A stretch of DNA of 64,000 nucleotides from Azorhizobium doebereinerae UFLA1-100. GTDB taxonomy: Bacteria; Pseudomonadota; Alphaproteobacteria; Rhizobiales; Xanthobacteraceae. Both the position numbers and the translations under genes were made by a program. The stretch is from contig NZ_AXBA01000002.1 of assembly GCF_000473085.1 (NCBI RefSeq), positions 62,001-126,000 on the forward strand, written 5' to 3'. The notes beneath the pieces were generated by a model that was not told where the DNA came from, did no database searches, and saw only the letters and a program-made list of their open reading frames with translations. Positions 1 to 64,000 of this stretch are shown here, one piece after another (position 1 is the first letter of the stretch; each line of letters opens with the position of its first letter).

Positions 1-17
1 GAGAAAGGGATCCCGAT

Positions 18-455
18 ATGCCCGGCCTTGATGCCCTGATCTCCAATCCCGTCACGACCGCCGTCGCTTATGTCGTCGTCGCGCTGCTCGGCGTCTTTCT
101 CGGGCTGTGGCGGAAGTGGAGCGTCAATACCGAGCTCCGCCACATGGTCGAGGAACAGCAGACGCTGATCGCGGACCTCGAGACGGCGCTCGACCTGGAG
201 CGGTCGATGACACCGCCCATTGCATCCCAGCGCCCGACCTTCAGTGCCATCTCGCTTGGCGGCGCGGTCGCTGCGGTTGTTGAGCAGATGCCCCTGGACG
301 AAGCGGCCCGCCGCGCCGCCGCGGCCGCCGAACTTCGACAGCGCGCGAACCGGCTCGTCAGCGAGGCGCTCGGGTTCCTCAAGGAGGCCGAAGCCTTCGA
401 ACGGAATGCACCGGACGCCGATCCTGCCGTCGAAGACCTGCGCGCCGCCGAATAG
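18..455 (+). CDS. Small membrane-anchored coiled-coil protein, unknown function
   Basis: 145 residues. A hydrophobic stretch at about residues 12-31 looks like one membrane anchor, followed by a basic WRKWS patch and then an Ala/Glu/Arg-rich region (about 40-60 and 92-130) that looks helical, possibly coiled coil. A purine-rich GAGAAAGGGA sits just upstream of the ATG. It precedes the SMC-like ATPase gene by 36 bp and is presumably in the same phage transcript. I do not recognise a family. The anchor suggests it sits in the inner membrane with its helical part in the cytoplasm, which is inference. Confidence 0.6.
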   Translation: MPGLDALISNPVTTAVAYVVVALLGVFLGLWRKWSVNTELRHMVEEQQTLIADLETALDLERSMTPPIASQRPTFSAISLGGAVAAVVEQMPLDEAARRAAAAAELRQRANRLVSEALGFLKEAEAFERNAPDADPAVEDLRAAE

Positions 456-491
456 CGCCCCTCCCCCGAAATCGAATCCCGAGGACGCCCC

Positions 492-1826
492 ATGAAAATC
501 CTTCGCCTCTTGATCAACGACATCAAGCGCATCGTCGTCGCGGACATCTCGCCCGACGGCCACCTGGTTCAGCTCACCGGCAAGAACGGCTCCGGCAAGA
601 CGTCCTGCCTGGATGCGCTGTGGTGGGCCATCGAAGGCGCGCGGCACATCCAGGCCGAGCCGATCCGGCATGGCGCCGACAGCGGGAAGATCGTCCTCGC
701 CCTGGGCGACAAGCACGTGGAGATGACGGTCACGCGGACCTTCAGCCGGAAGAAGGACCCCGAGACGGGGGAGGAGCTGAAGCCGACCACGACGTTGAAG
801 GTCGAGGCGGAGAGCGGCGCGCGGTTCCAGTCCGGGCAGGCCGTCATGGATGCCTTGGTCGGCGCTCTGACCATGGACCCGCTGGAGTTCCTCCGCAGCA
901 AGCCCCAGGACCAGTTCAAGACGCTGCGCCAGTTCGTGCAGGGCGTGGACTTCGAGGAGATCGACCGCCAGAACAAGGCCGACTTCGATAACCGCACCGA
1001 CATCAACCGGAGCGCCAAGAACCTCCGGGCGCAGGCCGTGGGCATCGACGTGCCGGCCGGCACCCCGCAGGAGCGTGTCGACACCGCGGCCCTCGTGGAG
1101 GAACTGGACCAGGCCGGCGTCCACAACACGTTGATCGAGACCCGCAAGGCCCGGCGGGAGCAGGCCGCCGCCGACATCGTGCGGCAGTCCGAGATCGCGG
1201 CCGGATACCGGGATCATGCCGCCGAGCTGCGGCGCCAGGCGGATGAGGAAGATCGGAAGGCCGTGGAGCATGAAGCCTCGGTCGCTGACCTGCGCTTGAA
1301 GTTCGAGAGCGCGGAGCCGCTCCCCGAGCCCGTCGACACGACGTCGATCCGCCAGAAGATCGAGGCCGCCGCGCAGATCAATTCCGCCGTCGATGCGCGG
1401 ACGCGGCGGCAGGATCTGGAGGCCAAGGCCGCCAGCCTCGAGGAGGAGTCCATCCGGCTGACCAAGGTCATGGAGGACCGCAAGGAGGGCGTGAAGGAGA
1501 TCATCGCCGCGTCTGACATGCCGGTCCCCGGTATCGAGTTCGGTGACGGGTTTGTCCTTCTGAACGGCGTTCCTTTCGAACAGGCCTGCGATGCCCAGCA
1601 ACTGCGCGCCAGCATCGCCATCGCCATGGCCATGAGCCCGAAGCTGCGCGTCATTCGTGTCCGCGACGGCGATCGGCTCGACGACGATGGCATGCAGATC
1701 CTGCGGGAGATGGCTGAGAAGCACGACTTCCAGATCTGGATGGAACAGGTCAGGGGCGCCGGCCCGGCGGCCGTGGTGTTCGAGGACGGGACTGTGAAGG
1801 CCCCGGCCCTCCAGGCGGCGGAGTGA
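492..1826 (+). CDS. SMC/RecF-like AAA ATPase of phage recombination module
   Basis: 444 residues. An N-terminal ABC-type half carries a Walker A motif GKNGSGKT at residues 30-37; the middle (about 150-335) is Glu/Lys/Arg-rich and likely coiled coil; the C-terminal part (about 355-430) holds a region like the SMC D-loop/Walker B end (LRVIRVRDGDRLD). This is the SMC/Rad50/RecF layout in short form. Such genes commonly sit next to recT in phages and probably support DNA end processing or recombination. The Walker B acidic pair is not canonical. A GAGGA ribosome-binding site lies 6 bp before the ATG. Function beyond nucleotide-dependent DNA work is inferred from context. Confidence 0.8.
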   Translation: MKILRLLINDIKRIVVADISPDGHLVQLTGKNGSGKTSCLDALWWAIEGARHIQAEPIRHGADSGKIVLALGDKHVEMTVTRTFSRKKDPETGEELKPTTTLKVEAESGARFQSGQAVMDALVGALTMDPLEFLRSKPQDQFKTLRQFVQGVDFEEIDRQNKADFDNRTDINRSAKNLRAQAVGIDVPAGTPQERVDTAALVEELDQAGVHNTLIETRKARREQAAADIVRQSEIAAGYRDHAAELRRQADEEDRKAVEHEASVADLRLKFESAEPLPEPVDTTSIRQKIEAAAQINSAVDARTRRQDLEAKAASLEEESIRLTKVMEDRKEGVKEIIAASDMPVPGIEFGDGFVLLNGVPFEQACDAQQLRASIAIAMAMSPKLRVIRVRDGDRLDDDGMQILREMAEKHDFQIWMEQVRGAGPAAVVFEDGTVKAPALQAAE

Positions 1827-1831
1827 CATCC

Positions 1832-2353
1832 ATGCGCACCGACGACGAGATCATCGCCAGGGTCAAGGCCATCACGCCTCTGGATCACTTTGGCTTCAAG
1901 GCGAGCGACCTCGTCGCGACGCTCCCTTTCGAGACCGCATCGCAGTTCCTGGACCGGAATGCCAATGCCTGGTCATGGGAGCAGGCCCCGCGCGATGCCG
2001 ACGCCGTGCTGGCTCGCATCGTGAGCTATCTGCCTTTCGCCTGGCGCAACGCCAACAACCGCCGCGGACTTTCCGCTATGCGGTCCCTGGATCACATGAC
2101 CGCGTGGCTCTGGCTCCTCGGGCACGACGTCGATCTCGGCCGCTACACCCATTACGGGAAGCCGCAGCTCCGGGCGATCTCCGAGGCGGTCGGTTTCGAC
2201 TGGGCCGCTCACGACGACGGCAACTGGACCAACAATGAGCTCGAGTCCGGTGCCGTCTTGCCGGCCGCCGATATCGGCTTGCCGAGCCTGATGACGAACT
2301 CCGTCGTGAAGCCCCAGTCGCTCAGCGAGAGCACGGAGGGCGGCGAACAGTGA
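1832..2353 (+). CDS. Hypothetical phage protein
   Basis: 173 residues with the ATG at 1832, chosen because GGAG ends 8 bases upstream; a GTG at 1823 that overlaps the upstream stop codon is possible. The sequence is soluble and mixed, with a Trp-rich middle (AWLWLLGHDVD) and a low-complexity Ser-rich C-terminus. I do not recognise the family. It lies between the SMC-like ATPase and two very small genes ahead of the RecE-like nuclease, so a role around early DNA metabolism is possible but unsupported by motifs. Confidence 0.65.
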   Translation: MRTDDEIIARVKAITPLDHFGFKASDLVATLPFETASQFLDRNANAWSWEQAPRDADAVLARIVSYLPFAWRNANNRRGLSAMRSLDHMTAWLWLLGHDVDLGRYTHYGKPQLRAISEAVGFDWAAHDDGNWTNNELESGAVLPAADIGLPSLMTNSVVKPQSLSESTEGGEQ

Positions 2354-2586
2354 CCGGCATCTATCTCCCCCTGGCGCGGCCGGCATTGCGCGACGACGAG
2401 CACGTATCGATCCGAGCCGAGCGCCTGGACTGGGGCAACCGCAGCATCCGGCTCCGCCTGGAGGACGGCCGCAGCGTCGAGATGGCGTTGTGCGGCATCG
2501 AGGTCTCGCCAGTCGATGGCGAGCCCTATCTCGTCATCATCGACATGACGGCGGGCCGTGCCAGGGCGGAAGGGATCCTTCGGTGA
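2350..2586 (+). CDS. Small hypothetical phage protein
   Basis: 78 residues from a GTG that overlaps the preceding stop codon (GTGA); GGAGGG sits about 9 bases upstream. The predicted fold is mostly beta (alternating RIRLRLEDGRSVEMAL pattern), with no membrane segment or cysteines pair. No family recognised. Its 4-base overlaps on both sides argue that it is translated as part of the coupled run of genes. Confidence 0.6.
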   Translation: MTGIYLPLARPALRDDEHVSIRAERLDWGNRSIRLRLEDGRSVEMALCGIEVSPVDGEPYLVIIDMTAGRARAEGILR

Positions 2587-2810
2587 CGCAGATCGTCCCT
2601 CCCCGCTCCATCGACGCCGAAGGCCGGTGCTGTGGTCGAAAGCCCATCGCCTACATGCGCGCTGGCGGTCCGCACTTCTTCTGCCCGCGGTGCGATGGAG
2701 CCTTTGATCTGAAGGACGGCCGGCAGATCCCGAACTGGGCCTGGAAGCCGATGCATGGAGGCTTCATCGCCACCTATCCCGAATCCGAAGCTGCCAAGAG
2801 GTTCGCATGA
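2583..2810 (+). CDS. Small zinc-ribbon-like protein
   Basis: 75 residues from a GTG at 2583 that overlaps the upstream stop. It has a CCxRK element near residue 16 and a CPRC knuckle near residue 36, which together could bind one zinc ion. The C-terminus is Trp/aromatic-rich (NWAWKPM). It overlaps the RecE-like nuclease gene by 4 bases. A nucleic-acid or protein contact role fits the zinc knuckle, but nothing specific can be assigned. Confidence 0.6.
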   Translation: MTQIVPPRSIDAEGRCCGRKPIAYMRAGGPHFFCPRCDGAFDLKDGRQIPNWAWKPMHGGFIATYPESEAAKRFA

Positions 2811-3730
2811 TCGAGGTCCGCACCATCGCCCCGGGCAAGAAGATCGCCGAGGCCGGCGTCTATGACCTGCCCATGGAGGACTACCATGCGCAGCCCTGCG
2901 ACGGGCCGTCGGTGTCGTCTTCTGGCCTCCGTACCGTCTTCTCCGTGAGCCCGGCGCACTTCTGGGCGGAGTCGTCGCTCAATCCGAACCGTGATGAGCA
3001 GAAGGACAAGGGTCACTTCGCGCTCGGCCGGGCGGCGCACCACTTGATCTTGGGCGAGGCCGATTTCCGAAGGATCTTCTCGGTCCGGCCTTCAGAGTTC
3101 CCGGACTGGCGCACCAAGGCGTCCCAGGAGTGGAAGGCCAAGCAGGCGCTGGAACGCAAGACCGTGCTGGTCCCCGCGGATCTGGACCTGATCAGCGGCA
3201 TGGCAGGGAGCCTCGCCACCCACCCTCTGGTGCAGCACGGCATCCTCAACGGCGAGATCGAACGTTCGCTGCTGTGGCGCGACCCTGAAACCGGCATCTG
3301 GCTGAAGTCTCGGCCCGACGCGATCCCGACGGACTCCGGCGACTTCTCCGATCTGAAGACGACCACGAGCGTCGCGCCGGACGACATCCAGCGCACCATT
3401 GGCGACTACCGATACGACATGCAGGCCGCCGTCGTGCGCCGCGCCGCGCGGGAAGTACTCGGCGTGGAGATGGTGAGCTTCAACCTCGTCTTCGTCGAGA
3501 AGACTGCGCCGTTCTGTGTGTCGGTCGTCGAGATCCCTCCCGCCGACATCGACATGGCCGATATCGACCTTCAGGTGGCGCTGCGCACCATCGCGCACTG
3601 CCTGGAAACCGGGAAGTGGCCCGGCCCCGGCGGGACGCAGTCCGATGCCCGCTCGATCTACATCTCCGACTGGATGCGGAAGCGCAACGAAGCCCGCCGC
3701 GCCTTCCTGGAACAGGAGCTCGCATCGTGA
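2807..3730 (+). CDS. RecE-like PD-(D/E)XK exonuclease
   Basis: 307 residues. The fold of the exonuclease VIII C-terminal domain (DUF3799 type) is indicated by the N-terminal YDLPMEDYHA...VSSSGLR element, a GRAAHHLIL helix, and the nuclease core RPDAI (Asp171) followed by SDLKTT (Asp182, Lys184) and a YRYDMQAA motif. These match the Asp...Asp-X-Lys metal-binding signature of 5'-3' double-strand exonucleases that work with RecT. The recT gene follows with a 4-base overlap. It would resect double-stranded ends to give 3' overhangs for annealing. Confidence 0.85.
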   Translation: MIEVRTIAPGKKIAEAGVYDLPMEDYHAQPCDGPSVSSSGLRTVFSVSPAHFWAESSLNPNRDEQKDKGHFALGRAAHHLILGEADFRRIFSVRPSEFPDWRTKASQEWKAKQALERKTVLVPADLDLISGMAGSLATHPLVQHGILNGEIERSLLWRDPETGIWLKSRPDAIPTDSGDFSDLKTTTSVAPDDIQRTIGDYRYDMQAAVVRRAAREVLGVEMVSFNLVFVEKTAPFCVSVVEIPPADIDMADIDLQVALRTIAHCLETGKWPGPGGTQSDARSIYISDWMRKRNEARRAFLEQELAS

Positions 3731-5136
3731 GCCAGGACGTCGCCATGACCGAGCGCCCGCGGCGCGCCGAACGCCCTCAGGTTATCGACGCTGTGCCCAT
3801 GCTGGACACCGCGATGTTCGAACAGATGCAGCGCATCGCGACGATCATGGCGCAATCGTCCCTGATCCCAGAGTCCCTCTACATGACGGGGCCGAAGCGG
3901 GAGCGGGTACGGTTGCCATACGAGAGCGTCTTTGCGAACTGCTTCCTGGTGGTGAACCAAGCTTTCCGATGGGGAATGGATCCTTTTGCGGTCGCCCAAT
4001 GCGTGTCAGTCGTGCATGGCCGGCTTTGCTACGAAGGCAAGCTCATCGCGGCCGTTATCGAGAGCAAGGCGGGTGTCCGCCTCCACCATTACTTCAATGG
4101 CCAAGGCGAACAGCAGCGGATCTGGCTCACAGACGTCGCACTCACCGAGCAGCAGGAGAAGGAACTCGTCCCCGGTGCGCAGATCCGCGGCGTGCGGATG
4201 CTGGACGGCTCCGTCGCTGAATGGAAGACCACCGGGGACGGCTCACCCTGGACTCCCAATGCCTATAGGCGCCAGCTCATCTATCGCGGCACGCGGGATT
4301 GGACGCGAATCAACGAGCCCGCCCTATTGCTCGGCGTCTATTCCGATGACGAGCTACAGGATCTCGCCGACGACGCCCGCGCCCGACGCGCCGCGGTCAT
4401 CGGCGGGGCTGAAGCCAGCGGATTGGCCGCGCGCCTTCAGCAGTCGCAGGCCGCCGCCCTGCCGTCCCCAGGCCTCAACGCCGGCTTCTCGATGGACAAG
4501 ATCCAGCGCGAGATGGAAACGGTCGGCCGGAGCGAGACCAGCGCGGCGGCCAACACGCGCACGGCTGAGCCCGCCAGGAATCCCGAAGGCGTGCGGGACA
4601 ACTTCGCCGGCGGCACCGCCAACACGAAGCCGGCGTCCACTAGCACGGGAGGCGATCATGTGAAGGACCAGGCCCTCGCCGGTGCAAGCCGGCCGTCCAG
4701 CGGCCAGGACAACGGAAGCACGCAAACGTCTGCGGATCCTGGCGTGACTTCGGCAGGTGGAGAGCAACCCGCCACAGCTTCTGAGATCTCGCCGACCGCC
4801 ATCGGCGAGACGGAGGACGGGAACGCATCGCGGCCAACTGCCCCCCTGGCCGATGCTGACCCGTCCTCCACCCCCTCCATGACCGCGGAGATGTTCAGCG
4901 CCTACTCCCTGGCGCTGGCCCGGGCGACCAAGAAGGTCAGCCTGACCAACTTCGGCCAGAAGGCCGGGGAAGCAATCATCGCCAGCCTGCGAGGTCAGCC
5001 CGGCGCGGCTGATATGGGGGTGGTCCGCCAGATCTTCGCCCTTCACGAGCGGCGGATCGAAGGCTCCATCGCGGCTGCGGAGATTGCGGACCTCGTCGAC
5101 GGCCTGGTCGAGCAGCACCTCGGAGGTGTCGCGTGA
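3727..5136 (+). CDS. recT: RecT-family single-strand annealing protein
   Basis: 469 residues from a GTG at 3727 overlapping the nuclease stop codon; an open frame continues upstream, but only the overlap start fits the coupled layout. Residues about 20-220 match the RecT fold (LPYESVFANCFLVVNQAFRW, GRLCYEGKLIAAVI). A long Thr/Ser/Gly/Pro-rich linker (about 275-395) separates it from a helical C-terminal region (about 395-469), so it is longer than the usual 270-330 residue RecT. It would anneal complementary single strands made by the neighbouring nuclease. The C-terminal extension may recruit a partner such as a single-strand binding protein; that is inference. Confidence 0.88.
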   Translation: MSQDVAMTERPRRAERPQVIDAVPMLDTAMFEQMQRIATIMAQSSLIPESLYMTGPKRERVRLPYESVFANCFLVVNQAFRWGMDPFAVAQCVSVVHGRLCYEGKLIAAVIESKAGVRLHHYFNGQGEQQRIWLTDVALTEQQEKELVPGAQIRGVRMLDGSVAEWKTTGDGSPWTPNAYRRQLIYRGTRDWTRINEPALLLGVYSDDELQDLADDARARRAAVIGGAEASGLAARLQQSQAAALPSPGLNAGFSMDKIQREMETVGRSETSAAANTRTAEPARNPEGVRDNFAGGTANTKPASTSTGGDHVKDQALAGASRPSSGQDNGSTQTSADPGVTSAGGEQPATASEISPTAIGETEDGNASRPTAPLADADPSSTPSMTAEMFSAYSLALARATKKVSLTNFGQKAGEAIIASLRGQPGAADMGVVRQIFALHERRIEGSIAAAEIADLVDGLVEQHLGGVA

Positions 5137-5732
5137 CCGCGATCCTCTTCGTGGACTGCGAGACGTCCGACCTGCTCAAGCGCGACTTGGCGCTCGACGA
5201 CCTGTCGCAGCCCTGGTGCGTCTCCATCGCCGCCGTGCTCGCGGTGCCGGGCCGCCCAGATCAGGAGATCAACCTCCCGATCCGCGCCGAAGGCCGCAAG
5301 ATACGCGCCGGCGCGGAAGCCGTGCACGGTGTGTCGTCCCGCGAGGCGGCCAAGCATGGCGTGCCTGAAGTGGCGGTGCTGGCCGTCCTGTGCTGGCTCG
5401 CGGCCCAGGCTGAATGCGTGGTCGGGCACGGCATTGGGTTCGACCGGGATGTGGTGACGAGCGTCCTCATGCGTCGGGGCAAGGATTCCCGCCTTTGGAC
5501 GCGGCCGGGGCTCACGTTCCACGACACGATGAAGCTCGCCACGCCTTTCTGCCGGATTCCGTCGGTGTTCGATGACGGCGGGTTCAAGTGGCCGTCGCTC
5601 GACGAGGCCAGTTCCATCCTGCTGGGCGAGCCGCCGCGCGCCGGCGAGCACAGCGCGAAGGACGACCTGCAGCGCACGCGCAGGCTCTGGGCCTGGCTAT
5701 GCGACCACAACGCCGTGGAGACCGCAGCATGA
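5133..5732 (+). CDS. DnaQ-like 3'-5' exonuclease (DEDD superfamily)
   Basis: 199 residues from a GTG overlapping the recT stop, with CGGAGGT upstream. Metal-binding motifs of the DEDDh type are visible: FVDCET near the N-terminus (Exo I), HGIGFDRDVV in the middle (Exo II) and HSAKDDLQRT near residue 175 (Exo III with His and Asp). This is the proofreading-exonuclease/RNase T fold, acting on single-stranded 3' ends. It sits inside the recombination set between recT and the AAA+ ATPase gene, consistent with DNA end trimming or proofreading. Confidence 0.85.
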   Translation: MTAILFVDCETSDLLKRDLALDDLSQPWCVSIAAVLAVPGRPDQEINLPIRAEGRKIRAGAEAVHGVSSREAAKHGVPEVAVLAVLCWLAAQAECVVGHGIGFDRDVVTSVLMRRGKDSRLWTRPGLTFHDTMKLATPFCRIPSVFDDGGFKWPSLDEASSILLGEPPRAGEHSAKDDLQRTRRLWAWLCDHNAVETAA

Positions 5733-7138
5733 GCGCGAAAAAGCCGGCGGACCAGATGAGCCCCTTCGAACGGCGGCTCTCCAATGGAGGGCGTGTCAGG
5801 AAGGTACAGATCGAACCCGGTCCCCGCGCGGAACACATCCAGGGCTGCGGAAATCCCGAGTGCGCGATCTGCATGCCGAAAGACGGCTCCGGTGGCGAAG
5901 CTCTGTTTAATGAGGGGGACAACATGACTTTAAACGGCCCAAATGAGGAAGTGATCAAAATTCTTGCCGACGAGTTTTTCAGCCGCTCGTCGGATCGCTA
6001 TGGCTTCACCGAAGCCCTTCGAATTATGAACCGGGCGTCGACTCCAAGAGATACGAAGCAGCAGGTGCGCGAGACCGAGCGGCGCCTCAGGGAGAAGGTG
6101 AAGCGCTTCTTCCTCAAGACGAAGCACAACGTCGGCTGGGACGACGTTGTCGGCAATCTGGACGCGCGGCGAGCGCTGCAGGAGGCGATCGAGCATCCGA
6201 TCAAGCACCAGGACCTGTATGCCCACTACGGCATGAAGCTCTCCAAGGGCGTCCTGCTCTACGGGCCGCCCGGCTGCGGCAAGACGATGTTCGGCAAGGC
6301 CGCCGCCAGCATTGTCGCGGAGCTGCACGGCAGCGCGGACCTTGAGCACACGATCCTCTCGATCAAGGGGCCGGAGATCCAGAGTCCCTATATCGGCGTG
6401 ACCGAGGACATCATCCGGAACATCTTCGCCTACGCCCGCGCCTTCAAGCAACTGCATGGCTTTCCGCTGGTGGCGTTCATCGATGAAGCCGACGCCATCA
6501 TCCCCAGCCGGGACGACACCAGCGGCCGGCGGGCCTTGCCTTGGGAGGAATCCAACGTCGCCACCTTCCTGACGGAGATGGACGGCCTGGATGACTCCGG
6601 AGCCTTCGTCATCCTGGCGACGAACCGCCCTGATCGGATCGATGCTGCCGTGCTGCGCGACGGGCGCTGTGATCGGAAGATCCGGGTCCAGCGTCCGGAC
6701 ATCGAGGGCGTCACCGCCATCGCCGCGCGGCAACTGGCCGGCGCTCCGCTTGCCTTCCACATGCTCCCGCAGACGGCCGCTTCTTACCTGGCTGACAGCG
6801 TCTTCGACACCGAACTCAAACTGTTCCGCATCCGCCATGCCGGCGGCCCCAGCTTCTTGCATCTCGGTGACATCGTCAGCGGGGCGATGGTGGTGGGGCT
6901 CGTGGAGCGTGCAAAGACGAATGCGTTTCAGCGCGACATGGCCAGTGGCGGCACGCCGAGTGGCATCTCCCTCAACGACATCAAAGCCGCCGTGCTCGCC
7001 GTGTTCGCCGAGAACAAGGGCCTGAACCAGTCCTATGCGCTGGATGAGTTCTGCACCGCGCACGGCATCGACGAGGCGGTGATCGAGAAGTTCGAGCCGC
7101 TGATGCTCTCCGCGTCTGGCAACGCAGTCAAGCACTGA
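5729..7138 (+). CDS. AAA+ ATPase (CDC48/FtsH-like module) with N-terminal zinc knuckle
   Basis: 469 residues from the ATG at 5729, which overlaps the exonuclease stop. An N-terminal segment carries Cys40, Cys45 and Cys48 (CxxxxCxxC), a likely zinc site. The AAA module has Walker A GPPGCGKT (179-186), Walker B VAFIDEADAI (about 248-257) and sensor-1/arginine-finger region ATNRPDRIDAAVLRDGRCDR. No protease motif follows, so it is not an FtsH protease. The C-terminal 130 residues are helical and specific to this family. It precedes the sliding-clamp gene by 9 bp; a role in remodelling or loading replication proteins is possible but unproven. Confidence 0.8.
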   Translation: MSAKKPADQMSPFERRLSNGGRVRKVQIEPGPRAEHIQGCGNPECAICMPKDGSGGEALFNEGDNMTLNGPNEEVIKILADEFFSRSSDRYGFTEALRIMNRASTPRDTKQQVRETERRLREKVKRFFLKTKHNVGWDDVVGNLDARRALQEAIEHPIKHQDLYAHYGMKLSKGVLLYGPPGCGKTMFGKAAASIVAELHGSADLEHTILSIKGPEIQSPYIGVTEDIIRNIFAYARAFKQLHGFPLVAFIDEADAIIPSRDDTSGRRALPWEESNVATFLTEMDGLDDSGAFVILATNRPDRIDAAVLRDGRCDRKIRVQRPDIEGVTAIAARQLAGAPLAFHMLPQTAASYLADSVFDTELKLFRIRHAGGPSFLHLGDIVSGAMVVGLVERAKTNAFQRDMASGGTPSGISLNDIKAAVLAVFAENKGLNQSYALDEFCTAHGIDEAVIEKFEPLMLSASGNAVKH

Positions 7139-7147
7139 AGGCACCCG

Positions 7148-8272
7148 ATGAAACTCACGATCGCTCGCGACGAGTTGCTCTTCGGCCTGGACCGCATCGT
7201 CCGCATCGTCGAGCGCCGGAACACCATCCCGATCCTCGCCAACGTGCGCCTGGCCGCGCTCGGCGACGCCCTGGAACTGTCCGCCACGGATCTGGACCTG
7301 CAGGCGACCACGAGGCTACCGGCATCGGTCGGGAGCACGGGCGAGACGACGCTGCCGGCGGTGACCTTCACGGATTTCGTGAAGAAGCTTCCTGCGGGCG
7401 CCGACGTGACCATTGAGACCGGCAAGACCGAGAGCCAGATGGTCATCAAGTCGGGGCGGTCGAAGGCGACACTCCTGACGCAGCCCTCGTCGGACTTTCC
7501 GGATCTGAATGTCGCGGACTGCCCTTGGGAGGTGGAGATCCCCGCGACCGTACTGAGCCAGATGTTCGAGAAGCTCGCCTTCGCGATCTCGACGGAAGAG
7601 GCCAGATACTATCTGAACGGCATCTATTTCCACGGCTTGCAACTGGGCGAGAAGCGCATCCTCCGAGGCGTGGCCACCGATGGGCATCGACTGTCGCAGC
7701 ATGACCTGGTGGATATCGCCGCACCAGCGGGGATGCCGGGCATCATCATCCCCAGGAAGACCGTTGCTGAGATCTCGCGGCTGACGAAGGGGCGGGGGAA
7801 GGAACTGATCAAGCTCCAGATCAGCGCCACCAAGCTGAAGGTCACCACCGGCACCACCGTTCTGGCGTCCAAGCTGATCGACGGCACATTCCCCGACTAC
7901 ACGCGCGTCGTGCCGCAGGGCAACAACCTGGTGGCCATCATCGACAGGGTCGACTTCGCCGCGGCCGTCGATCGCGTCGCGACCATGAGCAGCGAACGGA
8001 GCCGGGCCGTCAAATTCTCGTTCAAGCCGGGGCGGGTGGAGATCTCCGTGACCTCCCCCGATATGGGCAGTGCGATCGAGGAAATGGACGTCGACTACGA
8101 TGGTGACAGCATCGATATCGGCTTCAACGCCAACTACGCGCTCGACATCCTCGGTGCCACTGAGTCCGACAATATCAGGGTCGCGATGGCCGACGCCGGC
8201 AGCCCGACCACGTTCCAAGCGTCTACCGACGGAGCCCCGTCGCTATTCGTGCTCATGCCGATGAGGGTCTGA
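7148..8272 (+). CDS. dnaN: DNA polymerase III beta subunit (sliding clamp), phage-borne
   Basis: 374 residues, the normal length for a beta clamp with three repeated domains. The N-terminus MKLTIARDELLFGLDRIVRIVERRNTIPIL and the C-terminus VLMPMRV are the classic clamp ends, and internal landmarks (ATDGHRLS, DGTFPDY) are present. The clamp encircles DNA and tethers polymerases. A clamp inside a prophage is unusual, since hosts supply their own; it may be adapted to a phage polymerase or serve recombination with the adjacent AAA+ and exonuclease genes. Upstream spacing is 9 bp, with a weak GAAGGC ribosome-binding site. Confidence 0.93.
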   Translation: MKLTIARDELLFGLDRIVRIVERRNTIPILANVRLAALGDALELSATDLDLQATTRLPASVGSTGETTLPAVTFTDFVKKLPAGADVTIETGKTESQMVIKSGRSKATLLTQPSSDFPDLNVADCPWEVEIPATVLSQMFEKLAFAISTEEARYYLNGIYFHGLQLGEKRILRGVATDGHRLSQHDLVDIAAPAGMPGIIIPRKTVAEISRLTKGRGKELIKLQISATKLKVTTGTTVLASKLIDGTFPDYTRVVPQGNNLVAIIDRVDFAAAVDRVATMSSERSRAVKFSFKPGRVEISVTSPDMGSAIEEMDVDYDGDSIDIGFNANYALDILGATESDNIRVAMADAGSPTTFQASTDGAPSLFVLMPMRV

Positions 8273-8274
8273 GC

Positions 8275-8475
8275 ATGATCGGCACCATCATCATCGCCCT
8301 GATCGGCTACGGCGTGACGGCGTTCTTCGTGCTGGGCGCATTCTACGCGCTGCTGAAGTATGGCGCAGCGCCGGCCGGTAGCGACGTCGAGAAGATGAAC
8401 GGCTCCGCCGTGCTGCCGCTGCTCGGGGTGGCGGTGATCATCGCCTTCTTCACACGCCTCCTGGCGGGAGTCTGA
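8275..8475 (+). CDS. Small two-span membrane protein
   Basis: 66 residues starting 2 bp after the clamp gene. Two hydrophobic segments (about 3-27 and 45-64) separated by a short polar loop (AGSDVEKMNG) predict a helical hairpin in the inner membrane. Size and topology resemble small phage holins, but no lysis genes are nearby, so a holin assignment would be guesswork. No family recognised. Confidence 0.6.
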   Translation: MIGTIIIALIGYGVTAFFVLGAFYALLKYGAAPAGSDVEKMNGSAVLPLLGVAVIIAFFTRLLAGV

Positions 8476-8478
8476 GCC

Positions 8479-8670
8479 ATGGCTGTTCTCGTTTGGATGC
8501 CCGGACTTCGCGGGCCCACGCCGCAGAGATGGGATGAGCTGCCGCACAAGGACTATGCGGGAGTGATGCACCGCGTGCTCGCGCAGTATCCGCTCCCGGC
8601 GGATGAAGCGCGCATGCCGCTCGATCAGCTCGCTGCGCGCTATCCCGCGCCGGCGCCGGTGCCACGGTGA
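8479..8670 (+). CDS. Small hypothetical phage protein
   Basis: 63 residues, ATG 3 bp after the preceding stop, with GGCGGGAG upstream. The protein ends in an Ala/Pro-rich tail (YPAPAPVPR). No motif or family is recognised. It is kept because it fills the space between coupled genes in the same direction and overlaps the next start codon. Confidence 0.5.
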   Translation: MAVLVWMPGLRGPTPQRWDELPHKDYAGVMHRVLAQYPLPADEARMPLDQLAARYPAPAPVPR

Positions 8671-8882
8671 TGCGTACCTTTTTCCAGGACTTTGCCCTCG
8701 ACGACGGGCGCACCGCGACCGTCGAGTGGGGCTGGAGCGGAGCCGAGAACAGCGTGCTCGTCGTGAGCGCCTGGATCACCGCGACCGAGGAAGACGTCGA
8801 TTTAAACTGCAATGAGAGCGAACGCTTCGAGGACGTGGTGCTCGCTCTGTCCCCCTTCCCTCCTCATGAGGACTGCGACTAA
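8670..8882 (+). CDS. Small hypothetical acidic phage protein
   Basis: 70 residues from an ATG at 8670; an adjacent GTG at 8667 could also serve. The protein is acidic (EEDVDLNCNESERFEDV) with a beta-rich N-terminal half. Its stop codon overlaps the start of the large gene that follows. No family recognised. Confidence 0.5.
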   Translation: MRTFFQDFALDDGRTATVEWGWSGAENSVLVVSAWITATEEDVDLNCNESERFEDVVLALSPFPPHEDCD

Positions 8883-10927
8883 TGAGCACCGACACCTACG
8901 AACGGGCCGACGTCATTGCCGCGGCGGCGGATGCTGCCAAGGCCCACGGCGAGTTCCACGACTTTGCCAACGCCATCGAGCGCCGATTCCGCGAGATGGC
9001 GGGCGGAGAGCTCTATGCCGTCGACGCCGGCGACCTCTTCAGCGTCTATCTGGCGGCCTACCCGGATGGCACCAACCCGATCTTCCGGGTGCGCACGGAA
9101 CACGACTGCTCGTGCTGCAAGAATTTCGTGCGCAATGTCGGGCATCTGGTTTCCCTCCAGTGTGGCCAGATCAGCACCGTCTGGGACGTGGCCGGCCTGG
9201 AATATCCCTTCGACGTGGTGGCCGCCAAGCTCGCTGAGCATGTGCTGTCCAGGCCGATCTCGACGGTGTTCCGCACGAAGGAGTTCAAATTCGGCGCCCA
9301 CCATACGAACGAGCTCCGTGAGGAAGGTGTCACGCGCCGCTGGCATCACTTCTTCTGCGACGTACCGAGCCGGTTCCGGTCCGATGCGCCCGATGCCGCC
9401 CGCGGTGAGGTCGGGGCGACCGCGCAGGTGCTCCGGCGGGGCCTCGAGGAACTCTCCGCCGACAGCATCGAGACCGTCGTCGACCTGATCCAGGACAATG
9501 CGCTGTATCGTGGCGCGGAGTTCGAGCACCAGGTGCTGGAGTTCCTCAACCTTCATGCGCGCTATCCCCGCGAGAGATCGGCCAGCGAGAAGGATGCCTT
9601 CATCTGGGCCCACGTCGGAAGACCCGCGGCGCGCTTCCGCAACACCGTGATTGGGACCCTCGTGCAGGACATCGCCGCCGGTGTCGATCTGGACCACGCC
9701 GTGCGCTCCTACGAGGCCAAGGTGGCGCCGCAGAACTACAAGCGCCCGACCGCGCTCATCACGCCGAGGATGATCAGCGATGCCATCACCAAGCTGAAGG
9801 ATCTGGGCCTCGAGAGCGCCGTCGAGCGCCGCTTCGCCCGGATGTCGGATGTCTCGGTGAACAACGTCCTGTTCGTCGACAACTCGGTCCGCGGGGCGAT
9901 GAAGGACGGCCTGGCCGGCCTGCTGATGGAAGCGGTCAAGCCGGTCATGAACGACGTCAAGGGCGCCGAGCCGATCGCCATCGAGGAGTTTCTCTCCCGG
10001 ATCGTGCCGCAGGCCACCTCCATCGGCTTGCTGCTGGAGAACAAGCATCTCCAGAACTTCATGAGCCTGACGGCGCCGGTCCATGCCGATGCTGGAAAGC
10101 TGTTCAAATGGGGTAACGGGTTCGCATGGTCCTACGACGGCGATGCGGCGGACTCGATCAAGCAGCGCGTGAAGCGTGCCGGCGGCAATGTCGATGCCGA
10201 TCTGCGCGTCTCGCTGGCCTGGTTCAACACCGACGACCTCGATCTTCACGTGATCGAGCCCTCCGGCCGGCACGTCTTCTATGGCGACAAGTGCGGCATC
10301 CTCGACGTCGATATGAACGTCAGCAACCTGGTCCGTGATCCGGTGGAGAATCTCTCCTGGGTGCGCCCGCTGCGCGACGGCCGGTACCTGATCCAAGTCC
10401 ATCAGTTCACGCGCCGGGAGTCGATCGACATCGGTTTCGTGCTCGAGGTCGAACACCGCGGCAAGGTGGACACTTTCACCTATGAGCGCGCAGTGAGCGG
10501 CCTCGTCAATGCCCTCTCCCTTGAGGTGCTGCACGGCACTCTGGCGATGACCGGCATCGGCGCGGGTCTGAAGTCTGGATCGCTGTCGCAAGAGAAGTGG
10601 GGCGTCAAGACCGGAACGCTGGTCCCCGTCGATACGCTGATGGCGAGCCCGAACCACTGGGATGGCCAGGCCACCGGGAACAAGCACTGGTTCTTCTTCC
10701 TCAAGGACTGCCGCAACCCCTCGCCGGCCCGCGGCATCTACAACGAATTCCTGTCGCCGGCCCTCGACCCGCACAGGAAGGTCTTCGAGGTGCTCGGCGC
10801 CAAGTCGAAGTGCGCCCCGGAAACCGAGCAACTCTCAGGCGTCGGCTTCTCCTCCACCCGTCACGACCAGGTGACCGTGGTGGCGAAGGGGGACTGCATC
10901 AACAAGGCATTCGCCATCACTTTCTGA
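8882..10927 (+). CDS. Large unknown phage protein with DUF2135/YfaP-like beta domain
   Basis: 681 residues, the largest gene of the element. The N-terminal half (about 1-330) contains a CSCC cluster near residue 77 and otherwise helical sequence. Residues about 437-545 contain the pattern LAWFNTDDLDLHVIEPSG, then DVDMNV, then ENLSWVRPLRDGRYLIQV, which resembles the beta-sandwich DUF2135 (YfaP-like) domain usually found beside von Willebrand A domains. The C-terminus GVGFSSTRHDQVTVVAKG looks like a separate conserved end domain. No signal peptide, membrane segment or catalytic motif is seen. Its partner is probably the 140-residue product of the next gene, 11 bp away. Function unknown. Confidence 0.75.
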   Translation: MSTDTYERADVIAAAADAAKAHGEFHDFANAIERRFREMAGGELYAVDAGDLFSVYLAAYPDGTNPIFRVRTEHDCSCCKNFVRNVGHLVSLQCGQISTVWDVAGLEYPFDVVAAKLAEHVLSRPISTVFRTKEFKFGAHHTNELREEGVTRRWHHFFCDVPSRFRSDAPDAARGEVGATAQVLRRGLEELSADSIETVVDLIQDNALYRGAEFEHQVLEFLNLHARYPRERSASEKDAFIWAHVGRPAARFRNTVIGTLVQDIAAGVDLDHAVRSYEAKVAPQNYKRPTALITPRMISDAITKLKDLGLESAVERRFARMSDVSVNNVLFVDNSVRGAMKDGLAGLLMEAVKPVMNDVKGAEPIAIEEFLSRIVPQATSIGLLLENKHLQNFMSLTAPVHADAGKLFKWGNGFAWSYDGDAADSIKQRVKRAGGNVDADLRVSLAWFNTDDLDLHVIEPSGRHVFYGDKCGILDVDMNVSNLVRDPVENLSWVRPLRDGRYLIQVHQFTRRESIDIGFVLEVEHRGKVDTFTYERAVSGLVNALSLEVLHGTLAMTGIGAGLKSGSLSQEKWGVKTGTLVPVDTLMASPNHWDGQATGNKHWFFFLKDCRNPSPARGIYNEFLSPALDPHRKVFEVLGAKSKCAPETEQLSGVGFSSTRHDQVTVVAKGDCINKAFAITF

Positions 10928-10938
10928 GGAGAGGGACC

Positions 10939-11361
10939 ATGAGCATTTTCGAAACCGCGGCCCGCAAGAAGTTCCGCTTTCCCTCGATCAAGGGCGAACT
11001 CACCGCCGAACAGGTCTGGGATCTTCCCCTTGTCGCGTGCGGACCCATCCGCGACGTCAAGGCCGACCTCGACGGCGTGGCCAGGACCATCAACACCGAA
11101 CTTCGGAGCATCTCCGAGGATTCCTTCGTCTCGATCGCGCCGGATTCGCGCAAGGCCGATCTGGAAATCAAGCTCGACATCGTGAAGCACATCATCACCG
11201 CCAAGCTGAAGGAGGCGGACGAGAAGAACGCCGCCACCGCGCGCCTGGAGAAGCGGCGCAAGCTGGTCGACGCACTCGCCTCCAAGGAGGACGCGGCGCT
11301 CGCGAGCATGTCGCGGGAAGACATCCTCAAGGAGCTCGCCGCGATCGACGGCGGAGCGTGA
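10939..11361 (+). CDS. Small helical phage protein downstream of the 681-residue protein
   Basis: 140 residues; the ATG at 10939 is preceded by a strong GAGGAGAGGG site. The C-terminal half (about 75-135) is rich in Lys, Glu and Ala with a probable coiled coil (KLKEADEKNAATARLEKRRK). The N-terminus has a distinctive FRFPSIKGELTAEQVWDLPL segment that looks conserved rather than random. Close spacing to the large gene upstream suggests the two are made together. Family not recognised. Confidence 0.7.
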   Translation: MSIFETAARKKFRFPSIKGELTAEQVWDLPLVACGPIRDVKADLDGVARTINTELRSISEDSFVSIAPDSRKADLEIKLDIVKHIITAKLKEADEKNAATARLEKRRKLVDALASKEDAALASMSREDILKELAAIDGGA

Positions 11362-11619
11362 CCGGCAGCGACCACATGCTGCTGTTCTCCCTGCTCATCT
11401 GCGCCTTCGTCGCGCCGATCATCGAGGACGTGAGGGGTCTGGTGGTGAAGGTCCCCCTCCTGTCCTGTCGAGGCCCGCCGCAACGGTGCCGGACACAACT
11501 CGTGTCGACCGCCCAGCACCGCGAGAAGGCCGTGGGATTAGCCAGGCACGGCAAGCCATTAAATCCGGCGGAGCGTTGCGGCGCTCCGCCATCAGCAGAA
11601 CGAGATTGGAACAAGCCAC
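11362..11619 (+). other. 258-bp gap in the phage operon with a hairpin
   Basis: This is the only gap above 100 bp between genes of the element. It contains a perfect 9-bp stem (11567-11575 with 11582-11590, 6-base loop) about 30 bp before the next gene, with no T-run after it. A GTG-started open frame (11358-11678) begins with a hydrophobic run (MLLFSLLICAFVAPI) and could be a tiny membrane protein, but its second half is Arg/His/Pro-rich junk overlapping the next gene by 59 bases. I judge the gap mostly regulatory. Confidence 0.4.
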
Positions 11620-12240
11620 ATGGCCGAGATCACCAGCACCTACGAGATGGCCGAGAACGAATGGGACAGCGGGTCTGAACCTCGGGACGTGCCCACCAGC
11701 ATGGTGGCGACCACGGAGAGGGAGCACGTCGGGATCGAGTTCCATGTCTCGATGCGCGACTACACCAAGCGCGACATGGATGACCTCATCGTCGAAGCTG
11801 CCGCTCGCCTCATCGTCGGCAACTACGGCACCAACAAGCTCGCGAAGCTGATCGAGGAGCGCTGCGTCGCGCTCACGGTGGAGAAGGTCGATCAGCATCT
11901 CGCAGGGATTACCGCCGAGATCATCGATCAGCCCGTCACGCCGGCCTTCGGCGACAAGAAGCCGGTCACGATGCGCGAATTCATCGGGCTCTACGGACGA
12001 GAATACCTGACCGAGCGCGTGGATAGCGAGGGCAAGCCGACCCGCGATTCCTACCGCTCCGAGCCCCGCATCACGTGGCTGGCCAACCGGCACATGGCCA
12101 GGACCTTCACGACCGAGATCGAGAAGGCCACCAACGCGGCCATCGTGGAGATCCGCGCGCTCATCAACGCGAAGCACAAGGAGGCGCTGGAGGCCGAAAA
12201 GGCGCGCATCCGCGATGCCCTGGCAAGGGTGACGGCTTGA
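11620..12240 (+). CDS. Hypothetical phage protein
   Basis: 206 residues. The ATG at 11620 has only a weak upstream site (AACAAG). The sequence is helical and charged, with a C-terminal run (about 165-206) of Lys/Glu/Ala typical of a long helix. No cysteines pair, membrane segment or catalytic motif. It opens a new run of tightly packed genes after the 258-bp gap. Family not recognised. Confidence 0.65.
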   Translation: MAEITSTYEMAENEWDSGSEPRDVPTSMVATTEREHVGIEFHVSMRDYTKRDMDDLIVEAAARLIVGNYGTNKLAKLIEERCVALTVEKVDQHLAGITAEIIDQPVTPAFGDKKPVTMREFIGLYGREYLTERVDSEGKPTRDSYRSEPRITWLANRHMARTFTTEIEKATNAAIVEIRALINAKHKEALEAEKARIRDALARVTA

Positions 12241-12258
12241 GCGTTGGAGGGCACGCCC

Positions 12259-12525
12259 ATGGCTGAGCACATGATCCGCTGCGGCGACCATGTCCACCAC
12301 ACCCCATCCGACGAAACATGGGTGGTGGCCTGGGCTGATTACGCGACCAATGACCTCGCATGGTGCGGTTGGCCGAATGGCATAGCGCGCCTGTCCGACT
12401 GCACGCTGGTCAAGGCGGCGACGGACGACGAACACGCCGAACTGCTGGCGCGCGTCCTGGACTGCGGCGACAGCCGCGCCAGCACCGCCCGCCGCCTCTA
12501 CGTGCGGGAGGCGGCCCATGGCTGA
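12259..12525 (+). CDS. Small hypothetical phage protein
   Basis: 88 residues from the ATG at 12259, with GGAGG 9 bases upstream; a TTG at 12244 is less likely because it overlaps that site. The first part is beta-rich and aromatic (HTPSDETWVVAWADYATNDLAWCGWP), reminiscent of small SH3-like phage proteins, followed by a helix. Its stop codon overlaps the next start by 8 bases. No family assigned. Confidence 0.6.
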   Translation: MAEHMIRCGDHVHHTPSDETWVVAWADYATNDLAWCGWPNGIARLSDCTLVKAATDDEHAELLARVLDCGDSRASTARRLYVREAAHG

Positions 12526-12874
12526 GACCAAGTACTTCGATCCCCGCGTTCTCGCCTCCATCACGAGCGGAACGCTGATGATCGATGATTTCGGTGCGGC
12601 TCATGCCGCCATCGAATTCATCGTTGGGCATCAGGTATGGACGCATGAGATTCCGCAGATGTCGCGAGCGATCACGCCGGAAATCGTGACGCAATACCCT
12701 GACATGCCAACCACCCATCCGGAGGACTGGCGGGCCTGTGCTGACGGACTGCTCGCGAAGTACGGTGCAGCCATCCCGATGGTCTCTGGCAATCGGCAGC
12801 GCGGTGCATCGCCCCTTGACACGCTGAATGAAGCGCTACGTCGGCCCGCAGGTGCAGGAGGCGCCAATGACTGA
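12518..12874 (+). CDS. Hypothetical phage protein
   Basis: 118 residues beginning MAETKYFDPRVLASITSGTLM and containing an IEFIVGHQVWTHEI segment, then a Pro-rich stretch (QYPDMPTTHPEDW). This start resembles small phage proteins found in many dsDNA phages, but I cannot name the family with confidence. It overlaps both neighbours by 8 bases, which supports translation. Confidence 0.6.
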   Translation: MAETKYFDPRVLASITSGTLMIDDFGAAHAAIEFIVGHQVWTHEIPQMSRAITPEIVTQYPDMPTTHPEDWRACADGLLAKYGAAIPMVSGNRQRGASPLDTLNEALRRPAGAGGAND

Positions 12875-13220
12875 GCCCGCCTTCGCTGCTCCGGAGCACG
12901 CCTCCGACCTCTACCGCCTTCCGTCCGGCGACTGGATCCAGATCCAGAACATCGACGGCGCGCGGATCAGCAATAAGCCGAACCGGCAGACGGGCGAGAT
13001 GGGCGCGCAAGTCCACCTCAACGTGGCCGGATCCTGGCACACCGTCATGTTCGATGAGATCGCCGATGCCGAGGTGTGGCTGGCCGCGATCGTCCAATAC
13101 CGCAACGACCTGCTGCGCCCCCGGTCCAGCAAGAGCGCCACGCGCGCCGAGGCGCTGCAAATGGTGGCCGGCCTGCACAGCCGCCACCGTCCCACGCAAG
13201 ACGAAGACGGGGACTCCTGA
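12867..13220 (+). CDS. Hypothetical phage protein
   Basis: 117 residues from the ATG at 12867, which overlaps the preceding stop. The sequence suggests a beta-rich domain (DWIQIQNIDGARISN, VHLNVAGSWHTVMF) followed by a helical C-terminus. No motif recognised. Its stop overlaps the next start by one base (TGATG). Confidence 0.6.
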   Translation: MTEPAFAAPEHASDLYRLPSGDWIQIQNIDGARISNKPNRQTGEMGAQVHLNVAGSWHTVMFDEIADAEVWLAAIVQYRNDLLRPRSSKSATRAEALQMVAGLHSRHRPTQDEDGDS

Positions 13221-14326
13221 TGGCCGGAAAGTCAAAGATCGAATGGTGCACCGACACATGGAATCCCATCGTCGGTTGCTCGGTCACCTCGCCCGGCTGC
13301 ACCAACTGCTACGCCATGTCGATGGCGCGGCGGATCGAAGCCATGCAACCCGGCTCGCACTATGCCGGCACCACGCAGGTGGTGAAGGGCAATCCGGTCT
13401 GGACCGGTAAAGTCGCGCTCGCACCCGAGCACATCCTCACCCAGCCGCTGAGCTGGCGGCGCGGCCGGAAGATCTTCGTCAATTCCATGGGTGACCTCTT
13501 TCATGAGGATGTCACCGACGAATGGATCGACTGCGTTTTCGCGGTGATGGCGCTGGCGCCGCACCACACTTTCCAGGTGCTCACGAAGCGCGCCGCACGG
13601 ATGCGGGCTTATATGTCCGACCCGAGCGTTGTCCGCCGCGTCTATGAGCTCGCCTGCGATATGGCTGTCGCGATGCGGCTGGCAGTCGTCCTGATCGCTG
13701 ACCCGGCACATGACAAGTTTGCACCACCCGGCGTGCGGATCCGTCTTGGCTTATGGCCGCTCCCGAAGGTCTGGCTTGGCGTTTCGGCCGAGGACCAGCG
13801 CCGGGCCGATGAGCGGGTGCCGGATCTGCTGGCGACGCCGGCGGCCGTGCGTTTCGTCAGCGCCGAGCCGCTGCTGGGGCAGCTCGTCTTTCGGCAGTGG
13901 CTATCGTTCGACCAGCCGTGCCGCGGATGCGGCTACGCGGGTGCATTAGGGGGCGCGTTCCCTCGCCGCGACGCTCAATGCCCAAGGTGCGGCATCATCC
14001 ACACAACCATCGACTGGATCATCGTAGGCGGCGAGAGCGGCCCCGGCGCGCGGCCGATGCATCCTGACTGGGCTCGGGCCATTCGCGACCGATGCGCGAC
14101 TGCCGGCGTCCCGTTCTTTTTCAAGCAGTGGGGAGAGTGGGCGCCGCCGAGCGTGTTGTTCGCGGACACGCTCGCCAACTGCCGGCTTCAGGCGCGCGCA
14201 GAGGCCAATCCTTCATTGGTGCACGTCTTCCCTGACGGGTTGAACATGGGTCGGATCGGCAAGCGCTCCGCCGGCCGGCTGCTGGACGGGCGCGAGCACA
14301 ACGGCATGCCGGAGATGCGCTCATGA
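13220..14326 (+). CDS. DUF5131 (phage Gp37/Gp68 family) protein with extra zinc ribbon
   Basis: 368 residues. The N-terminus has the family signature IEWCTDTWNP...GC...SPGCTNCYA with Cys10, Cys20, Cys27 and Cys30, and the conserved FVNSMGDLFHE and IIVGGESGPGARPM segments follow. The fold is thought to be radical-SAM/TIM-barrel related, but no function is established. Residues 234-257 add two CxxC knuckles (Cys234/237, Cys254/257), a zinc ribbon inserted before the GGESG motif and longer than in compact members. The start is the ATG at 13220 in TGATG. It is a common cargo gene of phages and mobile elements. Confidence 0.88.
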   Translation: MAGKSKIEWCTDTWNPIVGCSVTSPGCTNCYAMSMARRIEAMQPGSHYAGTTQVVKGNPVWTGKVALAPEHILTQPLSWRRGRKIFVNSMGDLFHEDVTDEWIDCVFAVMALAPHHTFQVLTKRAARMRAYMSDPSVVRRVYELACDMAVAMRLAVVLIADPAHDKFAPPGVRIRLGLWPLPKVWLGVSAEDQRRADERVPDLLATPAAVRFVSAEPLLGQLVFRQWLSFDQPCRGCGYAGALGGAFPRRDAQCPRCGIIHTTIDWIIVGGESGPGARPMHPDWARAIRDRCATAGVPFFFKQWGEWAPPSVLFADTLANCRLQARAEANPSLVHVFPDGLNMGRIGKRSAGRLLDGREHNGMPEMRS

Positions 14327-15156
14327 ACGCGCAGCAGATCCTCGCGGTCCCCCCGACCGATTACGCCCGGCTGTTCCCGGCCGCGGACACGATCCGCGCC
14401 GTCTACCACGATCTCCTGTTTGCTTGGCACCCCGACCGTCAGCCCGATCCCCAGGCAGCCGCGGTCACCGCGCACCTGAAGATGCTCCACGACGAAGCGT
14501 GCAAGGCGCGGGATGCCGGCAACTGGACAGAGCCGAACACGCTCCGCCTCCAGGCGGACGGTCGCCAGTTCGTCTTCCGCTTCCAGCGCAAGGTGGCAAC
14601 GCCCGCCGGCAACCTTCATGTCGGGCTCGCGCGCCTCGCCGTCGTGTCCGATGCCGGGATGGATGACCTGGTGCGCCACGCGCGCAAGGTCGCCGCCGGC
14701 TTGCCGCCCCTGCCCCGCGCGATGACATCGGAGTTCCTTCCGCTGCTGCCGGGGACCTACCAGCCGACGCAATCGGCCGGACGGGAGGGCTACACCTTCA
14801 AGATGGACCCGCGGGCGGTCCGAGTGCGCGATCTCCTCGACAAGACGGGCGGGCTCGACACCGTTGCCGCCTTGGTGGATGACCTCACGGACCCCTCCAC
14901 AAAGTCGGATGGCAACCGGCAGGTGCGACGCGCGATCGACCGTGCCCACTCGGCGAAGGCGTCCCCAGCAGCCAAGACCGTAAAGTTGGCGGACATCATC
15001 GACAACACGACATCCATCGTCCGGCACGACCGCAGCTTCGCCAGGCTCTACCGCTCGGAGATCGAGATGCTGTTGCCGCTCCTCGCGGAAGGCGACACCA
15101 GCCTTCACGCGCGAGCATCCGCGCAGGTGGCGTCGGCGATGGAGAATTGCAGATGA
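14323..15156 (+). CDS. J-domain-like protein fused to the C-terminal half of an HD phosphohydrolase
   Basis: 277 residues. The N-terminus (about 11-62) has the J-domain pattern with HPD at residues 36-38 in a VYHDLLFAWHPDRQ context. Residues about 165-265 match the second half of RelA/SpoT- or MESH1-type HD phosphohydrolases: VDDLTD, then NRQVRRAIDRAH, then TVKLADIIDNTTSI (residues 219-232), then RHDRSFARLYRSE. The first His and the His-Asp pair of the HD site are missing, replaced by the J segment and a linker; only the last Asp (in KLAD) remains. It is therefore unlikely to be a working hydrolase. It overlaps DUF5131 and the reductase gene by 4 bases each. Confidence 0.75.
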   Translation: MNAQQILAVPPTDYARLFPAADTIRAVYHDLLFAWHPDRQPDPQAAAVTAHLKMLHDEACKARDAGNWTEPNTLRLQADGRQFVFRFQRKVATPAGNLHVGLARLAVVSDAGMDDLVRHARKVAAGLPPLPRAMTSEFLPLLPGTYQPTQSAGREGYTFKMDPRAVRVRDLLDKTGGLDTVAALVDDLTDPSTKSDGNRQVRRAIDRAHSAKASPAAKTVKLADIIDNTTSIVRHDRSFARLYRSEIEMLLPLLAEGDTSLHARASAQVASAMENCR

Positions 15157-15548
15157 GCATTGCTGACATTCGACTCATCGCGGCCGTCGGCCGCCGGGGG
15201 CAGCTCGGTCTCGACGACGAGTTGCCGTGGCGCGATCCGGTTGACCTCGCGTTCTTCCGCAACAACACAACCTTCTGCACCGTCATCGTGGGCCGCCGCA
15301 CCGCCGAAGCGGTCGGTACCCTGCCGAAGCGCCACGTCGCCATCTGGGACGGGAAGGAGGAGCCAGCCGCGTTCCTCGCCGGGATCAAGCAGCCGCATTG
15401 GGCGAAGGGCTCGCCGATCTGGATCGCCGGCGGCGCACGCACCTATCGCGCCTTCATGCCGCTCGTGCGAACCTGCGTCATCACGCGCATCGACTATGAC
15501 GGGCCGGCCGACACCTGGATGCCGCCCCTGTGGGAGCCTGCGCGATGA
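15153..15548 (+). CDS. Short dihydrofolate reductase-family protein
   Basis: 131 residues from the ATG overlapping the previous stop. The DHFR landmarks are in order: IRLIAAVG, LPWRDPVDLAFF with the substrate-binding Asp31, VIVGRRT for NADPH, IAGGARTYRAF with the Gly93-Gly94 pair, and ITRID with the conserved Thr. It ends right after the DTWMPP segment, about 35-40 residues before a normal DHFR would, so the last beta strands are absent. It may make tetrahydrofolate for phage thymidylate synthesis, or have shifted function. No frameshift that would restore the end is obvious. Confidence 0.8.
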   Translation: MSIADIRLIAAVGRRGQLGLDDELPWRDPVDLAFFRNNTTFCTVIVGRRTAEAVGTLPKRHVAIWDGKEEPAAFLAGIKQPHWAKGSPIWIAGGARTYRAFMPLVRTCVITRIDYDGPADTWMPPLWEPAR

Positions 15549-16054
15549 TTGCCCGCAGCGGCTCAGCCGTGACACCGACCTCCGGACCGGCACCGATCTG
15601 CCCGGCGTGCGGTAACGCCGCCCGCTTGACCGACGGCAGCGAGATCTACCAGCATCGGCCCGATCTGCACCTCAAGCCGATCTGGAAATGCGACGGCTGC
15701 GGAGCCTATGTCGGATGCCATCCCGGCGGCACACGTCCGCTGGGCACGCCGGCGGATGCTGAACTGCGCGTCGCGCGCTCGAAGCTGCACGAGCAGATGA
15801 TCGACCCGCTTTGGCGGACGGCGGACGTCAGCGGCGAGTATGGCGCTGCGAACGATCGCAGCCGCCGGCGGATACGCGCCAAGGCGAGGGTGCGCGTCTA
15901 CGACTTCATGTCCCACCGGCTCGGGATTCCGAGGGACGAGTGCCACACCGGGCTGTTCGACATCGAACGCTGCCGCGCTGCGTGGCGAGCACTCCAGGGC
16001 ATCACTTATCCCGAGATCAGGGCCTGGGCTCTGAAGCAGAAGGAAGCGGCCTGA
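15545..16054 (+). CDS. DUF3268-type zinc-finger protein
   Basis: 169 residues. CPAC near residue 19 and CDGC near residue 49 form a zinc ribbon around an IYQHRPDLHLKPIWKC core; AYVGCHPGGTRPLGTPAD and ELRVARSKLHEQMIDPLW follow, as in the DUF3268 family of phage and plasmid proteins. The C-terminal half resembles a small helical domain (YDFMSHRLGIP, CHTGLFDIERC). Function unknown; nucleic-acid binding is likely from the ribbon. It is coupled to its neighbours by overlapping codons. Confidence 0.78.
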   Translation: MIARSGSAVTPTSGPAPICPACGNAARLTDGSEIYQHRPDLHLKPIWKCDGCGAYVGCHPGGTRPLGTPADAELRVARSKLHEQMIDPLWRTADVSGEYGAANDRSRRRIRAKARVRVYDFMSHRLGIPRDECHTGLFDIERCRAAWRALQGITYPEIRAWALKQKEAA

Positions 16055-16500
16055 TGCGCATCCTCGTCTGCGGCGGCCGCACCTTCGGCAACCTCCCCCG
16101 CGACATCGAGCCCGGCGCCCTGCCGCAGCTCCAGGCCAAAGCCAGGGCGGAACGCGACTTGGTCAATTCCACGCTCACCCGCCTGCATCAGCAGTACCAC
16201 TTCACGGTGCTGATCCAGGGCGGCCAGCGCGGCGCCGATTACTGGGCCAAGAAGTGGGCTGAGCGCCACGGCGTTCCGGTGATCGAGTTCAAGGCCAACC
16301 GGTACCCGAACGGCCGCCGCCATGGAGTGGACCGCTCGGCCGGCCCGCGGCGGAACGCGCTGATGATCGCCGATGGGAAGCCGGACAGAGTCATCGCCTT
16401 TCCTGGTGGCAAAGGCACTGCATCCATGCTGGCCATCGCCCGGGCCGCCGGCGCGGAAATCCAGCGTATCCCCGCGAAAGAAGCAACGGAGGTCGCATGA
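16054..16500 (+). CDS. SLOG-superfamily (DUF2493) nucleotide-binding protein
   Basis: 148 residues from the ATG in TGATG. It has the Rossmann-like SLOG pattern: ILVCGGRTF at the start, VLIQGGQRGADYWAKKWA near residue 55, GPRRNALMI near 98 and VIAFPGGKGTASM near 112. Family members bind nucleotide-derived ligands (YspA/DprA/LOG relatives), and many phages carry one without known function. It may sense or process a modified nucleotide, which is inference. Confidence 0.85.
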   Translation: MRILVCGGRTFGNLPRDIEPGALPQLQAKARAERDLVNSTLTRLHQQYHFTVLIQGGQRGADYWAKKWAERHGVPVIEFKANRYPNGRRHGVDRSAGPRRNALMIADGKPDRVIAFPGGKGTASMLAIARAAGAEIQRIPAKEATEVA

Positions 16501-16856
16501 CCATCACCGACGGCAGCCCTGTGCCGACCACGAGCCACTGGAACATCTGCTGGAACACCTATGACAGCGCGCGTGTCGGGTTCGAGATCACGGCGTCGCC
16601 GCACGGATCGTGTCTTCCCATCTGCCAGAGCCCGCTTTACCGGCCCGGCGGCCGGACCAACTGGTCACACGATGAGTTGACCAGGCACGCGAATACGATC
16701 GCCGCCGCGCCTGACCTGTTGGCCGCGGCCGAGCACCTGTCAACCGTTTACGACGGGATCTGGGTCAAGATCTCCGACGGCGAGGCCGCCTTGCTGAAGG
16801 AGGCGTGGGCGCGAATGGAGGCAGCCATCGCCAAAGCGAGGGGCGTGGTGGCATGA
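16497..16856 (+). CDS. Hypothetical phage protein
   Basis: 119 residues. The middle has the ARHANTIAAAPDLLAAAEHL-like stretch (about 60-80) that recurs in many short phage early proteins, followed by a helix (ALLKEAWARMEAAIAKAR). No function is known for that pattern. Overlaps of 4 bases at both ends place it in the coupled run. Confidence 0.6.
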   Translation: MTITDGSPVPTTSHWNICWNTYDSARVGFEITASPHGSCLPICQSPLYRPGGRTNWSHDELTRHANTIAAAPDLLAAAEHLSTVYDGIWVKISDGEAALLKEAWARMEAAIAKARGVVA

Positions 16857-17506
16857 GCGCGCTCCCAATCACCCTTCCCCTCTGCCCCGTCTGCCTTGAC
16901 GGGGAGCACCATGATGGCGGCTGCGAGATTTGCGGTCGCGAGTGTTCGCCGGAGGTGTCCCCCGCACCCGCCGGCGGAGCGGAGGAGATGGCGGCCCCCA
17001 CCGTCATCTCCTCCATACCCAACATCCATTCTCCGGCCATCCCTCCAGCAGGTGAACAGGAGAAGGCGCCAATGCCTGATCTTGTCGCACTCGCCGCTCG
17101 CGTTGCCGCGGGCGATATCTCAGCCCTGAGCATCCGGCAGCCATACCCGCACCACATCTTCCATGACGGCAAGGATGTCGAGAACCGCGACTGGCCGACC
17201 AGACGCCGTGGCTGGATCATCGTTCATGCCGGCATCTCGAAGGTAGAGCTGGACATGGATGAACCGAGGGAGCGCGGCTTGCCGCGCGGCGGCGTGGTCG
17301 GCATGGCCCGGATCGTCGACTGTGTCACCGAGATGGACAGTGATTGGTTCTTCGGCCGCTATGGTTTCGTGCTCCGCGACGCCTTTGCACTGCCGCTGAT
17401 CCCATGCAGGGGAAAGCTCGGGTTTTTCGAACTGGATGAGGGCATCCGGGCGCAGGTCGCGCATGCAATCCGTGCCGCGGTGACCACGGATGTGCCCCAT
17501 GGCTGA
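16853..17506 (+). CDS. ASCH-domain protein with N-terminal zinc knuckle
   Basis: 217 residues. CPVC (about 11) and CEIC (about 24) form a likely zinc site, then a Pro-rich linker. Residues about 88-190 are an ASCH domain of the PUA fold: ALSIRQPYPHHIF, KDVENRDWPT, GWIIVHAG, GGVVGMARIVDC and KLGFFEL. ASCH proteins bind RNA or act on modified nucleosides; the phage role is unknown. It lies in a row of nucleic-acid-related small genes between SLOG and DUF4326 proteins. Confidence 0.82.
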   Translation: MSALPITLPLCPVCLDGEHHDGGCEICGRECSPEVSPAPAGGAEEMAAPTVISSIPNIHSPAIPPAGEQEKAPMPDLVALAARVAAGDISALSIRQPYPHHIFHDGKDVENRDWPTRRRGWIIVHAGISKVELDMDEPRERGLPRGGVVGMARIVDCVTEMDSDWFFGRYGFVLRDAFALPLIPCRGKLGFFELDEGIRAQVAHAIRAAVTTDVPHG

Positions 17507-17873
17507 ACTTCCTCGCAGGATGCGCTTGTCCAGATTGAAGGGCTTCAACCTGCAGCAGGCCAGCCGCGATCTGAACGGTCTGCTCGCCATCAAGGTCGAC
17601 CGCTCTACGCCCCTCGGCAATCCCTTCGTGGTCGGCATCGACGGCACTGTGGATGAATGCGTCGACCTCTACGAGCATCTCCTGGCCGGCACCTTCTGCC
17701 TGACCAGCAAGGCAAGCTTGGATGCCCAACGCAAAGCCCGCACGACCGCCTTGGAGAGCCTGGACGAGATCCAGGGGATGAACCTCGCCTGCTGGTGCTC
17801 CCTCGGGTCCGCGTGCCACGGCGATGTGCTGTTGAGGGTGGCGAACAGCCAAGCCCGAGAGGCGGCGACGTGA
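17499..17873 (+). CDS. DUF4326-type protein
   Basis: 124 residues from the ATG at 17499; an in-frame ATG at 17490 is equally possible. The DUF4326 pattern is clear: IKVDRSTPLGNPFVVG, then ECVDLYEHLL, then LACWCSLGSACHGDVLLRVAN near the C-terminus with conserved Cys and His. The family occurs in phages and is of unknown function; the clustered Cys/His could bind a metal. It overlaps the ASCH gene by 8 bases. Confidence 0.8.
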   Translation: MAELPRRMRLSRLKGFNLQQASRDLNGLLAIKVDRSTPLGNPFVVGIDGTVDECVDLYEHLLAGTFCLTSKASLDAQRKARTTALESLDEIQGMNLACWCSLGSACHGDVLLRVANSQAREAAT

Positions 17874-18358
17874 TGGCGAAGGTCGAACCCACCGACGGCT
17901 GGGGGCCGCTGCGCCAGCGCATGGACCCGCCGGCGAAATCACGGATGCAGAGGCGAGCCCGTGGGCGACAGCAGGATCGCGCACACCTCGACCTGGTTCG
18001 CATGCTGCCATGCTTGATCACCGGCCAACTCGGCGGAGTCGATGCCGCACATATCCGCTTCTCGGATGCGGAGCACGGCAAGGTCAACCCCGGCGCTGCC
18101 AAGCCGGATGATCGATGGACCGTCCCGCTTTCGCACGCGCTGCATACCGACGCCACCGAAGCACAGCACCGGCATGGCGAAGAGGCCTGGTGGCAGCGCA
18201 AGGGCATCAGCCCGTTGCGCGTGGCCGACAACCTCTACTCGCTGAGCAAGACGCTGCGCGACCTGAAGCAGCCCGAGGATTTCATCATCCGCGCGATGAC
18301 CGCAGTCATCAGGGACGCGCGCAACGCCGCCGGATTGGCTCACAGGAGCGGATCATGA
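17873..18358 (+). CDS. HNH-like (DUF968-type) putative nuclease
   Basis: 161 residues from the ATG at 17873, with a GTG directly before it that overlaps the upstream stop. The core reads LVRMLPCLITGQLGGVDAAHIRF, then WTVPLSHALHTDATEAQH, then EEAWWQRKGI. The conserved DAAH, LH and QH histidines are placed as in DUF968/Ref-like HNH proteins of phage recombination regions. The usual zinc cysteines are mostly missing: only one Cys is present. A DNA-nicking role in recombination is suggested, not shown. Confidence 0.65.
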   Translation: MAKVEPTDGWGPLRQRMDPPAKSRMQRRARGRQQDRAHLDLVRMLPCLITGQLGGVDAAHIRFSDAEHGKVNPGAAKPDDRWTVPLSHALHTDATEAQHRHGEEAWWQRKGISPLRVADNLYSLSKTLRDLKQPEDFIIRAMTAVIRDARNAAGLAHRSGS

Positions 18359-18981
18359 CAACCGCCTATCCCCTTTCGTGGCCCGCAGGGCGACCGCGCC
18401 GAGCGCCGTCGCAGCGGAAGACCGGAAAGTTCAACAAGATCGCCAACCCTGATGAGCGGTGGAAGATCAAAAGATCTCTGTCGGTCGCAGACGCTGTCAA
18501 GCGCCTGCAAGGCGAGATTGATCGAATTGGTGGCTGCCTTCCAGTCATCAGCAGCAACGTCGAGCTTCGCCAGGACGGTCTGCCGAGGTCCGGTGCGAAG
18601 GAACCGATTGACCCCGGCGTCTGCCTCTATTTCCAGTTGGCGGGCCGGCCGCACGCGATGCCCTGCGACACCTACGAGAAGGTGGCCGACAACATCGCCG
18701 CCATCGCGGCGCACATCGAGGCGACCCGTGCGATCGAGCGTCACGGCGTGGCCAGCATCTCCGAGATGTTCGCCGGCTTCACCGCCCTGCCCGCGCCCGG
18801 CGCGACCAGGCCATGGTGGGAAGTGCTGAACGTCTCCAGATCGGCCACGCGCGGCGAGATTGATGCCGCATACCGGGCCAAGGCGCGCACAGCGCACTCG
18901 GATGCGGGCGGATCTGATGCCGCAATGTCCGAACTCAACGTTGCCCGTGACACGGCGCTGAAGGAGATGAATCGTGGCTGA
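18355..18981 (+). CDS. J-domain-containing phage protein with altered HPD motif
   Basis: 208 residues. The N-terminus TAYPLSWPAGRPR, the GVCLYFQLAGRPHAMPCDTYEKV middle and the WWEVLNVSRSATRGEIDAAYRAKA end belong to a phage family usually annotated as J-domain-containing. The normal HPDxGG at the end of helix II reads HSDAGG here (His181, Ser182, Asp183), so stimulation of DnaK would be weakened or lost. It may redirect or imitate a host chaperone contact. It overlaps neighbours by 4 and 8 bases. Confidence 0.8.
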   Translation: MTTAYPLSWPAGRPRRAPSQRKTGKFNKIANPDERWKIKRSLSVADAVKRLQGEIDRIGGCLPVISSNVELRQDGLPRSGAKEPIDPGVCLYFQLAGRPHAMPCDTYEKVADNIAAIAAHIEATRAIERHGVASISEMFAGFTALPAPGATRPWWEVLNVSRSATRGEIDAAYRAKARTAHSDAGGSDAAMSELNVARDTALKEMNRG

Positions 18982-19243
18982 TGCAGACTATCGCGCCAGC
19001 GCCGTTGCCGCTGCCGTATCGTGGGCTCTCAAACAGACTGCCCCATGGACGGTAGACGACATGTGGAGAGCCATTCCTCCCGGTCCACATCTCTGGTCCG
19101 CCGCCGATGAGGCCGATCGCATCCGCCAGAAGTGGCGAAGGAAGGGATGGGCCACGTTCAGTCGGGATGGGAGGTTCACGGACTGGTCCTTGACCGAAGC
19201 CGGCAGGACGGCACTCGCCCAGAAGCACAGCGCCAATGGCTGA
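18974..19243 (+). CDS. Small hypothetical phage protein, possibly winged-helix
   Basis: 89 residues from a GTG overlapping the previous gene by 8 bases. A helical first half (AAAVSWALKQTAPWTVDDMWRAI) and the end WATFSRDGRFTDWSLTEAGRTAL look like a small winged-helix fold. This is a weak structural impression only. No family recognised. Confidence 0.55.
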   Translation: MADADYRASAVAAAVSWALKQTAPWTVDDMWRAIPPGPHLWSAADEADRIRQKWRRKGWATFSRDGRFTDWSLTEAGRTALAQKHSANG

Positions 19244-19832
19244 GCATCTCTTCTTCGGCAAGGTGCCGGTCCCGTACACGGTCTCCTGGAGCGGCGAGGA
19301 GGGCATGCACGTTGCACCGTGCCGGCACGCCGCCGGCCGTCGCGCGATCTGCCAGGGCGTGGCCCGCGGCGAGGGCAGGCCTCTGTTCGGCAAGCCGCAT
19401 GCCCAGCGCCAGCGCGAGGTCATTGCTGAAGGGCTCTGCGATCTCTGCGGCAACTCGCTACGGAACCGCACGAAGGTGTCGCTCTCGCATGCCCGGCCGC
19501 GCGCGAACGGCGCCACCGGCCTGAACATCCTCCAGGTCGAGCCTCTCCTGCACAAGGAATGCGCCCAGATCAGCGTCCGACATTGCCCATCCCTGCGACG
19601 GGACATCCGGGCCGGCTCGCTGAACATCCGGATCGTGACCCGCCATCAGGCGCAGTTCGCGATCATGGACGAGATCTACACGAAGCAGGTCGCCGGCGCG
19701 GCGGTCCGCGCCATCGGGCACGCGAAGGTCGAGCTGCTCGCCTGGAAAGACCAGACGATCGAATGGCTCTTGGGGCAGCCGCTGCCGCCCGAGGGAGCCT
19801 CAAGCATAGCGGAGATTTCCAATGAGCATTGA
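19236..19832 (+). CDS. Hypothetical phage protein with CxxC knuckle
   Basis: 198 residues. A CDLCGNSL knuckle lies near residue 68, and His/Cys residues around HKECAQISVRHCPSLRRDI near 106-121 could complete a metal site. The C-terminus is helical. The family looks like one seen repeatedly in phage accessory regions, but no function is known to me. It overlaps the previous gene by 8 and the next by 11 bases. Confidence 0.6.
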   Translation: MAEHLFFGKVPVPYTVSWSGEEGMHVAPCRHAAGRRAICQGVARGEGRPLFGKPHAQRQREVIAEGLCDLCGNSLRNRTKVSLSHARPRANGATGLNILQVEPLLHKECAQISVRHCPSLRRDIRAGSLNIRIVTRHQAQFAIMDEIYTKQVAGAAVRAIGHAKVELLAWKDQTIEWLLGQPLPPEGASSIAEISNEH

Positions 19833-20892
19833 TCCTCGCGTGGTCATTATCAGGCCGATCATCGGCATCGAAAATCGGACGCCTCAAGAGGTATTCGACA
19901 TCATGGTGGATCGCATCGCCTTCAACGACGACATTTTTACTCGCGTCGAAAATATCGTGGAATCCCCGTCGCTCCCCGCCGGAATGGTCTCGATCATCAC
20001 GAATGGCACAACCCGCATCATTCCCGCCGACGAGCCCGTCTTCCTGATCCGGGGGCAGGACGCGCTCGGCGCGGCCGTGGTCCGCAAGCGGGCCTCGCTC
20101 GCGGCGCGGGCCGGCGTCGCTGGGGACATGGTGGCGGCGGCGCTGGAGCACGCGGACAAGATGGAGGCGTGGCCGGTCAAGAAGGTGCCGGACGTGCCTG
20201 CGGCAACCGTCGGGAGCGCCGGCATGCCGGCCGACCAAGGCGAATACCTGCCGTTGAAGTCTATGACCTCGCGCGACGTCCGGATCAGCCGGCTGCAAGC
20301 CGCGATCGAAGGCGAACTAGAAGGTCTGGTCTGCGGCGACAGGGAGGCCGACGTTATCCTGACCTATGTCGAGACCGGGAAGCACCCCGACGAGGTCAGC
20401 GGAGAGCGCGTCTCGGCGCCCCCGAATCTGTCAGGAGAGGTCGTATTCAACCTGGGCAGCTCCAAATTGAGGCGGCACGATTTCACTCGTGGGACCATCG
20501 TTACCGCCTCCAAACCAGAGCTGGCCCCCAGTGGGACGGAGAAGATGCGGATGAGGCTGGAGATCGAGCCGAATACCATCCTCGACGCGGCGCACTGCGA
20601 GCTACTGGAGAAGGAGAACGCGGGCCTGCGCGAGCAGATCGCCGACCTCAAGGCCGACATCGATGTCGTCCGGCAGCACCTCGACCCGCAAGGCGACCAC
20701 GATGACAAGGGCGTGGTGAAGCTGGCGGAGCCCCCACTTCGCGACCTTCTGCACGAAATTCGTCGCAACGGGCTGATCTATTGGGAGCCCAACACCACGC
20801 GAGGCCGTGAGCGCAAGGCCGACATGCTCGCCCGCATTGACGCCGCCCTCAAGGCCGCAGGCATTCCCGACGGTTCGGAGGGCGGGCGATGA
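19822..20892 (+). CDS. Hypothetical phage protein with central coiled coil
   Basis: 356 residues. Three parts are visible: residues 1-115 include EPVFLIRGQDALGAAVVRKRASLA and HADKMEAWPVKKVPDVP, a segment common in phage proteins; residues about 255-290 form a likely coiled coil (LLEKENAGLREQIADLKADID); the end (about 300-345) is helical. It looks assembled from separate phage modules. No function can be assigned. Confidence 0.6.
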   Translation: MSIDPRVVIIRPIIGIENRTPQEVFDIMVDRIAFNDDIFTRVENIVESPSLPAGMVSIITNGTTRIIPADEPVFLIRGQDALGAAVVRKRASLAARAGVAGDMVAAALEHADKMEAWPVKKVPDVPAATVGSAGMPADQGEYLPLKSMTSRDVRISRLQAAIEGELEGLVCGDREADVILTYVETGKHPDEVSGERVSAPPNLSGEVVFNLGSSKLRRHDFTRGTIVTASKPELAPSGTEKMRMRLEIEPNTILDAAHCELLEKENAGLREQIADLKADIDVVRQHLDPQGDHDDKGVVKLAEPPLRDLLHEIRRNGLIYWEPNTTRGRERKADMLARIDAALKAAGIPDGSEGGR

Positions 20893-22400
20893 CCGACACG
20901 CGCCCCACCAATTGTAGGAACCGCCTGCGCGACGAGGGTAAGCGATATCCGAAAAGCGGGTGCAAATCCTGTAGCGGCATCGTCCTACACCCCTGCCCTC
21001 ACGAAGCATTCTTCCCGATGCCGGTAGAATCAGCCAGGGACCTCGACCAGATCGCGCTCGATGCCGCCGCCATCATCGATGCCCTGGCGCCCAAGGGGCA
21101 TTACTCCGCCGGCCAGTGGAAGGCGCAGGTGCATCTCGCCGTGCTGGAGGCGTTGAAGCAGGGGGCACTGGTACAGCCGGCGCCGCCGGAGGCCGTGCCC
21201 ACCCCTCCCGTGTCGGCCGCACCTGCCGACTTGCGTGAACGGTGCGGAGAAATCCTCGCGTGGAAGGCGTCCGGCATTCTCACAGGCGAAGCCCTGCGGG
21301 CGCTAGCGGGAACGGCTCCGGGCAGCGGGTGGGACGCGGGCCACGCGCTCTCCTGGGCGGAAAGCAAAACGGCTGAAGAGGCAATGCGAGCCGTCATCGC
21401 GGCGCCTGTGCCCCAGGTGGAGCCGGTCCGGCCGGCCCCGCCGGATGCGATGCAGGAGTTCGCCCGGCGCCTGGACGGCACGGCGGCGCATTGGAAGGCG
21501 CAGGGGCGCCATACCTGCGAGCTGGGCGTCATGCCCATCCCCGAGGCGGAGCAACTTGCTGCGGCCCTGCGCGGGGCGGCCCCGCCGCCGCCGTCCGATG
21601 CGCAGGAAGCGCTCACTGCCTTCGCCGATGCGCTCGAATGCTTCTGGAACGCATCGATCGGCGCGGCGCAGGGCGCGCAGGACTTCACCGCCCTCGCAAC
21701 GGCGAGCGCGCTATCCGAAGGCTTCACCGCCGTCGCCACGCGGATGCGCGAGCATGCTGCGGCTATCAGCGGTGCAGCGGCGGCCCATGGCCGGCGTGAT
21801 CAGATCGCGGCGCCGACGCCGATCGGCTCGCCCGCCCCTTCCTCCCCCGTAGCCGGGGATGTGGGGGTGAAGCCGCAGGAGTGGCACAAGTCTCATATGC
21901 CGAGTTGGAACGGCGACTATCACACCGTTCCGACAGGCTACACCGTGCGTTGTGCGGATGAAAACGGCTGGAAATGGAGCGGCGCAGGTGTTGTTGGCTA
22001 TGCCAGGTCTCCAGATGGAGCAATGGCTGATGTCGGTATGCATCATGCAAATTTTGTCCGCTCCTGCCTCGTGCTCACGCCCCAGCCCATTGTGGAGCCG
22101 GTGGCGTGCGCCGTGCCGGCGGGGTGGAAGTTGGTGCCTATAGTACCAACCGAACCCATGGTGGAGGCGCACTTTGAAGCCCTCGCCAAGGCTGAGACCG
22201 TATTCGCCGACGTTCCTGATATCTGGAACGCCATGCTCGCGGCCCCCCCCTCCGCGCCGATCCCTGAGGTCGATGCGTGGGCAATAGTGGACCGCATAAT
22301 TGCGCCTGATGCGTCGAGCTCGGTGCGTTTCGCTATGCATAAGGCCGCCAGCGCCGCCCTCTCCGCAGCCGGCATAACCGATAGCTCGGGAGAGGTATGA
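20889..22400 (+). CDS. Mosaic phage protein of short modules joined by Pro/Ala linkers
   Basis: 503 residues made of helical segments separated by Ala/Pro-rich linkers (AAPPSAP, RPAPPDA, GAAPPPPSD). Near residue 409 it carries PAGWKLVPIVPTEPMVEAHFE followed by WNAMLAAPP, a motif found in many unrelated phage early proteins. An aromatic module (GYTVRCADENGWKWSGAG) lies near residue 350. The N-terminal part has four Cys residues (about 9-37) that may bind zinc. It looks like successive accretion of small domains; the role is unknown. Confidence 0.6.
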   Translation: MTDTRPTNCRNRLRDEGKRYPKSGCKSCSGIVLHPCPHEAFFPMPVESARDLDQIALDAAAIIDALAPKGHYSAGQWKAQVHLAVLEALKQGALVQPAPPEAVPTPPVSAAPADLRERCGEILAWKASGILTGEALRALAGTAPGSGWDAGHALSWAESKTAEEAMRAVIAAPVPQVEPVRPAPPDAMQEFARRLDGTAAHWKAQGRHTCELGVMPIPEAEQLAAALRGAAPPPPSDAQEALTAFADALECFWNASIGAAQGAQDFTALATASALSEGFTAVATRMREHAAAISGAAAAHGRRDQIAAPTPIGSPAPSSPVAGDVGVKPQEWHKSHMPSWNGDYHTVPTGYTVRCADENGWKWSGAGVVGYARSPDGAMADVGMHHANFVRSCLVLTPQPIVEPVACAVPAGWKLVPIVPTEPMVEAHFEALAKAETVFADVPDIWNAMLAAPPSAPIPEVDAWAIVDRIIAPDASSSVRFAMHKAASAALSAAGITDSSGEV

Positions 22401-22401
22401 G

Positions 22402-22845
22402 ATGGACCGCTACGAACTCGGTGCGGCTCTCGACGCCATAGCTGCCCCTACAAAGCCGCTGCACTGGGTTGGTGGCGCCGACGATGGCCGAGACTGGTGC
22501 CGCGATTGTGCCCGCGCCGTGGTCCGCCACCTTCGCCGCCATGACCGCAAGAACCGCGACGACTATGTCCTCGATGGCGGATGGCGGCGCGAGCAGGACA
22601 GCATGCCAACTTGCTCCGGCTGCGGCGCACACCTTAGCGCCGACCTGACACGGTACGGCGCGGAAGAAGAAGCGGCCTATTATCTCGAAAACGGCCTATC
22701 CAACACGCTGGAGGGCCGCGCCGTGGATGCCCTCTACCTTTCCGAAATCCTCGCCAACCTGCCGGACGGGGAGGATCGCGACACCCTGACGGCTATGGCC
22801 ATGACCCTCATCCCCCCTGACGGCAAGACGGAGGCAGGGCGATGA
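22402..22845 (+). CDS. Hypothetical phage protein with paired Cys knuckles
   Basis: 147 residues. CRDC near residue 33 and CSGCG near residue 71 suggest one zinc site, separated by a basic helix (RHLRRHDRKNRDD). The C-terminal half is helical and acidic. The overall look, with an N-terminal WVGGADDGRDWCRDC segment, is of a small zinc-binding phage protein. It starts 1 bp after the previous stop and overlaps the next gene by 4. Confidence 0.6.
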   Translation: MDRYELGAALDAIAAPTKPLHWVGGADDGRDWCRDCARAVVRHLRRHDRKNRDDYVLDGGWRREQDSMPTCSGCGAHLSADLTRYGAEEEAAYYLENGLSNTLEGRAVDALYLSEILANLPDGEDRDTLTAMAMTLIPPDGKTEAGR

Positions 22846-23135
22846 GCACCTATCCCGGCATCACCCGCGCCCTGTTCCTCATCGTGCTGGACAATGGTGG
22901 ACTGCACCGCGACCGACCGGAGAAGGAGGTGCGGAGCGACATCGCACGGTGGTTGTCGCAGCAGCCGCAGGATCTCCTGCCGGCCATCGACGCATGGCTC
23001 GCCGGGCTGTCGGACGAGGACCTCGAACTGGTCTGCGCCGGCGAGGCGAGCGAGGCCGATGCGTTCATGGCGTCGGCCGGAGCGCCGCCATTCACCAGCG
23101 ATCTCCTAAACCGCTATTTCGACGAGGTCTGCTGA
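22842..23135 (+). CDS. Small acidic helical phage protein
   Basis: 97 residues, acidic and helical throughout (RSDIARWLSQQPQDLLPAIDAWLAGLSDEDLELV). No membrane segment, Cys pair or catalytic motif. Its stop codon overlaps the start of the thermonuclease gene (TGATG). Family not recognised. Confidence 0.55.
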   Translation: MSTYPGITRALFLIVLDNGGLHRDRPEKEVRSDIARWLSQQPQDLLPAIDAWLAGLSDEDLELVCAGEASEADAFMASAGAPPFTSDLLNRYFDEVC

Positions 23136-23581
23136 TGGCCATCCGCCAGTCCATCGCCGCCATCCTGCTGCTGCTCAGCCTGCCCGCGTTCGCGGCACCC
23201 GTCTCGCCCGCCACCATGCGGGTGATCGACGGCGACACCGTCGCCGTGGGCGCCGTCCACTATCGCCTTGTGGGCTTCGACACCCCTGAGAAGGGGCCCC
23301 GCGCGCGGTGCCCGGCCGAGCGCGAGCTCGCGAACCGCGCGGCGGCCCGCCTGCGCCAGATCATCGCCGCCGGCGGGGCCGACCTGGAAGAGGTGGCGTG
23401 CTCCTGCCGGCCCGGCACCCAGGGCACGCCCGCCTGCAATTACGGGCGGCGTTGCGGCACGCTGACGGCCGCGGGGCGCGACGTGGGCGCGATCCTGATC
23501 GCCGAGGGCCTCGCCCGCCCCTACCCCTTCGACTGGCGCCACCGCCCGCCGGCCGCCAACTGGTGCGGGGCGCGGCCATGA
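23135..23581 (+). CDS. Secreted thermonuclease (SNase-like)
   Basis: 148 residues from the ATG in TGATG. Residues 1-20 form a clear signal peptide ending AFA, so the protein is exported to the periplasm or outside. The SNase fold is shown by MRVIDGDTVAVG, YRLVGFDTPEKG with its catalytic Arg, ERELANRAAARLRQI with Glu, and GAILIAEGLARPY. Two extra Cys clusters (about 88-107) could form disulfides. It would cut DNA or RNA outside the cytoplasm. An exported nuclease in a phage early region could act on competing or host nucleic acid, which is inference. Confidence 0.85.
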   Translation: MAIRQSIAAILLLLSLPAFAAPVSPATMRVIDGDTVAVGAVHYRLVGFDTPEKGPRARCPAERELANRAAARLRQIIAAGGADLEEVACSCRPGTQGTPACNYGRRCGTLTAAGRDVGAILIAEGLARPYPFDWRHRPPAANWCGARP

Positions 23582-24201
23582 CGCAGGCCGCGCCGTCCCA
23601 CCCCGATGACACCGGCCACCGGCTGGCTCTCTACCGGCTGGTGCGCATCGCCCGCGCCGTCCTGGCCGCCGATGGCGCCACCGAGGACTTGGCGCGCATG
23701 CGCCGGGAGTGCGCCGCCCTGCATCCAGCGATCATCGGCGCCATGGAGTTCGCCGAGCGCAGCGACCGCGCAGCGGGCGTGGAGGCCTGGTCCCTGCTGG
23801 TGCAGGCCTGCCGGGCGGCGCTGCGCCATATCGAGGATGGCTCCGGCGACGCCGCCTCCCGCGCGGCGGTTGCATCCTGGAAAGCCATCGTGGGCGTCAT
23901 CTTCCCCATCGTGGACGCCGATTGGCAGGCCTGGCGCGACACCGTGGCGCCGAAGCTCGGGAGACAGGCCCCTAGCGAGCCGTCGGCGGCGCGGGAGCCC
24001 GATGGCACGGCCTTCGGCTTGGGCGACCAGGTTGAGAAATACGCCGGCGAGGCCCGCTATGTCGGCCAGGTCGTCAGCGTCTACCAGACCACCAAGGGCG
24101 GCTCCCGCTACGTGGTGGAGGTGCAGCCGCAGGGATTCCAGATGATCTGCACGCGCGCCATGCTGCGCGCATTGGCAGATGGGCAAGGGACGAGGCCATG
24201 A
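23578..24201 (+). CDS. Hypothetical phage protein with C-terminal SH3-like segment
   Basis: 207 residues from the ATG overlapping the nuclease stop. The first 130 residues are helical. The end (about 147-200) reads GDQVEKYAGEARYVGQVVSVYQTTKGGSRYVVEV, a compact beta-barrel-like segment found in many small phage proteins. It may be a fusion of that module onto an unknown helical domain. No function assigned. Confidence 0.65.
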   Translation: MTQAAPSHPDDTGHRLALYRLVRIARAVLAADGATEDLARMRRECAALHPAIIGAMEFAERSDRAAGVEAWSLLVQACRAALRHIEDGSGDAASRAAVASWKAIVGVIFPIVDADWQAWRDTVAPKLGRQAPSEPSAAREPDGTAFGLGDQVEKYAGEARYVGQVVSVYQTTKGGSRYVVEVQPQGFQMICTRAMLRALADGQGTRP

Positions 24202-24479
24202 GCACCACCCCGCATCGGCGCGATGTCCTGCCCGGCAGCCTGCCGCCCCGCGGCCTCTCGCGGGTCGAAGCTGCCGCCTATATCGGCGTGTCCCCGGGTC
24301 TCCTTGACGAGATGATCCGCGACGGCCGCATGCCGCCGCCCAAGCGCATGAACACCCGCACGGTGTGGGACAGATACGAACTGGACACGGCCTTCAGCGC
24401 GCTGCCAAATGCCGGATCGACCGTGGCCAATGCTGCATGGGACGGTTCAAACGTCGAGCTCGTGGATTTCCGTGTTTGA
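24198..24479 (+). CDS. AlpA-like excisionase/regulator
   Basis: 93 residues. PPRGLSRVEAAAYIGVSPGLLDEMIRDGRMPPPKR (about 16-52) is the winged helix-turn-helix of AlpA/Xis-type proteins, which bind att or promoter DNA to direct excision or regulate integrase. It sits directly before the integrase gene, as expected of an excisionase. The C-terminal 25 residues are not typical. The gap to the integrase start is 14 bp. Confidence 0.8.
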   Translation: MSTTPHRRDVLPGSLPPRGLSRVEAAAYIGVSPGLLDEMIRDGRMPPPKRMNTRTVWDRYELDTAFSALPNAGSTVANAAWDGSNVELVDFRV

Positions 24480-24493
24480 ATCTGGAGGCGCAC

Positions 24494-25714
24494 GTGGACG
24501 CCAAGTTCCGGTACACCTGCCGCGAGCGTGATCGCCACGGCAAGGAGCGGATCTATTTCCGGCGCCGGCCGGGCGAGAAGCGCATCGAACTGCCCTTCTA
24601 TCCGCGCGGCGAGACGCCGCCAGAGGGCTTCACGCGGGCCTATCACGGGGCGATGAAGGCGACGGTGGGCGATAGACCGGCAGACACGCCGGCAGTCAAA
24701 GTGCGGGCGACATCGCAGCCGACGGTCGGCACATTCCGCTGGCTCTGCGCGCAGTATTTCGCCTCCGGCGAGTTCCGCCAGCTCGGGCCATCCACGCGCA
24801 CCGTTCGGCGGGGCATCCTGGAGCACTGCTTACTGGAGCCTACGGCGCCCGGCTCCGTGACGGTCTTCGCCGATCTGCGCATCGAGCAGATCAGCGCCAA
24901 GGGCGTCCGCGTGCTGCGCGACCGCAAGGCCGGATTGCCCGAGGCGGCAAATGGCCGGGTCAAGGCGATTCGACAGGTGTTCGCTTGGGCGATCAAGGCC
25001 GAGCCGGACATGGTCAGCCTCAACCCAGCGCGCGACGTACCCTACCTCAAGGGGCGGGCAGATGGGTTCCACACTTGGACCATCGAGGAGGTGCAGGCCT
25101 TTGCGGTCCGCCATCCGCTTGGAAGCAAGGCCCACCTCGCCCTGGCGCTCCTCCTGTTCAGCGGCGTGCGGCGGTCCGACGTGGTCAAGCTCGGCCCGCA
25201 GATGATTCGGAACGGCTGGCTCCGGTTTGCCGAGACGAAGGGCGCCACGCAGATCCGGAAGGATCGCGAAATCCCTGTGCTGCCGATCCTGGCGTCGGTG
25301 ATCGAGGCATCCGACCTCGGGCACCTGGCATTCCTAGTCACCGCGTTTGGTCGCCCTTTCACAGCCAACGGCTTCGGCAACTGGTTCCGGAAGCGCTGCG
25401 ATGAGGCGGGCCTGCCCCATTGTTCGGCCCATGGCCTGCGCAAGGCGGGCGCGACGATCGCCGCCGAGAACGGGGCGACGGAACATCAGCTGATGGCGAT
25501 GTATGGGTGGGAGAGCCCGAAGCAGGCGGCGATCTACACCCGGCGGGCCAACCGGCGAAAGCTGGCCGGCGCCGGGATGCCCTTTATCGATCTCGGCAAC
25601 CTGGATGGCATCGAGGACATCGCCGAGGCGCCGCCGGAGGGCGAGCGCGAGGACGAAGCCGGAACAGATTATCCTAACCTTCTTCGCGGTTCGGATAATT
25701 CTGGCTCTAAGTGA
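24494..25714 (+). CDS. int: Tyrosine recombinase (phage integrase)
   Basis: 406 residues from a GTG at 24494 with GGAGG 6 bases upstream; the open frame runs further up but only this start has a ribosome-binding site. Catalytic residues: Arg226 (GVRRSD), Lys249 (ETKG), His313 and Arg316 (HGLRK), Trp339 in place of the second His (YGWES), and nucleophile Tyr348 (AIYTRR). Residues about 78-170 form the core-binding domain. It would insert the element into the adjacent tRNA-Phe gene. The stop codon is 27 bp from the tRNA. Confidence 0.95.
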   Translation: MDAKFRYTCRERDRHGKERIYFRRRPGEKRIELPFYPRGETPPEGFTRAYHGAMKATVGDRPADTPAVKVRATSQPTVGTFRWLCAQYFASGEFRQLGPSTRTVRRGILEHCLLEPTAPGSVTVFADLRIEQISAKGVRVLRDRKAGLPEAANGRVKAIRQVFAWAIKAEPDMVSLNPARDVPYLKGRADGFHTWTIEEVQAFAVRHPLGSKAHLALALLLFSGVRRSDVVKLGPQMIRNGWLRFAETKGATQIRKDREIPVLPILASVIEASDLGHLAFLVTAFGRPFTANGFGNWFRKRCDEAGLPHCSAHGLRKAGATIAAENGATEHQLMAMYGWESPKQAAIYTRRANRRKLAGAGMPFIDLGNLDGIEDIAEAPPEGEREDEAGTDYPNLLRGSDNSGSK

Positions 25715-25741
25715 TTGATTTTTATTGTCTTAAAATGATGA

Positions 25742-25790
25742 TGGTGCCCAGGGGCGGAATCGAACCACCGACACTGCGATTTTCAGTCGC
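25742..25790. other. Probable attachment site within the tRNA-Phe 3' half
   Basis: Tyrosine recombinases of this type usually recombine in the 3' half of a tRNA gene, from the anticodon loop to CCA. That half faces the integrase here, and the tRNA is intact, as expected when the element restores it on insertion. The exact core cannot be read because the matching copy at the left end is outside the window. Confidence 0.55.
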
Positions 25791-25817
25791 ATGCTCTACC
25801 AACTGAGCTACCTGGGC
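25742..25817 (-). tRNA. tRNA-Phe (GAA)
   Basis: On the minus strand the gene folds into a full cloverleaf: acceptor stem GCCCAGG pairs with CCTGGGC, the anticodon loop reads CTGAAAA giving anticodon GAA, and the T arm has GGTTCGATTC. CCA is encoded. It is 76 nt long and is the likely insertion target of the phage element on its 3' side. Confidence 0.97.
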
Positions 25818-25978
25818 GCCGCCGGTGCGAGACCGGATCGGAGCCGCGTGTATAAAAGCTCCGATGCGGCCTGTCCATAGGGGCCGGGCAGCAAGATTGC
25901 GCCTGTGGATGCCCCGCCCTTCCGCTCCCTTAGCGCCGATGAAACCCAATGCCGCCCGGCCTCTGCGGCCGCCCCGCT

Positions 25979-26995
25979 TCAGGCCAGCGTGCGGATCCAG
26001 GGGCTGAGGTCGGCCCGCTCCGGGATTGGATTGATGGCGATCTCACTGCCGCCATCGCGTCTCGCCTCCGCCGGCGTCACGCCGAAGCGGCGACGGAAGG
26101 CCCGGGAGAAGTGCGAAGGGTCGGCGAAGCCGCAGGCGGCGGCAATCTCCCCGACCCGTCGCGCGTTCGTGGGATCGCGCAGCGCCGCCCGCGCCCGTGC
26201 CAGCCGCCGGTCGAGCACATAGGCCGCCACCCCGCCGAACGGCTCGAACAGCCGGTAAAGCGTCGAGCGTGAAACGCGCAGCCCTGCGGCCAGCGTCTCA
26301 GCGGTCAGATCGTCATGGGTCAGGCGCGCTTCCACCAACCGCCGGGCGCGCAACAGGAGAGCGTCGTGGATGGGCTCGGAGGCGGCTTCCAGTGCATCCG
26401 GCGTCGGGGCAAGCGCGGCGCGATAGAGTGCGACGGTCGCCTCGGCCACGTGGGACGCCGCCGATTGACGCAGCACGGGCAAATGCCGCGTCAGCGCCCG
26501 CAGGTGGTCGGCGAACAGCCCGCCCAGGATCTCGCTTTCCGCGCCCGGCGCCAGCGGGCCGTGCGGAAACACGCGCCCGGCGATATGGTCGCGGGGGATG
26601 ACGACGGTGATGTTGACCGAGGGCACGGACAACGTGCGCAGCTCCCGCGCCAGATCGAGGGTCACGATCTGCCCGGCCACGACATCCACCGAGCGCTCGC
26701 CGAGATCTCCAGCGTAGCCGCCCTCCAGATAGAGCTGCACCATCACATGGTCGAGCCCGTCGGCCCGCAGGCGCGTGCGGCTGCGGGAGAAATGCGTCGC
26801 GTCGAACGCACCGACCCCCACGAGGATGTCACCGAGGTGATAGGCCTCGTAATTCGCGCTGAACGGCTGGTCCGGCACGCCGGGCGTCACGTCGAAGATC
26901 GGCGCCACTACCTGGCGCCAGCCCTCGTATCCCAAGTGCGGATCGAGCATGCGGCTATTGAAGCGCTGGCACGGGATCAGGGGATCTTCAGCCAT
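25979..26995 (-). CDS. AraC-family transcriptional regulator
   Basis: 338 residues with the ATG at 26995; a longer frame from a TTG at 27037 has no clear ribosome-binding site. The N-terminal half is a cupin-like sensory domain (VMVQLYLEGGYAG). The C-terminal 100 residues hold two helix-turn-helix units (TAETLAAGLRVSRSTLYRLFEPFGG and VGEIAAACGFADPSHFSRAFRRRFG). It is divergent from the autotransporter gene with a 176-bp spacer and may control it. The ligand is unknown. Confidence 0.88.
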   Translation of the reverse strand: MAEDPLIPCQRFNSRMLDPHLGYEGWRQVVAPIFDVTPGVPDQPFSANYEAYHLGDILVGVGAFDATHFSRSRTRLRADGLDHVMVQLYLEGGYAGDLGERSVDVVAGQIVTLDLARELRTLSVPSVNITVVIPRDHIAGRVFPHGPLAPGAESEILGGLFADHLRALTRHLPVLRQSAASHVAEATVALYRAALAPTPDALEAASEPIHDALLLRARRLVEARLTHDDLTAETLAAGLRVSRSTLYRLFEPFGGVAAYVLDRRLARARAALRDPTNARRVGEIAAACGFADPSHFSRAFRRRFGVTPAEARRDGGSEIAINPIPERADLSPWIRTLA

Positions 26996-27171
26996 GTGTC
27001 TGCCTTTGCGGGGGGAGGCGAACGTCGGAAGGAGCAATAAGCAAAAGCCGGAGACCGGTAAATGACGACCAAGCGCCGTTTGGGACGCCAGGACAAGTCT
27101 TGGGATTCCTGGTCAATGCGCCGACAGAGCCGCTGGGCTACGTGTCGATCGCATAATTCCGCCCTTCCCGC

Positions 27172-30051
27172 ATGAGGCGTTTGAAAGACATGTCCCGGTC
27201 TTCTTTGTTCACGGATCTGCGCACACGGCGCTGGCTGATCGTCACCGCTGCCACGCTCATGGCCTCACACGCCTATGCCCAGAGCGCGAGCGTGTGGGGA
27301 ACAGCGGAATATTACAAATCCGCTGCCCTGGCGCAGGTCAATGCCGCGGGGGCCTATGCGCTGGGATATACCGGCGCCGGCGTGCTGGTAGGCACGGTGG
27401 ACAGCGGCCTCGATGCGAGCCACCCGGAGTTCTCCGGGCGGGTCCTCTATGGCTACGATTTTACCAACAATATCCCGATCCTGGCGAACGAGGAGCATGA
27501 TACCGACCCGGGCAGCCACGGCACCCATGTCGGCGGCATTATCGCCGCCGCGCGCAACGGCGTGGAAATGCAAGGCGTCGCCTTCAACGCGACACTGGTT
27601 CCGACGGTTTACAATACCGCCGCCACCAATCCGGACAATTATTTCGCCGCCAACTGGCTCTATCTTGCCAAGCTCGGCGTGCCGATCGTCAACAACAGCA
27701 TTGGCCTCAACAATTGCGCCGGGGTCTATGCCCCGCCATGCAACGTGACGGAGTATACCCGCGCGACGGCGGAAGCCCTCTATCCCAACATGATCGCAGC
27801 GATGAAGGCCACGGCCGCGGCCGGAACCCTCATGGTGTTCGCCACCGGCAACGAGGCCCAGACGAGCCCCGACGTGCTCGCGGGCATGCCCTATCTGGTG
27901 CCGGAGCTGAAGAACAACTGGCTCGCGGTCGCGGCCGTGGATTCGACCAATACCATCGCATCGTTCAGCAACCGCTGCGGTGTCGCCAAGGACTGGTGCC
28001 TCTCCGCGCCGGGCGTGGATATCTATTCCACCGTCACCGTCGGCACCGGCACCGGCACCTATGATGGCTATGGCGACAAGTCCGGCACCTCCATGGCCAC
28101 CCCGGTCGTCTCCGGCGTAGCGGCGCTGGTGAAGGAAGCTTTCCCCTGGTTCACCGCCTATGACCTGCAGCAGGCCCTGCTGACCACCGCCACCGATCTC
28201 GGCGCTCCCGGCGTCGACGAAGTCTATGGCTGGGGCCTCGTGAACGCCGCCAAGGCCGTGCTCGGCTACGGCCAGTTCGTGTCCACCGTGACGGTCGACA
28301 CCAAGGGCTATTCCTCCACCTTCGCCAACGACATCTCCGGCACCGGCGGCCTCATCAAGTCCGGCTCCGGCACCCTGTTCCTCACCGGCAAGGACACCTA
28401 CACCGGCAACACCTATGTGGAAGGCGGCATCCTGTCGGTGAACGGCTCGATCGTCTCGCCGGTGGCCGTCGGCTCCGCCGGCACCCTGCGCGGCACGGGC
28501 ACCATCAACAATTCGGTCGCCGTCCTCGGCCGCCTCGCACCGGGCAACTCGCCCGGAACCCTCACCGTGGCCGGGCCGGTCGCCTTCCTGTCCGGCTCCA
28601 CCTTCCAGACGGATATCGACGGCACAGGCACAGGCACCGGCGCGGGCAACTATTCCCGCCTCGTCACCACCGGCTCCACCGGCACCGTGACGCTCTATGG
28701 TGGCACCATCGCCCCCACCCTGCGCGGCATCACCGGCAGCGCCACCAACACCTACACACCGAGCCTCGGCAGCACCTATACGGTGCTCCTGGCCAGCGCC
28801 GGCCTCACCGGTTCCTTCTCCGGCATCAGCCAACCCACCAGCGGCCTGCCGACCTCCACCCGCTTCGACGCGCTCTATTCCTCCACCAGCCTCAGCCTCG
28901 TGGTCACGCCGCTCTATTACGGCACCCTCGCGGCCAACGGCCTCGCCAGCACCGCCAACACCAATGCGGTCGGCAGCGCGCTCGACAGCTTCCGCCCCAC
29001 CGCCGGCGTCACCATGAGCGGCGTCACCGGCATTCTGTTCGGCAACCTCTACACGCTCTCGCCGGCGGCCCTGCCCACGGCCTTCGCCCAGCTCTCCGGC
29101 GAGGCCCACGCCTCGGTGGCCGCCCAGACGTTCGAGGATGCGCGGCAGATCCGCACCGCCATTTTCGACCGCCTGGACGGCTCCACCGCCGCCAAGGCGA
29201 ATACCGACACCGCCCAGCTCTCCAGGAGCCTCAACATCGCCATCTGGGCCACCGGCTACGGCGGCTGGGGCAATGCCTCGGGCGACGGAGCCTACAAGCT
29301 GGACTGGACCCAGAGCGGCTTCATCGGCGGCGCCGACGTGGAAGTGTTCAACACCACCCGCCTCGGCATCGCCCTCGGCGTCGGCCAGTCGTCCGGCGAT
29401 GTGGGCAGCCTCAGCTCCAGCGTCGACAACAGCCACACCGATCTGGCCCTCTACGGCTCCACCCAGGCGGGCGCCTTCCTGGCCAAGTACGGGGTGGCCT
29501 ATAGCTGGAACAATATCGACACCAGCCGGACGGTCGCCTTCAGCGCGCTCTCCAACCAGCTGAACAGCAGCTATGACGGCAACACCACCCAGGTGTTCGG
29601 CGAGCTGTCCTACGGCTTCAACGTCGGCCAGGTGCAGCTCTCGCCCTTCGCCCAGGTGGCGTATGTGAAGCAGGACTTCGACGCCTTCGGCGAGACCGGC
29701 GGTGCCGCCGCCCTCGCCGGCTCGACGCTCGGCATGACCACCACGCTCACCACCTTCGGCGCGCGGGTCAGCACCGACGTGGCGCTCGGCAACGGCAAGC
29801 TCACCCCGAGCGCCAAGCTCGGCTGGCAGCATGCCTTCGGCGACACCGACACCGGCGCCGTCATGTGGTTCAGCGGATCCAACCCCTTCCTGGTGTCGGG
29901 CACGCCCATCGCCAAGGACGCGCTCGCTCTCAACCTCGGGCTCGCCTACGCCTTCAGCGACTCCATCACCGCCTCGATGGCCTATGATGGCGTGATCGCG
30001 CAGGATGCACAGGATTCCACGCTCAAGGCCAACCTGCGCGTCGCTTTCTAA
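27172..30051 (+). CDS. Subtilisin-type serine protease autotransporter
   Basis: 959 residues from ATG 27172; ATG 27190 is also possible. An extended signal peptide ends near AYAQS (residue 37). The S8 protease domain has the triad Asp77 (GTVDSG), His116 (SHGTHVGG) and Ser307 (SGTSMATP). A passenger repeat, about residues 383-420 (GTGGLIKSGSGTLFLTG), is the autotransporter-associated type. The last 270 residues are a beta barrel ending in NLRVAF with the aromatic terminal residue needed for outer-membrane insertion. It would display or release a protease at the cell surface. The gene is unusually rich in Gly/Thr/Ser, normal for passengers. Confidence 0.92.
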   Translation: MRRLKDMSRSSLFTDLRTRRWLIVTAATLMASHAYAQSASVWGTAEYYKSAALAQVNAAGAYALGYTGAGVLVGTVDSGLDASHPEFSGRVLYGYDFTNNIPILANEEHDTDPGSHGTHVGGIIAAARNGVEMQGVAFNATLVPTVYNTAATNPDNYFAANWLYLAKLGVPIVNNSIGLNNCAGVYAPPCNVTEYTRATAEALYPNMIAAMKATAAAGTLMVFATGNEAQTSPDVLAGMPYLVPELKNNWLAVAAVDSTNTIASFSNRCGVAKDWCLSAPGVDIYSTVTVGTGTGTYDGYGDKSGTSMATPVVSGVAALVKEAFPWFTAYDLQQALLTTATDLGAPGVDEVYGWGLVNAAKAVLGYGQFVSTVTVDTKGYSSTFANDISGTGGLIKSGSGTLFLTGKDTYTGNTYVEGGILSVNGSIVSPVAVGSAGTLRGTGTINNSVAVLGRLAPGNSPGTLTVAGPVAFLSGSTFQTDIDGTGTGTGAGNYSRLVTTGSTGTVTLYGGTIAPTLRGITGSATNTYTPSLGSTYTVLLASAGLTGSFSGISQPTSGLPTSTRFDALYSSTSLSLVVTPLYYGTLAANGLASTANTNAVGSALDSFRPTAGVTMSGVTGILFGNLYTLSPAALPTAFAQLSGEAHASVAAQTFEDARQIRTAIFDRLDGSTAAKANTDTAQLSRSLNIAIWATGYGGWGNASGDGAYKLDWTQSGFIGGADVEVFNTTRLGIALGVGQSSGDVGSLSSSVDNSHTDLALYGSTQAGAFLAKYGVAYSWNNIDTSRTVAFSALSNQLNSSYDGNTTQVFGELSYGFNVGQVQLSPFAQVAYVKQDFDAFGETGGAAALAGSTLGMTTTLTTFGARVSTDVALGNGKLTPSAKLGWQHAFGDTDTGAVMWFSGSNPFLVSGTPIAKDALALNLGLAYAFSDSITASMAYDGVIAQDAQDSTLKANLRVAF

Positions 30052-30170
30052 AGCGGCGCGGGTTGCGGGGGCGGGGGGAGGCGGCGACCAGGGGGTGGGG
30101 TCGCCGCATTCTCCCCCGCCATGCGCTCCGGATTACCCGGGGCGCGCCGGTCCAAACAGCAGGAAGAGCC

Positions 30171-30202
30171 GTCAGGCCGCGCTCACCCGAGCGCGGCCTG
30201 AC
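30171..30202. repeat. Perfect 14-bp inverted repeat
   Basis: GTCAGGCCGCGCTC at 30171-30184 pairs exactly with GAGCGCGGCCTGAC at 30189-30202 across a 4-base loop (ACCC). No T-run follows on the plus strand, so it is not a textbook terminator; it might still end the autotransporter transcript or be an extragenic palindrome. A weaker 9-bp hairpin (30081-30089 with 30099-30107) lies between it and the autotransporter stop. The rest of the 30052-30307 gap shows nothing recognisable. Confidence 0.7.
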
Positions 30203-30307
30203 GCATGTTCGGTTTGCACTCCCACACACATCGGTGTCTTCTTTGATGAGTGCGGGCGGGGAGCCCGGAGCGCCGGGCTGGCGCATTCGGGCTGAAGGGG
30301 AACAAGC

Positions 30308-30967
30308 GTGCCAGAGCGTAAGACCAGAGCGGCGAAGGACGACGCCGAGCCCACGGCCTTCATCACCGGCTCGGGCGCCCCGGCCGCCGGGGCCACCAGC
30401 CTGGAACAGGCGCTCGGCATTCAGGTGCGCGCAGTGCGCCGCCAGCTCGATCTCACGGTGTCCGATCTCGCCAATGCGGCCGGCATTTCCGTCGGCATGC
30501 TGTCGAAGATCGAGAACGGCCAGATCTCCCCGTCCCTCTCCACGCTTCAAGCGGTGGCGCGAGCACTGAACGTGCCGATCACGGCGCTGTTCTCCGCCTT
30601 CGAGGAACGCCGCGACTGCTCCTTCGTGCGTGCTGGCCAGGGCGTGGTGATCGAGCGGCGGGGCACAAAGGTGGGCCATCAATACGAACTGCTGGGCCAC
30701 GGCCTCGGCGGCGATATCGTGGTCGAGCCCTATCTCATCACTCTGACCGAGGAAGCGGTGCCCTATACGGGGTTCCGGCACGGCGGGGTGGAGTTCATCC
30801 ACATGCTGAGCGGCGAAGTGATCTATCGCCACGGCGATCGCACCTACCATCTTCGGCCGGGCGATTCCCTCATGTTCGATTCTGCCGCGGCGCACGGCCC
30901 GGAGGACCTGATCAAGCGGCCGATGACCTATCTGTCGGTGATCGTCTACAGCCGCGAAAACGCCTGA
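30308..30967 (+). CDS. XRE-family regulator with cupin sensor domain
   Basis: 219 residues from a GTG with AAGGGG 6-7 bases upstream. Residues about 40-95 are a helix-turn-helix (TVSDLANAAGISVGMLSKIENGQISPS), and residues about 125-215 a cupin (FIHMLSGEVIYRHGDRTYHLRPGDSLMFD). This class (PuuR/SutR-like) often represses or activates the adjacent amine or amino-acid catabolic operon. It lies 100 bp before mgsA in the same direction and is probably the regulator of the methylamine operon; the ligand may be an N-methyl amino acid or methylamine-derived glutamyl compound, which is inference. Confidence 0.88.
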   Translation: MPERKTRAAKDDAEPTAFITGSGAPAAGATSLEQALGIQVRAVRRQLDLTVSDLANAAGISVGMLSKIENGQISPSLSTLQAVARALNVPITALFSAFEERRDCSFVRAGQGVVIERRGTKVGHQYELLGHGLGGDIVVEPYLITLTEEAVPYTGFRHGGVEFIHMLSGEVIYRHGDRTYHLRPGDSLMFDSAAAHGPEDLIKRPMTYLSVIVYSRENA

Positions 30968-30970
30968 CAT

Positions 30971-30989
30971 ATTTTCCTTAGAAGAAAAT
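30971..30989. promoter_or_regulatory. Candidate XRE operator dyad
   Basis: ATTTTC (30971-30976) and GAAAAT (30984-30989) are exact inverted arms 7 bases apart in an AT-rich island between the XRE gene and mgsA; the surrounding DNA is GC-rich. XRE/cupin regulators bind short AT-rich dyads of this kind. The core promoter of mgsA probably lies just downstream. No second copy was noticed upstream of mgdA or gmaS. Confidence 0.4.
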
Positions 30990-31067
30990 TTTATTCCCCT
31001 TATTGACGGCATTCCCGACCCGTCGTACCACCTTTTCCAGAGCCCTCCGGGGCGACGGAGGTGTGCC

Positions 31068-31967
31068 ATGTGCGGCATTGTCGGTATCTTTCTGAAGGAC
31101 CCCGCGCTGGAGCCGCAGCTCGGACAGATGCTCTCGTCCATGCTCTGCGTGATGACCGACCGCGGGCCGGACAGCGCCGGCTTCGCAGTCTATGGCACGG
31201 GCAGGCCGGACCATGTGAAGCTCTCGCTGCGCGCCGCGCCCGGCTATGATTTCGAGGATCTTGCCCGCGGCGTGTCGGTGACCGCCGGCGGCGTGCCGGG
31301 CCTCAGCGTCCGCGCCACCCATGCCGTCATCGAGATCCCCGCCGCCAGCGAGACCGCCGTGCGCGCCGCGCTTGCCGCGCACCATCCCGAGGTCGCTGTG
31401 GTGGGCTCCGGCGCCCGCATGGAGATCTTCAAGGAAGTGGGGCTGCCGAGCGAGGTGGCCCAGCGCTTCGACCTTTCCAAGATGAGCGGCACCCACGGCA
31501 TCGGCCACACCCGCATGGCCACCGAAAGCGCGGTGACGACGGCGGGCGCCCACCCCTTCTCCACCGGCGCCGACCAGTGCCTGGTGCACAACGGCTCGCT
31601 GTCCAACCATAACGACCTGCGCCGCAACCTGACCCGCGAGGGCCTCACCTTCGCCACGCAGAACGACAGCGAGGTGGCCGCCGGCTATCTCACCTGGCGC
31701 ATGCGCCAGGGTGCGAGCCTCGGCGAAGCCCTCAAGGCCGGGCTGGAGGACCTGGACGGGTTCTACACCTTCGTGGTGGGCACGGAGAGCGGCTTCGGCG
31801 TGCTGCGCGACCCCATCGCCTGCAAGCCGGCAGTGATGGCCGAGACCGACCAGTATGTGGCGTTCGGCTCGGAATACCGGGCCCTCGTCGACCTGCCGGG
31901 CATCGCCAAGGCCAAGGTGTTCGAGCCCGAGCCCGCCACCGTTTATTTCTGGGACCGCGCAGCATGA
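31068..31967 (+). CDS. mgsA: N-methylglutamate synthase subunit A (class II glutamine amidotransferase domain)
   Basis: 299 residues with GGAGG 7 bases before the ATG. Cys2 directly follows the start (MCGIVGIF), as in N-terminal nucleophile amidotransferases such as the GltB N-domain, and TDRGPDSAG, GIGHTRMATES and LVHNGSLSNHNDLRR complete the fold. In the N-methylglutamate pathway this subunit takes the place of the ammonia-producing domain of glutamate synthase and handles gamma-glutamylmethylamide. Also named GlxB in Rhizobia. mgsB overlaps it by 4 bases. Confidence 0.88.
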   Translation: MCGIVGIFLKDPALEPQLGQMLSSMLCVMTDRGPDSAGFAVYGTGRPDHVKLSLRAAPGYDFEDLARGVSVTAGGVPGLSVRATHAVIEIPAASETAVRAALAAHHPEVAVVGSGARMEIFKEVGLPSEVAQRFDLSKMSGTHGIGHTRMATESAVTTAGAHPFSTGADQCLVHNGSLSNHNDLRRNLTREGLTFATQNDSEVAAGYLTWRMRQGASLGEALKAGLEDLDGFYTFVVGTESGFGVLRDPIACKPAVMAETDQYVAFGSEYRALVDLPGIAKAKVFEPEPATVYFWDRAA

Positions 31968-32686
31968 ACGCCCAAGCAACCGCCCCCCTGGCCGCCGACC
32001 TCACCTTCGATCTCGCCGATCAGCCGCTGCGCGACCTGAACGCGGCGCTGCACAAGGCCGGCGTCGAGACCAACGCCCGGCGCTGGCATGTGCTCAATCC
32101 CAACGGTCGCCACGCGGTGGCCGTGGGCATCAACGCCCCGCTGGAGATCGAGATCGCCGGCCATGTGGGCTATTACTGCGCCGGCATGAACCAGCAGGCC
32201 CGCGTCACCATCCAGGGCAATGCCGGGGTCGGTGTCGCCGAGAACATGATGGGTGGCTTCGTGCATGTGAAAGGCGATGCCAGCCAGGCGGCCGGCGCCA
32301 CCGCGCACGGCGGCATGCTGCTGATCGACGGCAATGCCGGCGCCCGCTGCGGCATCTCCATGAAGGGCGTGGACATCATCGTGAAGGGCTCCATCGGCCA
32401 CATGAGCGCCTTCATGGGGCAGGCCGGCAGCCTGATCGTGTTCGGCGACGCCGGCGATGCGCTCGGCGACAGCCTCTACGAGGCGAAGCTCTTCGTGCGC
32501 GGCGCGGTCAAGAGCCTCGGCGCCGACTGCATCGAGAAGGACATGCGCGACGAGCACAAGGCGCTGCTCGCCGAGAAGCTCGCTGCCGCCGGCCTGGCCG
32601 GCACGGTCGATGTCTCCGAGTTCAAGCGCTATGGCTCCGCCCGGCGCCTCTACAATTTCCACATCGACAATGTCGATGCGTACTGA
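31964..32686 (+). CDS. mgsB: N-methylglutamate synthase subunit B (GXGXG domain)
   Basis: 240 residues starting in ATGA overlap with mgsA. It has the right-handed beta-helix GXGXG repeats of the glutamate synthase C-terminal domain: GHVGYYCAGMNQQARVTIQG, GNAGVGVAENMMGG and MSAFMGQAGSLIVFGDAGDALGDSLYEA. In GltB this domain is structural and links catalytic domains; here it is a separate subunit, as in MgsB/GlxC. Part of the mgsABC operon. The first 35 residues are less conserved. Confidence 0.88.
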   Translation: MNAQATAPLAADLTFDLADQPLRDLNAALHKAGVETNARRWHVLNPNGRHAVAVGINAPLEIEIAGHVGYYCAGMNQQARVTIQGNAGVGVAENMMGGFVHVKGDASQAAGATAHGGMLLIDGNAGARCGISMKGVDIIVKGSIGHMSAFMGQAGSLIVFGDAGDALGDSLYEAKLFVRGAVKSLGADCIEKDMRDEHKALLAEKLAAAGLAGTVDVSEFKRYGSARRLYNFHIDNVDAY

Positions 32687-32700
32687 GGGGTGAGAGCATC

Positions 32701-34038
32701 ATGACCGCGCACAACAACGTGCCCCGCACCCTCCCCCGCTTCTCCTCCACCTTCGACCCGCACACGCTGGCGGAGATCCGCCGCGCGGCGGCCACCGGCA
32801 TCTACGACATCCGGGGCGGCGGCACGAAGAGGAAGCTCCCCCACTTCGATGACCTGCTGTTCCTCGGCGCCTCGGTCTCGCGCTATCCGTTGGAAGGCTA
32901 TCGCGAGAAGTGCGGCACCGACGTGGTGCTCGGCACCCGCTTCGCCAAGAAGCCCATTCATCTCAGGACGCCGGTGACCATCGCCGGCATGAGCTTCGGC
33001 GCGCTCTCGGCGAACGCCAAGGAAGCGCTGGGGCGCGGCGCTACCGCCATGGGCACCTCCACCACCACCGGCGACGGCGGCATGACGCCGGAGGAACGCA
33101 AGAGTTCGCAGACACTGGTCTACCAGTATCTACCCTCGCGCTATGGCATGAACCCGGACGACCTGCGCAAGGCGGATGCCATCGAGATCGTCATCGGCCA
33201 GGGCGCCAAGCCCGGCGGCGGCGGCATGCTGCTGGGCCAGAAGATCACCGAGCGCGTCGCCGGCATGCGCACCCTGCCCGCCGGCATCGACCAGCGCTCC
33301 GCCTGCCGCCACCCGGACTGGACCGGCCCTGATGATCTTGAGATCAAGATCGAGGAACTGCGTGAGCTCACCGACTGGGAAAAGCCCATCTATGTGAAGG
33401 TGGGCGCCTCCCGGCCCTATTACGACATCTCGCTGGCGGTGAAGTCCGGCGCCGACGTGGTGGTGCTGGACGGCATGCAGGGCGGCACGGCGGCGACGCA
33501 GGACGTGTTCATCGAGCACGTGGGCCTGCCGATCCTGGCCGCCATCCGCCCTGCCGTGCAGGCGCTGCAGGATTTGGGCATGCACCGCAAGGTACAGCTC
33601 ATCGTCTCCGGCGGCATCCGCAACGGCGCCGACGTGGCCAAAGCCCTGGCGCTGGGTGCCGACGCGGTGGCCATCGGCACCGCGGCCCTCGTGGCATTGG
33701 GCGACAACGACCCGGTGCACGAGGCCGAATACGAGGCCCTCGGCACCACCGCGGGCGCCTATGACGACTGGCACGAGGGCAAGGATCCGGCGGGCATCAC
33801 CACGCAGGATCCCGTCCTGTCCGCCCGTCTCGATCCGGTGAAGGCCGGGCGGCGGCTCGCCAATTATCTCGGCGTGCTGACGCTGGAGGCCCAGACCATC
33901 GCCCGGGCCTGCGGCAAGAGCCATCTGCACAATCTGGAGCCGGAGGACCTGGTGGCCCTCACCATCGAGGCCGCCGCCATGGCCGGCGTGCCGCTGGCAG
34001 GCACCGAATGGATTCCGGGCAAGGGCGGCACTTACTGA
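32701..34038 (+). CDS. mgsC: N-methylglutamate synthase subunit C (FMN glutamate synthase domain)
   Basis: 445 residues from ATG 32701, with GAGGGG upstream. It matches the FMN-binding TIM barrel of glutamate synthase: VTIAGMSFGALSANAKEALGRGA, GQGAKPGGGGMLLG, YVKVGAS, VVLDGMQGGTAATQ and VSGGIRNGADVAKALALGADAVAIGT. In the N-methylglutamate pathway it condenses the methylamine unit from gamma-glutamylmethylamide with 2-oxoglutarate. Also known as GlxD. A hairpin terminator follows before gmaS. Confidence 0.9.
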   Translation: MTAHNNVPRTLPRFSSTFDPHTLAEIRRAAATGIYDIRGGGTKRKLPHFDDLLFLGASVSRYPLEGYREKCGTDVVLGTRFAKKPIHLRTPVTIAGMSFGALSANAKEALGRGATAMGTSTTTGDGGMTPEERKSSQTLVYQYLPSRYGMNPDDLRKADAIEIVIGQGAKPGGGGMLLGQKITERVAGMRTLPAGIDQRSACRHPDWTGPDDLEIKIEELRELTDWEKPIYVKVGASRPYYDISLAVKSGADVVVLDGMQGGTAATQDVFIEHVGLPILAAIRPAVQALQDLGMHRKVQLIVSGGIRNGADVAKALALGADAVAIGTAALVALGDNDPVHEAEYEALGTTAGAYDDWHEGKDPAGITTQDPVLSARLDPVKAGRRLANYLGVLTLEAQTIARACGKSHLHNLEPEDLVALTIEAAAMAGVPLAGTEWIPGKGGTY

Positions 34039-34053
34039 TCGCCTCATCCCGAA

Positions 34054-34083
34054 CCGCGCCGCGGCTTCCGCGGCGCGGCTTTT
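34054..34083 (+). terminator. Hairpin terminator or attenuator between mgsC and gmaS
   Basis: CCGCGCCGCGG (34054-34064) pairs perfectly with CCGCGGCGCGG (34068-34078) across a 3-base loop and is followed by CTTTT. It sits 16 bp after the mgsC stop and about 48 bp before the gmaS start. It would uncouple the two transcripts or reduce read-through. Confidence 0.8.
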
Positions 34084-34130
34084 GCAAAGATCAGCCTTCC
34101 AGACAGACCATCTTTCCAGGGAACACACAC

Positions 34131-35480
34131 ATGGCCCGGTTGCCGAAGCAGGTGAAGGACGCGGAAGGTCGCTCGTCGGCGGCAGCCGACCTCGAGGCGG
34201 TCGCGCGGGAGCGCGGCATCAAGTATTTCCTCATCTCCTATGTGGACCTGTTCGGCGGCCTGCGCGCCAAGCTGGTGCCCGCCGCCGCCATCGGCGAGAT
34301 GCAGCGGAACGGTGCGGGCTTCGCCGGCTTCGCCACCTGGCTCGACATGAGCCCGGCCGACCCGGACCTGTTCGCGGTGCCGGACCCGTCCTCGCTCATC
34401 CAGCTGCCCTGGAACCCGGAAGTGGGTTGGCTGGCCAGCGATCTGGTGATGGACGGCCAGGCGGTGGCGCAAGCCCCGCGCACGGTGCTGAAGGCCCAGC
34501 TCGCCAAGGCGGAAGCCCTCGGCTACGAGATGAAGAGCGGGGTGGAGTGCGAATATTTCCTCACCACCGCAGACGGCTCCGCCATCCATGACGGCGCCGA
34601 TACGGCGGTGAAGCCCTGCTACGACCAGTCGGCCCTGATGCGGCAGTACGCCGTCATCAAGGAGATCTGCGACAGCATGCTGGCGCTGGGCTGGGGTGCC
34701 TACCAGAACGACCATGAGGATGCCAACGGCCAGTTCGAGATGAACTGGAACTATGACAACGCGCTCCTCACCGCCGACCGACACGTGTTCTTCAAATACA
34801 TGGTGAAGAGCATCGCCGAGAAACACGGCCTGCGCGCCACCTTCATGCCCAAGCCTTTCATCAACCTCACCGGCTCGGGCTGCCACGTGCACGTGTCGCT
34901 GTGGAAGACGGGCGCCAACGCCTTCTCCGATCCCAAGGGCGAACTGGGCGTCTCCGACCTAGGCTACAGCTTCATCGGCGGCCTCATCCACAATGCGGAC
35001 GCGCTGTGCGCCCTCACCAATCCCACGGTGAATTCCTACAAGCGCATCAATGCCCCGCGCACCGTCTCCGGCGCCACCTGGGCGCCGAACACCGTGACCT
35101 ACACGGGCAACAACCGCACCCACATGATCCGCATTCCCGATGCGGGACGCTTCGAGTTCCGCCTCGCGGACGGCGCGGCGAACCCCTACCTGCTCCAAGC
35201 GGGCGTGCTGGCGGCGGGCCTCGACGGCATCGCCAACGGCCGCGATCCCGGCAAGCGGCTCGACATCAACATGTATACCGACGGCCACAAGGTGAAGGGC
35301 GCCAAGCGCCTGCCGCTGAACCTGCTGGACGCCATGCGCGCGCTGGAAAAGTCCAAGGTACTGAAGGACGCCCTCGGCGCCCCGCTGGTGGACGGCTATC
35401 TCAAGCTGAAGACCGAGGAATGGAACGCCTATTCCCGCCATCTCACCCAGTGGGAGCGGGACAACACACTGGATATTTGA
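34131..35480 (+). CDS. gmaS: Gamma-glutamylmethylamide synthetase (GlnT-like, glutamine synthetase family)
   Basis: 449 residues from ATG 34131. It has the glutamine-synthetase catalytic fold: VECEYFL, NDHEDANGQFEMNW, ATFMPKPF, GSGCHVHVSLW and NSYKRINAPRTVSGATWAPN. The gene type is shared by GlnT (true glutamine synthetase III) and GmaS, which ligates methylamine to glutamate with ATP. The adjacent complete mgs and mgd sets make GmaS the better call; sequence alone cannot fully separate the two. It has a separate transcript from mgsABC by the hairpin upstream, and a terminator follows. Confidence 0.85.
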   Translation: MARLPKQVKDAEGRSSAAADLEAVARERGIKYFLISYVDLFGGLRAKLVPAAAIGEMQRNGAGFAGFATWLDMSPADPDLFAVPDPSSLIQLPWNPEVGWLASDLVMDGQAVAQAPRTVLKAQLAKAEALGYEMKSGVECEYFLTTADGSAIHDGADTAVKPCYDQSALMRQYAVIKEICDSMLALGWGAYQNDHEDANGQFEMNWNYDNALLTADRHVFFKYMVKSIAEKHGLRATFMPKPFINLTGSGCHVHVSLWKTGANAFSDPKGELGVSDLGYSFIGGLIHNADALCALTNPTVNSYKRINAPRTVSGATWAPNTVTYTGNNRTHMIRIPDAGRFEFRLADGAANPYLLQAGVLAAGLDGIANGRDPGKRLDINMYTDGHKVKGAKRLPLNLLDAMRALEKSKVLKDALGAPLVDGYLKLKTEEWNAYSRHLTQWERDNTLDI

Positions 35481-35497
35481 GCCGCGCCCAACCCAGC

Positions 35498-35529
35498 CCC
35501 CGGCGCCCCTGGCGCCGGGGCTTTCGTTT
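35498..35529. terminator. Terminator between gmaS and the convergent cupin gene
   Basis: CCCCGGCGCC (35498-35507) pairs with GGCGCCGGGG (35511-35520) over a 3-base loop, followed by CTTTCGTTTG. It lies 18 bp after the gmaS stop and just before the end of the minus-strand cupin gene. Confidence 0.85.
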
Positions 35530-35533
35530 GCGG

Positions 35534-35941
35534 CTATTCGGGTGCCGGCGAGGCCAGCGGCTTGTCCTTCTCCACCACATAAGTGATGGCGAGGCGCACC
35601 TTCTCTGGCCCCACCTGGAAGCTGTGAGGCACTTCCGCGGGAACCTGGAACCCCTCCCCCGCAGCCATCACCCGGTCCGGCTGACCCTTCACGGACAGCG
35701 TGCCGCCGCCCGCCACCAGATAGGTGGATTCAAGGCCGGGATGGGTGTGGCGGGCGACTTTCAGGTTGGCGTCGAACTCCGCCACCATCAGGATCGACAC
35801 ATATTTCTCGCCCGGATACTCGGTCTTCTGAAGCACCGTGCGCGTGACGCCCGGCGTCTGCGCACCGGCATCCTCGGCGATCGCGGCAAAGCCCACCGCC
35901 GTGCAGATGGCGCACGACACGAACCCTCGTCTGCTGAGCAT
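35534..35941 (-). CDS. Exported cupin-domain protein
   Basis: 135 residues from ATG 35941, with GGAGGG upstream on the minus strand; a longer frame exists but lacks a site. The N-terminus MLSRRGFVSCAICTAVGFA looks like a twin-arginine or Sec signal ending near AGAQT. The rest is one cupin barrel with HTHPG, E and PAEVPHSF, likely binding a metal. It lies between the two halves of the N-methylglutamate cluster, in opposite orientation. A periplasmic role in C1 or amine metabolism is possible but not shown. Confidence 0.75.
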   Translation of the reverse strand: MLSRRGFVSCAICTAVGFAAIAEDAGAQTPGVTRTVLQKTEYPGEKYVSILMVAEFDANLKVARHTHPGLESTYLVAGGGTLSVKGQPDRVMAAGEGFQVPAEVPHSFQVGPEKVRLAITYVVEKDKPLASPAPE

Positions 35942-36140
35942 GTCTCTCTCCCTCCGACGTGCCGCTTCTTTGCGCGCGGCGTGCCCCCGCCTTAATTCCC
36001 GGCGGTTCTTGTCCGGTCCCGCTTGGTTTTGCTCGGAACCGGAGTTGAGGCTAAAGCACGCTCCGTTCGGCTTGCAAGGCAGGCCGATCAAACCGCCCCT
36101 TCCCGAGCCCGGTCAGGCCCACCGCCCGACATGCCCCCTC

Positions 36141-37106
36141 TCACGCCGAGGCGGAACGGGCGCCACGCTCGGTGCTCGGTGGCTGGCTGAAGCGAGCCTT
36201 GTAGGCGCGTGAGAAGTGGCTGGTGGAGACGAAGCCGCAGGCCATGGCTACCTCCGCCACCGGCAGCGCCGTCTGCCGCAGCAGGGAGCGGGCGCGGTCG
36301 AGCCGCACGGCGAGATAGTGCGCGCCGACGCTCTCCCCCACATGATCCGCGAACAGGCGCTCCAGCTGGCGCACCGAAATGCCGGCGCTCCGTGCCAGGT
36401 CCTCGCGCGAGGCGGGCTCCTCCAGACGCGTCTCCATCTCGCCCAGCACCCCCAGCACCTTGGCGTTGCCGATGCCGAAGCGCTCGCGCGGCGCCATGCG
36501 CTGGGCGTTGGAGGCGGGGCGCGCCTGCGTGCGCAGGAACCATTCGGAGACGGCATTGGCCAGCACCGGCCCGTGGTCTCGGGCGATCAGGTCGGCCATC
36601 ATGTCGAGGGTGGCGATGCCGCCGGCGCAGGTGACGCGGTCACGGTCGATCTCATAGAGCGTGCGGCGCACGTCGAGCTGGGGAAATTCCTCGGTGAAGG
36701 CGGGGATATGCTCCCAGTGCACCGTGCAGCGATGGCCCTCCAGAACGCCGGCGCGCGCCAGCGCATACGGCCCGCCCGATACGCCGGCCAGCATCACGCC
36801 CCGATGCGCCAGGCGGCGCAGGAAGGTGAAGGTCGGCTTGTGCCGGAAGCGGGCCGGATTGCCGCCCGCACATGCCAGCAGCGCATCGAGGGCCAAGTTC
36901 TCTCCCACCCGCTCGTCCACCGCGATGGCCACGCCGTTCGACGCCTTCACCGGCTGGCCGTCGGCCGAGATGTGCCGCCAGCGATAGAGATCGCGGCCCG
37001 AGAGCGCATTTGCGGCCCGCAGCGGCTCGATGGCCGAGGCATAGGTCAGAAGCGCGAAGTCCGGCAGCAGCAGGAATCCATAGGTACGCGGGCCAGCGGC
37101 CGTCAT
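36141..37106 (-). CDS. GlxA-type AraC regulator (DJ-1/PfpI sensor domain)
   Basis: 321 residues from ATG 37106, with AAAGGA 7 bases upstream; the open frame is longer but this start is best. Residues about 8-175 form the DJ-1/PfpI-like domain (YGFLLLPDFALLTYASAIEPL, AGVSGGPYALARAGVLEGHRCTVHW). The C-terminus has two AraC helix-turn-helix units (SREDLARSAGISVRQLERLFADH and VAEVAMACGFVSTSHFSRAY). It is divergent from mgdA with 149 bp between starts and is the likely regulator of the mgd operon. Relatives control glycine betaine, carnitine and sarcosine genes. Confidence 0.88.
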   Translation of the reverse strand: MTAAGPRTYGFLLLPDFALLTYASAIEPLRAANALSGRDLYRWRHISADGQPVKASNGVAIAVDERVGENLALDALLACAGGNPARFRHKPTFTFLRRLAHRGVMLAGVSGGPYALARAGVLEGHRCTVHWEHIPAFTEEFPQLDVRRTLYEIDRDRVTCAGGIATLDMMADLIARDHGPVLANAVSEWFLRTQARPASNAQRMAPRERFGIGNAKVLGVLGEMETRLEEPASREDLARSAGISVRQLERLFADHVGESVGAHYLAVRLDRARSLLRQTALPVAEVAMACGFVSTSHFSRAYKARFSQPPSTERGARSASA

Positions 37107-37255
37107 GGGGAGCGTCCTTTCCGGCGTGGTGTCGTTTTTGGTCAACAAAGCGTCGCTTTCGGGCATGATGCCAGAGGGCGGATGCGCGATCCATAGCGGA
37201 CGGCGCCCCGCGCCAACGCTTCCCGCCCCTCGCGGGCGGCCCATTGGGATCGAAG

Positions 37256-38509
37256 ATGCGCTATTCCGTCTTGAGCCTGCTCGCCAACGCCCTCACGGGC
37301 CAGAAGAGCTGGAAGCCCGCCTGGCGCGATGCCGCGCCGAAGCCCAGCTACGACGTCATCATCGTGGGCGGCGGCGGCCACGGCCTCGCCACCGCCTATT
37401 ATCTCGCCAAGGAACACGGCATCCGCAATGTGGCGGTGATCGAGAAGGGCTGGATCGGCTCCGGCAATGCCGGGCGCAACACCACCATCATCCGCTCCAA
37501 CTACCTGCTGCCCGGCAACGAGCCGTTCTACGAATGGTCGATGAAGCTGTGGGAAGGCCTGGAGCAGGACGTCAACTACAACTCCATGGTCAGCCAGCGC
37601 GGCGTGCTGAACCTCTGCCACACCGACGCGCAACGCGACGCCTACGCCCGGCGCGCCAATTCCATGCGCATGAGTGGTGCGGACAGCGAACTGCTGGACC
37701 AGGACGGCGTGCGCGCCATGTATCCGTTCCTCGATTTCGAGAACGCCCGCTTCCCCGTCAAGGGCGGCCTGCTCCAGCGGCGCGGCGGCACCGCCCGCCA
37801 TGACGCGGTGGTGTGGGGCTATGCCCGCGCGGCCGACAGGCTCGGCGTCGACATCGTGCAGAATTGCGAAGTCACCGGCTTTATCCGCGACGCGCAAGGC
37901 GCCGTGGTGGGCGTGGAGACCAATCGCGGCCCGATCCGCGCCGGCAAGGTGGGCCTGGCGGTCGCCGGCTCCACCTCGCGCCTGACCGCGAAGCTGGACA
38001 TGCGCCTGCCCATCGAGAGCCACGTGCTCCAGGCCTTCGTCTCCGAGGGGCTGAAGCCGCTCATCGACGGCGTCATCACCTTCGGTGCCGGGCACTTCTA
38101 CATCAGCCAGTCGGACAAGGGCGGCCTCGTCTTCGGCGGCGATATCGACGGCTATAATTCCTACGCCCAGCGCGGCAACCTGCCGGTGGTGGAGGATGTG
38201 GCCGAGAGCGGAATGGCCCTGATTCCGCGCATCGGCCGGGTGCGTCTGCTGCGCTCCTGGGGCGGCGTCATGGACATGTCCATGGACGGCTCCCCCATCA
38301 TCGACAAGACACCCATCCCCGGCCTCTACCTGAACGCCGGCTGGTGCTACGGCGGCTTCAAGGCGACGCCGGCCTCCGGCTGGTGCTTCGCCTGGACGCT
38401 GGCCAAGGACGCGCCCCATGCGCGCAACGCCGCCATGCGGCTCGACCGCTTCCGCACCGGACATCTCATCGACGAGAAGGGGGTCGGCGCGCAGCCGAAC
38501 CTGCACTGA
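37256..38509 (+). CDS. mgdA: N-methylglutamate dehydrogenase subunit A (sarcosine oxidase beta-like)
   Basis: 417 residues from ATG 37256; a TTG 12 bases upstream is less likely. FAD-dependent amine oxidase fold: VIIVGGGGHGLATAYYLA (about 34-51), SGNAGRNTTIIRSNY near 72, and YLNAGWCYGGFKATPASGW at the C-terminus. It resembles SoxB but begins with the MgdA-like extension (LANALTGQKSWKPAW). With mgdBCD it oxidises N-methylglutamate to glutamate, releasing the methyl carbon to tetrahydrofolate. Sarcosine oxidase is the alternative, excluded mainly by the linked mgs genes. Confidence 0.88.
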   Translation: MRYSVLSLLANALTGQKSWKPAWRDAAPKPSYDVIIVGGGGHGLATAYYLAKEHGIRNVAVIEKGWIGSGNAGRNTTIIRSNYLLPGNEPFYEWSMKLWEGLEQDVNYNSMVSQRGVLNLCHTDAQRDAYARRANSMRMSGADSELLDQDGVRAMYPFLDFENARFPVKGGLLQRRGGTARHDAVVWGYARAADRLGVDIVQNCEVTGFIRDAQGAVVGVETNRGPIRAGKVGLAVAGSTSRLTAKLDMRLPIESHVLQAFVSEGLKPLIDGVITFGAGHFYISQSDKGGLVFGGDIDGYNSYAQRGNLPVVEDVAESGMALIPRIGRVRLLRSWGGVMDMSMDGSPIIDKTPIPGLYLNAGWCYGGFKATPASGWCFAWTLAKDAPHARNAAMRLDRFRTGHLIDEKGVGAQPNLH

Positions 38510-38516
38510 GGCTCAC

Positions 38517-38783
38517 ATGCGCATTCCCTGTCCCTATTGCGGGCTCCGCGACGCCCATGAATTCGCCTATCTCGGCGATGCCACGGTCAAGCGCCCCGAT
38601 CCCGCCGCGCCCGGCGCGGAAGACGCCTTCCACGACTATGTCTACCTGCGTGACAACCCGGCCGGCGCCCACAAGGAATTGTGGTACCACGGCTCCGGCT
38701 GCCGCTCCTGGGTGGTGGTCGCGCGCGACACCCGCACCCACGCCATCGCCGGCGCAGAACTGGCCCGGGAGGTGACGCCATGA
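38517..38783 (+). CDS. mgdB: N-methylglutamate dehydrogenase subunit B (sarcosine oxidase delta-like)
   Basis: 88 residues. The zinc ligands of the delta subunit are all present: Cys5 and Cys8 (CPYC), His58 and Cys62 (WYHGSGC), matching their usual spacing. YVYLRDNPAG is the conserved middle. This small subunit stabilises the complex. It starts 7 bp after mgdA and overlaps mgdC by 4. Confidence 0.88.
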   Translation: MRIPCPYCGLRDAHEFAYLGDATVKRPDPAAPGAEDAFHDYVYLRDNPAGAHKELWYHGSGCRSWVVVARDTRTHAIAGAELAREVTP

Positions 38784-41743
38784 GCCGCCTTCCTTCCGGC
38801 GGTCGCATCGACCGCTCCCGGCCCGTCTCCTTCAGCTTCGACGGCAACAGCTACCAGGGCTTCGCCGGCGACACGCTGGCCTCGGCTTTGCTCGCCAACG
38901 GCGTGCGGCTCATGGGCCGCTCGTTCAAGTATCACCGTCCGCGCGGCGTCTTCTCGGCCGGCTCGGAAGAGCCGAACGCCCTCGTCGAGCTGCGCACCGG
39001 CGCCCGGCGCGAGCCGAACACGCGCGCCACCACTGTGGAGCTGTTCGACGGCCTCAGTGCGCAGAGCCAGAACCGCTGGCCCTCGCTCGCCTTCGACCTG
39101 CTGTCGGTCAACGGCGCGCTCTCGCCCTTCCTGAGCGCGGGCTTCTACTACAAGACCTTCATGTGGCCGGCCGCCTTCTGGGAGAAGCTCTACGAGCCGG
39201 TGATCCGCCGCGCCGCGGGCCTCGGCCGGGCGGCGGAGGAGAACGACCCGGACACCTATGAGAAGGCCCACACCTTCTGCGACGTGCTGGTGATCGGTGC
39301 CGGCGCGGCCGGCCTGACGGCGGCGCTCTCCGCCGCCCGCTCCGGCGCGCGGGTGATCCTGGCGGATGAGGACTTCGCCCTCGGCGGCCGGCTGCTCAGC
39401 GAGCAGCACCCCATCGACGGCGCGCCCGCCGCCAGCTTCGTCGCCAAGGCGGAAGCCGAGCTGGCGAGCCTGCCCAACGTGCGCATCATGACGCGCACCA
39501 CGGTCTTCGGCGTTTACGACAGCGGCACCTATGGCGCGCTGGAGCGGGTGTCCGACCATGTGGCGGTGCCGGCCTCCTTTATGCCACGCCAGCGCATGTG
39601 GAAGATCGTCGCCAAGCAGGCCGTGCTCGCGGCCGGCGCCTTCGACCGCCCTATCGTGTTCGGCGGCAACGACCGGCCCGGCGTGATGTCGGCCCAGGCC
39701 CTGCGCACCTATGCGGTGCGCTATGGCGTGGCGGCGGGCAACATGGCGGTGCTGTTCGCCAATAACGACTATGCTTGGAGCGCCGCGCTCGATGCCGCGG
39801 AGGCCGGCGTCCGGCTCGCCGCCATCATCGACGTGCGCCGCGAGGTGGCCGCGCCGCTGCAGGCGCGGGCCAAGGCGCTCGGCATCCGGCTCATCCTGGG
39901 CGGCGAGGTGGTCGCAACCTCCGGCAAGATCCTGTCCTCGGTCATCGTGCGCTCCGGCGGACGCGAGGAGACGATTGCGGCGGAAGTGCTCGCCATCTCC
40001 GGCGGCACGACGCCGAACCTGCACCTCACCAGCCATTTCGGCAGCCGGCCGACCTATGACGAGAGCCTCGCCGCCTTCCTGCCCGGCACACCACCCGCAG
40101 GCCTCGCCGTGGCGGGCGCCGCAGCCGGCCGCTTCGCGCTCGGCGAGACCTTGCGCCATGGTGCGCAACTGGGCGCCTCCGCTGCCACCGCAGCCGGCTT
40201 TGCCGCCGCACCCATGGCGGCTCCGCGAGCCGAGGACACGCCGTCCGGCATCTCGGCCTTCTGGCAGGTGAAGGGCACGCGCGGCCTCGCCTTCGTGGAC
40301 TTCCAGAACGACGTCACGGCCAAGGACGTGGCGCTCGCCCATCGCGAGGGCTACCGCTCGGTGGAATTGCTGAAGCGCTACACCACGCTCGGCATGGCCA
40401 CGGACCAGGGCAAGAACTCCAACATGGCCGGCCTCGCCATCATGGCGGAACTGACCGGCCAGGGCATCGGCGCCACCGGCACCACCCTGTTCCGCCCGCC
40501 CTACAGCCCGGTGGCCATCGGCGCCATCGCCGGCCACCACCGGGGCAAGGACTTCCGCCCCACCCGCCCCACCCCGACCCATCAATGGGCCGAGGAGCGC
40601 GGCGCGGTGTTCGTGGAAGCGGGACAGTGGCTCCGCGCGCAGTATTTCCCGCAGCCCGGCGAAAAGGACTGGCTGGAGAGCGTGATGCGCGAGGTGAAGG
40701 CGACGCGCTCCTCCGTCGGCCTTATCGACGTCTCCACCTTCGGCAAAATCGACGTGCAGGGGCCGGATGCGGCCGCATTCCTGGACCGCGTCTACATCAA
40801 CACGTTCTCCACCCTGGCGGTGGGCAAGGCGCGCTACGGCGTCATGCTGCGCGAGGATGGCATGGTGATGGACGACGGCACGACGGCGCGCCTCGCCCCC
40901 GAGCACTTCATCATGACCACCACCACCGCGAACGCGGCGAAGGTGTTCCAGCACCTGGAATTCTGCCTCCAGGTACTGTGGCCGGAGCTGGACGTGCAAC
41001 TGGCCTCGGTCAGCGAGCAGTGGGCGCAGATCTCCATCTCCGGGCCGAAGTCGCGCGACGTGCTGGCCAAGGTGGTGGATGCCCCGCTCGATGTCTCCAA
41101 CGAAGCGCTGCCCTATATGGGCGTCGCCCAGGGCACGGTGATGGGCGGCACCAAGGCACGCATCTTCCGCCTCTCCTTCGCCGGCGAGCTCGGCTACGAG
41201 ATCGCCGTACCGGCGCGGCATGGCGAGGCGCTGACCCGCGCCCTCATGGCCGCCGGCGCGCCCTTCGGCATCACGCCCTACGGCACCGAGGCGCTGGGTG
41301 TCATGCGCATCGAAAAGGGCCACGTCTCCGGCAATGAGCTGAACGGACAGACCACGGCCCGCGACCTCGGCCTCGGGCGCATGGCCTCCACCAAGAAGGA
41401 CTTCGTTGGTCGCGTCATGGCCGGCCGCGCCGGGCTCATCGAGCCCGACCGGCCCATCCTGGCAGGCTTCCGCCCTGTCGATCCATCGAAGCGCCTGCGG
41501 GCCGGGGCGCATTTCATCGCCATCGGGGCCGAGGGCACGCTGGAGAATGACGAGGGCTACATGAGCTCGACCGCCTTCTCGCCGGCGCTCGGTACCTGGA
41601 TCGGCCTCGGGTTCATCAAGCACGGGCCCGAGCGGTGGGGACAACGGGTGCGCGCCTATGACCCGGTGCGCGGAGAGGACGTGGAAGTGGAAGTGTGTGA
41701 TCCGGCTTTCGTCGACCCGAAGGGGGAGCGGCTGCGTGTCTGA
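38780..41743 (+). CDS. mgdC: N-methylglutamate dehydrogenase subunit C (sarcosine oxidase alpha-like)
   Basis: 987 residues from the ATG overlapping mgdB. Domain order: 2Fe-2S-like N-terminal domain (FDGNSYQGFAGDTLASALLANG, KYHRPRGVFSAG), a NAD/FAD domain (LVIGAGAAGLTAALSAARSGA about 170-190), and a GCV_T-type C-terminal half (about 600-960) binding tetrahydrofolate (FVGRVMAGR, GYMSSTAFSPALGTWIGLGFI). The C-terminal half would transfer the methyl-derived carbon as 5,10-methylene-tetrahydrofolate. Length matches the SoxA/MgdC family. Confidence 0.9.
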   Translation: MSRLPSGGRIDRSRPVSFSFDGNSYQGFAGDTLASALLANGVRLMGRSFKYHRPRGVFSAGSEEPNALVELRTGARREPNTRATTVELFDGLSAQSQNRWPSLAFDLLSVNGALSPFLSAGFYYKTFMWPAAFWEKLYEPVIRRAAGLGRAAEENDPDTYEKAHTFCDVLVIGAGAAGLTAALSAARSGARVILADEDFALGGRLLSEQHPIDGAPAASFVAKAEAELASLPNVRIMTRTTVFGVYDSGTYGALERVSDHVAVPASFMPRQRMWKIVAKQAVLAAGAFDRPIVFGGNDRPGVMSAQALRTYAVRYGVAAGNMAVLFANNDYAWSAALDAAEAGVRLAAIIDVRREVAAPLQARAKALGIRLILGGEVVATSGKILSSVIVRSGGREETIAAEVLAISGGTTPNLHLTSHFGSRPTYDESLAAFLPGTPPAGLAVAGAAAGRFALGETLRHGAQLGASAATAAGFAAAPMAAPRAEDTPSGISAFWQVKGTRGLAFVDFQNDVTAKDVALAHREGYRSVELLKRYTTLGMATDQGKNSNMAGLAIMAELTGQGIGATGTTLFRPPYSPVAIGAIAGHHRGKDFRPTRPTPTHQWAEERGAVFVEAGQWLRAQYFPQPGEKDWLESVMREVKATRSSVGLIDVSTFGKIDVQGPDAAAFLDRVYINTFSTLAVGKARYGVMLREDGMVMDDGTTARLAPEHFIMTTTTANAAKVFQHLEFCLQVLWPELDVQLASVSEQWAQISISGPKSRDVLAKVVDAPLDVSNEALPYMGVAQGTVMGGTKARIFRLSFAGELGYEIAVPARHGEALTRALMAAGAPFGITPYGTEALGVMRIEKGHVSGNELNGQTTARDLGLGRMASTKKDFVGRVMAGRAGLIEPDRPILAGFRPVDPSKRLRAGAHFIAIGAEGTLENDEGYMSSTAFSPALGTWIGLGFIKHGPERWGQRVRAYDPVRGEDVEVEVCDPAFVDPKGERLRV

Positions 41744-42344
41744 GCTTATGGAACATCTCCCCCTCACCCGCCTGGTGCCCGCCGGGCGCCACGGCCGCAT
41801 CGACGGGCCGGCGGGCGTCACCGCCCGCCTCCTCGCCGACACCGCCGCCGCAACCCTGGTGGCCCGCCGCGCGGGACGCCCGGAGGATATGCTCGCCGCG
41901 CAACTGGGCCTCGCCCTGCCGCCGGGTCCGAAGGCGTGCTTCAAGGACGGCCTCACCGCCATCGGCACCGGCCCCGGACGCTGGCTGGTGCTGGAGGATG
42001 GCGCCGCGGCCGACACGCTGACCGACCGCCTCGCGGCGACGGCAGGCGATCAGGCCGCGGTCACCGAGCAGAGCGACGCCTTGCTGGTGTTCGAGCTGTC
42101 CGGCCCCAGCGTGCGGCAGGCCCTGGCCAAAGGCATCACGGTCGATCTCGACCCCATCGCCTTCACGCCCGGCGATGCGGCCACCACCTCCATGGCCTTT
42201 GTCGGTCTCACGCTGTGGCAGACCGATGCCGCGCCGACCTATCGCATCGCGGTCGCCCGCTCGTTCGCGGCGGCCTTTCTGCGAGCCCTGACGGCGGCCG
42301 CCGCCGAATACGGCATCTTCCTGGAGGGCACGGGACGAGGTTGA
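41736..42344 (+). CDS. mgdD: N-methylglutamate dehydrogenase subunit D (sarcosine oxidase gamma-like)
   Basis: 202 residues from a GTG overlapping mgdC by 8 bases; ATG 41748 is also possible. It has the gamma-subunit pattern [32 protein letters not shown], and [35 protein letters not shown]. The fold is related to the GCV_T domain. Completes the four-subunit dehydrogenase; purU follows 100 bp later. Confidence 0.85.
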
Positions 42345-42444
42345 TGGCAGCGCGGCGCGCGCTGCTTCCTCCCATCCTCATCCCGCCGGCGCGGCGCCGC
42401 CTCTCTCCGGCGCCGCGGCCGGCCTTCCTGCCAGGATCGTCCCC

Positions 42445-43314
42445 ATGACCCAGCCGACCCCGCAATTCATCCTGACCCTCTCCTGCCCCGACCGCCCGGG
42501 CATCGTGGCTGCCGTCTCTACCTTCCTGTTCGAGAAGGGCTGCAACATCCTGGAGGCGCAGCAGTTCGACGACACGGAAAGCGGCCGCTTCTTCATGCGC
42601 GTGGTGTTCCACGTGGTGGATGGCTCCGCCGGCGAAGCCGAGATCCGCGCGGCGTTCGCCGACGTGGCCGAAGCCTTCAAGCTGAACTGGACGCTCCGCG
42701 ACCGGGCGGAGAAGCGGCGCGTGCTGCTGCTGGTCTCCAAGTTCGACCACTGCCTCGCGGACCTGCTTTATCGCTGGCGCATCGGCGAAATTCCCATGGA
42801 GATCGCCGGCATCATCTCCAACCACGCGCCGGAGACCTATGCCCATCTGGATTTCGACGGCATCCCCTTTCATCACCTGCCGGTGACCAAGGACAGCAAG
42901 ATGGAGCAGGAGGCGCAGGTGTGGCGCATCTTCCAAAGCTCCGGCGCGGAGGTGGCCGTGCTGGCGCGCTACATGCAGGTCCTGTCGGATGGACTGTCGG
43001 CCAAGCTGTCCGGACGGTGCATCAACATCCACCATTCCTTCCTGCCGGGCTTCAAGGGCGCCAAGCCCTATCATCAAGCGCATGTGCGCGGCGTGAAGCT
43101 GATCGGGGCCACCGCCCATTATGTGACGTCGGACCTGGATGAAGGCCCGATCATCGAGCAGGACGTGGAACGCATCAGCCACCAGGACAGCCCGGACGAT
43201 CTGGTGCGCAAGGGCCGCGACATCGAGCGCCGGGTGCTGGCGCGGGCTCTGGCGTGGCACCTGCAGGACCGTGTGGTGCTGAACGGCAAGAAGACGGTGG
43301 TCTTCCGCGACTGA
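42445..43314 (+). CDS. purU: Formyltetrahydrofolate deformylase
   Basis: 289 residues. N-terminal ACT domain ([32 protein letters not shown]) followed by a formyltransferase-like domain with the catalytic Asn/His/Asp set ([28 protein letters not shown]). It hydrolyses 10-formyl-tetrahydrofolate to formate and tetrahydrofolate. Placed right after mgdABCD, it would turn the C1 unit from methylamine into formate and recycle the folate carrier. The intermediate steps (FolD or MtdA/Fch) are not in this window. Confidence 0.93.
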
Positions 43315-43338
43315 GCAGCGCCGAAGACCCGCCACCGA

Positions 43339-43386
43339 CATGCAAACGCCCGCTCCGGCCGATCAGCCGGAGCGGGCGTTTGCATG
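43339..43386. terminator. Strong bidirectional terminator after purU
   Basis: A perfect 21-bp stem, 43339-43359 paired with 43366-43386, with a 6-base loop (CGATCA). It lies between convergent purU and the minus-strand membrane-protein gene. GTTTGCA at the 3' side provides a short T run. Confidence 0.9.
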
Positions 43387-43456
43387 TCGACACCAGAGAG
43401 AGAGAGCGCGGGGCGAAGACGCATCCGGTTGGGACAGAGGGCCCACCCGGCGGGGC

Positions 43457-44383
43457 TCATAGCAGCGGCGTTTGGGAGCGCGAGATATGGTCGCGCAAGT
43501 CCTGCAATGAGACGAAGCGCACCACGCCATCGGGCAGTTCCGCGTGGATCGACCCGTCGGAATAGAGCGTATAGGGCATTCCGCCGACGATGCCGGATTT
43601 CAGCACCACGGGCTCGGGCACGGGACGCGCGGGCGGCGCACCGAAGGGGCGCTGGGCAGCCCGTTCCGGCTGCGGCGGTACCTCCGCCGGGGCTTCCGCC
43701 GCTTCCGGCTCGGGCGCGGGCGGCGTTACCGGGCTCGGCTCGGGCGCCGGGCGCTCCGGAACGATCCGCTCGGGCGCAGGCCTTTCCGCCGGGCGGCTTA
43801 GCGCGACGCGATCGAGCAGAGACCGGGGCCGCGGGGCGGCGGGGATGGGCTCGGCATCGCCAGGCCGGCCGAGGATGCGGCCGCGACGTTCGGCAACCGG
43901 CGGTTCCTCGCCGGTTTTGGGCTCCGGCGCAGATGCCGGCGGCGGGCGCAGGCGGTCGGCAAAGGACAGGCCCCGCGGGCGCGGGGCGGTCGGCTCGGGC
44001 GCGGCGGCCGCAGGTTCGGGAGCCACCGGCTGGGACGCAGCCGGCTCATGGGCGGCAGCGGCAGGCTCGCGCGGACTGACGGCCGGCTCGGCCACTACCG
44101 CTTCCGTGACGGCGAGAATGGCCGCATCCCCGGCGGCCGACGCCGCTGCCCGCGCCACCGGCCGGGAGGGGCTGGCGCCCGCCTCCAGGAGATCGCGCAT
44201 CCGTTCCAGTTCGCGCAGCACCAAGCCTGCGGCCGCAATCAGCACACCGCCGGTAAAGCCGATGGCGCCTGCGGAAATTAATGCGTTACCGGACGTCGTG
44301 ACGAAAATGACGCTGCCGGACGCAATGGCTAAAAGCCCGGCGACCAGTGTGAAACCACCCACAGCAACGAGAAAACGCCACAT
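43457..44383 (-). CDS. Membrane protein with long Pro/Ala-rich linker and short C-terminal domain
   Basis: 308 residues from ATG 44383; a longer frame to 44458 is possible. Two membrane segments (about 4-30 and 33-54) are followed by a 170-residue region of Pro, Ala, Glu and Arg (PEPAAAAPEP-type repeats), then a compact end (GGMPYTLYSDGSIHAELPDGVVRFVSLQDLRDHI) conserved in Hyphomicrobiales. The linker would let the end reach away from the membrane. No named function. Confidence 0.7.
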   Translation of the reverse strand: MWRFLVAVGGFTLVAGLLAIASGSVIFVTTSGNALISAGAIGFTGGVLIAAAGLVLRELERMRDLLEAGASPSRPVARAAASAAGDAAILAVTEAVVAEPAVSPREPAAAAHEPAASQPVAPEPAAAAPEPTAPRPRGLSFADRLRPPPASAPEPKTGEEPPVAERRGRILGRPGDAEPIPAAPRPRSLLDRVALSRPAERPAPERIVPERPAPEPSPVTPPAPEPEAAEAPAEVPPQPERAAQRPFGAPPARPVPEPVVLKSGIVGGMPYTLYSDGSIHAELPDGVVRFVSLQDLRDHISRSQTPLL

Positions 44384-44574
44384 ATCCGCACTCCACGCCC
44401 CCGCTCCACGGCCCGAAGCCGGGAACTTTATTGCCGCATAACCCGGGAAATCGAACAAATGAAGTTGTCCGCCCCCCTGTCCCGCCCTATCTAGGGCGAA
44501 GTTGGGGCTGGCCGGCGACCCTCAGAGCCGCGCGCCACCATACGCCCCAGCCGGATCGAACGCGGAGACCCCAG

Positions 44575-45171
44575 ATGTCGTTCACGCTGCCCGACCTGCC
44601 TTATTCTTACGATGCCCTCGCGCCCTATATGTCGCGTGAGACCCTTGAGTACCATCACGACAAGCATCATCTCGCTTACGTCAATAATGGCAACAATCTC
44701 CTAAAGGGAACCGAATTCGAAGGAAAATCCCTGGAGGAGATCGTTAAGGGCTCGTTCGGAAAGAATGCCCCCCTCTTCAACAATGCCGGTCAGCACTACA
44801 ACCACCTGCACTTTTGGCATTGGCTGAAGCCCAACGGTGGCGGCGCCATCCCGGGCGAGCTGGAGAAGAAGCTGGTTGAGGATTTCGGCTCCCTCGACAA
44901 GTTCAAGGAAGAGTTCGTCGCCGCCGGCGTCGGCCAGTTCGGGTCGGGCTGGGCCTGGCTTGCGGTCAAGGACGGCAAGCTCGTGGTAACCAAGACCCCG
45001 AATGGCGAGAATCCGCTGGTGCACGGCGCCACGCCCATTCTCGGCGTCGACGTGTGGGAACACTCTTATTATATCGACTATCGCAACCGCCGCCCCGACT
45101 ACCTCAAGGCGTTCGTCGAACACCTGGTGAACTGGGAGTATGTGGCGGAGCTGTACAGCAAAGCTGGCTGA
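44575..45171 (+). CDS. sodB: Iron superoxide dismutase
   Basis: 198 residues. Metal ligands His27, His77, Asp159 and His163 (DVWEHSYYIDY). The active-site Gln comes from the N-terminal half (Gln73 in NNAGQHYNH), and the position where Mn enzymes carry Gln reads NGEN, so iron is the likely metal. It removes superoxide in the cytoplasm. Upstream genes are in the opposite direction, so it has its own promoter; a terminator follows 28 bp after the stop. Confidence 0.93.
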   Translation: MSFTLPDLPYSYDALAPYMSRETLEYHHDKHHLAYVNNGNNLLKGTEFEGKSLEEIVKGSFGKNAPLFNNAGQHYNHLHFWHWLKPNGGGAIPGELEKKLVEDFGSLDKFKEEFVAAGVGQFGSGWAWLAVKDGKLVVTKTPNGENPLVHGATPILGVDVWEHSYYIDYRNRRPDYLKAFVEHLVNWEYVAELYSKAG

Positions 45172-45198
45172 TCTCAATCGCTAGCAATTATTCTGGGG

Positions 45199-45231
45199 GT
45201 CGGAGCAGTTTTCCCTGTTCCGGCCCTTTTT
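45199..45231 (+). terminator. Terminator of sodB
   Basis: A 10-bp stem (45199-45208 with 45215-45224, including G-U pairs), 6-base loop, then CCTTTTT. Classical intrinsic terminator 28 bp after sodB. Confidence 0.85.
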
Positions 45232-45518
45232 CGTGCCAATTTGAAGAGCACCTTGCTTGGGCGTGCCGGGACGGCCCGGTGCCTAATCTTTAGCGCAAGC
45301 CCCGCACAAGCAGGAGGCGCAAATATGCTAATTGCGCCTGGAGATAGCAAAGATGCGTTATCATTGCACCGCAATGCATAATTTTCTTGCATCCCCGTAA
45401 GCGCACATGGAATCAATCTTTGCTCACGTTCATGTGAACGACAGGCGGCCTTTCGGTGCCGCGTGGCGGACACGTTTATCCGGGCTCATGCGTCTCGTTC
45501 GAGTTGGATTCCGTCTCC
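45232..45518 (+). other. Intergenic region with two short dyads
   Basis: No gene is seen. An 8-bp stem (45315-45322 with 45332-45339) and a 14-base dyad CGTTCATGTGAACG (45427-45440) are present; the second looks like a protein-binding site about 80 bp before the next gene. The sequence is less GC-rich than its surroundings. Nothing else recognised. Confidence 0.4.
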
Positions 45519-47147
45519 ATGCGCACCGCTGCTCCTAATCGTTCGCCTGTCCATACGCCGATCGATACCGTCGCCCTCCTCTTCCTCGCCGCTGTCGGCG
45601 CGGTCTCGGTGCTGACGTTCAAGGACTACGGGCTGGGCTGGGACGACTTCACCCACTCGCAGTACGGCAACCTGCTGCTGAAGTATTACGGCTCGGACTT
45701 CACCGACCAGCGCGTATTTTCCTTCGTCAATCTGTATTATTATGGCGGCGGCTTCGACATGCTCGCCGCGGGCATCGCCAAGCTGCTCCCGGTGGACGTG
45801 TTCAACGTCCGCCGCCTGCTGGGCGCGCTGTTCGGCATCGCCGGCCTCGCCATCGTCTGGCGCACCGGACGCCGTCTCTCCGGCCCCACGGGCGGGTTCG
45901 CCGCCATGGCGCTGCTGGCCATCTGCCCCCTCTATTACGGCCACATGTTCATGAACGCGAAGGATGCCCCCTTCGCCGTGGCCATGGCCGCGCTGCTCTA
46001 CTGCCTTGTGCGCGCCTTCGACGAATACCCCTCCCCCTCGCCCCGGACGGTGGCGTGGTTCGGCCTGTGCCTCGGCCTGACCATCGGCACGCGCGTGCTG
46101 GGTGTGCTGGCGGGCGTCTACTGCCTCGCCGCGGCCGCCTTCCTGCTGGCCACGGAAACCCGGCGCACGGGGCTGCGCCTCGCCGCCGGCCGCCTGGCCC
46201 GCTTCGCCATCCTGCTCGCCCTCGGCTTGCCGCTGGCCTATTTCGTGCTCGGCGCCGTGTGGCCATGGGCGGTGGTCGAGCCGCTCAACCCGGTGCGGGC
46301 GCTGGAATATTATTCGCACTTCTGGGAAGTCCCGTGGCGCGAAATGTTCGATGGCCGCCCGGTGCTGGTGCCTGACATGCCGCGGACCTATGTGCCGGTG
46401 CTGTTCGCCATCCAGATGCCGGAGCTGTTCCTCACCTTCTCCGTCGCCGGCGCGGCGGGAGCTGTGGTGTTCGCCCTGTTCGGCCAGGATGCTCCGGCTC
46501 GGCGGGCCCGCTTCGTCCTCGTGCTGGCCGCTGCGGCGGTCCCGATCCTCATCACCGTCATCATGCGTCCGGTGATGTACAACGGCATCCGGCATTTCGT
46601 GTTCGTGACCCCTGCCCTCGCCCTGCTGGGCGGTGCGGCGGTGGCGTGGCTCGTCACCCGCGTCTCCCGCGCCCCGCTGGCGGCGCGCGGCGCGGTCGCG
46701 GCGCTCCTGCTTGTTGGCTTTGCGCTGCCGGTGAAGGAATTCGCCACGCTCCACCCCTACCAGTACACCTACTACAACCATCTGGTCGGCGGCGTGCGCG
46801 GCGCGGATGCGAACTTCATGCTCGATTACTGGGGCCTTGCGTTCAAGCAGGCTGCGGCGGAGCTGGATGAATATGTGGACGCCCACCGCATGTCCCTGCC
46901 CCAGGGGCGCAAATACCGTGTGGCGGTGTGCGGCCCGCACAATGCGGCGGCCGAGGAACTGGGTCCGCGCTTCGAGACCACCTATGAGACCAGAGGCGCG
47001 GACTTCGCCCTGATGCTGGGCGAGTTCTATTGCGCCGACGTGCAGGCTCCGGTCATCGGCAAGGTGGAGCGTGAGGGCGTGACCTACGCGAAGGTCTACG
47101 ACGTGCGCGGGCGCCACTTCCCCAGCGTCTTCGCCAGCGGGAAATGA
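45519..47147 (+). CDS. GT39-like multi-spanning membrane glycosyltransferase
   Basis: 542 residues from ATG 45519; the frame extends to 45456 without a better site. About ten hydrophobic segments fill most of the protein. An early loop with GLGWDDFTH resembles the acidic motif of dolichol/undecaprenol-phosphate sugar transferases (GT-C fold, ArnT/PMT relatives). A C-terminal soluble domain (about 420-542) follows. It would move a sugar from a lipid carrier to an acceptor at the periplasmic face. The acceptor is unknown. Confidence 0.8.
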   Translation: MRTAAPNRSPVHTPIDTVALLFLAAVGAVSVLTFKDYGLGWDDFTHSQYGNLLLKYYGSDFTDQRVFSFVNLYYYGGGFDMLAAGIAKLLPVDVFNVRRLLGALFGIAGLAIVWRTGRRLSGPTGGFAAMALLAICPLYYGHMFMNAKDAPFAVAMAALLYCLVRAFDEYPSPSPRTVAWFGLCLGLTIGTRVLGVLAGVYCLAAAAFLLATETRRTGLRLAAGRLARFAILLALGLPLAYFVLGAVWPWAVVEPLNPVRALEYYSHFWEVPWREMFDGRPVLVPDMPRTYVPVLFAIQMPELFLTFSVAGAAGAVVFALFGQDAPARRARFVLVLAAAAVPILITVIMRPVMYNGIRHFVFVTPALALLGGAAVAWLVTRVSRAPLAARGAVAALLLVGFALPVKEFATLHPYQYTYYNHLVGGVRGADANFMLDYWGLAFKQAAAELDEYVDAHRMSLPQGRKYRVAVCGPHNAAAEELGPRFETTYETRGADFALMLGEFYCADVQAPVIGKVEREGVTYAKVYDVRGRHFPSVFASGK

Positions 47148-47192
47148 CCCTCGGGGCCCCCCGGAGACCTGACGCGCAGGACACCTGAATCA

Positions 47193-47224
47193 AAAGAGCC
47201 GGACGGCATGCCGTCCGGCTCTTT
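47193..47224. terminator. Palindromic bidirectional terminator
   Basis: AAAGAGCCGGACGGCA at 47193-47208 is the exact inverse of the following 16 bases to 47224, giving a long hairpin with A- and T-runs on both sides. It lies between two convergent genes and should end both. Confidence 0.9.
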
Positions 47225-47283
47225 CGTGTCCGGGATGGCGAAGGCGGTCCGTGCCGCCTTCGCCCGCAAGCCCCGCTTGCCGA

Positions 47284-48672
47284 TCACTTGGCCTTCAGGA
47301 ACTCTCCCACGTCCAGCAGGACGAACTCATTGTCGTCCGACTTCTGCGGCGAGCGGCCGGCGGAGTAAGGCAGGTTGTTGTCGTTGCCGACCACGATATG
47401 CGTCGGGTCCACCATCACCACGTCCTCGATGGTGAAGAAGGGGAAGTCCAGCACGCCGTCCTTGCTCCCCTGCTTGGCCTTGCCGTTGGGATCCTTGATG
47501 GCGAGCAGGTCGATATAGCCGATCTTGCGCACCAGCTGGCCGGCGGTCTCGGGGGTGAACTCCACCTTATAGACACGCTTCAGCTTGGCGGGGCGGTCGA
47601 AGCAGTCCGGCGCCACCTTGCCCTCGGCGCAGGCCTGGGTGCGGCTGCCTTCCAGATCGTCGCGCTCGATGATGAGGCCGGTGGTGGCATCAACCATGTT
47701 GAAGTCGCCGATGGCATTGCCGGCCTGCGCGAGCGGATATTTCCACGAGCGCCCGGTCCAGTCCTTCTTGGCCAGATCGAATTCGAGGATGCGCAGCACC
47801 TCGACGCCGTCCACCTTCTCCTTCTCTCCGCTCGCGGGGTCGAGCAGCGGCCCTTCCAGGAGCGCATAGAGCTTGGTCTTGTCCGGAGACAGGGCCATGC
47901 CCTCGAAGCCCTTGGAGCGGGCGGCCTCGAATGCCACCTTGCGGGACGGGTTGGCGGGCGTGGACACGGCCGGATGGTCGGGGGAACGAACGAGCTTGCC
48001 GTCGGCCTTGGTCTGGTAGACGCCCTTCACCTTGCCGGCGAGATCAGTCTCGAGCAGGAAGGGGCCGAACTCGTCGCCGAACCACAGGCTGTCGCCCACC
48101 TTCTGAACGGACTCGATGTCGAAGTCCGAGCCGGTGAGGTAGCGCCTGGGGGTGCCTTCCATCGTGATGGGGAACGGCACCTTCTTGTCCGGATCGCTCA
48201 GGAAGACGGTCTCGCGCCGCTCGATGGTGCCGGCTTTAAAATCCATGGCCAATCGATGGATCATCAGCATGGCATCCGGCGAATTGGCCTTGGAGCCGAA
48301 GCCGTTGTCGGTGATGACCAGGAAGGTGCCATCGCTGTCCTTGACGATGCCGGAGAAGCCCTGCACGGCCTGCCCGTCGAACGGCAGCGAGATGCCCGTG
48401 GTGCGCGGGGCCTCCTTCGCGGACAGCACGCTCACGCCGGCCTCCGAGCCGACCTTGTCGTTGCGCGTGCGGTCGGCGCTGGTGAACTTGGCGGAGACCT
48501 TCAGGTCGGCCGGCGCATCCGCCGGCGGCTGCACGAAGGTCGCGGCCGGGAGAACCACCTGCCCCTCGAGCACGGCGCTATAGGCCGGTGCCGCTTCCTC
48601 GGCACGCGCGGCGAGGGTGGAAAACACGGTGCCGGCTAAGAGCACGGCGCAATAAAAAGAGAGTTTCCGCAT
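47284..48672 (-). CDS. Secreted phytase-like esterase domain protein
   Basis: 462 residues with an N-terminal signal peptide (cleavage near ARAEE). The esterase-like activity of phytase fold shows in GFSGIVKDSDGTFLVITDNGFGSKANSPDA, SDFDIESVQKVGDSLWFGDEFGPFLLETD, GFEGMALSPDKTKLYALLEGPL and TIEDVVMVDPTHIVVGNDNNLPYS. It is predicted to be a periplasmic beta-propeller hydrolase. Substrate unknown; members include proteins acting on phosphate or phytate esters. Confidence 0.88.
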   Translation of the reverse strand: MRKLSFYCAVLLAGTVFSTLAARAEEAAPAYSAVLEGQVVLPAATFVQPPADAPADLKVSAKFTSADRTRNDKVGSEAGVSVLSAKEAPRTTGISLPFDGQAVQGFSGIVKDSDGTFLVITDNGFGSKANSPDAMLMIHRLAMDFKAGTIERRETVFLSDPDKKVPFPITMEGTPRRYLTGSDFDIESVQKVGDSLWFGDEFGPFLLETDLAGKVKGVYQTKADGKLVRSPDHPAVSTPANPSRKVAFEAARSKGFEGMALSPDKTKLYALLEGPLLDPASGEKEKVDGVEVLRILEFDLAKKDWTGRSWKYPLAQAGNAIGDFNMVDATTGLIIERDDLEGSRTQACAEGKVAPDCFDRPAKLKRVYKVEFTPETAGQLVRKIGYIDLLAIKDPNGKAKQGSKDGVLDFPFFTIEDVVMVDPTHIVVGNDNNLPYSAGRSPQKSDDNEFVLLDVGEFLKAK

Positions 48673-48780
48673 GGCAAGACGCCTCCTGTTGGCAGGCGTT
48701 TCTTGCGGCTTTGCATGTCATCGGGGCGACAGCCTCACGACAGTCCCGTGACGCAGCGTTACCATCCCGCGCGACGGCCT

Positions 48781-49764
48781 TCAGAACCACTTCAGGTGCT
48801 TGAACAGGCGCACCAGGCCGGTCCCCAACAGCACGAACAGCACCGAAATCACCCAGAAGGCGGCGGGGTCGGTATTGCCCGGAATTCCCCCGACGTTCAT
48901 GCCCAGCATGCCGGAAATGAGCGTGAGGGGCGCGAACACCACGGTCACAGCCGCCAGCACCAGCATGGACTGGTTCATCTGTTCCGCCCGCCGATCGACG
49001 ATCTGCTCGCGGATGAGGATCGAGCGCTCGCGCACCGTGTCCAGTTCCTCGGAGAAGCGGGAAACCCGGTCGGCCGCGTCGCGCAGGCGATTGCGGTCCT
49101 TTGGGCCGATCCACGGGTCGTCTTCCATGGAGAAATGGTTGAGCGCCTCGCGCTGCGGGGCGATGTGCCGCCGCAGCTTCATCGCCACCCGCCGCAGCAC
49201 AAGGACACGGGGCAGCACGTCCCCCGCCGGCATGCGTTGGGCATCGTCCTCCAGATCGTCGGCTTCGTCGATGAGCATGGCGACCACGAGATCGAGCCGC
49301 TCCACCAGCCGGGTGGCGAGATCGGCGACCATCTCGCCCTGGGTCCGCGCCATCCGGCGACGGCCCATGGCGTCGATATAGTCCGCCAGCGCGGAGATCG
49401 GCTGATACTGCACGGAGATGATCCGCTCGGCATCCACCCACAGGGTCAGCGACGTCATCTCCTCCGGCAGCGAGTTCGGCTGGAGGTTCACCGCTCGCAG
49501 GATGAGCAGCGCCCCCTCGTCCAGGACCTGGCAGCGCGGCCGGGAATGGGTGTCCATCAACTGTTCGACGATATGCGGATCGATGCCGCTGCTTGTGTGC
49601 AGCCACGTGTCGGTCAGGTTCGGCAGCCGGCGAAAATGCAGCCAGACGAAGCCACCCTCCTCGGCACGATGGGTCCGGGCCTCGTCGGCCGGCAGGCGGC
49701 GTGCGCCGCCCTTGCCGTCAAACAGCCAAGCATCCAGCAACCCGTCTGAACTCAGTGGCTTCAC
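48781..49764 (-). CDS. CorA/ZntB-family divalent metal transporter
   Basis: 327 residues from a GTG at 49764. The C-terminal two membrane segments flank the signature GMN (SGMLGMNVGGIPG), with a basic tail (LFKHLKWF). The large N-terminal cytoplasmic funnel has the usual helical features. ZntB members export zinc, CorA members import magnesium; the GMNVGG loop and length favour ZntB. Neighbours give no further hint. Confidence 0.88.
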   Translation of the reverse strand: MKPLSSDGLLDAWLFDGKGGARRLPADEARTHRAEEGGFVWLHFRRLPNLTDTWLHTSSGIDPHIVEQLMDTHSRPRCQVLDEGALLILRAVNLQPNSLPEEMTSLTLWVDAERIISVQYQPISALADYIDAMGRRRMARTQGEMVADLATRLVERLDLVVAMLIDEADDLEDDAQRMPAGDVLPRVLVLRRVAMKLRRHIAPQREALNHFSMEDDPWIGPKDRNRLRDAADRVSRFSEELDTVRERSILIREQIVDRRAEQMNQSMLVLAAVTVVFAPLTLISGMLGMNVGGIPGNTDPAAFWVISVLFVLLGTGLVRLFKHLKWF

Positions 49765-49847
49765 GCCCAGCTCTCCCGCACCACCTCCCTCAGTGACATG
49801 GAAGCGTTACAGTTGGAAGAAGGCCGTAAGGGAAACCGCCTGCGGCC

Positions 49848-51227
49848 TCAGGCCAGGGCGGACAGGATGCGTACCCAGCTCCGCGTCCCCTTGTGGAAGC
49901 AGGTGAGGTCGTATTTCTCGTTCGGCGAGTGCACCCGGTCGTCATCCAGCCCGAAGCCGATGAGCAGCGTGTCCATGCCCAGCACGTTCTTGAACTGCCC
50001 GACGATGGGGATGGAGCCGCCCGAGCCGATGGCCACCGGGGTCTTGCCCCATTCCGCCGCCAGCGCGGCCTCCGCCTTGGCCAGATCCGGACTGTCCGGC
50101 GGCACCAGCACCGCGCGGCTGCCCTCGCTCTTGCCGAACGTCACCTTGCAGTCGGCGGGCAGGCGGGCCTTCACGAACGCCTGGAAAGCCGCCGCGATCT
50201 TCGCCGGGTCCTGGTCGGCCACGAGGCGGATGGAGACCTTGGCGGTGGCGGATGACGGGATGATGGTCTTGCTGCCCTGCCCGGTATAGCCGCCATAGAT
50301 GCCGTTGACCTCGAAGGTCGGGCGCGACTGGATCTGTTCGATCAGCGAGCGGTCGGCCTCTCCGGCGGAGACCGACAGGCCCACCGGAGTGAGGAACGCT
50401 TCCGCCGTCAGGCCGAGGCGGTTCCAGGCGTCGCGCACGTCCTGCGGCATCTCGCGCACATCGTCGTAGAAGCCGGGAATGGTGATGTGCCCCGTGTCGT
50501 CATGTACCGCCGCCAGGATGCGCGCCAGCACATGGATGGGGTTGCGCGCCGCGCCGCCGAACAGGCCGGAGTGCAGGTCGCGGTCGGCGCCGGTGACGGT
50601 GAGCTCGGTATGCAGGATGCCGCGCAGCGAGGTGGTGATGGCCGGCGTATCCGCGTCCCACATGCCCGTATCGCAGACCAGGGCGAGGTCGGCGCCCAGC
50701 TCGCCGGCATTGGCGGCGAGGAAGGCGGGCAGGCTCGGCGAGCCGCACTCCTCCTCCCCTTCCAGCAGAATGGTGACATCCACCGGCAGCTTGCCGGTGA
50801 CGCCCTTGAGCGCACGCAGCGCCTCCAGGAAGGTGAACACCTGTCCCTTGTCGTCGCAGGCACCGCGGGCATAGATCCGCGTCTTGCCGTCCGCCCCGCT
50901 GGCGATGCGCGGCTCGAACGGCGGGGTCTCCCAGAGCTCCAGGGGGTCGACGGGCTGCACGTCGTAATGGCCGTAGAACAGCACGCGCCGGGGGGCGCCG
51001 GTATCGGTGCGGCCCACCACTACCGGATGGCCAGTGGTGTCGCGCACGGCGGCGGTCAGCCCAAGGTCGGTCAGGGTCGCGGCGGCGAATGCCGCCGCGC
51101 GGCGGCACTCGGCGGCATAGGCCGGGTCGGTGGAGATGCTGGGAATGCGCAGGAAGTCGGAGAGGCGCGCCAAGCTGGCATTGAGCCCCGCATCGACCGC
51201 ACCCAAAACGTCATCCAAGCCCGCCAT
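49848..51227 (-). CDS. M20/M25/M40-family dipeptidase
   Basis: 459 residues. Two-zinc peptidase with FYGHYDVQ (His87), GACDDKGQ (Asp125), LEGEEECGS (about 156-163, catalytic and ligand Glu), VCDTG and final RVHSPNEKYDL. A lid domain (about 210-330, LHSGLFGGAARNP) splits the sequence as usual. Predicted cytosolic dipeptidase with no signal peptide. The substrate is unknown. Confidence 0.9.
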   Translation of the reverse strand: MAGLDDVLGAVDAGLNASLARLSDFLRIPSISTDPAYAAECRRAAAFAAATLTDLGLTAAVRDTTGHPVVVGRTDTGAPRRVLFYGHYDVQPVDPLELWETPPFEPRIASGADGKTRIYARGACDDKGQVFTFLEALRALKGVTGKLPVDVTILLEGEEECGSPSLPAFLAANAGELGADLALVCDTGMWDADTPAITTSLRGILHTELTVTGADRDLHSGLFGGAARNPIHVLARILAAVHDDTGHITIPGFYDDVREMPQDVRDAWNRLGLTAEAFLTPVGLSVSAGEADRSLIEQIQSRPTFEVNGIYGGYTGQGSKTIIPSSATAKVSIRLVADQDPAKIAAAFQAFVKARLPADCKVTFGKSEGSRAVLVPPDSPDLAKAEAALAAEWGKTPVAIGSGGSIPIVGQFKNVLGMDTLLIGFGLDDDRVHSPNEKYDLTCFHKGTRSWVRILSALA

Positions 51228-51352
51228 TCCGCTCTCCTCGCATCCGGCCCGACGCCGCCCCTCGGCGACTCGCGGCGCATGCTGGGCCGCGGCGGACGCG
51301 CTGGCAAGGCAGTGAAACGGCCGGCCGCACTGCGGCCGGAACGAACGGCGAC

Positions 51353-51392
51353 ATCAAATGAAACACCCCGCGTCCTCACGGCACGCGGGGTG
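51353..51392 (-). terminator. Terminator of the receiver-domain gene
   Basis: On the minus strand CACCCCGCGT (read from 51392) pairs with the inverse arm ending at 51364 over a 9-base loop, followed by a T-rich stretch. It lies just past the stop of the 51405-51839 gene. Confidence 0.8.
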
Positions 51393-51404
51393 GAATGCAA
51401 GCAA

Positions 51405-51839
51405 TCAGTTGATCGCGGCGGCCGGCTGGGCGGCGTCCGATGCCCGCGTGGCGACCGCAGGCTTGGCAAGGCGGCGCGCGCGCTGGAGCACGGAACCGAT
51501 GCGGCGATAGAGCAGGCGCGGCAGCAGCGGCATGCCGACGGCGGCGTCATAGCCAGCCCGGCTCGCCACCCGCGCCAGGAGATGCGACGGCCCATCCACC
51601 ACCAGCACGGCGGGAATCGGGTCGGACGCTTCGCGGAACGGGTTTTCCGGAACATTCTCCGCATCGTCGGCCTGCATGACGAGAACGTCATAGCCGCGCG
51701 CGCCCAGCTCCAATTCGCTGACGAGAGACAATTCAGTGACCGAGCCGACGCCGAGCGCGCTCAAGCCCACGCGTGTGGTCTCGCGCCGCTCCGGGCTGCT
51801 GTCGATGATGAGAATGCGGGCAGTGGGCAACACCTTCAT
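51405..51839 (-). CDS. Degenerate response-regulator receiver protein
   Basis: 144 residues. The N-terminus ARILIIDSSPERRE has the acidic start of a CheY-like fold, but the usual phosphoacceptor position (GYDVLVMQADD) carries Gln instead of Asp. AVLVVDGPSHLLARVASRAGYDAAVGMP follows the normal later strands. It probably does not accept phosphate in the standard way. No output domain is attached. Similar stand-alone receivers lie near ANTAR-type regulators in other bacteria, but that is not shown here. Confidence 0.7.
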   Translation of the reverse strand: MKVLPTARILIIDSSPERRETTRVGLSALGVGSVTELSLVSELELGARGYDVLVMQADDAENVPENPFREASDPIPAVLVVDGPSHLLARVASRAGYDAAVGMPLLPRLLYRRIGSVLQRARRLAKPAVATRASDAAQPAAAIN

Positions 51840-51997
51840 GGGGCGCTCCTAAGAGGAACACGCCGACACGGCGGCCGGCGCTGAGATGAGCAGCTCCAGC
51901 CGAACGCAACCCCGCAATCACGTCCGACTCGCGGAAAATCATACCGGGGGTTGTTCGGCCAATCAACCCGCTAAGGATCAAATCGCCCCCGACCTCC

Positions 51998-53548
51998 TTA
52001 ACGGCTTCTGCCGCCCAGGATACCTCGTAATATGGCTTTTCCGAGTTGCGTGCCGACCTGCGAGGCCAGCGAGCGGGCCACCTGGCGCACCACCACCTCG
52101 GTCGTCGTCATACGCGTGGAGCCTGTGCGGGGAACGCGCGGCACGCTTCTCGACCGCTCCGGCGGGGCTTCGTCCGGCGTTGGTGCGGGCGTCTGGCGCG
52201 GGGCCTGCCCCCATGGTCCCGAAGGGGTCGCCTCTCGGGACGGCGCCTCTGGTGCCGCTGCTTTCTGCCGCAGCATCTCGAAGGCGGATTGCCGGTCCAG
52301 CACCTGGTCGTAGATGCCGCGCACCGGGCTTTGGGCCAGGACGCCCTTGCGCTCCGCATCGGTGATCGCGCCGACGCGGGATGCCGGGGGCGCGATCAGC
52401 GTGCGCTCCACCATGGACGGCGTGCCCGATCCTTCCAGCAGCGAGACCAGCGCCTCCCCCTTCCCCATCTCGCTGATGACCCGCGCGGTATCGAGCTTCG
52501 GGTTCGGCCGGAAGGTCTCGGCGGCCGCGCGCACCGCCTTCTGGTCGCGCGGCGTGAACGCGCGCAGTGCGTGCTGGACGCGATTGCCGAGCTGGGCCAG
52601 CACGCGATCCGGCACGTCGAGCGGATTCTGGGTCACGAAATAGACCCCCACGCCCTTGGAGCGGATCAGGCGGACCACCTGTTCCACCTTTTCCAGCAGC
52701 ACCTTGGGGGCGGCATCGAACAGCAGGTGCGCCTCGTCGAAGAAGAAGACCAGCTTGGGCTTGTCCAGGTCGCCCACCTCCGGCAGTTGCTCGAACAGCT
52801 CCGACAGCAACCACAGCAGGAAGGTGGCGTAGAGGCGCGGGCTGGCCATCAGCTTGTCGGACGCGAGAATCGAAATGGTGCCGTAGCCGGAGCGGTCCAC
52901 CCGCATCAGGTCGGCCATGGCCAGCGCCGGTTCGCCGAAGAAGGCGTCGCCCCCCTGGTTCTCGAGCACCAGCAACTGGCGCTGGATGGCACCCACGGTC
53001 GCGGCCGAGACGTTGCCGTAGTCCTGCGTCAGGGTCTTGGCCTGCTCCGCAACGAAGCTGAGCATCGCCCGCAGGTCCTTCAGGTCGAGCAGCAGCAGGC
53101 CCTGCTCGTCGGCGAGGCGGAAGGCGATGTTCATCACCCCCTCCTGCACCTCGTTGAGATCCATCAGCCGCGACAGCAGCAGCGGTCCCATCTCCGAGAC
53201 CGTGGCGCGGATGGGATGGCCCTTCTCCCCGAACAGGTCCCAGAACACCACCGGGAAGCTGTCCGGCGCATAGGCGATGCCCACCTCCTCGGCCCGCTTG
53301 ACCAGGAAATCCCTGGGCTCGCCACGCATGGCGATCCCGGCTAGATCGCCCTTCACATCGGAGGCGAACACCGGAACGCCGGCACGGGAGAAGCCTTCGG
53401 CCAGCACTTGGAGCGTCACCGTCTTGCCGGTGCCGGTGGCGCCGGTGACCAGGCCGTGCCGGTTGGCGAGGCGCAGCGCCAGTCGCTCGTCCTTGGCCGC
53501 CTCCGGGCTGCGTCCGACGAACACCGTCCCTGCCTGATCCGGCGTCAT
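51998..53548 (-). CDS. HerA-like DUF853 ATPase
   Basis: 516 residues. Walker A GATGTGKT (36-43) and Walker [11 protein letters not shown] (about 268-277), with [13 protein letters not shown] and [10 protein letters not shown] characteristic of the HerA/YjgR branch of DUF853. Such ATPases act on DNA or with partner nucleases; in many bacteria this gene is alone, as here. The C-terminus (about 420-516) is Pro/Arg-rich, then a helical end. No nuclease partner is nearby. Confidence 0.88.
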
Positions 53549-53694
53549 GACCGCCCCCTCCTGGCTGTTTCTCCCCTACACTTGGACCGATCACCCGATC
53601 GCGGGCAAGTGCCCTCCACGCTTGCCCGGCGCCGCGAGTGCCGCCACCATGCGGGCGCCTTGGGGGAGGCAAAGAGGCTGTCAGAGGGGCTGTC

Positions 53695-54078
53695 ATGGAC
53701 GAACTCATTGCCCGCCTCATGGCCCGCGTGGGCCTGAGCGAACCACAGGCGCGCACCTCCATCGCCATCCTGCTCGCCTTCCTCGACCACGAGGCGCCGC
53801 CCGCGGCTCTGGAGCAGTTGTTCTCGGCCCTACCCGACGCAAGGGCGATGCTCGACAGCGCCGCCGAGGTGGCGGCACCGGATGCCGAAGGCACGCGGCA
53901 TTTCGGCGGCATCACCCGCCTCATGGGTGTGGCCGACCGGCTGATGGCCAACGGGCTCGACATGACACAGGTGCAGCTCACCGTGCGCGAGGTGGTCCTC
54001 TTTGCCCGCGAGCGCGCCGGCGACAGCGCGGTGGAGGAGATCGTCACCGGCATCCCCGGCCTGCGCCACGCCTTGTGA
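53695..54078 (+). CDS. Small conserved hypothetical protein
   Basis: 127 residues from ATG 53695, with AGAGGGG upstream. It begins MDELIARLMARVGL and is largely helical, with LMGVADRLMANGLDMTQVQLTVREVVLFARERAG in the middle. The pattern recalls DUF2267/DUF2780-like small proteins, but I am not sure. It precedes folP by 93 bp in the same direction. Confidence 0.6.
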   Translation: MDELIARLMARVGLSEPQARTSIAILLAFLDHEAPPAALEQLFSALPDARAMLDSAAEVAAPDAEGTRHFGGITRLMGVADRLMANGLDMTQVQLTVREVVLFARERAGDSAVEEIVTGIPGLRHAL

Positions 54079-54171
54079 AGTCGGGAAGGTGGCCGGAGCC
54101 CTTGCACTTTGCCGGCAAGGGCGGCATCGATCGCCTGCGCCAGCCACTTTTGCCATGACGGAGCCGGCCCT

Positions 54172-55014
54172 TTGAGCATCACCCCACCGGCCGCCCGCGT
54201 TCTCGATGCACGCGGTCGGCTTCTGCCCCTGGGCGACCGCACCCTCATCATGGGCATCCTCAACGTGACGCCGGATTCGTTCTCCGACGGCGGCGTCAGT
54301 GCGGCCCCGGAAACAGCGCGCGCCACCGCCCGGCGGCTGGTGGCGGAAGGGGCGGACATCCTGGACATTGGCGGCGAGAGCACCCGCCCCGGCCATACGG
54401 TTATCTCCGTGGACGAGGAATGGGCGCGCATCGCCCCCGTGCTGGACGGGCTCAGCGCGGAGCTGGGGGTCGCGATCTCGGTGGATACCTACAAGGCGGA
54501 GGTCGCCCGCCGTGCGCTCCGAGCCGGTGCGGCCATCATCAACGACATCTGGGGCTTCGCCCGCGATCCGGACATGGCGGCGGTGGTGGCCGATAGTGCG
54601 GCGGCCGCGGTGCTCATGCACAATCGCGAGGCGATAGATCCGACCATCGACGTCCTCGCCGACATGATCGCCTTCTTCGAACGCGCGTTGGAACAGGCGG
54701 CGAAGGCCGGCATTCCCGGGAGCCGCATCGTGCTCGATCCCGGCGTCGGCTTCGGCAAGACGTTCGAGCAGAACCTCGCCTGCGTCGCCCGTCTCGGGGA
54801 GTTGCGCGTACTCGGCCTGCCGCTGCTGCTCGGTACCTCGCGCAAGTCCATGATCGGCAAGGTCATCGAGACCACGCCGGAGGAGCGGCTGCCCGGCACC
54901 ATCGCCTCCAACGTCATCGGCATGATGGCCGGGGTGGAGATCATCCGCGTGCACGACGTCGCCGCCCATGTGCAGGCCGCGCGGGTCACCGAAGCCATCC
55001 GCAGGGCGGGATGA
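54172..55014 (+). CDS. folP: Dihydropteroate synthase
   Basis: 280 residues; the best start is the TTG at 54172, since no ATG in frame precedes the conserved block. The pterin-binding TIM barrel is clear: MGILNVTPDSFSDGG, DIGGESTRPGH, SVDTYKAEVARRAL, INDIWGFA, VLDPGVGFGKTFEQN and LLGTSRKSMIG. It condenses pABA with pterin diphosphate for folate synthesis, the target of sulfonamides. folK overlaps by 4 bases; folB is not between them. Confidence 0.93.
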   Translation: MSITPPAARVLDARGRLLPLGDRTLIMGILNVTPDSFSDGGVSAAPETARATARRLVAEGADILDIGGESTRPGHTVISVDEEWARIAPVLDGLSAELGVAISVDTYKAEVARRALRAGAAIINDIWGFARDPDMAAVVADSAAAAVLMHNREAIDPTIDVLADMIAFFERALEQAAKAGIPGSRIVLDPGVGFGKTFEQNLACVARLGELRVLGLPLLLGTSRKSMIGKVIETTPEERLPGTIASNVIGMMAGVEIIRVHDVAAHVQAARVTEAIRRAG

Positions 55015-55487
55015 CGCGGGCCTATCTCTGCCTCGGCGGCAATGTGGGCAACGTGGCCGACGCGCTCGGAGAGGCCCGCCGACGCCTGGAGGCGGGCGGG
55101 CTCGCCATCGCCGCCCAGTCGCCGCTCTATCGCACCCCGCCCTGGGGGTCGGTGCCGCAGCCGCCCTATCTCAACCAGGTGATCGCGGTGGACGGCGCTC
55201 CGTCCGCCCGGGCGCTGCTCACCCTCGCCCTCGACGTGGAGCGCCAGCTCGGGCGTGACCGGAGCCGCGAGGAACGCTTCGGCCCACGCACCATGGACAT
55301 CGACCTGCTCACCTTCGGCGAGGAGGTGGTGCAGGAGCCGGACCTGGAACTGCCTCATCCGCGGCTGATGGAACGCGCCTTCGCGCTGGTGCCGCTGCTG
55401 GACATCGCGCCAGACATCGTCATCGGCGGCGTCCCGGCGCGTGCGGCGCTGGCCCGACTCGATCGCAGCGGCATCGAGCCGGTCTGA
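55011..55487 (+). CDS. folK: 2-amino-4-hydroxy-6-hydroxymethyldihydropteridine pyrophosphokinase
   Basis: 158 residues. HPPK signature: [13 protein letters not shown] at the start, [34 protein letters not shown] and [22 protein letters not shown]. It makes the diphosphate substrate of FolP, so folP-folK form a two-gene folate operon. The start ATG overlaps folP. Confidence 0.93.
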
Positions 55488-55507
55488 AGCCGGAGGGCGG
55501 AGCCCAA

Positions 55508-55534
55508 AGAAAAGCCCCGCGCCAAGCGCGGGGC
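55508..55534 (-). terminator. Terminator of the CsbD gene
   Basis: GCCCCGCGC and GCGCGGGGC (55514-55522 with 55526-55534) form a 9-bp stem with a 3-base loop; on the minus strand a TTTTCTTT run follows. It lies past the stop of the minus-strand CsbD gene and also near the folK end. Confidence 0.85.
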
Positions 55535-55563
55535 CGATATCGTCTTACTCTGGCGACGACGGG

Positions 55564-55764
55564 TCAGTGCAGATCCTTGCTCCAGGTATCGACCTGGCGC
55601 TTCACCTCGTCCTTGGCGATGCCGTAGCGCTCCTGGAGCTTGCCTTCGAGAACCTCGCGGTTGCCCTTGATCTCGGCAAGATCGTCGTCCGTCAGCTTGC
55701 CCCATTGGGCCTTCACATTGCCAGTGAACTGCTTCCAATTGCCTTCGATGCGATCCCAGTTCAT
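55564..55764 (-). CDS. CsbD-family stress protein
   Basis: 66 residues from ATG 55764 with a perfect AAGGAGGG 7 bases upstream. The sequence is the CsbD hairpin: [22 protein letters not shown]...[30 protein letters not shown]. Such proteins are abundant under stress, though their role is unknown. The long leader to the divergent meaB (150 bp) likely holds both promoters. Confidence 0.92.
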
Positions 55765-55914
55765 GTCGGACCCTCCTTTCAGGAAATTTCCGGGAGACAA
55801 CGGACCAGACTCCCCGGCGGTTCCCTTGACGGAGGAAGGCCGGTTGGCCGATGGAGTTTGCATCGCTGGCTCATGCAGGCACCCTGCGAACCAGCTACAG
55901 GTGCGATTCCCTTG

Positions 55915-56949
55915 ATGGACGATCAGCCCATGACCTCGCCGCCCGCCCCGGCCGGCCCGGCCCCCGTTCCATTGAACGCGGCCGATGCGGCTCTGGCTGC
56001 GCAGGTGGCGCGCGGCGAGCGGGCGGCCCTCGCCCGCGCCATCACGCTGATCGAATCCCGCCGCCCCGACCATCGCCGCCGGGCGCAGGCGCTGCTTCAG
56101 TCCCTGCTGCCGCGCACCGGAGGCGCGTTCCGGGTCGGCATCACCGGCGTGCCGGGCGTGGGCAAGTCCACCACCATCGATGCGCTCGGCAGCTATCTCA
56201 CTGGGCAGGGCCACAAGGTGGCGGTGCTGGCGGTGGACCCATCTTCCACCCGCACCGGCGGCTCCATCCTGGGCGACAAGACCCGCATGTCCCGCCTCGC
56301 CGTGGACCCGGGTGCCTTCATCCGCCCCTCCCCTTCAGGCGGGACGCTGGGCGGCACCGCCGCCAAGACCCGCGAGACCATGCTGCTGTGCGAGGCCGCC
56401 GGCTTCGACGTGGTGCTGGTGGAGACGGTGGGCGTCGGCCAGTCGGAGACCGCCGTGGCGGACCTGACCGACACCTTCCTGGTGCTGATGCTGCCCGGTG
56501 CGGGCGACGAACTCCAGGGCATCAAGAAGGGCGTGCTGGAACTGGCCGACATCGTCGCCGTCAACAAGGCGGACGGCGACAACATGGGCCGTGCCCGCAC
56601 CGCGGCGGGGGAATATCGCGCCGCCTTGCACCTGCTCGGGGCCCGCCTGCCCTTCTGGTCGCCGCCGGTGCTCACCTATTCCGCCTTGGCCGAGACCGGC
56701 ATCGCCGAGGTGTGGGCGCAGGTGATGGCGCACAGGGCGGCCTGCGAAAACGCCGGCGCCTTCGCCCAGACGCGCCGCGCCCAGCAGGTGCGGTGGATGT
56801 GGACGCTGCTTCAGGAGGCCGTGACGGAGAAGGTGAAGACCGATCCCGCCATCAAGGCCCGTCTGCCGGACCTGGAAGCGCGCGTGGCGGACGGCACCCT
56901 GGCCCCCACCCTGGCGGCCAACGAAATCGCGGCCCTGCTCGGGCTGTGA
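55915..56949 (+). CDS. meaB: Methylmalonyl-CoA mutase-associated GTPase MeaB
   Basis: 344 residues from ATG 55915; ATG 55930 is also possible. G3E-type GTPase: Walker [10 protein letters not shown] (78-86), [38 protein letters not shown] and VNKADGDN. MeaB protects and reloads adenosylcobalamin-dependent methylmalonyl- or ethylmalonyl-CoA mutases, fitting a methylotroph using the ethylmalonyl-CoA pathway, though no mutase gene is here. The next gene overlaps its stop by 3 bases. Confidence 0.92.
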
Positions 56950-57620
56950 TGACCCATCCCGCCCCGCCCCCATGTCCCGCGTATGGCCATCCGCCGCGCC
57001 GGGTGCTGGTGACGGGGTTCGGGCCTTTCCCCGGCATGCCGTCGAATCCGTCCGGACGGCTCGCCCGGCGCCTCGGGCATCTGGCCCGGCCGGCCCTCGC
57101 CGATCTGGATATCGTCGTGCGGGTGCTTCCCACCACCTGGAAGGCCATCGCCGATGCGCCGCGCCTGCTCGCCGAGGTGCGCCCCGACGCCGTCCTGATG
57201 CTCGGCGTCGCCGGGCGCCGGACACGGGTGTGCGTCGAGACGCGGGCGTTGAACCGTGCGGCCGATGCGCCTGATGCCACCCGCCGCCATCCTCCCGGAA
57301 GGCGTTTGGTGGCGGACGCCCCGCCACTGCTCACCACGACCGCCGACGCCCTGCTGCTGACGCAGGCGCTGCATCCCGTCCCCTCCGCGCTGTCGCGGGA
57401 TGCGGGGCGCTATCTGTGCAACGCGCTCTTCTTCCGCATGCTGTGGGCGCTGAAGGCCAACCCGGCACCCGTCCCGGCGGTGTTCGTGCATATCCCGGCA
57501 ATGCCGCGCCTCGGCCGGGCAGCGCACGAGGCGAACCTCACCTCAGCCGTGGGCAATCTTCTGGTGCGATTGATGCAGCAGAGCCGCCGCATCACCCCGC
57601 GGGGAACCGATCTCCCATGA
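56949..57620 (+). CDS. Pyroglutamyl-peptidase I-like protein (C15)
   Basis: 223 residues. VLVTGFGPFPGMPSNPSG opens the peptidase C15 fold, with the catalytic residues Glu97 (VCVETRALN), Cys157 (GRYLCNALFF) and His181 (VFVHIPAMP) all in place. It removes N-terminal pyroglutamate from peptides in the cytoplasm. It lies in a translationally coupled run meaB, this gene, TSUP transporter and TIGR02186, which may be chance operon structure rather than one pathway. Confidence 0.85.
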   Translation: MTHPAPPPCPAYGHPPRRVLVTGFGPFPGMPSNPSGRLARRLGHLARPALADLDIVVRVLPTTWKAIADAPRLLAEVRPDAVLMLGVAGRRTRVCVETRALNRAADAPDATRRHPPGRRLVADAPPLLTTTADALLLTQALHPVPSALSRDAGRYLCNALFFRMLWALKANPAPVPAVFVHIPAMPRLGRAAHEANLTSAVGNLLVRLMQQSRRITPRGTDLP

Positions 57621-58570
57621 CGATCTACCTGCCGATCGCCGAACTGCCCGTCGCCATGTTCGCCCTCTTCGCGCTGGGCGCGGCGGTGGGCTTCGTCTCG
57701 GGCATGTTCGGCGTCGGCGGCGGCTTCCTGATGACGCCGCTGCTGATCTTCATCGGCGTGCCTCCGGCAGTGGCGGTGGCGAGCGTGTCCACCCATATGG
57801 CCGCCTCCTCCTTCTCGGGGGCGCTGTCCTATTTCCGTAAAGGCATGGTGGACATCTCGCTGTCCGGCGTCCTGCTGACCGGGGGCCTCGCCGGCACGGT
57901 CGCGGGCGTCGCCGTCTTCACCCTGCTGCGCGCGCTGGGGCAGGTGGATCTCGTCATCGGCATCTCCTACGTGACCCTGCTCTCCACCCTCGGCCTCCTG
58001 ATGCTCAGCGAGAGCCTGCGGGCCATCGCGCGGACGCGGGCGGGACAGCCGCCCCTGGTGCGCCGGCCGGGCACGCGGGCCTGGTTCCTGCGCATGCCGC
58101 TGAAGGTGCGGTTCCGGCGCTCGCGCATCTATGTGTCGCTGATCCCGGTGGTCGGGCTCGGCTTCATCATCGGCTTCCTGGGGGCGCTGCTCGGCATCGG
58201 CGGCGGTTTCCTGCTGGTGCCGGCGCTGATCTACATGCTGCGCGTGCCCACCCAGACCGCGATCGGCACCTCGCTCGTGCTGACGCTGGTGACCATGAGC
58301 ATGGCCACCGTCCTCCAGGCGACGGTGAACGGCACGGTGGATGCGGTGCTCGCGCTCATCCTGATGGTGGGCGGAACCATGGGCGCGCAGTTCGGCGCCC
58401 GTGCGGGACAGGGCATGAAGGCTGAGCACCTGCGGCTGCTGCTCGGCCTGCTGGTGCTCGGTGTCGGCCTGCGGGTCGGCTACGACCTCGTGCGCACGCC
58501 GGGGGACATCTATGCCGTGACCGTGCAGGAGCAGCGCGCCACGCAGCACCAGCCGGAGGGCCGGCCATGA
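57617..58570 (+). CDS. TSUP (TauE/SafE) family transporter
   Basis: 317 residues. Seven or eight membrane segments with the repeated GMFGVGGGFLMTPLLIFIGVP and GIGGGFLLVPALIYMLRVPTQTAIGTS motifs of sulfite exporter TauE/SafE proteins. It would export sulfite, sulfonate or organic anions. The next gene (TIGR02186) is a frequent partner of such transporters in Alphaproteobacteria and overlaps by 4 bases. Confidence 0.88.
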   Translation: MTIYLPIAELPVAMFALFALGAAVGFVSGMFGVGGGFLMTPLLIFIGVPPAVAVASVSTHMAASSFSGALSYFRKGMVDISLSGVLLTGGLAGTVAGVAVFTLLRALGQVDLVIGISYVTLLSTLGLLMLSESLRAIARTRAGQPPLVRRPGTRAWFLRMPLKVRFRRSRIYVSLIPVVGLGFIIGFLGALLGIGGGFLLVPALIYMLRVPTQTAIGTSLVLTLVTMSMATVLQATVNGTVDAVLALILMVGGTMGAQFGARAGQGMKAEHLRLLLGLLVLGVGLRVGYDLVRTPGDIYAVTVQEQRATQHQPEGRP

Positions 58571-59367
58571 GCGAAACGGCGCGCGGGCTGCGCCTCGCCA
58601 CGCCGCGAAGGTCGGGAGCAGCCCTTTTCATCGGCTTTCTCCTCGGCCTCGCCGGCGGCCCGGCAGCCGCCGAGCGTCTGGTGCTGTCGGTGTCCCAGCA
58701 TGACGTGCGGATCACTTCCAATTTCGCGGGCGCGGAACTGGTGCTGTTCGGCGTGGCCGAGGGCACGACGCCCGGTCCTTATGACGTCGCGATCACCGTG
58801 CGCGGGCCGCATGAGACCGCCGTCACCTGGCGCAAATCGCAGGTGCTGGGTCTATGGATCAATACGGAAAGCCGCACCTTCGTCGACACCCCCTCCTATC
58901 TGGCGGTGGCAACGAACCGTCCGGTCGATGCCATCGCCGCGCCCGAGATCCTACGCCGGGAGCAGATCGGCCTTGCCCGCAACATCCTGATCCAGAAGGT
59001 CGGCCCCGACTTCGCCGACGTCGTGCCCGAAGAGCCGTTCCGCGCTGCCTTCCTGCGCATCAAGGGCGCGGAGGGCCTCTATGGCGAGCAGCCCCAGGGC
59101 GTGCTGTTTCTCTCCGATACCGCGTTCCGCGCCACCTTCCAGGTGCCGGGCCGGGCCCGCACCGGACGCTATGAGGTGGCGGCGAAACTGTTCCGTGACG
59201 GCACCATGCTCGCGGAGGCGCACACGGCCTTCACTATCGAGAAAGCCGGGTTCGAAGCGCAGATTGCCGGTTTCGCCGAAAATAGCGGGTTTTTCTATGG
59301 TCTTGCGGTCGCCTGCGGCGCCCTCGCCGTGGGCTTCGTCGCAAACCTGATGTTTCGTCGGGATTAA
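58567..59367 (+). CDS. TIGR02186 family exported membrane-anchored protein
   Basis: 266 residues. Signal peptide (about 19-36, ending AAAER), a beta-rich periplasmic domain (LVLSVSQHDVRITSNFAGAELVLFGVAEG), and a C-terminal membrane anchor (GLAVACGALAVGFVANLMF) with short basic tail. This is the partner commonly found with a TSUP transporter; its role is unknown but may assist export. The stop is followed by a 543-bp gap. Confidence 0.85.
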   Translation: MSETARGLRLATPRRSGAALFIGFLLGLAGGPAAAERLVLSVSQHDVRITSNFAGAELVLFGVAEGTTPGPYDVAITVRGPHETAVTWRKSQVLGLWINTESRTFVDTPSYLAVATNRPVDAIAAPEILRREQIGLARNILIQKVGPDFADVVPEEPFRAAFLRIKGAEGLYGEQPQGVLFLSDTAFRATFQVPGRARTGRYEVAAKLFRDGTMLAEAHTAFTIEKAGFEAQIAGFAENSGFFYGLAVACGALAVGFVANLMFRRD

Positions 59368-59910
59368 ACTTGCCGGCTCAGGACCACCCTGGTTCCCGGC
59401 CCTCTCCACAACCGCACAACACCTGATGTACGCAATTTTTGTATAGCCAAGTCCAAGCTTTGTGCAGGACATGAGCGAGGTCTCAACATTTTCCTTGCAG
59501 GAATGAGATCGGCAGGTTGTATAGCATGGTATATCTGCTAACGAACGCATCGTAGTTTGCGTGCGAGCTTCGGGTACCAAGCCCTGACCGGTGCCCGTAG
59601 GGGGTGGGACGGCGTCCTTCGGGACGCCGTCCCCACCTTGACACCCGCAGCGACCTCTCCGGCCGGCCGGACAAATGCGCGCACACCCGCTACCCTTGTC
59701 CGCCAGCAGCATGCGCTCACCCGCGCAAGGCGCATCTCACGGTGCGGTTAAGGGTAGGCGCGGCGGCCCTTTCAAGGCATAGAAGCAGCGGTTCCGGAGG
59801 GGATCCGCAGGCACGGCAGCGGGCGTGCGACGTCCATACCTCCCATTCACTGTACGCGCGTGGCCGGCCTGGCATCTGGCCGGCGCGGATGCGCTCCGCG
59901 GGGGCCTGGA
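59368..59910 (+). other. 543-bp gap with one strong hairpin
   Basis: No supported gene. The part 59420-59560 is AT-richer than its neighbours and may hold a promoter. At 59606-59633 lies a hairpin: GGGACGGCGTCC pairs exactly with GGACGCCGTCCC over a TTCG tetraloop. It lacks a T-run and may be a factor-assisted terminator or an extragenic palindrome. Open frames crossing it are short and of atypical composition. Confidence 0.5.
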
Positions 59911-60693
59911 ATGTCGAGCACCGTCTTCATCACCGTGGACAAGGGCATCGCGCGCCTCGTCCTGTCGAACCCCGAGCGGCGCAACGCCATCTCCGGCGCC
60001 ATGTGGCGCAGCCTCGCCGATTTCGCCGCTTCGGCCGCTACACGCAGCGATATCCGCGCGGCCGTCATTCGCGGCGAAGGCACGCTGGCCTTTTCTGGCG
60101 GAGCGGACATTTCCGATTTCGACGCGACCCGCGCCGACGCGTCCGGGGCACAGACGTATGACGAGCTGGTGGAAGGCGTGTGCGCCGCCACCCAGGCCCT
60201 GCCCTTTCCGACGCTCGCTCTCGTGCACGGCGCATGTGTCGGCGCCGGCGCCGCGCTGGCCGCCAATTGCGATCTGCGCCTTGCCGCCGATACCGCATTC
60301 TTCGCCATTCCGGCCGCCCGGCTCGGGCTCGGCTACGATCCCCGCGGCGTGGCCCGGCTGGTGCGCGCGTTCGGCCCCCAGGCCACGCGAATGATGCTGT
60401 TTACCGCCGAACGCCTCTCCGCTGAGCGCGCCTTCGCCCTTGGCGCGGTGGACCAGATCGCCCCGGCCGAGGAGGTGGATGCCGCTGCCGACCGCCTGCT
60501 CGCCCGCATGGCGGAAAATGCCCCCCTCACGCTGCGCGCGGCCAAGCTGTCCATCCGTGCCGCCGAGGGTGCCGGCGGCGGCGCCTTTGCCGAGGCCAAG
60601 CGCCAGACCGCCGCCGCCAATGCCAGCGCCGACTATCGCGAGGGGCGCCTCGCCTTCGCCGAAAAGCGCCCGCCACGCTTCAAGGGAGCTTAG
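59911..60693 (+). CDS. Crotonase-superfamily protein, non-canonical active site
   Basis: 260 residues from ATG 59911. The fold is enoyl-CoA hydratase/isomerase: LSNPERRNAISGAMW, FSGGADISDF for the CoA/oxyanion site, VHGACVGAGAALAANCDLRLAA and FAIPAARLGLGYDPRGVARL. Both glutamates of true hydratases (in GGGCELA and PEI..G positions) are replaced by Ala, so simple crotonase chemistry is unlikely. It could be an isomerase, hydrolase or decarboxylase of the superfamily. It stands alone, 217 bp after a hairpin-rich gap. Confidence 0.8.
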   Translation: MSSTVFITVDKGIARLVLSNPERRNAISGAMWRSLADFAASAATRSDIRAAVIRGEGTLAFSGGADISDFDATRADASGAQTYDELVEGVCAATQALPFPTLALVHGACVGAGAALAANCDLRLAADTAFFAIPAARLGLGYDPRGVARLVRAFGPQATRMMLFTAERLSAERAFALGAVDQIAPAEEVDAAADRLLARMAENAPLTLRAAKLSIRAAEGAGGGAFAEAKRQTAAANASADYREGRLAFAEKRPPRFKGA

Positions 60694-60884
60694 GGCGGCG
60701 CCGGCGTGTCCTGCCCTCGCCGGCCGCAGGCGGCCCGTGGGCTTGGCGCCTCATCGCGGTATTTTCCGGGCCTGTCCCGCGCCTGCCAGCCGCGCCCCAG
60801 CTTCCCTCGGCGCGGGTTGTGCACAGGCGGCGCGGAGCGTTGGACAGCACCGGGTGGGGCGGATATTGTCCCGCGCCGGCGCAT

Positions 60885-60959
60885 TGGGGCGTAGCCAAGT
60901 GGTAAGGCAGGGGATTTTGATTCCCCCATTCCCAGGTTCGAATCCTGGCGCCCCAGCCA
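60885..60959 (+). tRNA. tRNA-Gln (TTG)
   Basis: Full cloverleaf: acceptor TGGGGCG with CGCCCCA, anticodon arm GGGGA-TTTTGAT-TCCCC giving anticodon TTG, T arm GGTTCGAATC, encoded CCA. 75 nt. No integrated element is seen on its 3' side within the window. Confidence 0.97.
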
Positions 60960-61462
60960 CTTATCCCTTACTTTTCGACACTCTACCCTGAACACTGCTC
61001 TGGACGCGTGGAACAGGGCATGAATTCCATTGCATACAGGCCAGCCAACAGGGGCCGTAGCCAGGCACCTATCGAGAAGTCGAATCGGATTCGACCCTCC
61101 CGTGCCTGAAGCCGACAAAACACCGGCAAGGTCGGCCAAAGCCTCACGCCATGAAACCTCAAGGCGAGTAGCGTAACCTATGCGTGACGACGAGGCCGTA
61201 GATCGATTTCTACGCGCCGCGGCTAGGACCGCGCCAAAGCAAGGAACACTCATAACCGCGCACCATCCGATCACTCTCACCGTCACCCTCTTCTGAGCCA
61301 AACGCACCGTCGACAAGCTGATCGTGGTCAGAATGGTGCCCACGGGCGGCGACACCTCAGCCCTCGGAATTACCATGCCGTGCATTTTCAGGCTGACCTT
61401 ACCGATCTTTTCCCTTAAGGGAATTGTCCATTCTGCTCCTCACAATTCCGTTGAGACCATCG
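60960..61462 (+). other. 503-bp region after tRNA-Gln, no gene recognised
   Basis: Only spurious short frames occur, including one on the minus strand that runs across the tRNA. No repeat, att-like copy of the tRNA 3' end or hairpin stands out. Base composition falls toward the right, leading into the AT-rich start of the next gene, so this may be the edge of a transferred segment. Confidence 0.45.
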
Positions 61463-63148
61463 ATGGTGCCGCACACGACGACGATCGAAGCCCGCCCCGC
61501 ATCATCCCCGCCGACGAATTTCGCAACGCTCATTGCATTCTCGCCAGCGATAATTCTTTTCATCATCGGCGGCATCAGTGAAATCACGGCACCCGGCCTG
61601 TACATGGACGCCATAAACCCAGATTACGCGGTTGTTCGCGCTTTAAATCCAGGCACAACGACCCCTGCCTGGACACTACCCGGCACCCTCCTGTTCGATC
61701 TATTTCCGATTATAGGTCAAGTATATCATGGAGCCCTACCTTTCTATATGGGCCTACCCTCATATGCGCTATTCGGTACAGGTGTAATTGGAATTCGCCT
61801 AACGAACATAATATTTGGACTAGCGGTACTGATTTCTACAGCGGTTTTTTTACGCGCATTTCGCGTTCGCTTGCTAATTTCAGGCACCTTTCTCGCAGCG
61901 CTCGCGTTAGATCCAGGATTTTTGTTCAGTTTTCGCTCGCAATTTTACATCACCCTCCTTCCAATTACGTTCGTATTCCTATCGATCGCACTGGTAGAGC
62001 ATCATCGCGGCGCACCGCCTACGGTTCGCGTCGCGATGGCCGCCGGCTTTCTGGCGGGCTTTGCGGTCTATGGGTACTTCATCCACGCCTTCCTGACTCC
62101 GACCGCAGCCCTTCACGCGCTGTGGCGCTGGCGCAATTCAACCGACCGGCTGCGCACGGCAACATGGTGGATCATCGGCTTCGCGCTGGGCGGATCACCT
62201 TATGTGGTGGGCTTGGGCCTGGTTTATATCGCGACGGGCGGACTCGCCGGTTTCCTGGCATTTCTGACCGGCAACGTGAAAACGCTCGCCGTCAGTTCAT
62301 CTCCCTTATCGCTGGCCGAGCGGGCCGTGTATGCTGCGAATATGGTGCAATGGACGGTCCTTGACGTTGGCCCCTCCCTTGCGATGCTCCGCAAAATGGT
62401 CGCGTCGGCGTTCCCGAATGTAAGGCTGGCCCTCCTCCTGGGCGTGCCGGCCCTAGGGCTGATGCTGAACCTGGCTCGCCGGCCACGTTCACCTGGCCTG
62501 TTTGTAGCTGCGGGCCTGTTTTTGGGCATCAGCACCCTGATCATGATTTTTGGCACTCGTGTATGGCTTCACCACGCGATCCTGTTTCTGCCCATCCTCT
62601 ACGTCGCTTTGGCCCTGACGGTAGAGTTGCTGGCCATCCACATTGCCGCGCGAGGCATCATCCTGGTCGGCGTCATCCTGCTGGCGACGCCGCTGTTCGC
62701 CGTCAATCTCGTAAACCGCCAAGCCATGCTGTTCGAGTTGGGGCGCACCGGTGGAGTTGGCCTCGCGTCCGACGCCATTGTGCGCTTTTCGGAAGATGGC
62801 TTGCGCAATACGGCACCGACCCATGCTTTTTTTCCGGACTGGGGCATCTTCATGGCCTTTGAGATGATCACCCGCGGGCGCATTCCGCTAACCACGACCT
62901 TCACCCCGCAAGAAGCCCGGCAGGTGTTGTGCCGTGGGAAAGATGCATTGCTGGGTATCATGGACGGTGCCGTGGAAGGGCAGCCGGAGCCCGCCCGGGT
63001 GGCAGATCCCACGAGATTGCCCAAATGGATCGCCGAAGTCGAGTGGGGACAGCCCGAGATCACCGTCTACCGGCAGCGTGACGGCATGCCCGTCATGAGT
63101 GCCGTCCGCTGGCGCGCTTCGGAGCCTGCCCACGTGCCCTGCCCTTAA
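61463..63148 (+). CDS. Multi-spanning GT-C-like membrane protein with compositional switch
   Basis: 561 residues from ATG 61463; an upstream TTG at 61424 is less likely. Ten or more membrane segments (from about residue 17 to 430) are followed by a soluble C-terminal part (about 430-561). Overall it resembles polyprenol-phosphate-sugar transferases of the GT-C type but lacks a clear motif. The first ~550 bp use AT-rich codons (many TTA, ATA, AAA), while the rest is GC-rich like the genome. No close family assigned. Confidence 0.65.
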   Translation: MVPHTTTIEARPASSPPTNFATLIAFSPAIILFIIGGISEITAPGLYMDAINPDYAVVRALNPGTTTPAWTLPGTLLFDLFPIIGQVYHGALPFYMGLPSYALFGTGVIGIRLTNIIFGLAVLISTAVFLRAFRVRLLISGTFLAALALDPGFLFSFRSQFYITLLPITFVFLSIALVEHHRGAPPTVRVAMAAGFLAGFAVYGYFIHAFLTPTAALHALWRWRNSTDRLRTATWWIIGFALGGSPYVVGLGLVYIATGGLAGFLAFLTGNVKTLAVSSSPLSLAERAVYAANMVQWTVLDVGPSLAMLRKMVASAFPNVRLALLLGVPALGLMLNLARRPRSPGLFVAAGLFLGISTLIMIFGTRVWLHHAILFLPILYVALALTVELLAIHIAARGIILVGVILLATPLFAVNLVNRQAMLFELGRTGGVGLASDAIVRFSEDGLRNTAPTHAFFPDWGIFMAFEMITRGRIPLTTTFTPQEARQVLCRGKDALLGIMDGAVEGQPEPARVADPTRLPKWIAEVEWGQPEITVYRQRDGMPVMSAVRWRASEPAHVPCP

Positions 63149-63231
63149 CCGGCGCGCGCCCATTCGACTGCGCGCTCGGCACAGCGACGTTACCATCGTT
63201 CGCCCGCGGTACATCCCGTGGGCCGGCGCTC

Positions 63232-64000
63232 TCAGAACTGGAAATAGATGAACGGCACTGCAATATCGGTGCGTGAGAACAGTTCCAACACAAGCAAAGC
63301 GAGCGCCATCGCTCCGGACACCTTCAAGGTCCCAAGGATGCCGGCTCCCTCGCTCATCCAAATCTGCAAGCGGCGGCGCCGATCGATCGCCAGCCAGATC
63401 ACGGAAATTGCCAGCAGGACGTAAAATGTCATAGGCGCCTCGACCCTCTGGATCGAACCGGCGAACAGATCGGTCAGCACTTTCCATGTAACGGCGAAAT
63501 CGGGCGCCCGGAACGTCACCCAACCGAGCGTGACCAGAATGAAGGTCAGCGCCACGCCGGATGCCGAGCCGACGGGATTTACCGGCCTTACGGCGGGGCC
63601 GCGCCATTGGCTCCAAGCCCGGTGCACCGCAAGCAGGACGCCGTGATAAAGGCCCCAGATCACGAAATTCCAACTCGCCCCGTGCCACAGCCCGCCAAGG
63701 CCCATGGTGATGATGAGATTGACATAGGTGCGACCCGAACCACTGCGGCTACCACCCAATGGAATATACAGATAATCCCGCAGCCAAGTGGACAGCGAAA
63801 TGTGCCATTGGTGCCAGAATTCGGCGATGCTTCGCGCCAGATAGGGACGCTCGAAATTCGTCGGGAATTCATAGCCCAGAAGCCGTGCGCATCCGCGAGC
63901 GATGTCGGTGTAGCCCGAAAAATCAAAATAGATCTGCATGGAAAACGCGAGCGTCGCTACCCACGCAGCCCCCATGTCGCCGTGGCCTTGCCCGTTGAAA
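63232..64000 (-). CDS. MBOAT (AlgI-like) O-acyltransferase, C-terminal part
   Basis: About 256 residues are in the window; the frame stays open through the right edge (FNGQGHGDM before the first Met), so the N-terminus is missing. The membrane-bound O-acyltransferase pattern is plain: QIYFDFSGYTDIARGCARLLGYE, FWHQWHISLSTWLRDYLYIPLGGS and LGGLWHGASWNFVIWGLYHG with the catalytic His. It acylates exopolysaccharide or another surface polymer at the membrane, like AlgI. Partner genes (AlgJ/AlgX-like) would lie to the right. Confidence 0.88.
   Translation of the reverse strand, partial: FNGQGHGDMGAAWVATLAFSMQIYFDFSGYTDIARGCARLLGYEFPTNFERPYLARSIAEFWHQWHISLSTWLRDYLYIPLGGSRSGSGRTYVNLIITMGLGGLWHGASWNFVIWGLYHGVLLAVHRAWSQWRGPAVRPVNPVGSASGVALTFILVTLGWVTFRAPDFAVTWKVLTDLFAGSIQRVEAPMTFYVLLAISVIWLAIDRRRRLQIWMSEGAGILGTLKVSGAMALALLVLELFSRTDIAVPFIYFQF

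Follow-up and report, generated by a model that had tools for sequence, protein, structure and literature searches.

The gene at 14323-15156 raises the question of whether a protein that starts like a chaperone recruiter and ends like half of an alarmone hydrolase is a working design or the product of an accident. All positions refer to the window, the whole stretch of 64,000 nucleotides that was analysed, which corresponds to bases 62001-126000 of contig C2. The open reading frame (ORF) runs on the forward strand from an ATG at 14323 to a TGA at 15156, just where an earlier note on this DNA had placed it, and encodes 277 aa without an internal stop or frameshift. It shares ATGA overlaps with both of its neighbors, an upstream gene encoding a DUF5131 phage protein (13220-14326, forward strand; Pfam PF07505, E 2.7e-93; phrog_2045) and a downstream gene encoding a dihydrofolate reductase (15153-15548, forward strand; Pfam PF00186, E 5.4e-20). 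Its codon-position G+C is coding-like both before (0.74/0.48/0.88) and after (0.61/0.49/0.84) the point at which its two halves meet. With a probability of roughly three in four, we read this gene as a singular in-frame chimera, created by the non-homologous joining of a J-domain-kinase gene and a phage HD alarmone-hydrolase gene, while a chimeric origin as such is very probable.

The gene lies in what is best read as a temperate and otherwise complete-looking prophage located next to a tRNA-Phe gene. The right part of this prophage occupies positions 1-25714 of the window, as indicated by a match to an IMG/VR provirus record and by its structural and replication genes, while on the left the prophage is truncated where the contig ends. 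Judging from the match offset, the IMG/VR provirus would span from the start of contig C2 to about base 87714, i.e. about position 25714 of the window. The gene set includes terminase, portal, head protease, capsid, tape measure, tail fibre, DnaB, helicase and repressor, as well as an integrase (24365-25714, forward strand; phrog_1, E 7.9e-33) that is adjoined by the tRNA-Phe gene (25742-25817, reverse strand), the probable attachment site. The IMG/VR record (87713 bases) has an identical gene at an identical offset. Over the 12.8 kb compared around the gene, it does not differ from the window sequence, so the record is not independent and confirms nothing. Three other genes of this prophage were recorded separately. 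The first encodes the prophage's own DNA polymerase sliding clamp DnaN (7148-8272), with all three Pfam domains present. The second encodes a 681-aa phrog_1735 protein of unassigned function (8882-10927) that has counterparts in 511 phage records, with a coverage of at least 80% in 426. The third encodes a second phage protein with an apparent J-like segment (18352-18978; phrog_9210), in which a C-terminal helix pair is discernible by eye and HSD replaces HPD.

The first 177 residues of the chimera belong to a J-domain-kinase family. A 23-member profile of this family aligned with residues 1-177 over profile positions 14-192 of 355 (101 bits; E 3.4e-33, the value for a one-sequence search), and the PHROGs match of the N-terminal part was phrog_3043, annotated 'kinase' (E 3.9e-5). 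The J domain itself covers about residues 1-68 (14323-14526, forward strand), with its HPD tripeptide readable in the sequence at residues 36-38 (14428-14436, forward strand). Among the family members compared, the H and P of this tripeptide are present in 23/23 and the D in 21/23. The corresponding Pfam DnaJ match is weak and stays below the cut-off (E 0.02; 15.5 bits vs. a gathering cut-off of 27.8). In the AlphaFold2 model, helices at residues 21-34 and 45-64 flank the HPD with a pLDDT of 92-98, and residues 1-67 align with 6jmg_A (Z 8.9, rmsd 1.9, 65 residues aligned). The earlier note had described an N-terminal, J-like helix pair around an HPD, which the profile and the modelled helical hairpin both bear out. 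This part of the protein also retains 16/19 conserved residues, while the other rows of the family start from 15/19.

The earlier note divided the protein into two parts and was right about both ends, but it missed the middle. Residues 70-177 (14530-14853, forward strand) are neither J nor HD and instead match a kinase-fold N-lobe, both by the J-kinase profile and by structural matches to kinase N-lobes. A LigT 2H phosphoesterase was considered for residues 75-130 and rejected, as its Pfam score of 15.8 bits is below the gathering cut-off of 23.3 and the region matches the J-kinase N-lobe. The N-lobe retains 7/13 conserved residues, which is the smallest share of the 24 sequences compared (others 10/17 to 13/13), in a test that leans against the chimera because it is absent from the consensus and is the most distant row. 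J-kinase relatives possess a C-lobe, which is absent from the chimera. A C-lobe profile, built from 10 of the 39 J-kinase loci and matching all 39, detected nothing in the chimera or in the six-frame prophage ORFs of at least 20 aa, and a C-lobe alignment had no match in the whole of the host genome, where a positive control is lacking. A search with phrog_3043 did yield a weak C-lobe match at C2:223154 (E 0.08), outside of the prophage, for which the C-lobe alignment gave no confirmation.

Full-length members of the J-domain-kinase family are present in bacterial as well as viral sequences. Searching the 289 genomes of the class with the N-terminal half produced matches at E <=0.01 in 13, the host genome included. 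Among them are two ~365-aa frames that cover residues 2-177 (G101, E 3e-18; G171, E 4e-13), and a third match, over residues 2-178, is from Inquilinus limosus (G486) and is likewise a J-domain-kinase. A scan of viral contigs with the family alignment identified 31 J-kinase loci. The family (phrog_3043), which includes proteins of the mycobacteriophages Tonenili and Kashi_SSH1 annotated 'serine/threonine kinase', shares with the chimera the J domain and N-lobe of residues 1-177, in the same order and from the same start. However, the chimera has neither the C-lobe nor the neighboring VWA gene of this family and carries the HD half instead. The VWA gene is found close downstream on the same strand at 38/39 J-kinase loci (35/36 distinct places), and at the sole locus without one, only 93 bases remain on the contig. 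No VWA gene was matched in the six-frame ORFs of the prophage, and a search of the host genome, again lacking a positive control there, was empty as well. In the family alignment, with the catalytic-loop and DFG motifs placed by ourselves, an Asp stands at the HRD position in 8/23 members and GGW replaces DFG (G in 21, G in 22, and W in 23 of 23). Given this seemingly degenerate catalytic loop and DFG, the J-domain-kinase parent was probably itself a pseudokinase.

The C-terminal part of the protein, residues 179-275 (14857-15147, forward strand), corresponds to the C-terminal half of an HD domain of the phage small-alarmone-hydrolase type. A 22-member HD profile aligned with it over profile positions 107-203 (132 bits), its PHROGs match was phrog_990, a metal-dependent phosphohydrolase (E 1.6e-8), and a half-profile matched the solved structures 3nqw (CG11900; E 2.5e-7), which we take to be fly Mesh1, and 5vxa, human MESH1 (E 3.2e-4). 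Matching phage proteins are found, among others, in Pseudomonas phage D6 (54%), phiKM1 (55%) and Salmonella phage SSU5 (38%, residues 179-257), and identity to the nearest relatives reaches 59%. What is left of the active site is the KLADIIDN motif (14983-15006, forward strand), which is invariant or nearly so in the HD family. Overall, this half retains 34/37 conserved residues, much like its intact relatives (others from 30/38), and exhibits no decay.

The N-terminal half of the HD domain is missing altogether. All 26 of its 26 conserved columns are empty in the chimera, including the invariant His, His-Asp, and Glu-Asp, which have metal and catalytic roles, and an N-half profile gives the chimera 0.6 bits. 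Thus, the C-terminal HD half with a metal-site segment proposed in the earlier note is confirmed, as is the loss of the first His and the His-Asp pair, to which the Glu-Asp can now be added. By a crude motif test, the N-half was present in 91/91 HD frames examined, one of which has HN for HD. A split HD domain with its N-half encoded in trans was also considered. The N-half profile, which recognized 8/8 HD loci outside of its build set, had no match in the six-frame prophage ORFs of at least 20 aa, while in the host genome an N-half query matched a 762-aa protein, which the profile also recognized, and otherwise reached E 0.2. This 762-aa protein is probably Rel/SpoT, judging from its length and HD match, and the split arrangement was rejected. 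Relative to the phage small alarmone hydrolases (phrog_990; PaSpo of SSU5; MESH1), the chimera therefore shares the C-half with its KLADIIDN but lacks the N-half His, His-Asp, and Glu-Asp. Because these invariant residues are missing, hydrolysis of alarmones ((p)ppGpp/(pp)pApp) would be lost, and hydrolase activity is not expected. The earlier note had envisioned binding of (p)ppGpp without cleavage. The loss of cleavage is what the missing residues suggest, but they also make binding by the remaining half-domain doubtful. From its annotation, the SSU5 protein matched here would be PaSpo, a small alarmone hydrolase that reportedly counteracts toxSAS toxins (PMC11559606, PMC9712102).

The predicted structure is compatible with this anatomy. 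The AlphaFold2 model of the full chimera, built from an input alignment of 13 J-kinase N-half rows and 2 HD rows, has a mean pLDDT of 80 and a pTM of 0.50. Beyond the confidently modelled J domain (pLDDT 92-98), pLDDT is 73-91 in the N-lobe, 55-65 around the junction (residues 161-190), and 65-87 in the remaining HD half. Residues 70-169 were matched by kinase N-lobes, mostly of DYRK and CLK such as DYRK2 and CLK1 (Z ~7-8, rmsd ~3), while residues 166-277 were matched by the small alarmone hydrolase 7p1y_DDD (Z 7.0, rmsd 3.0, 102 aligned), with helices of the GlyRS alpha chain scoring higher in the HD part (Z 7.7 over 65 residues, also Z 7.5); as Z values of this size are common by chance, it is primarily the profiles that support the kinase and HD assignments. 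Folded alone, the HD half reached a pLDDT of 91 and a pTM of 0.81. Foldseek then placed haemoglobins on top, the HD phosphohydrolase 3kh1 third (E 1.7), and the small alarmone hydrolase 6yvc below the haemoglobins (E 4.9-7.5; TM by query 0.47-0.61). Neither the full model nor the HD-half model had a Foldseek match at E <=0.001 in the PDB. The earlier note had proposed structure prediction and comparison with MESH1/SpoT HD domains. The J hairpin emerges clearly from the model and the end of the protein is indeed helical and HD-compatible, so neither of the two outcomes that the note had named as refuting its reading was observed, but the fold search alone is no proof of an HD domain.

At the junction (14854-14859, forward strand), the kinase match ends at residue 177 and the HD match starts at residue 179, leaving no linker, and both cuts are located mid-domain, with the kinase breaking off at the end of its N-lobe and the HD domain setting in behind its His-Asp half. 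Judging from the residues lost, the chimera would be enzymatically dead, with neither kinase-type nor hydrolase activity. Its parents would have been a J-domain-kinase gene interrupted after the N-lobe and a phage HD alarmone-hydrolase gene interrupted after the His...His-Asp half, and the join is best read as an in-frame deletion or an illegitimate join within the prophage. The simplest route would be one deletion that began within the kinase, took in the VWA gene, and ended within the HD domain, which would account for all three losses, i.e. the C-lobe, the VWA gene, and the N-half of the HD domain.

Gene layouts in other phages show that such a deletion is geometrically possible. An HD gene is also carried by 8/27 J-kinase virus records; none of the 27 has the two genes side by side, and the nearest pair is ~5 kb apart with the HD gene upstream (G488). 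This comparison covered the 31 viral loci apart from L127 and L154-L156. An HD gene lies downstream of the J-kinase gene on the same strand at ~6 kb in one virus record (G506) and at ~18 kb in two others (G491/G492), a layout that a single deletion could convert into the fusion, although the HD proteins encoded there are distant (31 and 53 bits, respectively, to the HD profile). G509, the phage that most resembles the prophage by gene content, has its J-kinase and HD genes ~53 kb apart on opposite strands. Within the stretch compared, this phage shares dnaN and one more gene with the prophage, and its HD protein has 52% identity to the HD half. No direct DNA-level parent of either half was found, and with the two genes of G509 on opposite strands, the deletion is inferred rather than seen. 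A DNA search with positions 13220-15545 gave matches in 8/61 genomes, the host genome included. In the four matching regions examined, DUF5131 was present, whereas J-kinase, HD, and dihydrofolate reductase genes were not matched, and no ancestral state was recovered from them.

We also searched for a second example of the fusion, and the only record with both halves in a single gene among the phage, viral, and genome searches was the same sequence. The earlier note had suggested looking for the fusion in other phages; of the 36 phage records that match the protein, none contains it and none covers 80% of the query. Among viral contigs, 11 loci besides the same sequence matched, all by the HD half only, as did the best 80 of 127 relatives in GTDB contigs. 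No second case was found among the 289 class genomes searched with the N-terminal half or among 199 order genomes, in which the 3 matches other than the host genome involved the HD half only. With an alignment of the N-terminal half, 337 of 398 phylum genomes matched, and among the matches listed, none but the host's own extended beyond profile position 91 of 182. Within the collections searched, a conserved fusion family was rejected, and a literature search on phage J-domain/HD-domain fusions found no J-HD fusion.

Taken together, the mid-domain cuts, the VWA partner that was not found, and the lack of a relative with the same fusion argue for accident before design. Because the HD half is undecayed, the fusion is recent or constrained, and a recent join explains the conservation pattern, the open frame, and the ATGA packing without invoking function. 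We would give even odds to the gene being a dead remnant, i.e. a recent deletion scar whose frame is still open but which is being lost. This agrees with the loss of parts for both activities together with the VWA partner and with the low share of conserved residues in the N-lobe. However, the J domain and the HD half have kept 16/19 and 34/37 of their conserved residues, respectively, and neither a stop nor a frameshift has arisen. If any part of the chimera is active, it is perhaps the J domain, which we tentatively suggest might still work and could dock on the host DnaK via its intact HPD hairpin. The product, if made, would then be a J-domain protein docking on DnaK, with the remainder forming a partly ordered tail.

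It is unlikely that the gene is a retained working fusion in which a pseudo-HD scaffold binds a target and the J domain recruits DnaK to it. The intact HPD and J fold, the undecayed HD half, and the tight packing of the ORF between its neighbors in an otherwise complete-looking prophage would all fit such a role, and there is some precedent in Rki of phage RB43, a J-domain protein that acts on DnaK by binding it and whose gene is fused in frame to its neighbor in RB16 (PMC3486835). Conversely, this is a single example in which both parent domains are cut mid-fold, the N-lobe is the least conserved of those compared, the junction is modelled at a pLDDT of 55-65, and the HD N-half with its invariant residues is missing. 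The earlier view of a pseudo-HD scaffold tied to a chaperone recruiter is thus sound with respect to the presence of a J domain and half of an HD domain, as supported by the profiles and the model, but a scaffold role is unlikely and the anatomy favors an accident.

An old architecture from a rarely sampled phage lineage is distinctly improbable. The J-kinase half is 23-31% identical to the relatives aligned, and patterns derived from it match only the same-sequence record among viral contigs, both of which would be consistent with a long separate history, yet the HD half is as conserved as in intact enzymes and the phage, viral, and genome searches yielded no second case. Also quite improbable is a newborn phage gene, in which a stable J protein would use its HD half to bind an alarmone hydrolase/synthetase of the host or phage, or its ligand, while the J domain brings DnaK, thereby turning a scar into a host-takeover factor. 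Finally, an assembly or sequencing artefact joining two separate genes is very unlikely, since, even though only one assembly contains the join and the IMG/VR record is the same sequence, the assembly is 99.99% complete and should then include the other halves at another place, where searches did not find them (apart from the weak E 0.08 C-lobe-like match outside of the prophage), the unrelated parent families would hardly share DNA long enough to mislead an assembler, and ATGA overlaps are found at both ends.

The proposed in-frame chimera has partial counterparts among known systems. Like the chimera, Rki has a phage-borne N-terminal J domain with an HPD followed by an unrelated C-terminal part, and the RB16 form is likewise an in-frame fusion to a neighbor. 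However, we claim no common descent outside of the J domain, and Rki has been tested experimentally, whereas the chimera is known from sequence. DNAJB1-PRKACA, the J-PKA fusion of fibrolamellar carcinoma, also has a J domain beside a kinase fold and reportedly arises by one deletion (PMC5768683). Its structure 4wb7 was Foldseek rank 1 (E 0.054), but here the J-kinase pairing is native to the family and the join adds the HD half. In phage protein domain mosaicism, as outlined in one study (PMC10684548), otherwise unrelated phage proteins share fragments, while the cut of the chimera does not follow domain borders but falls within two domains. If expressed and folded, the chimera would be a clear example from nature of how two truncated domains can yield a new protein, and would test whether a J domain suffices to make such a product useful. 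If dead, it would serve as a warning that domain matches at both ends of an ORF may mimic a designed scaffold in what is a deletion scar.

The parent module, comprising a J domain, a kinase-like domain, and a near-constant VWA partner, seems little studied and merits a study of its own; no paper on it was evident in the literature searched. The pair of J-domain-(pseudo)kinase and VWA genes occurs in mycobacteriophages, in a few bacterial genomes, and in virus records as long as 494 kb. In the mycobacteriophages, a PurA-like gene comes after the VWA gene. In the draft assembly of Inquilinus limosus MP06, the J-kinase gene (L118:1453-2525) has an apparent frameshift within its C-lobe, where the C-lobe profile matches two overlapping frames.
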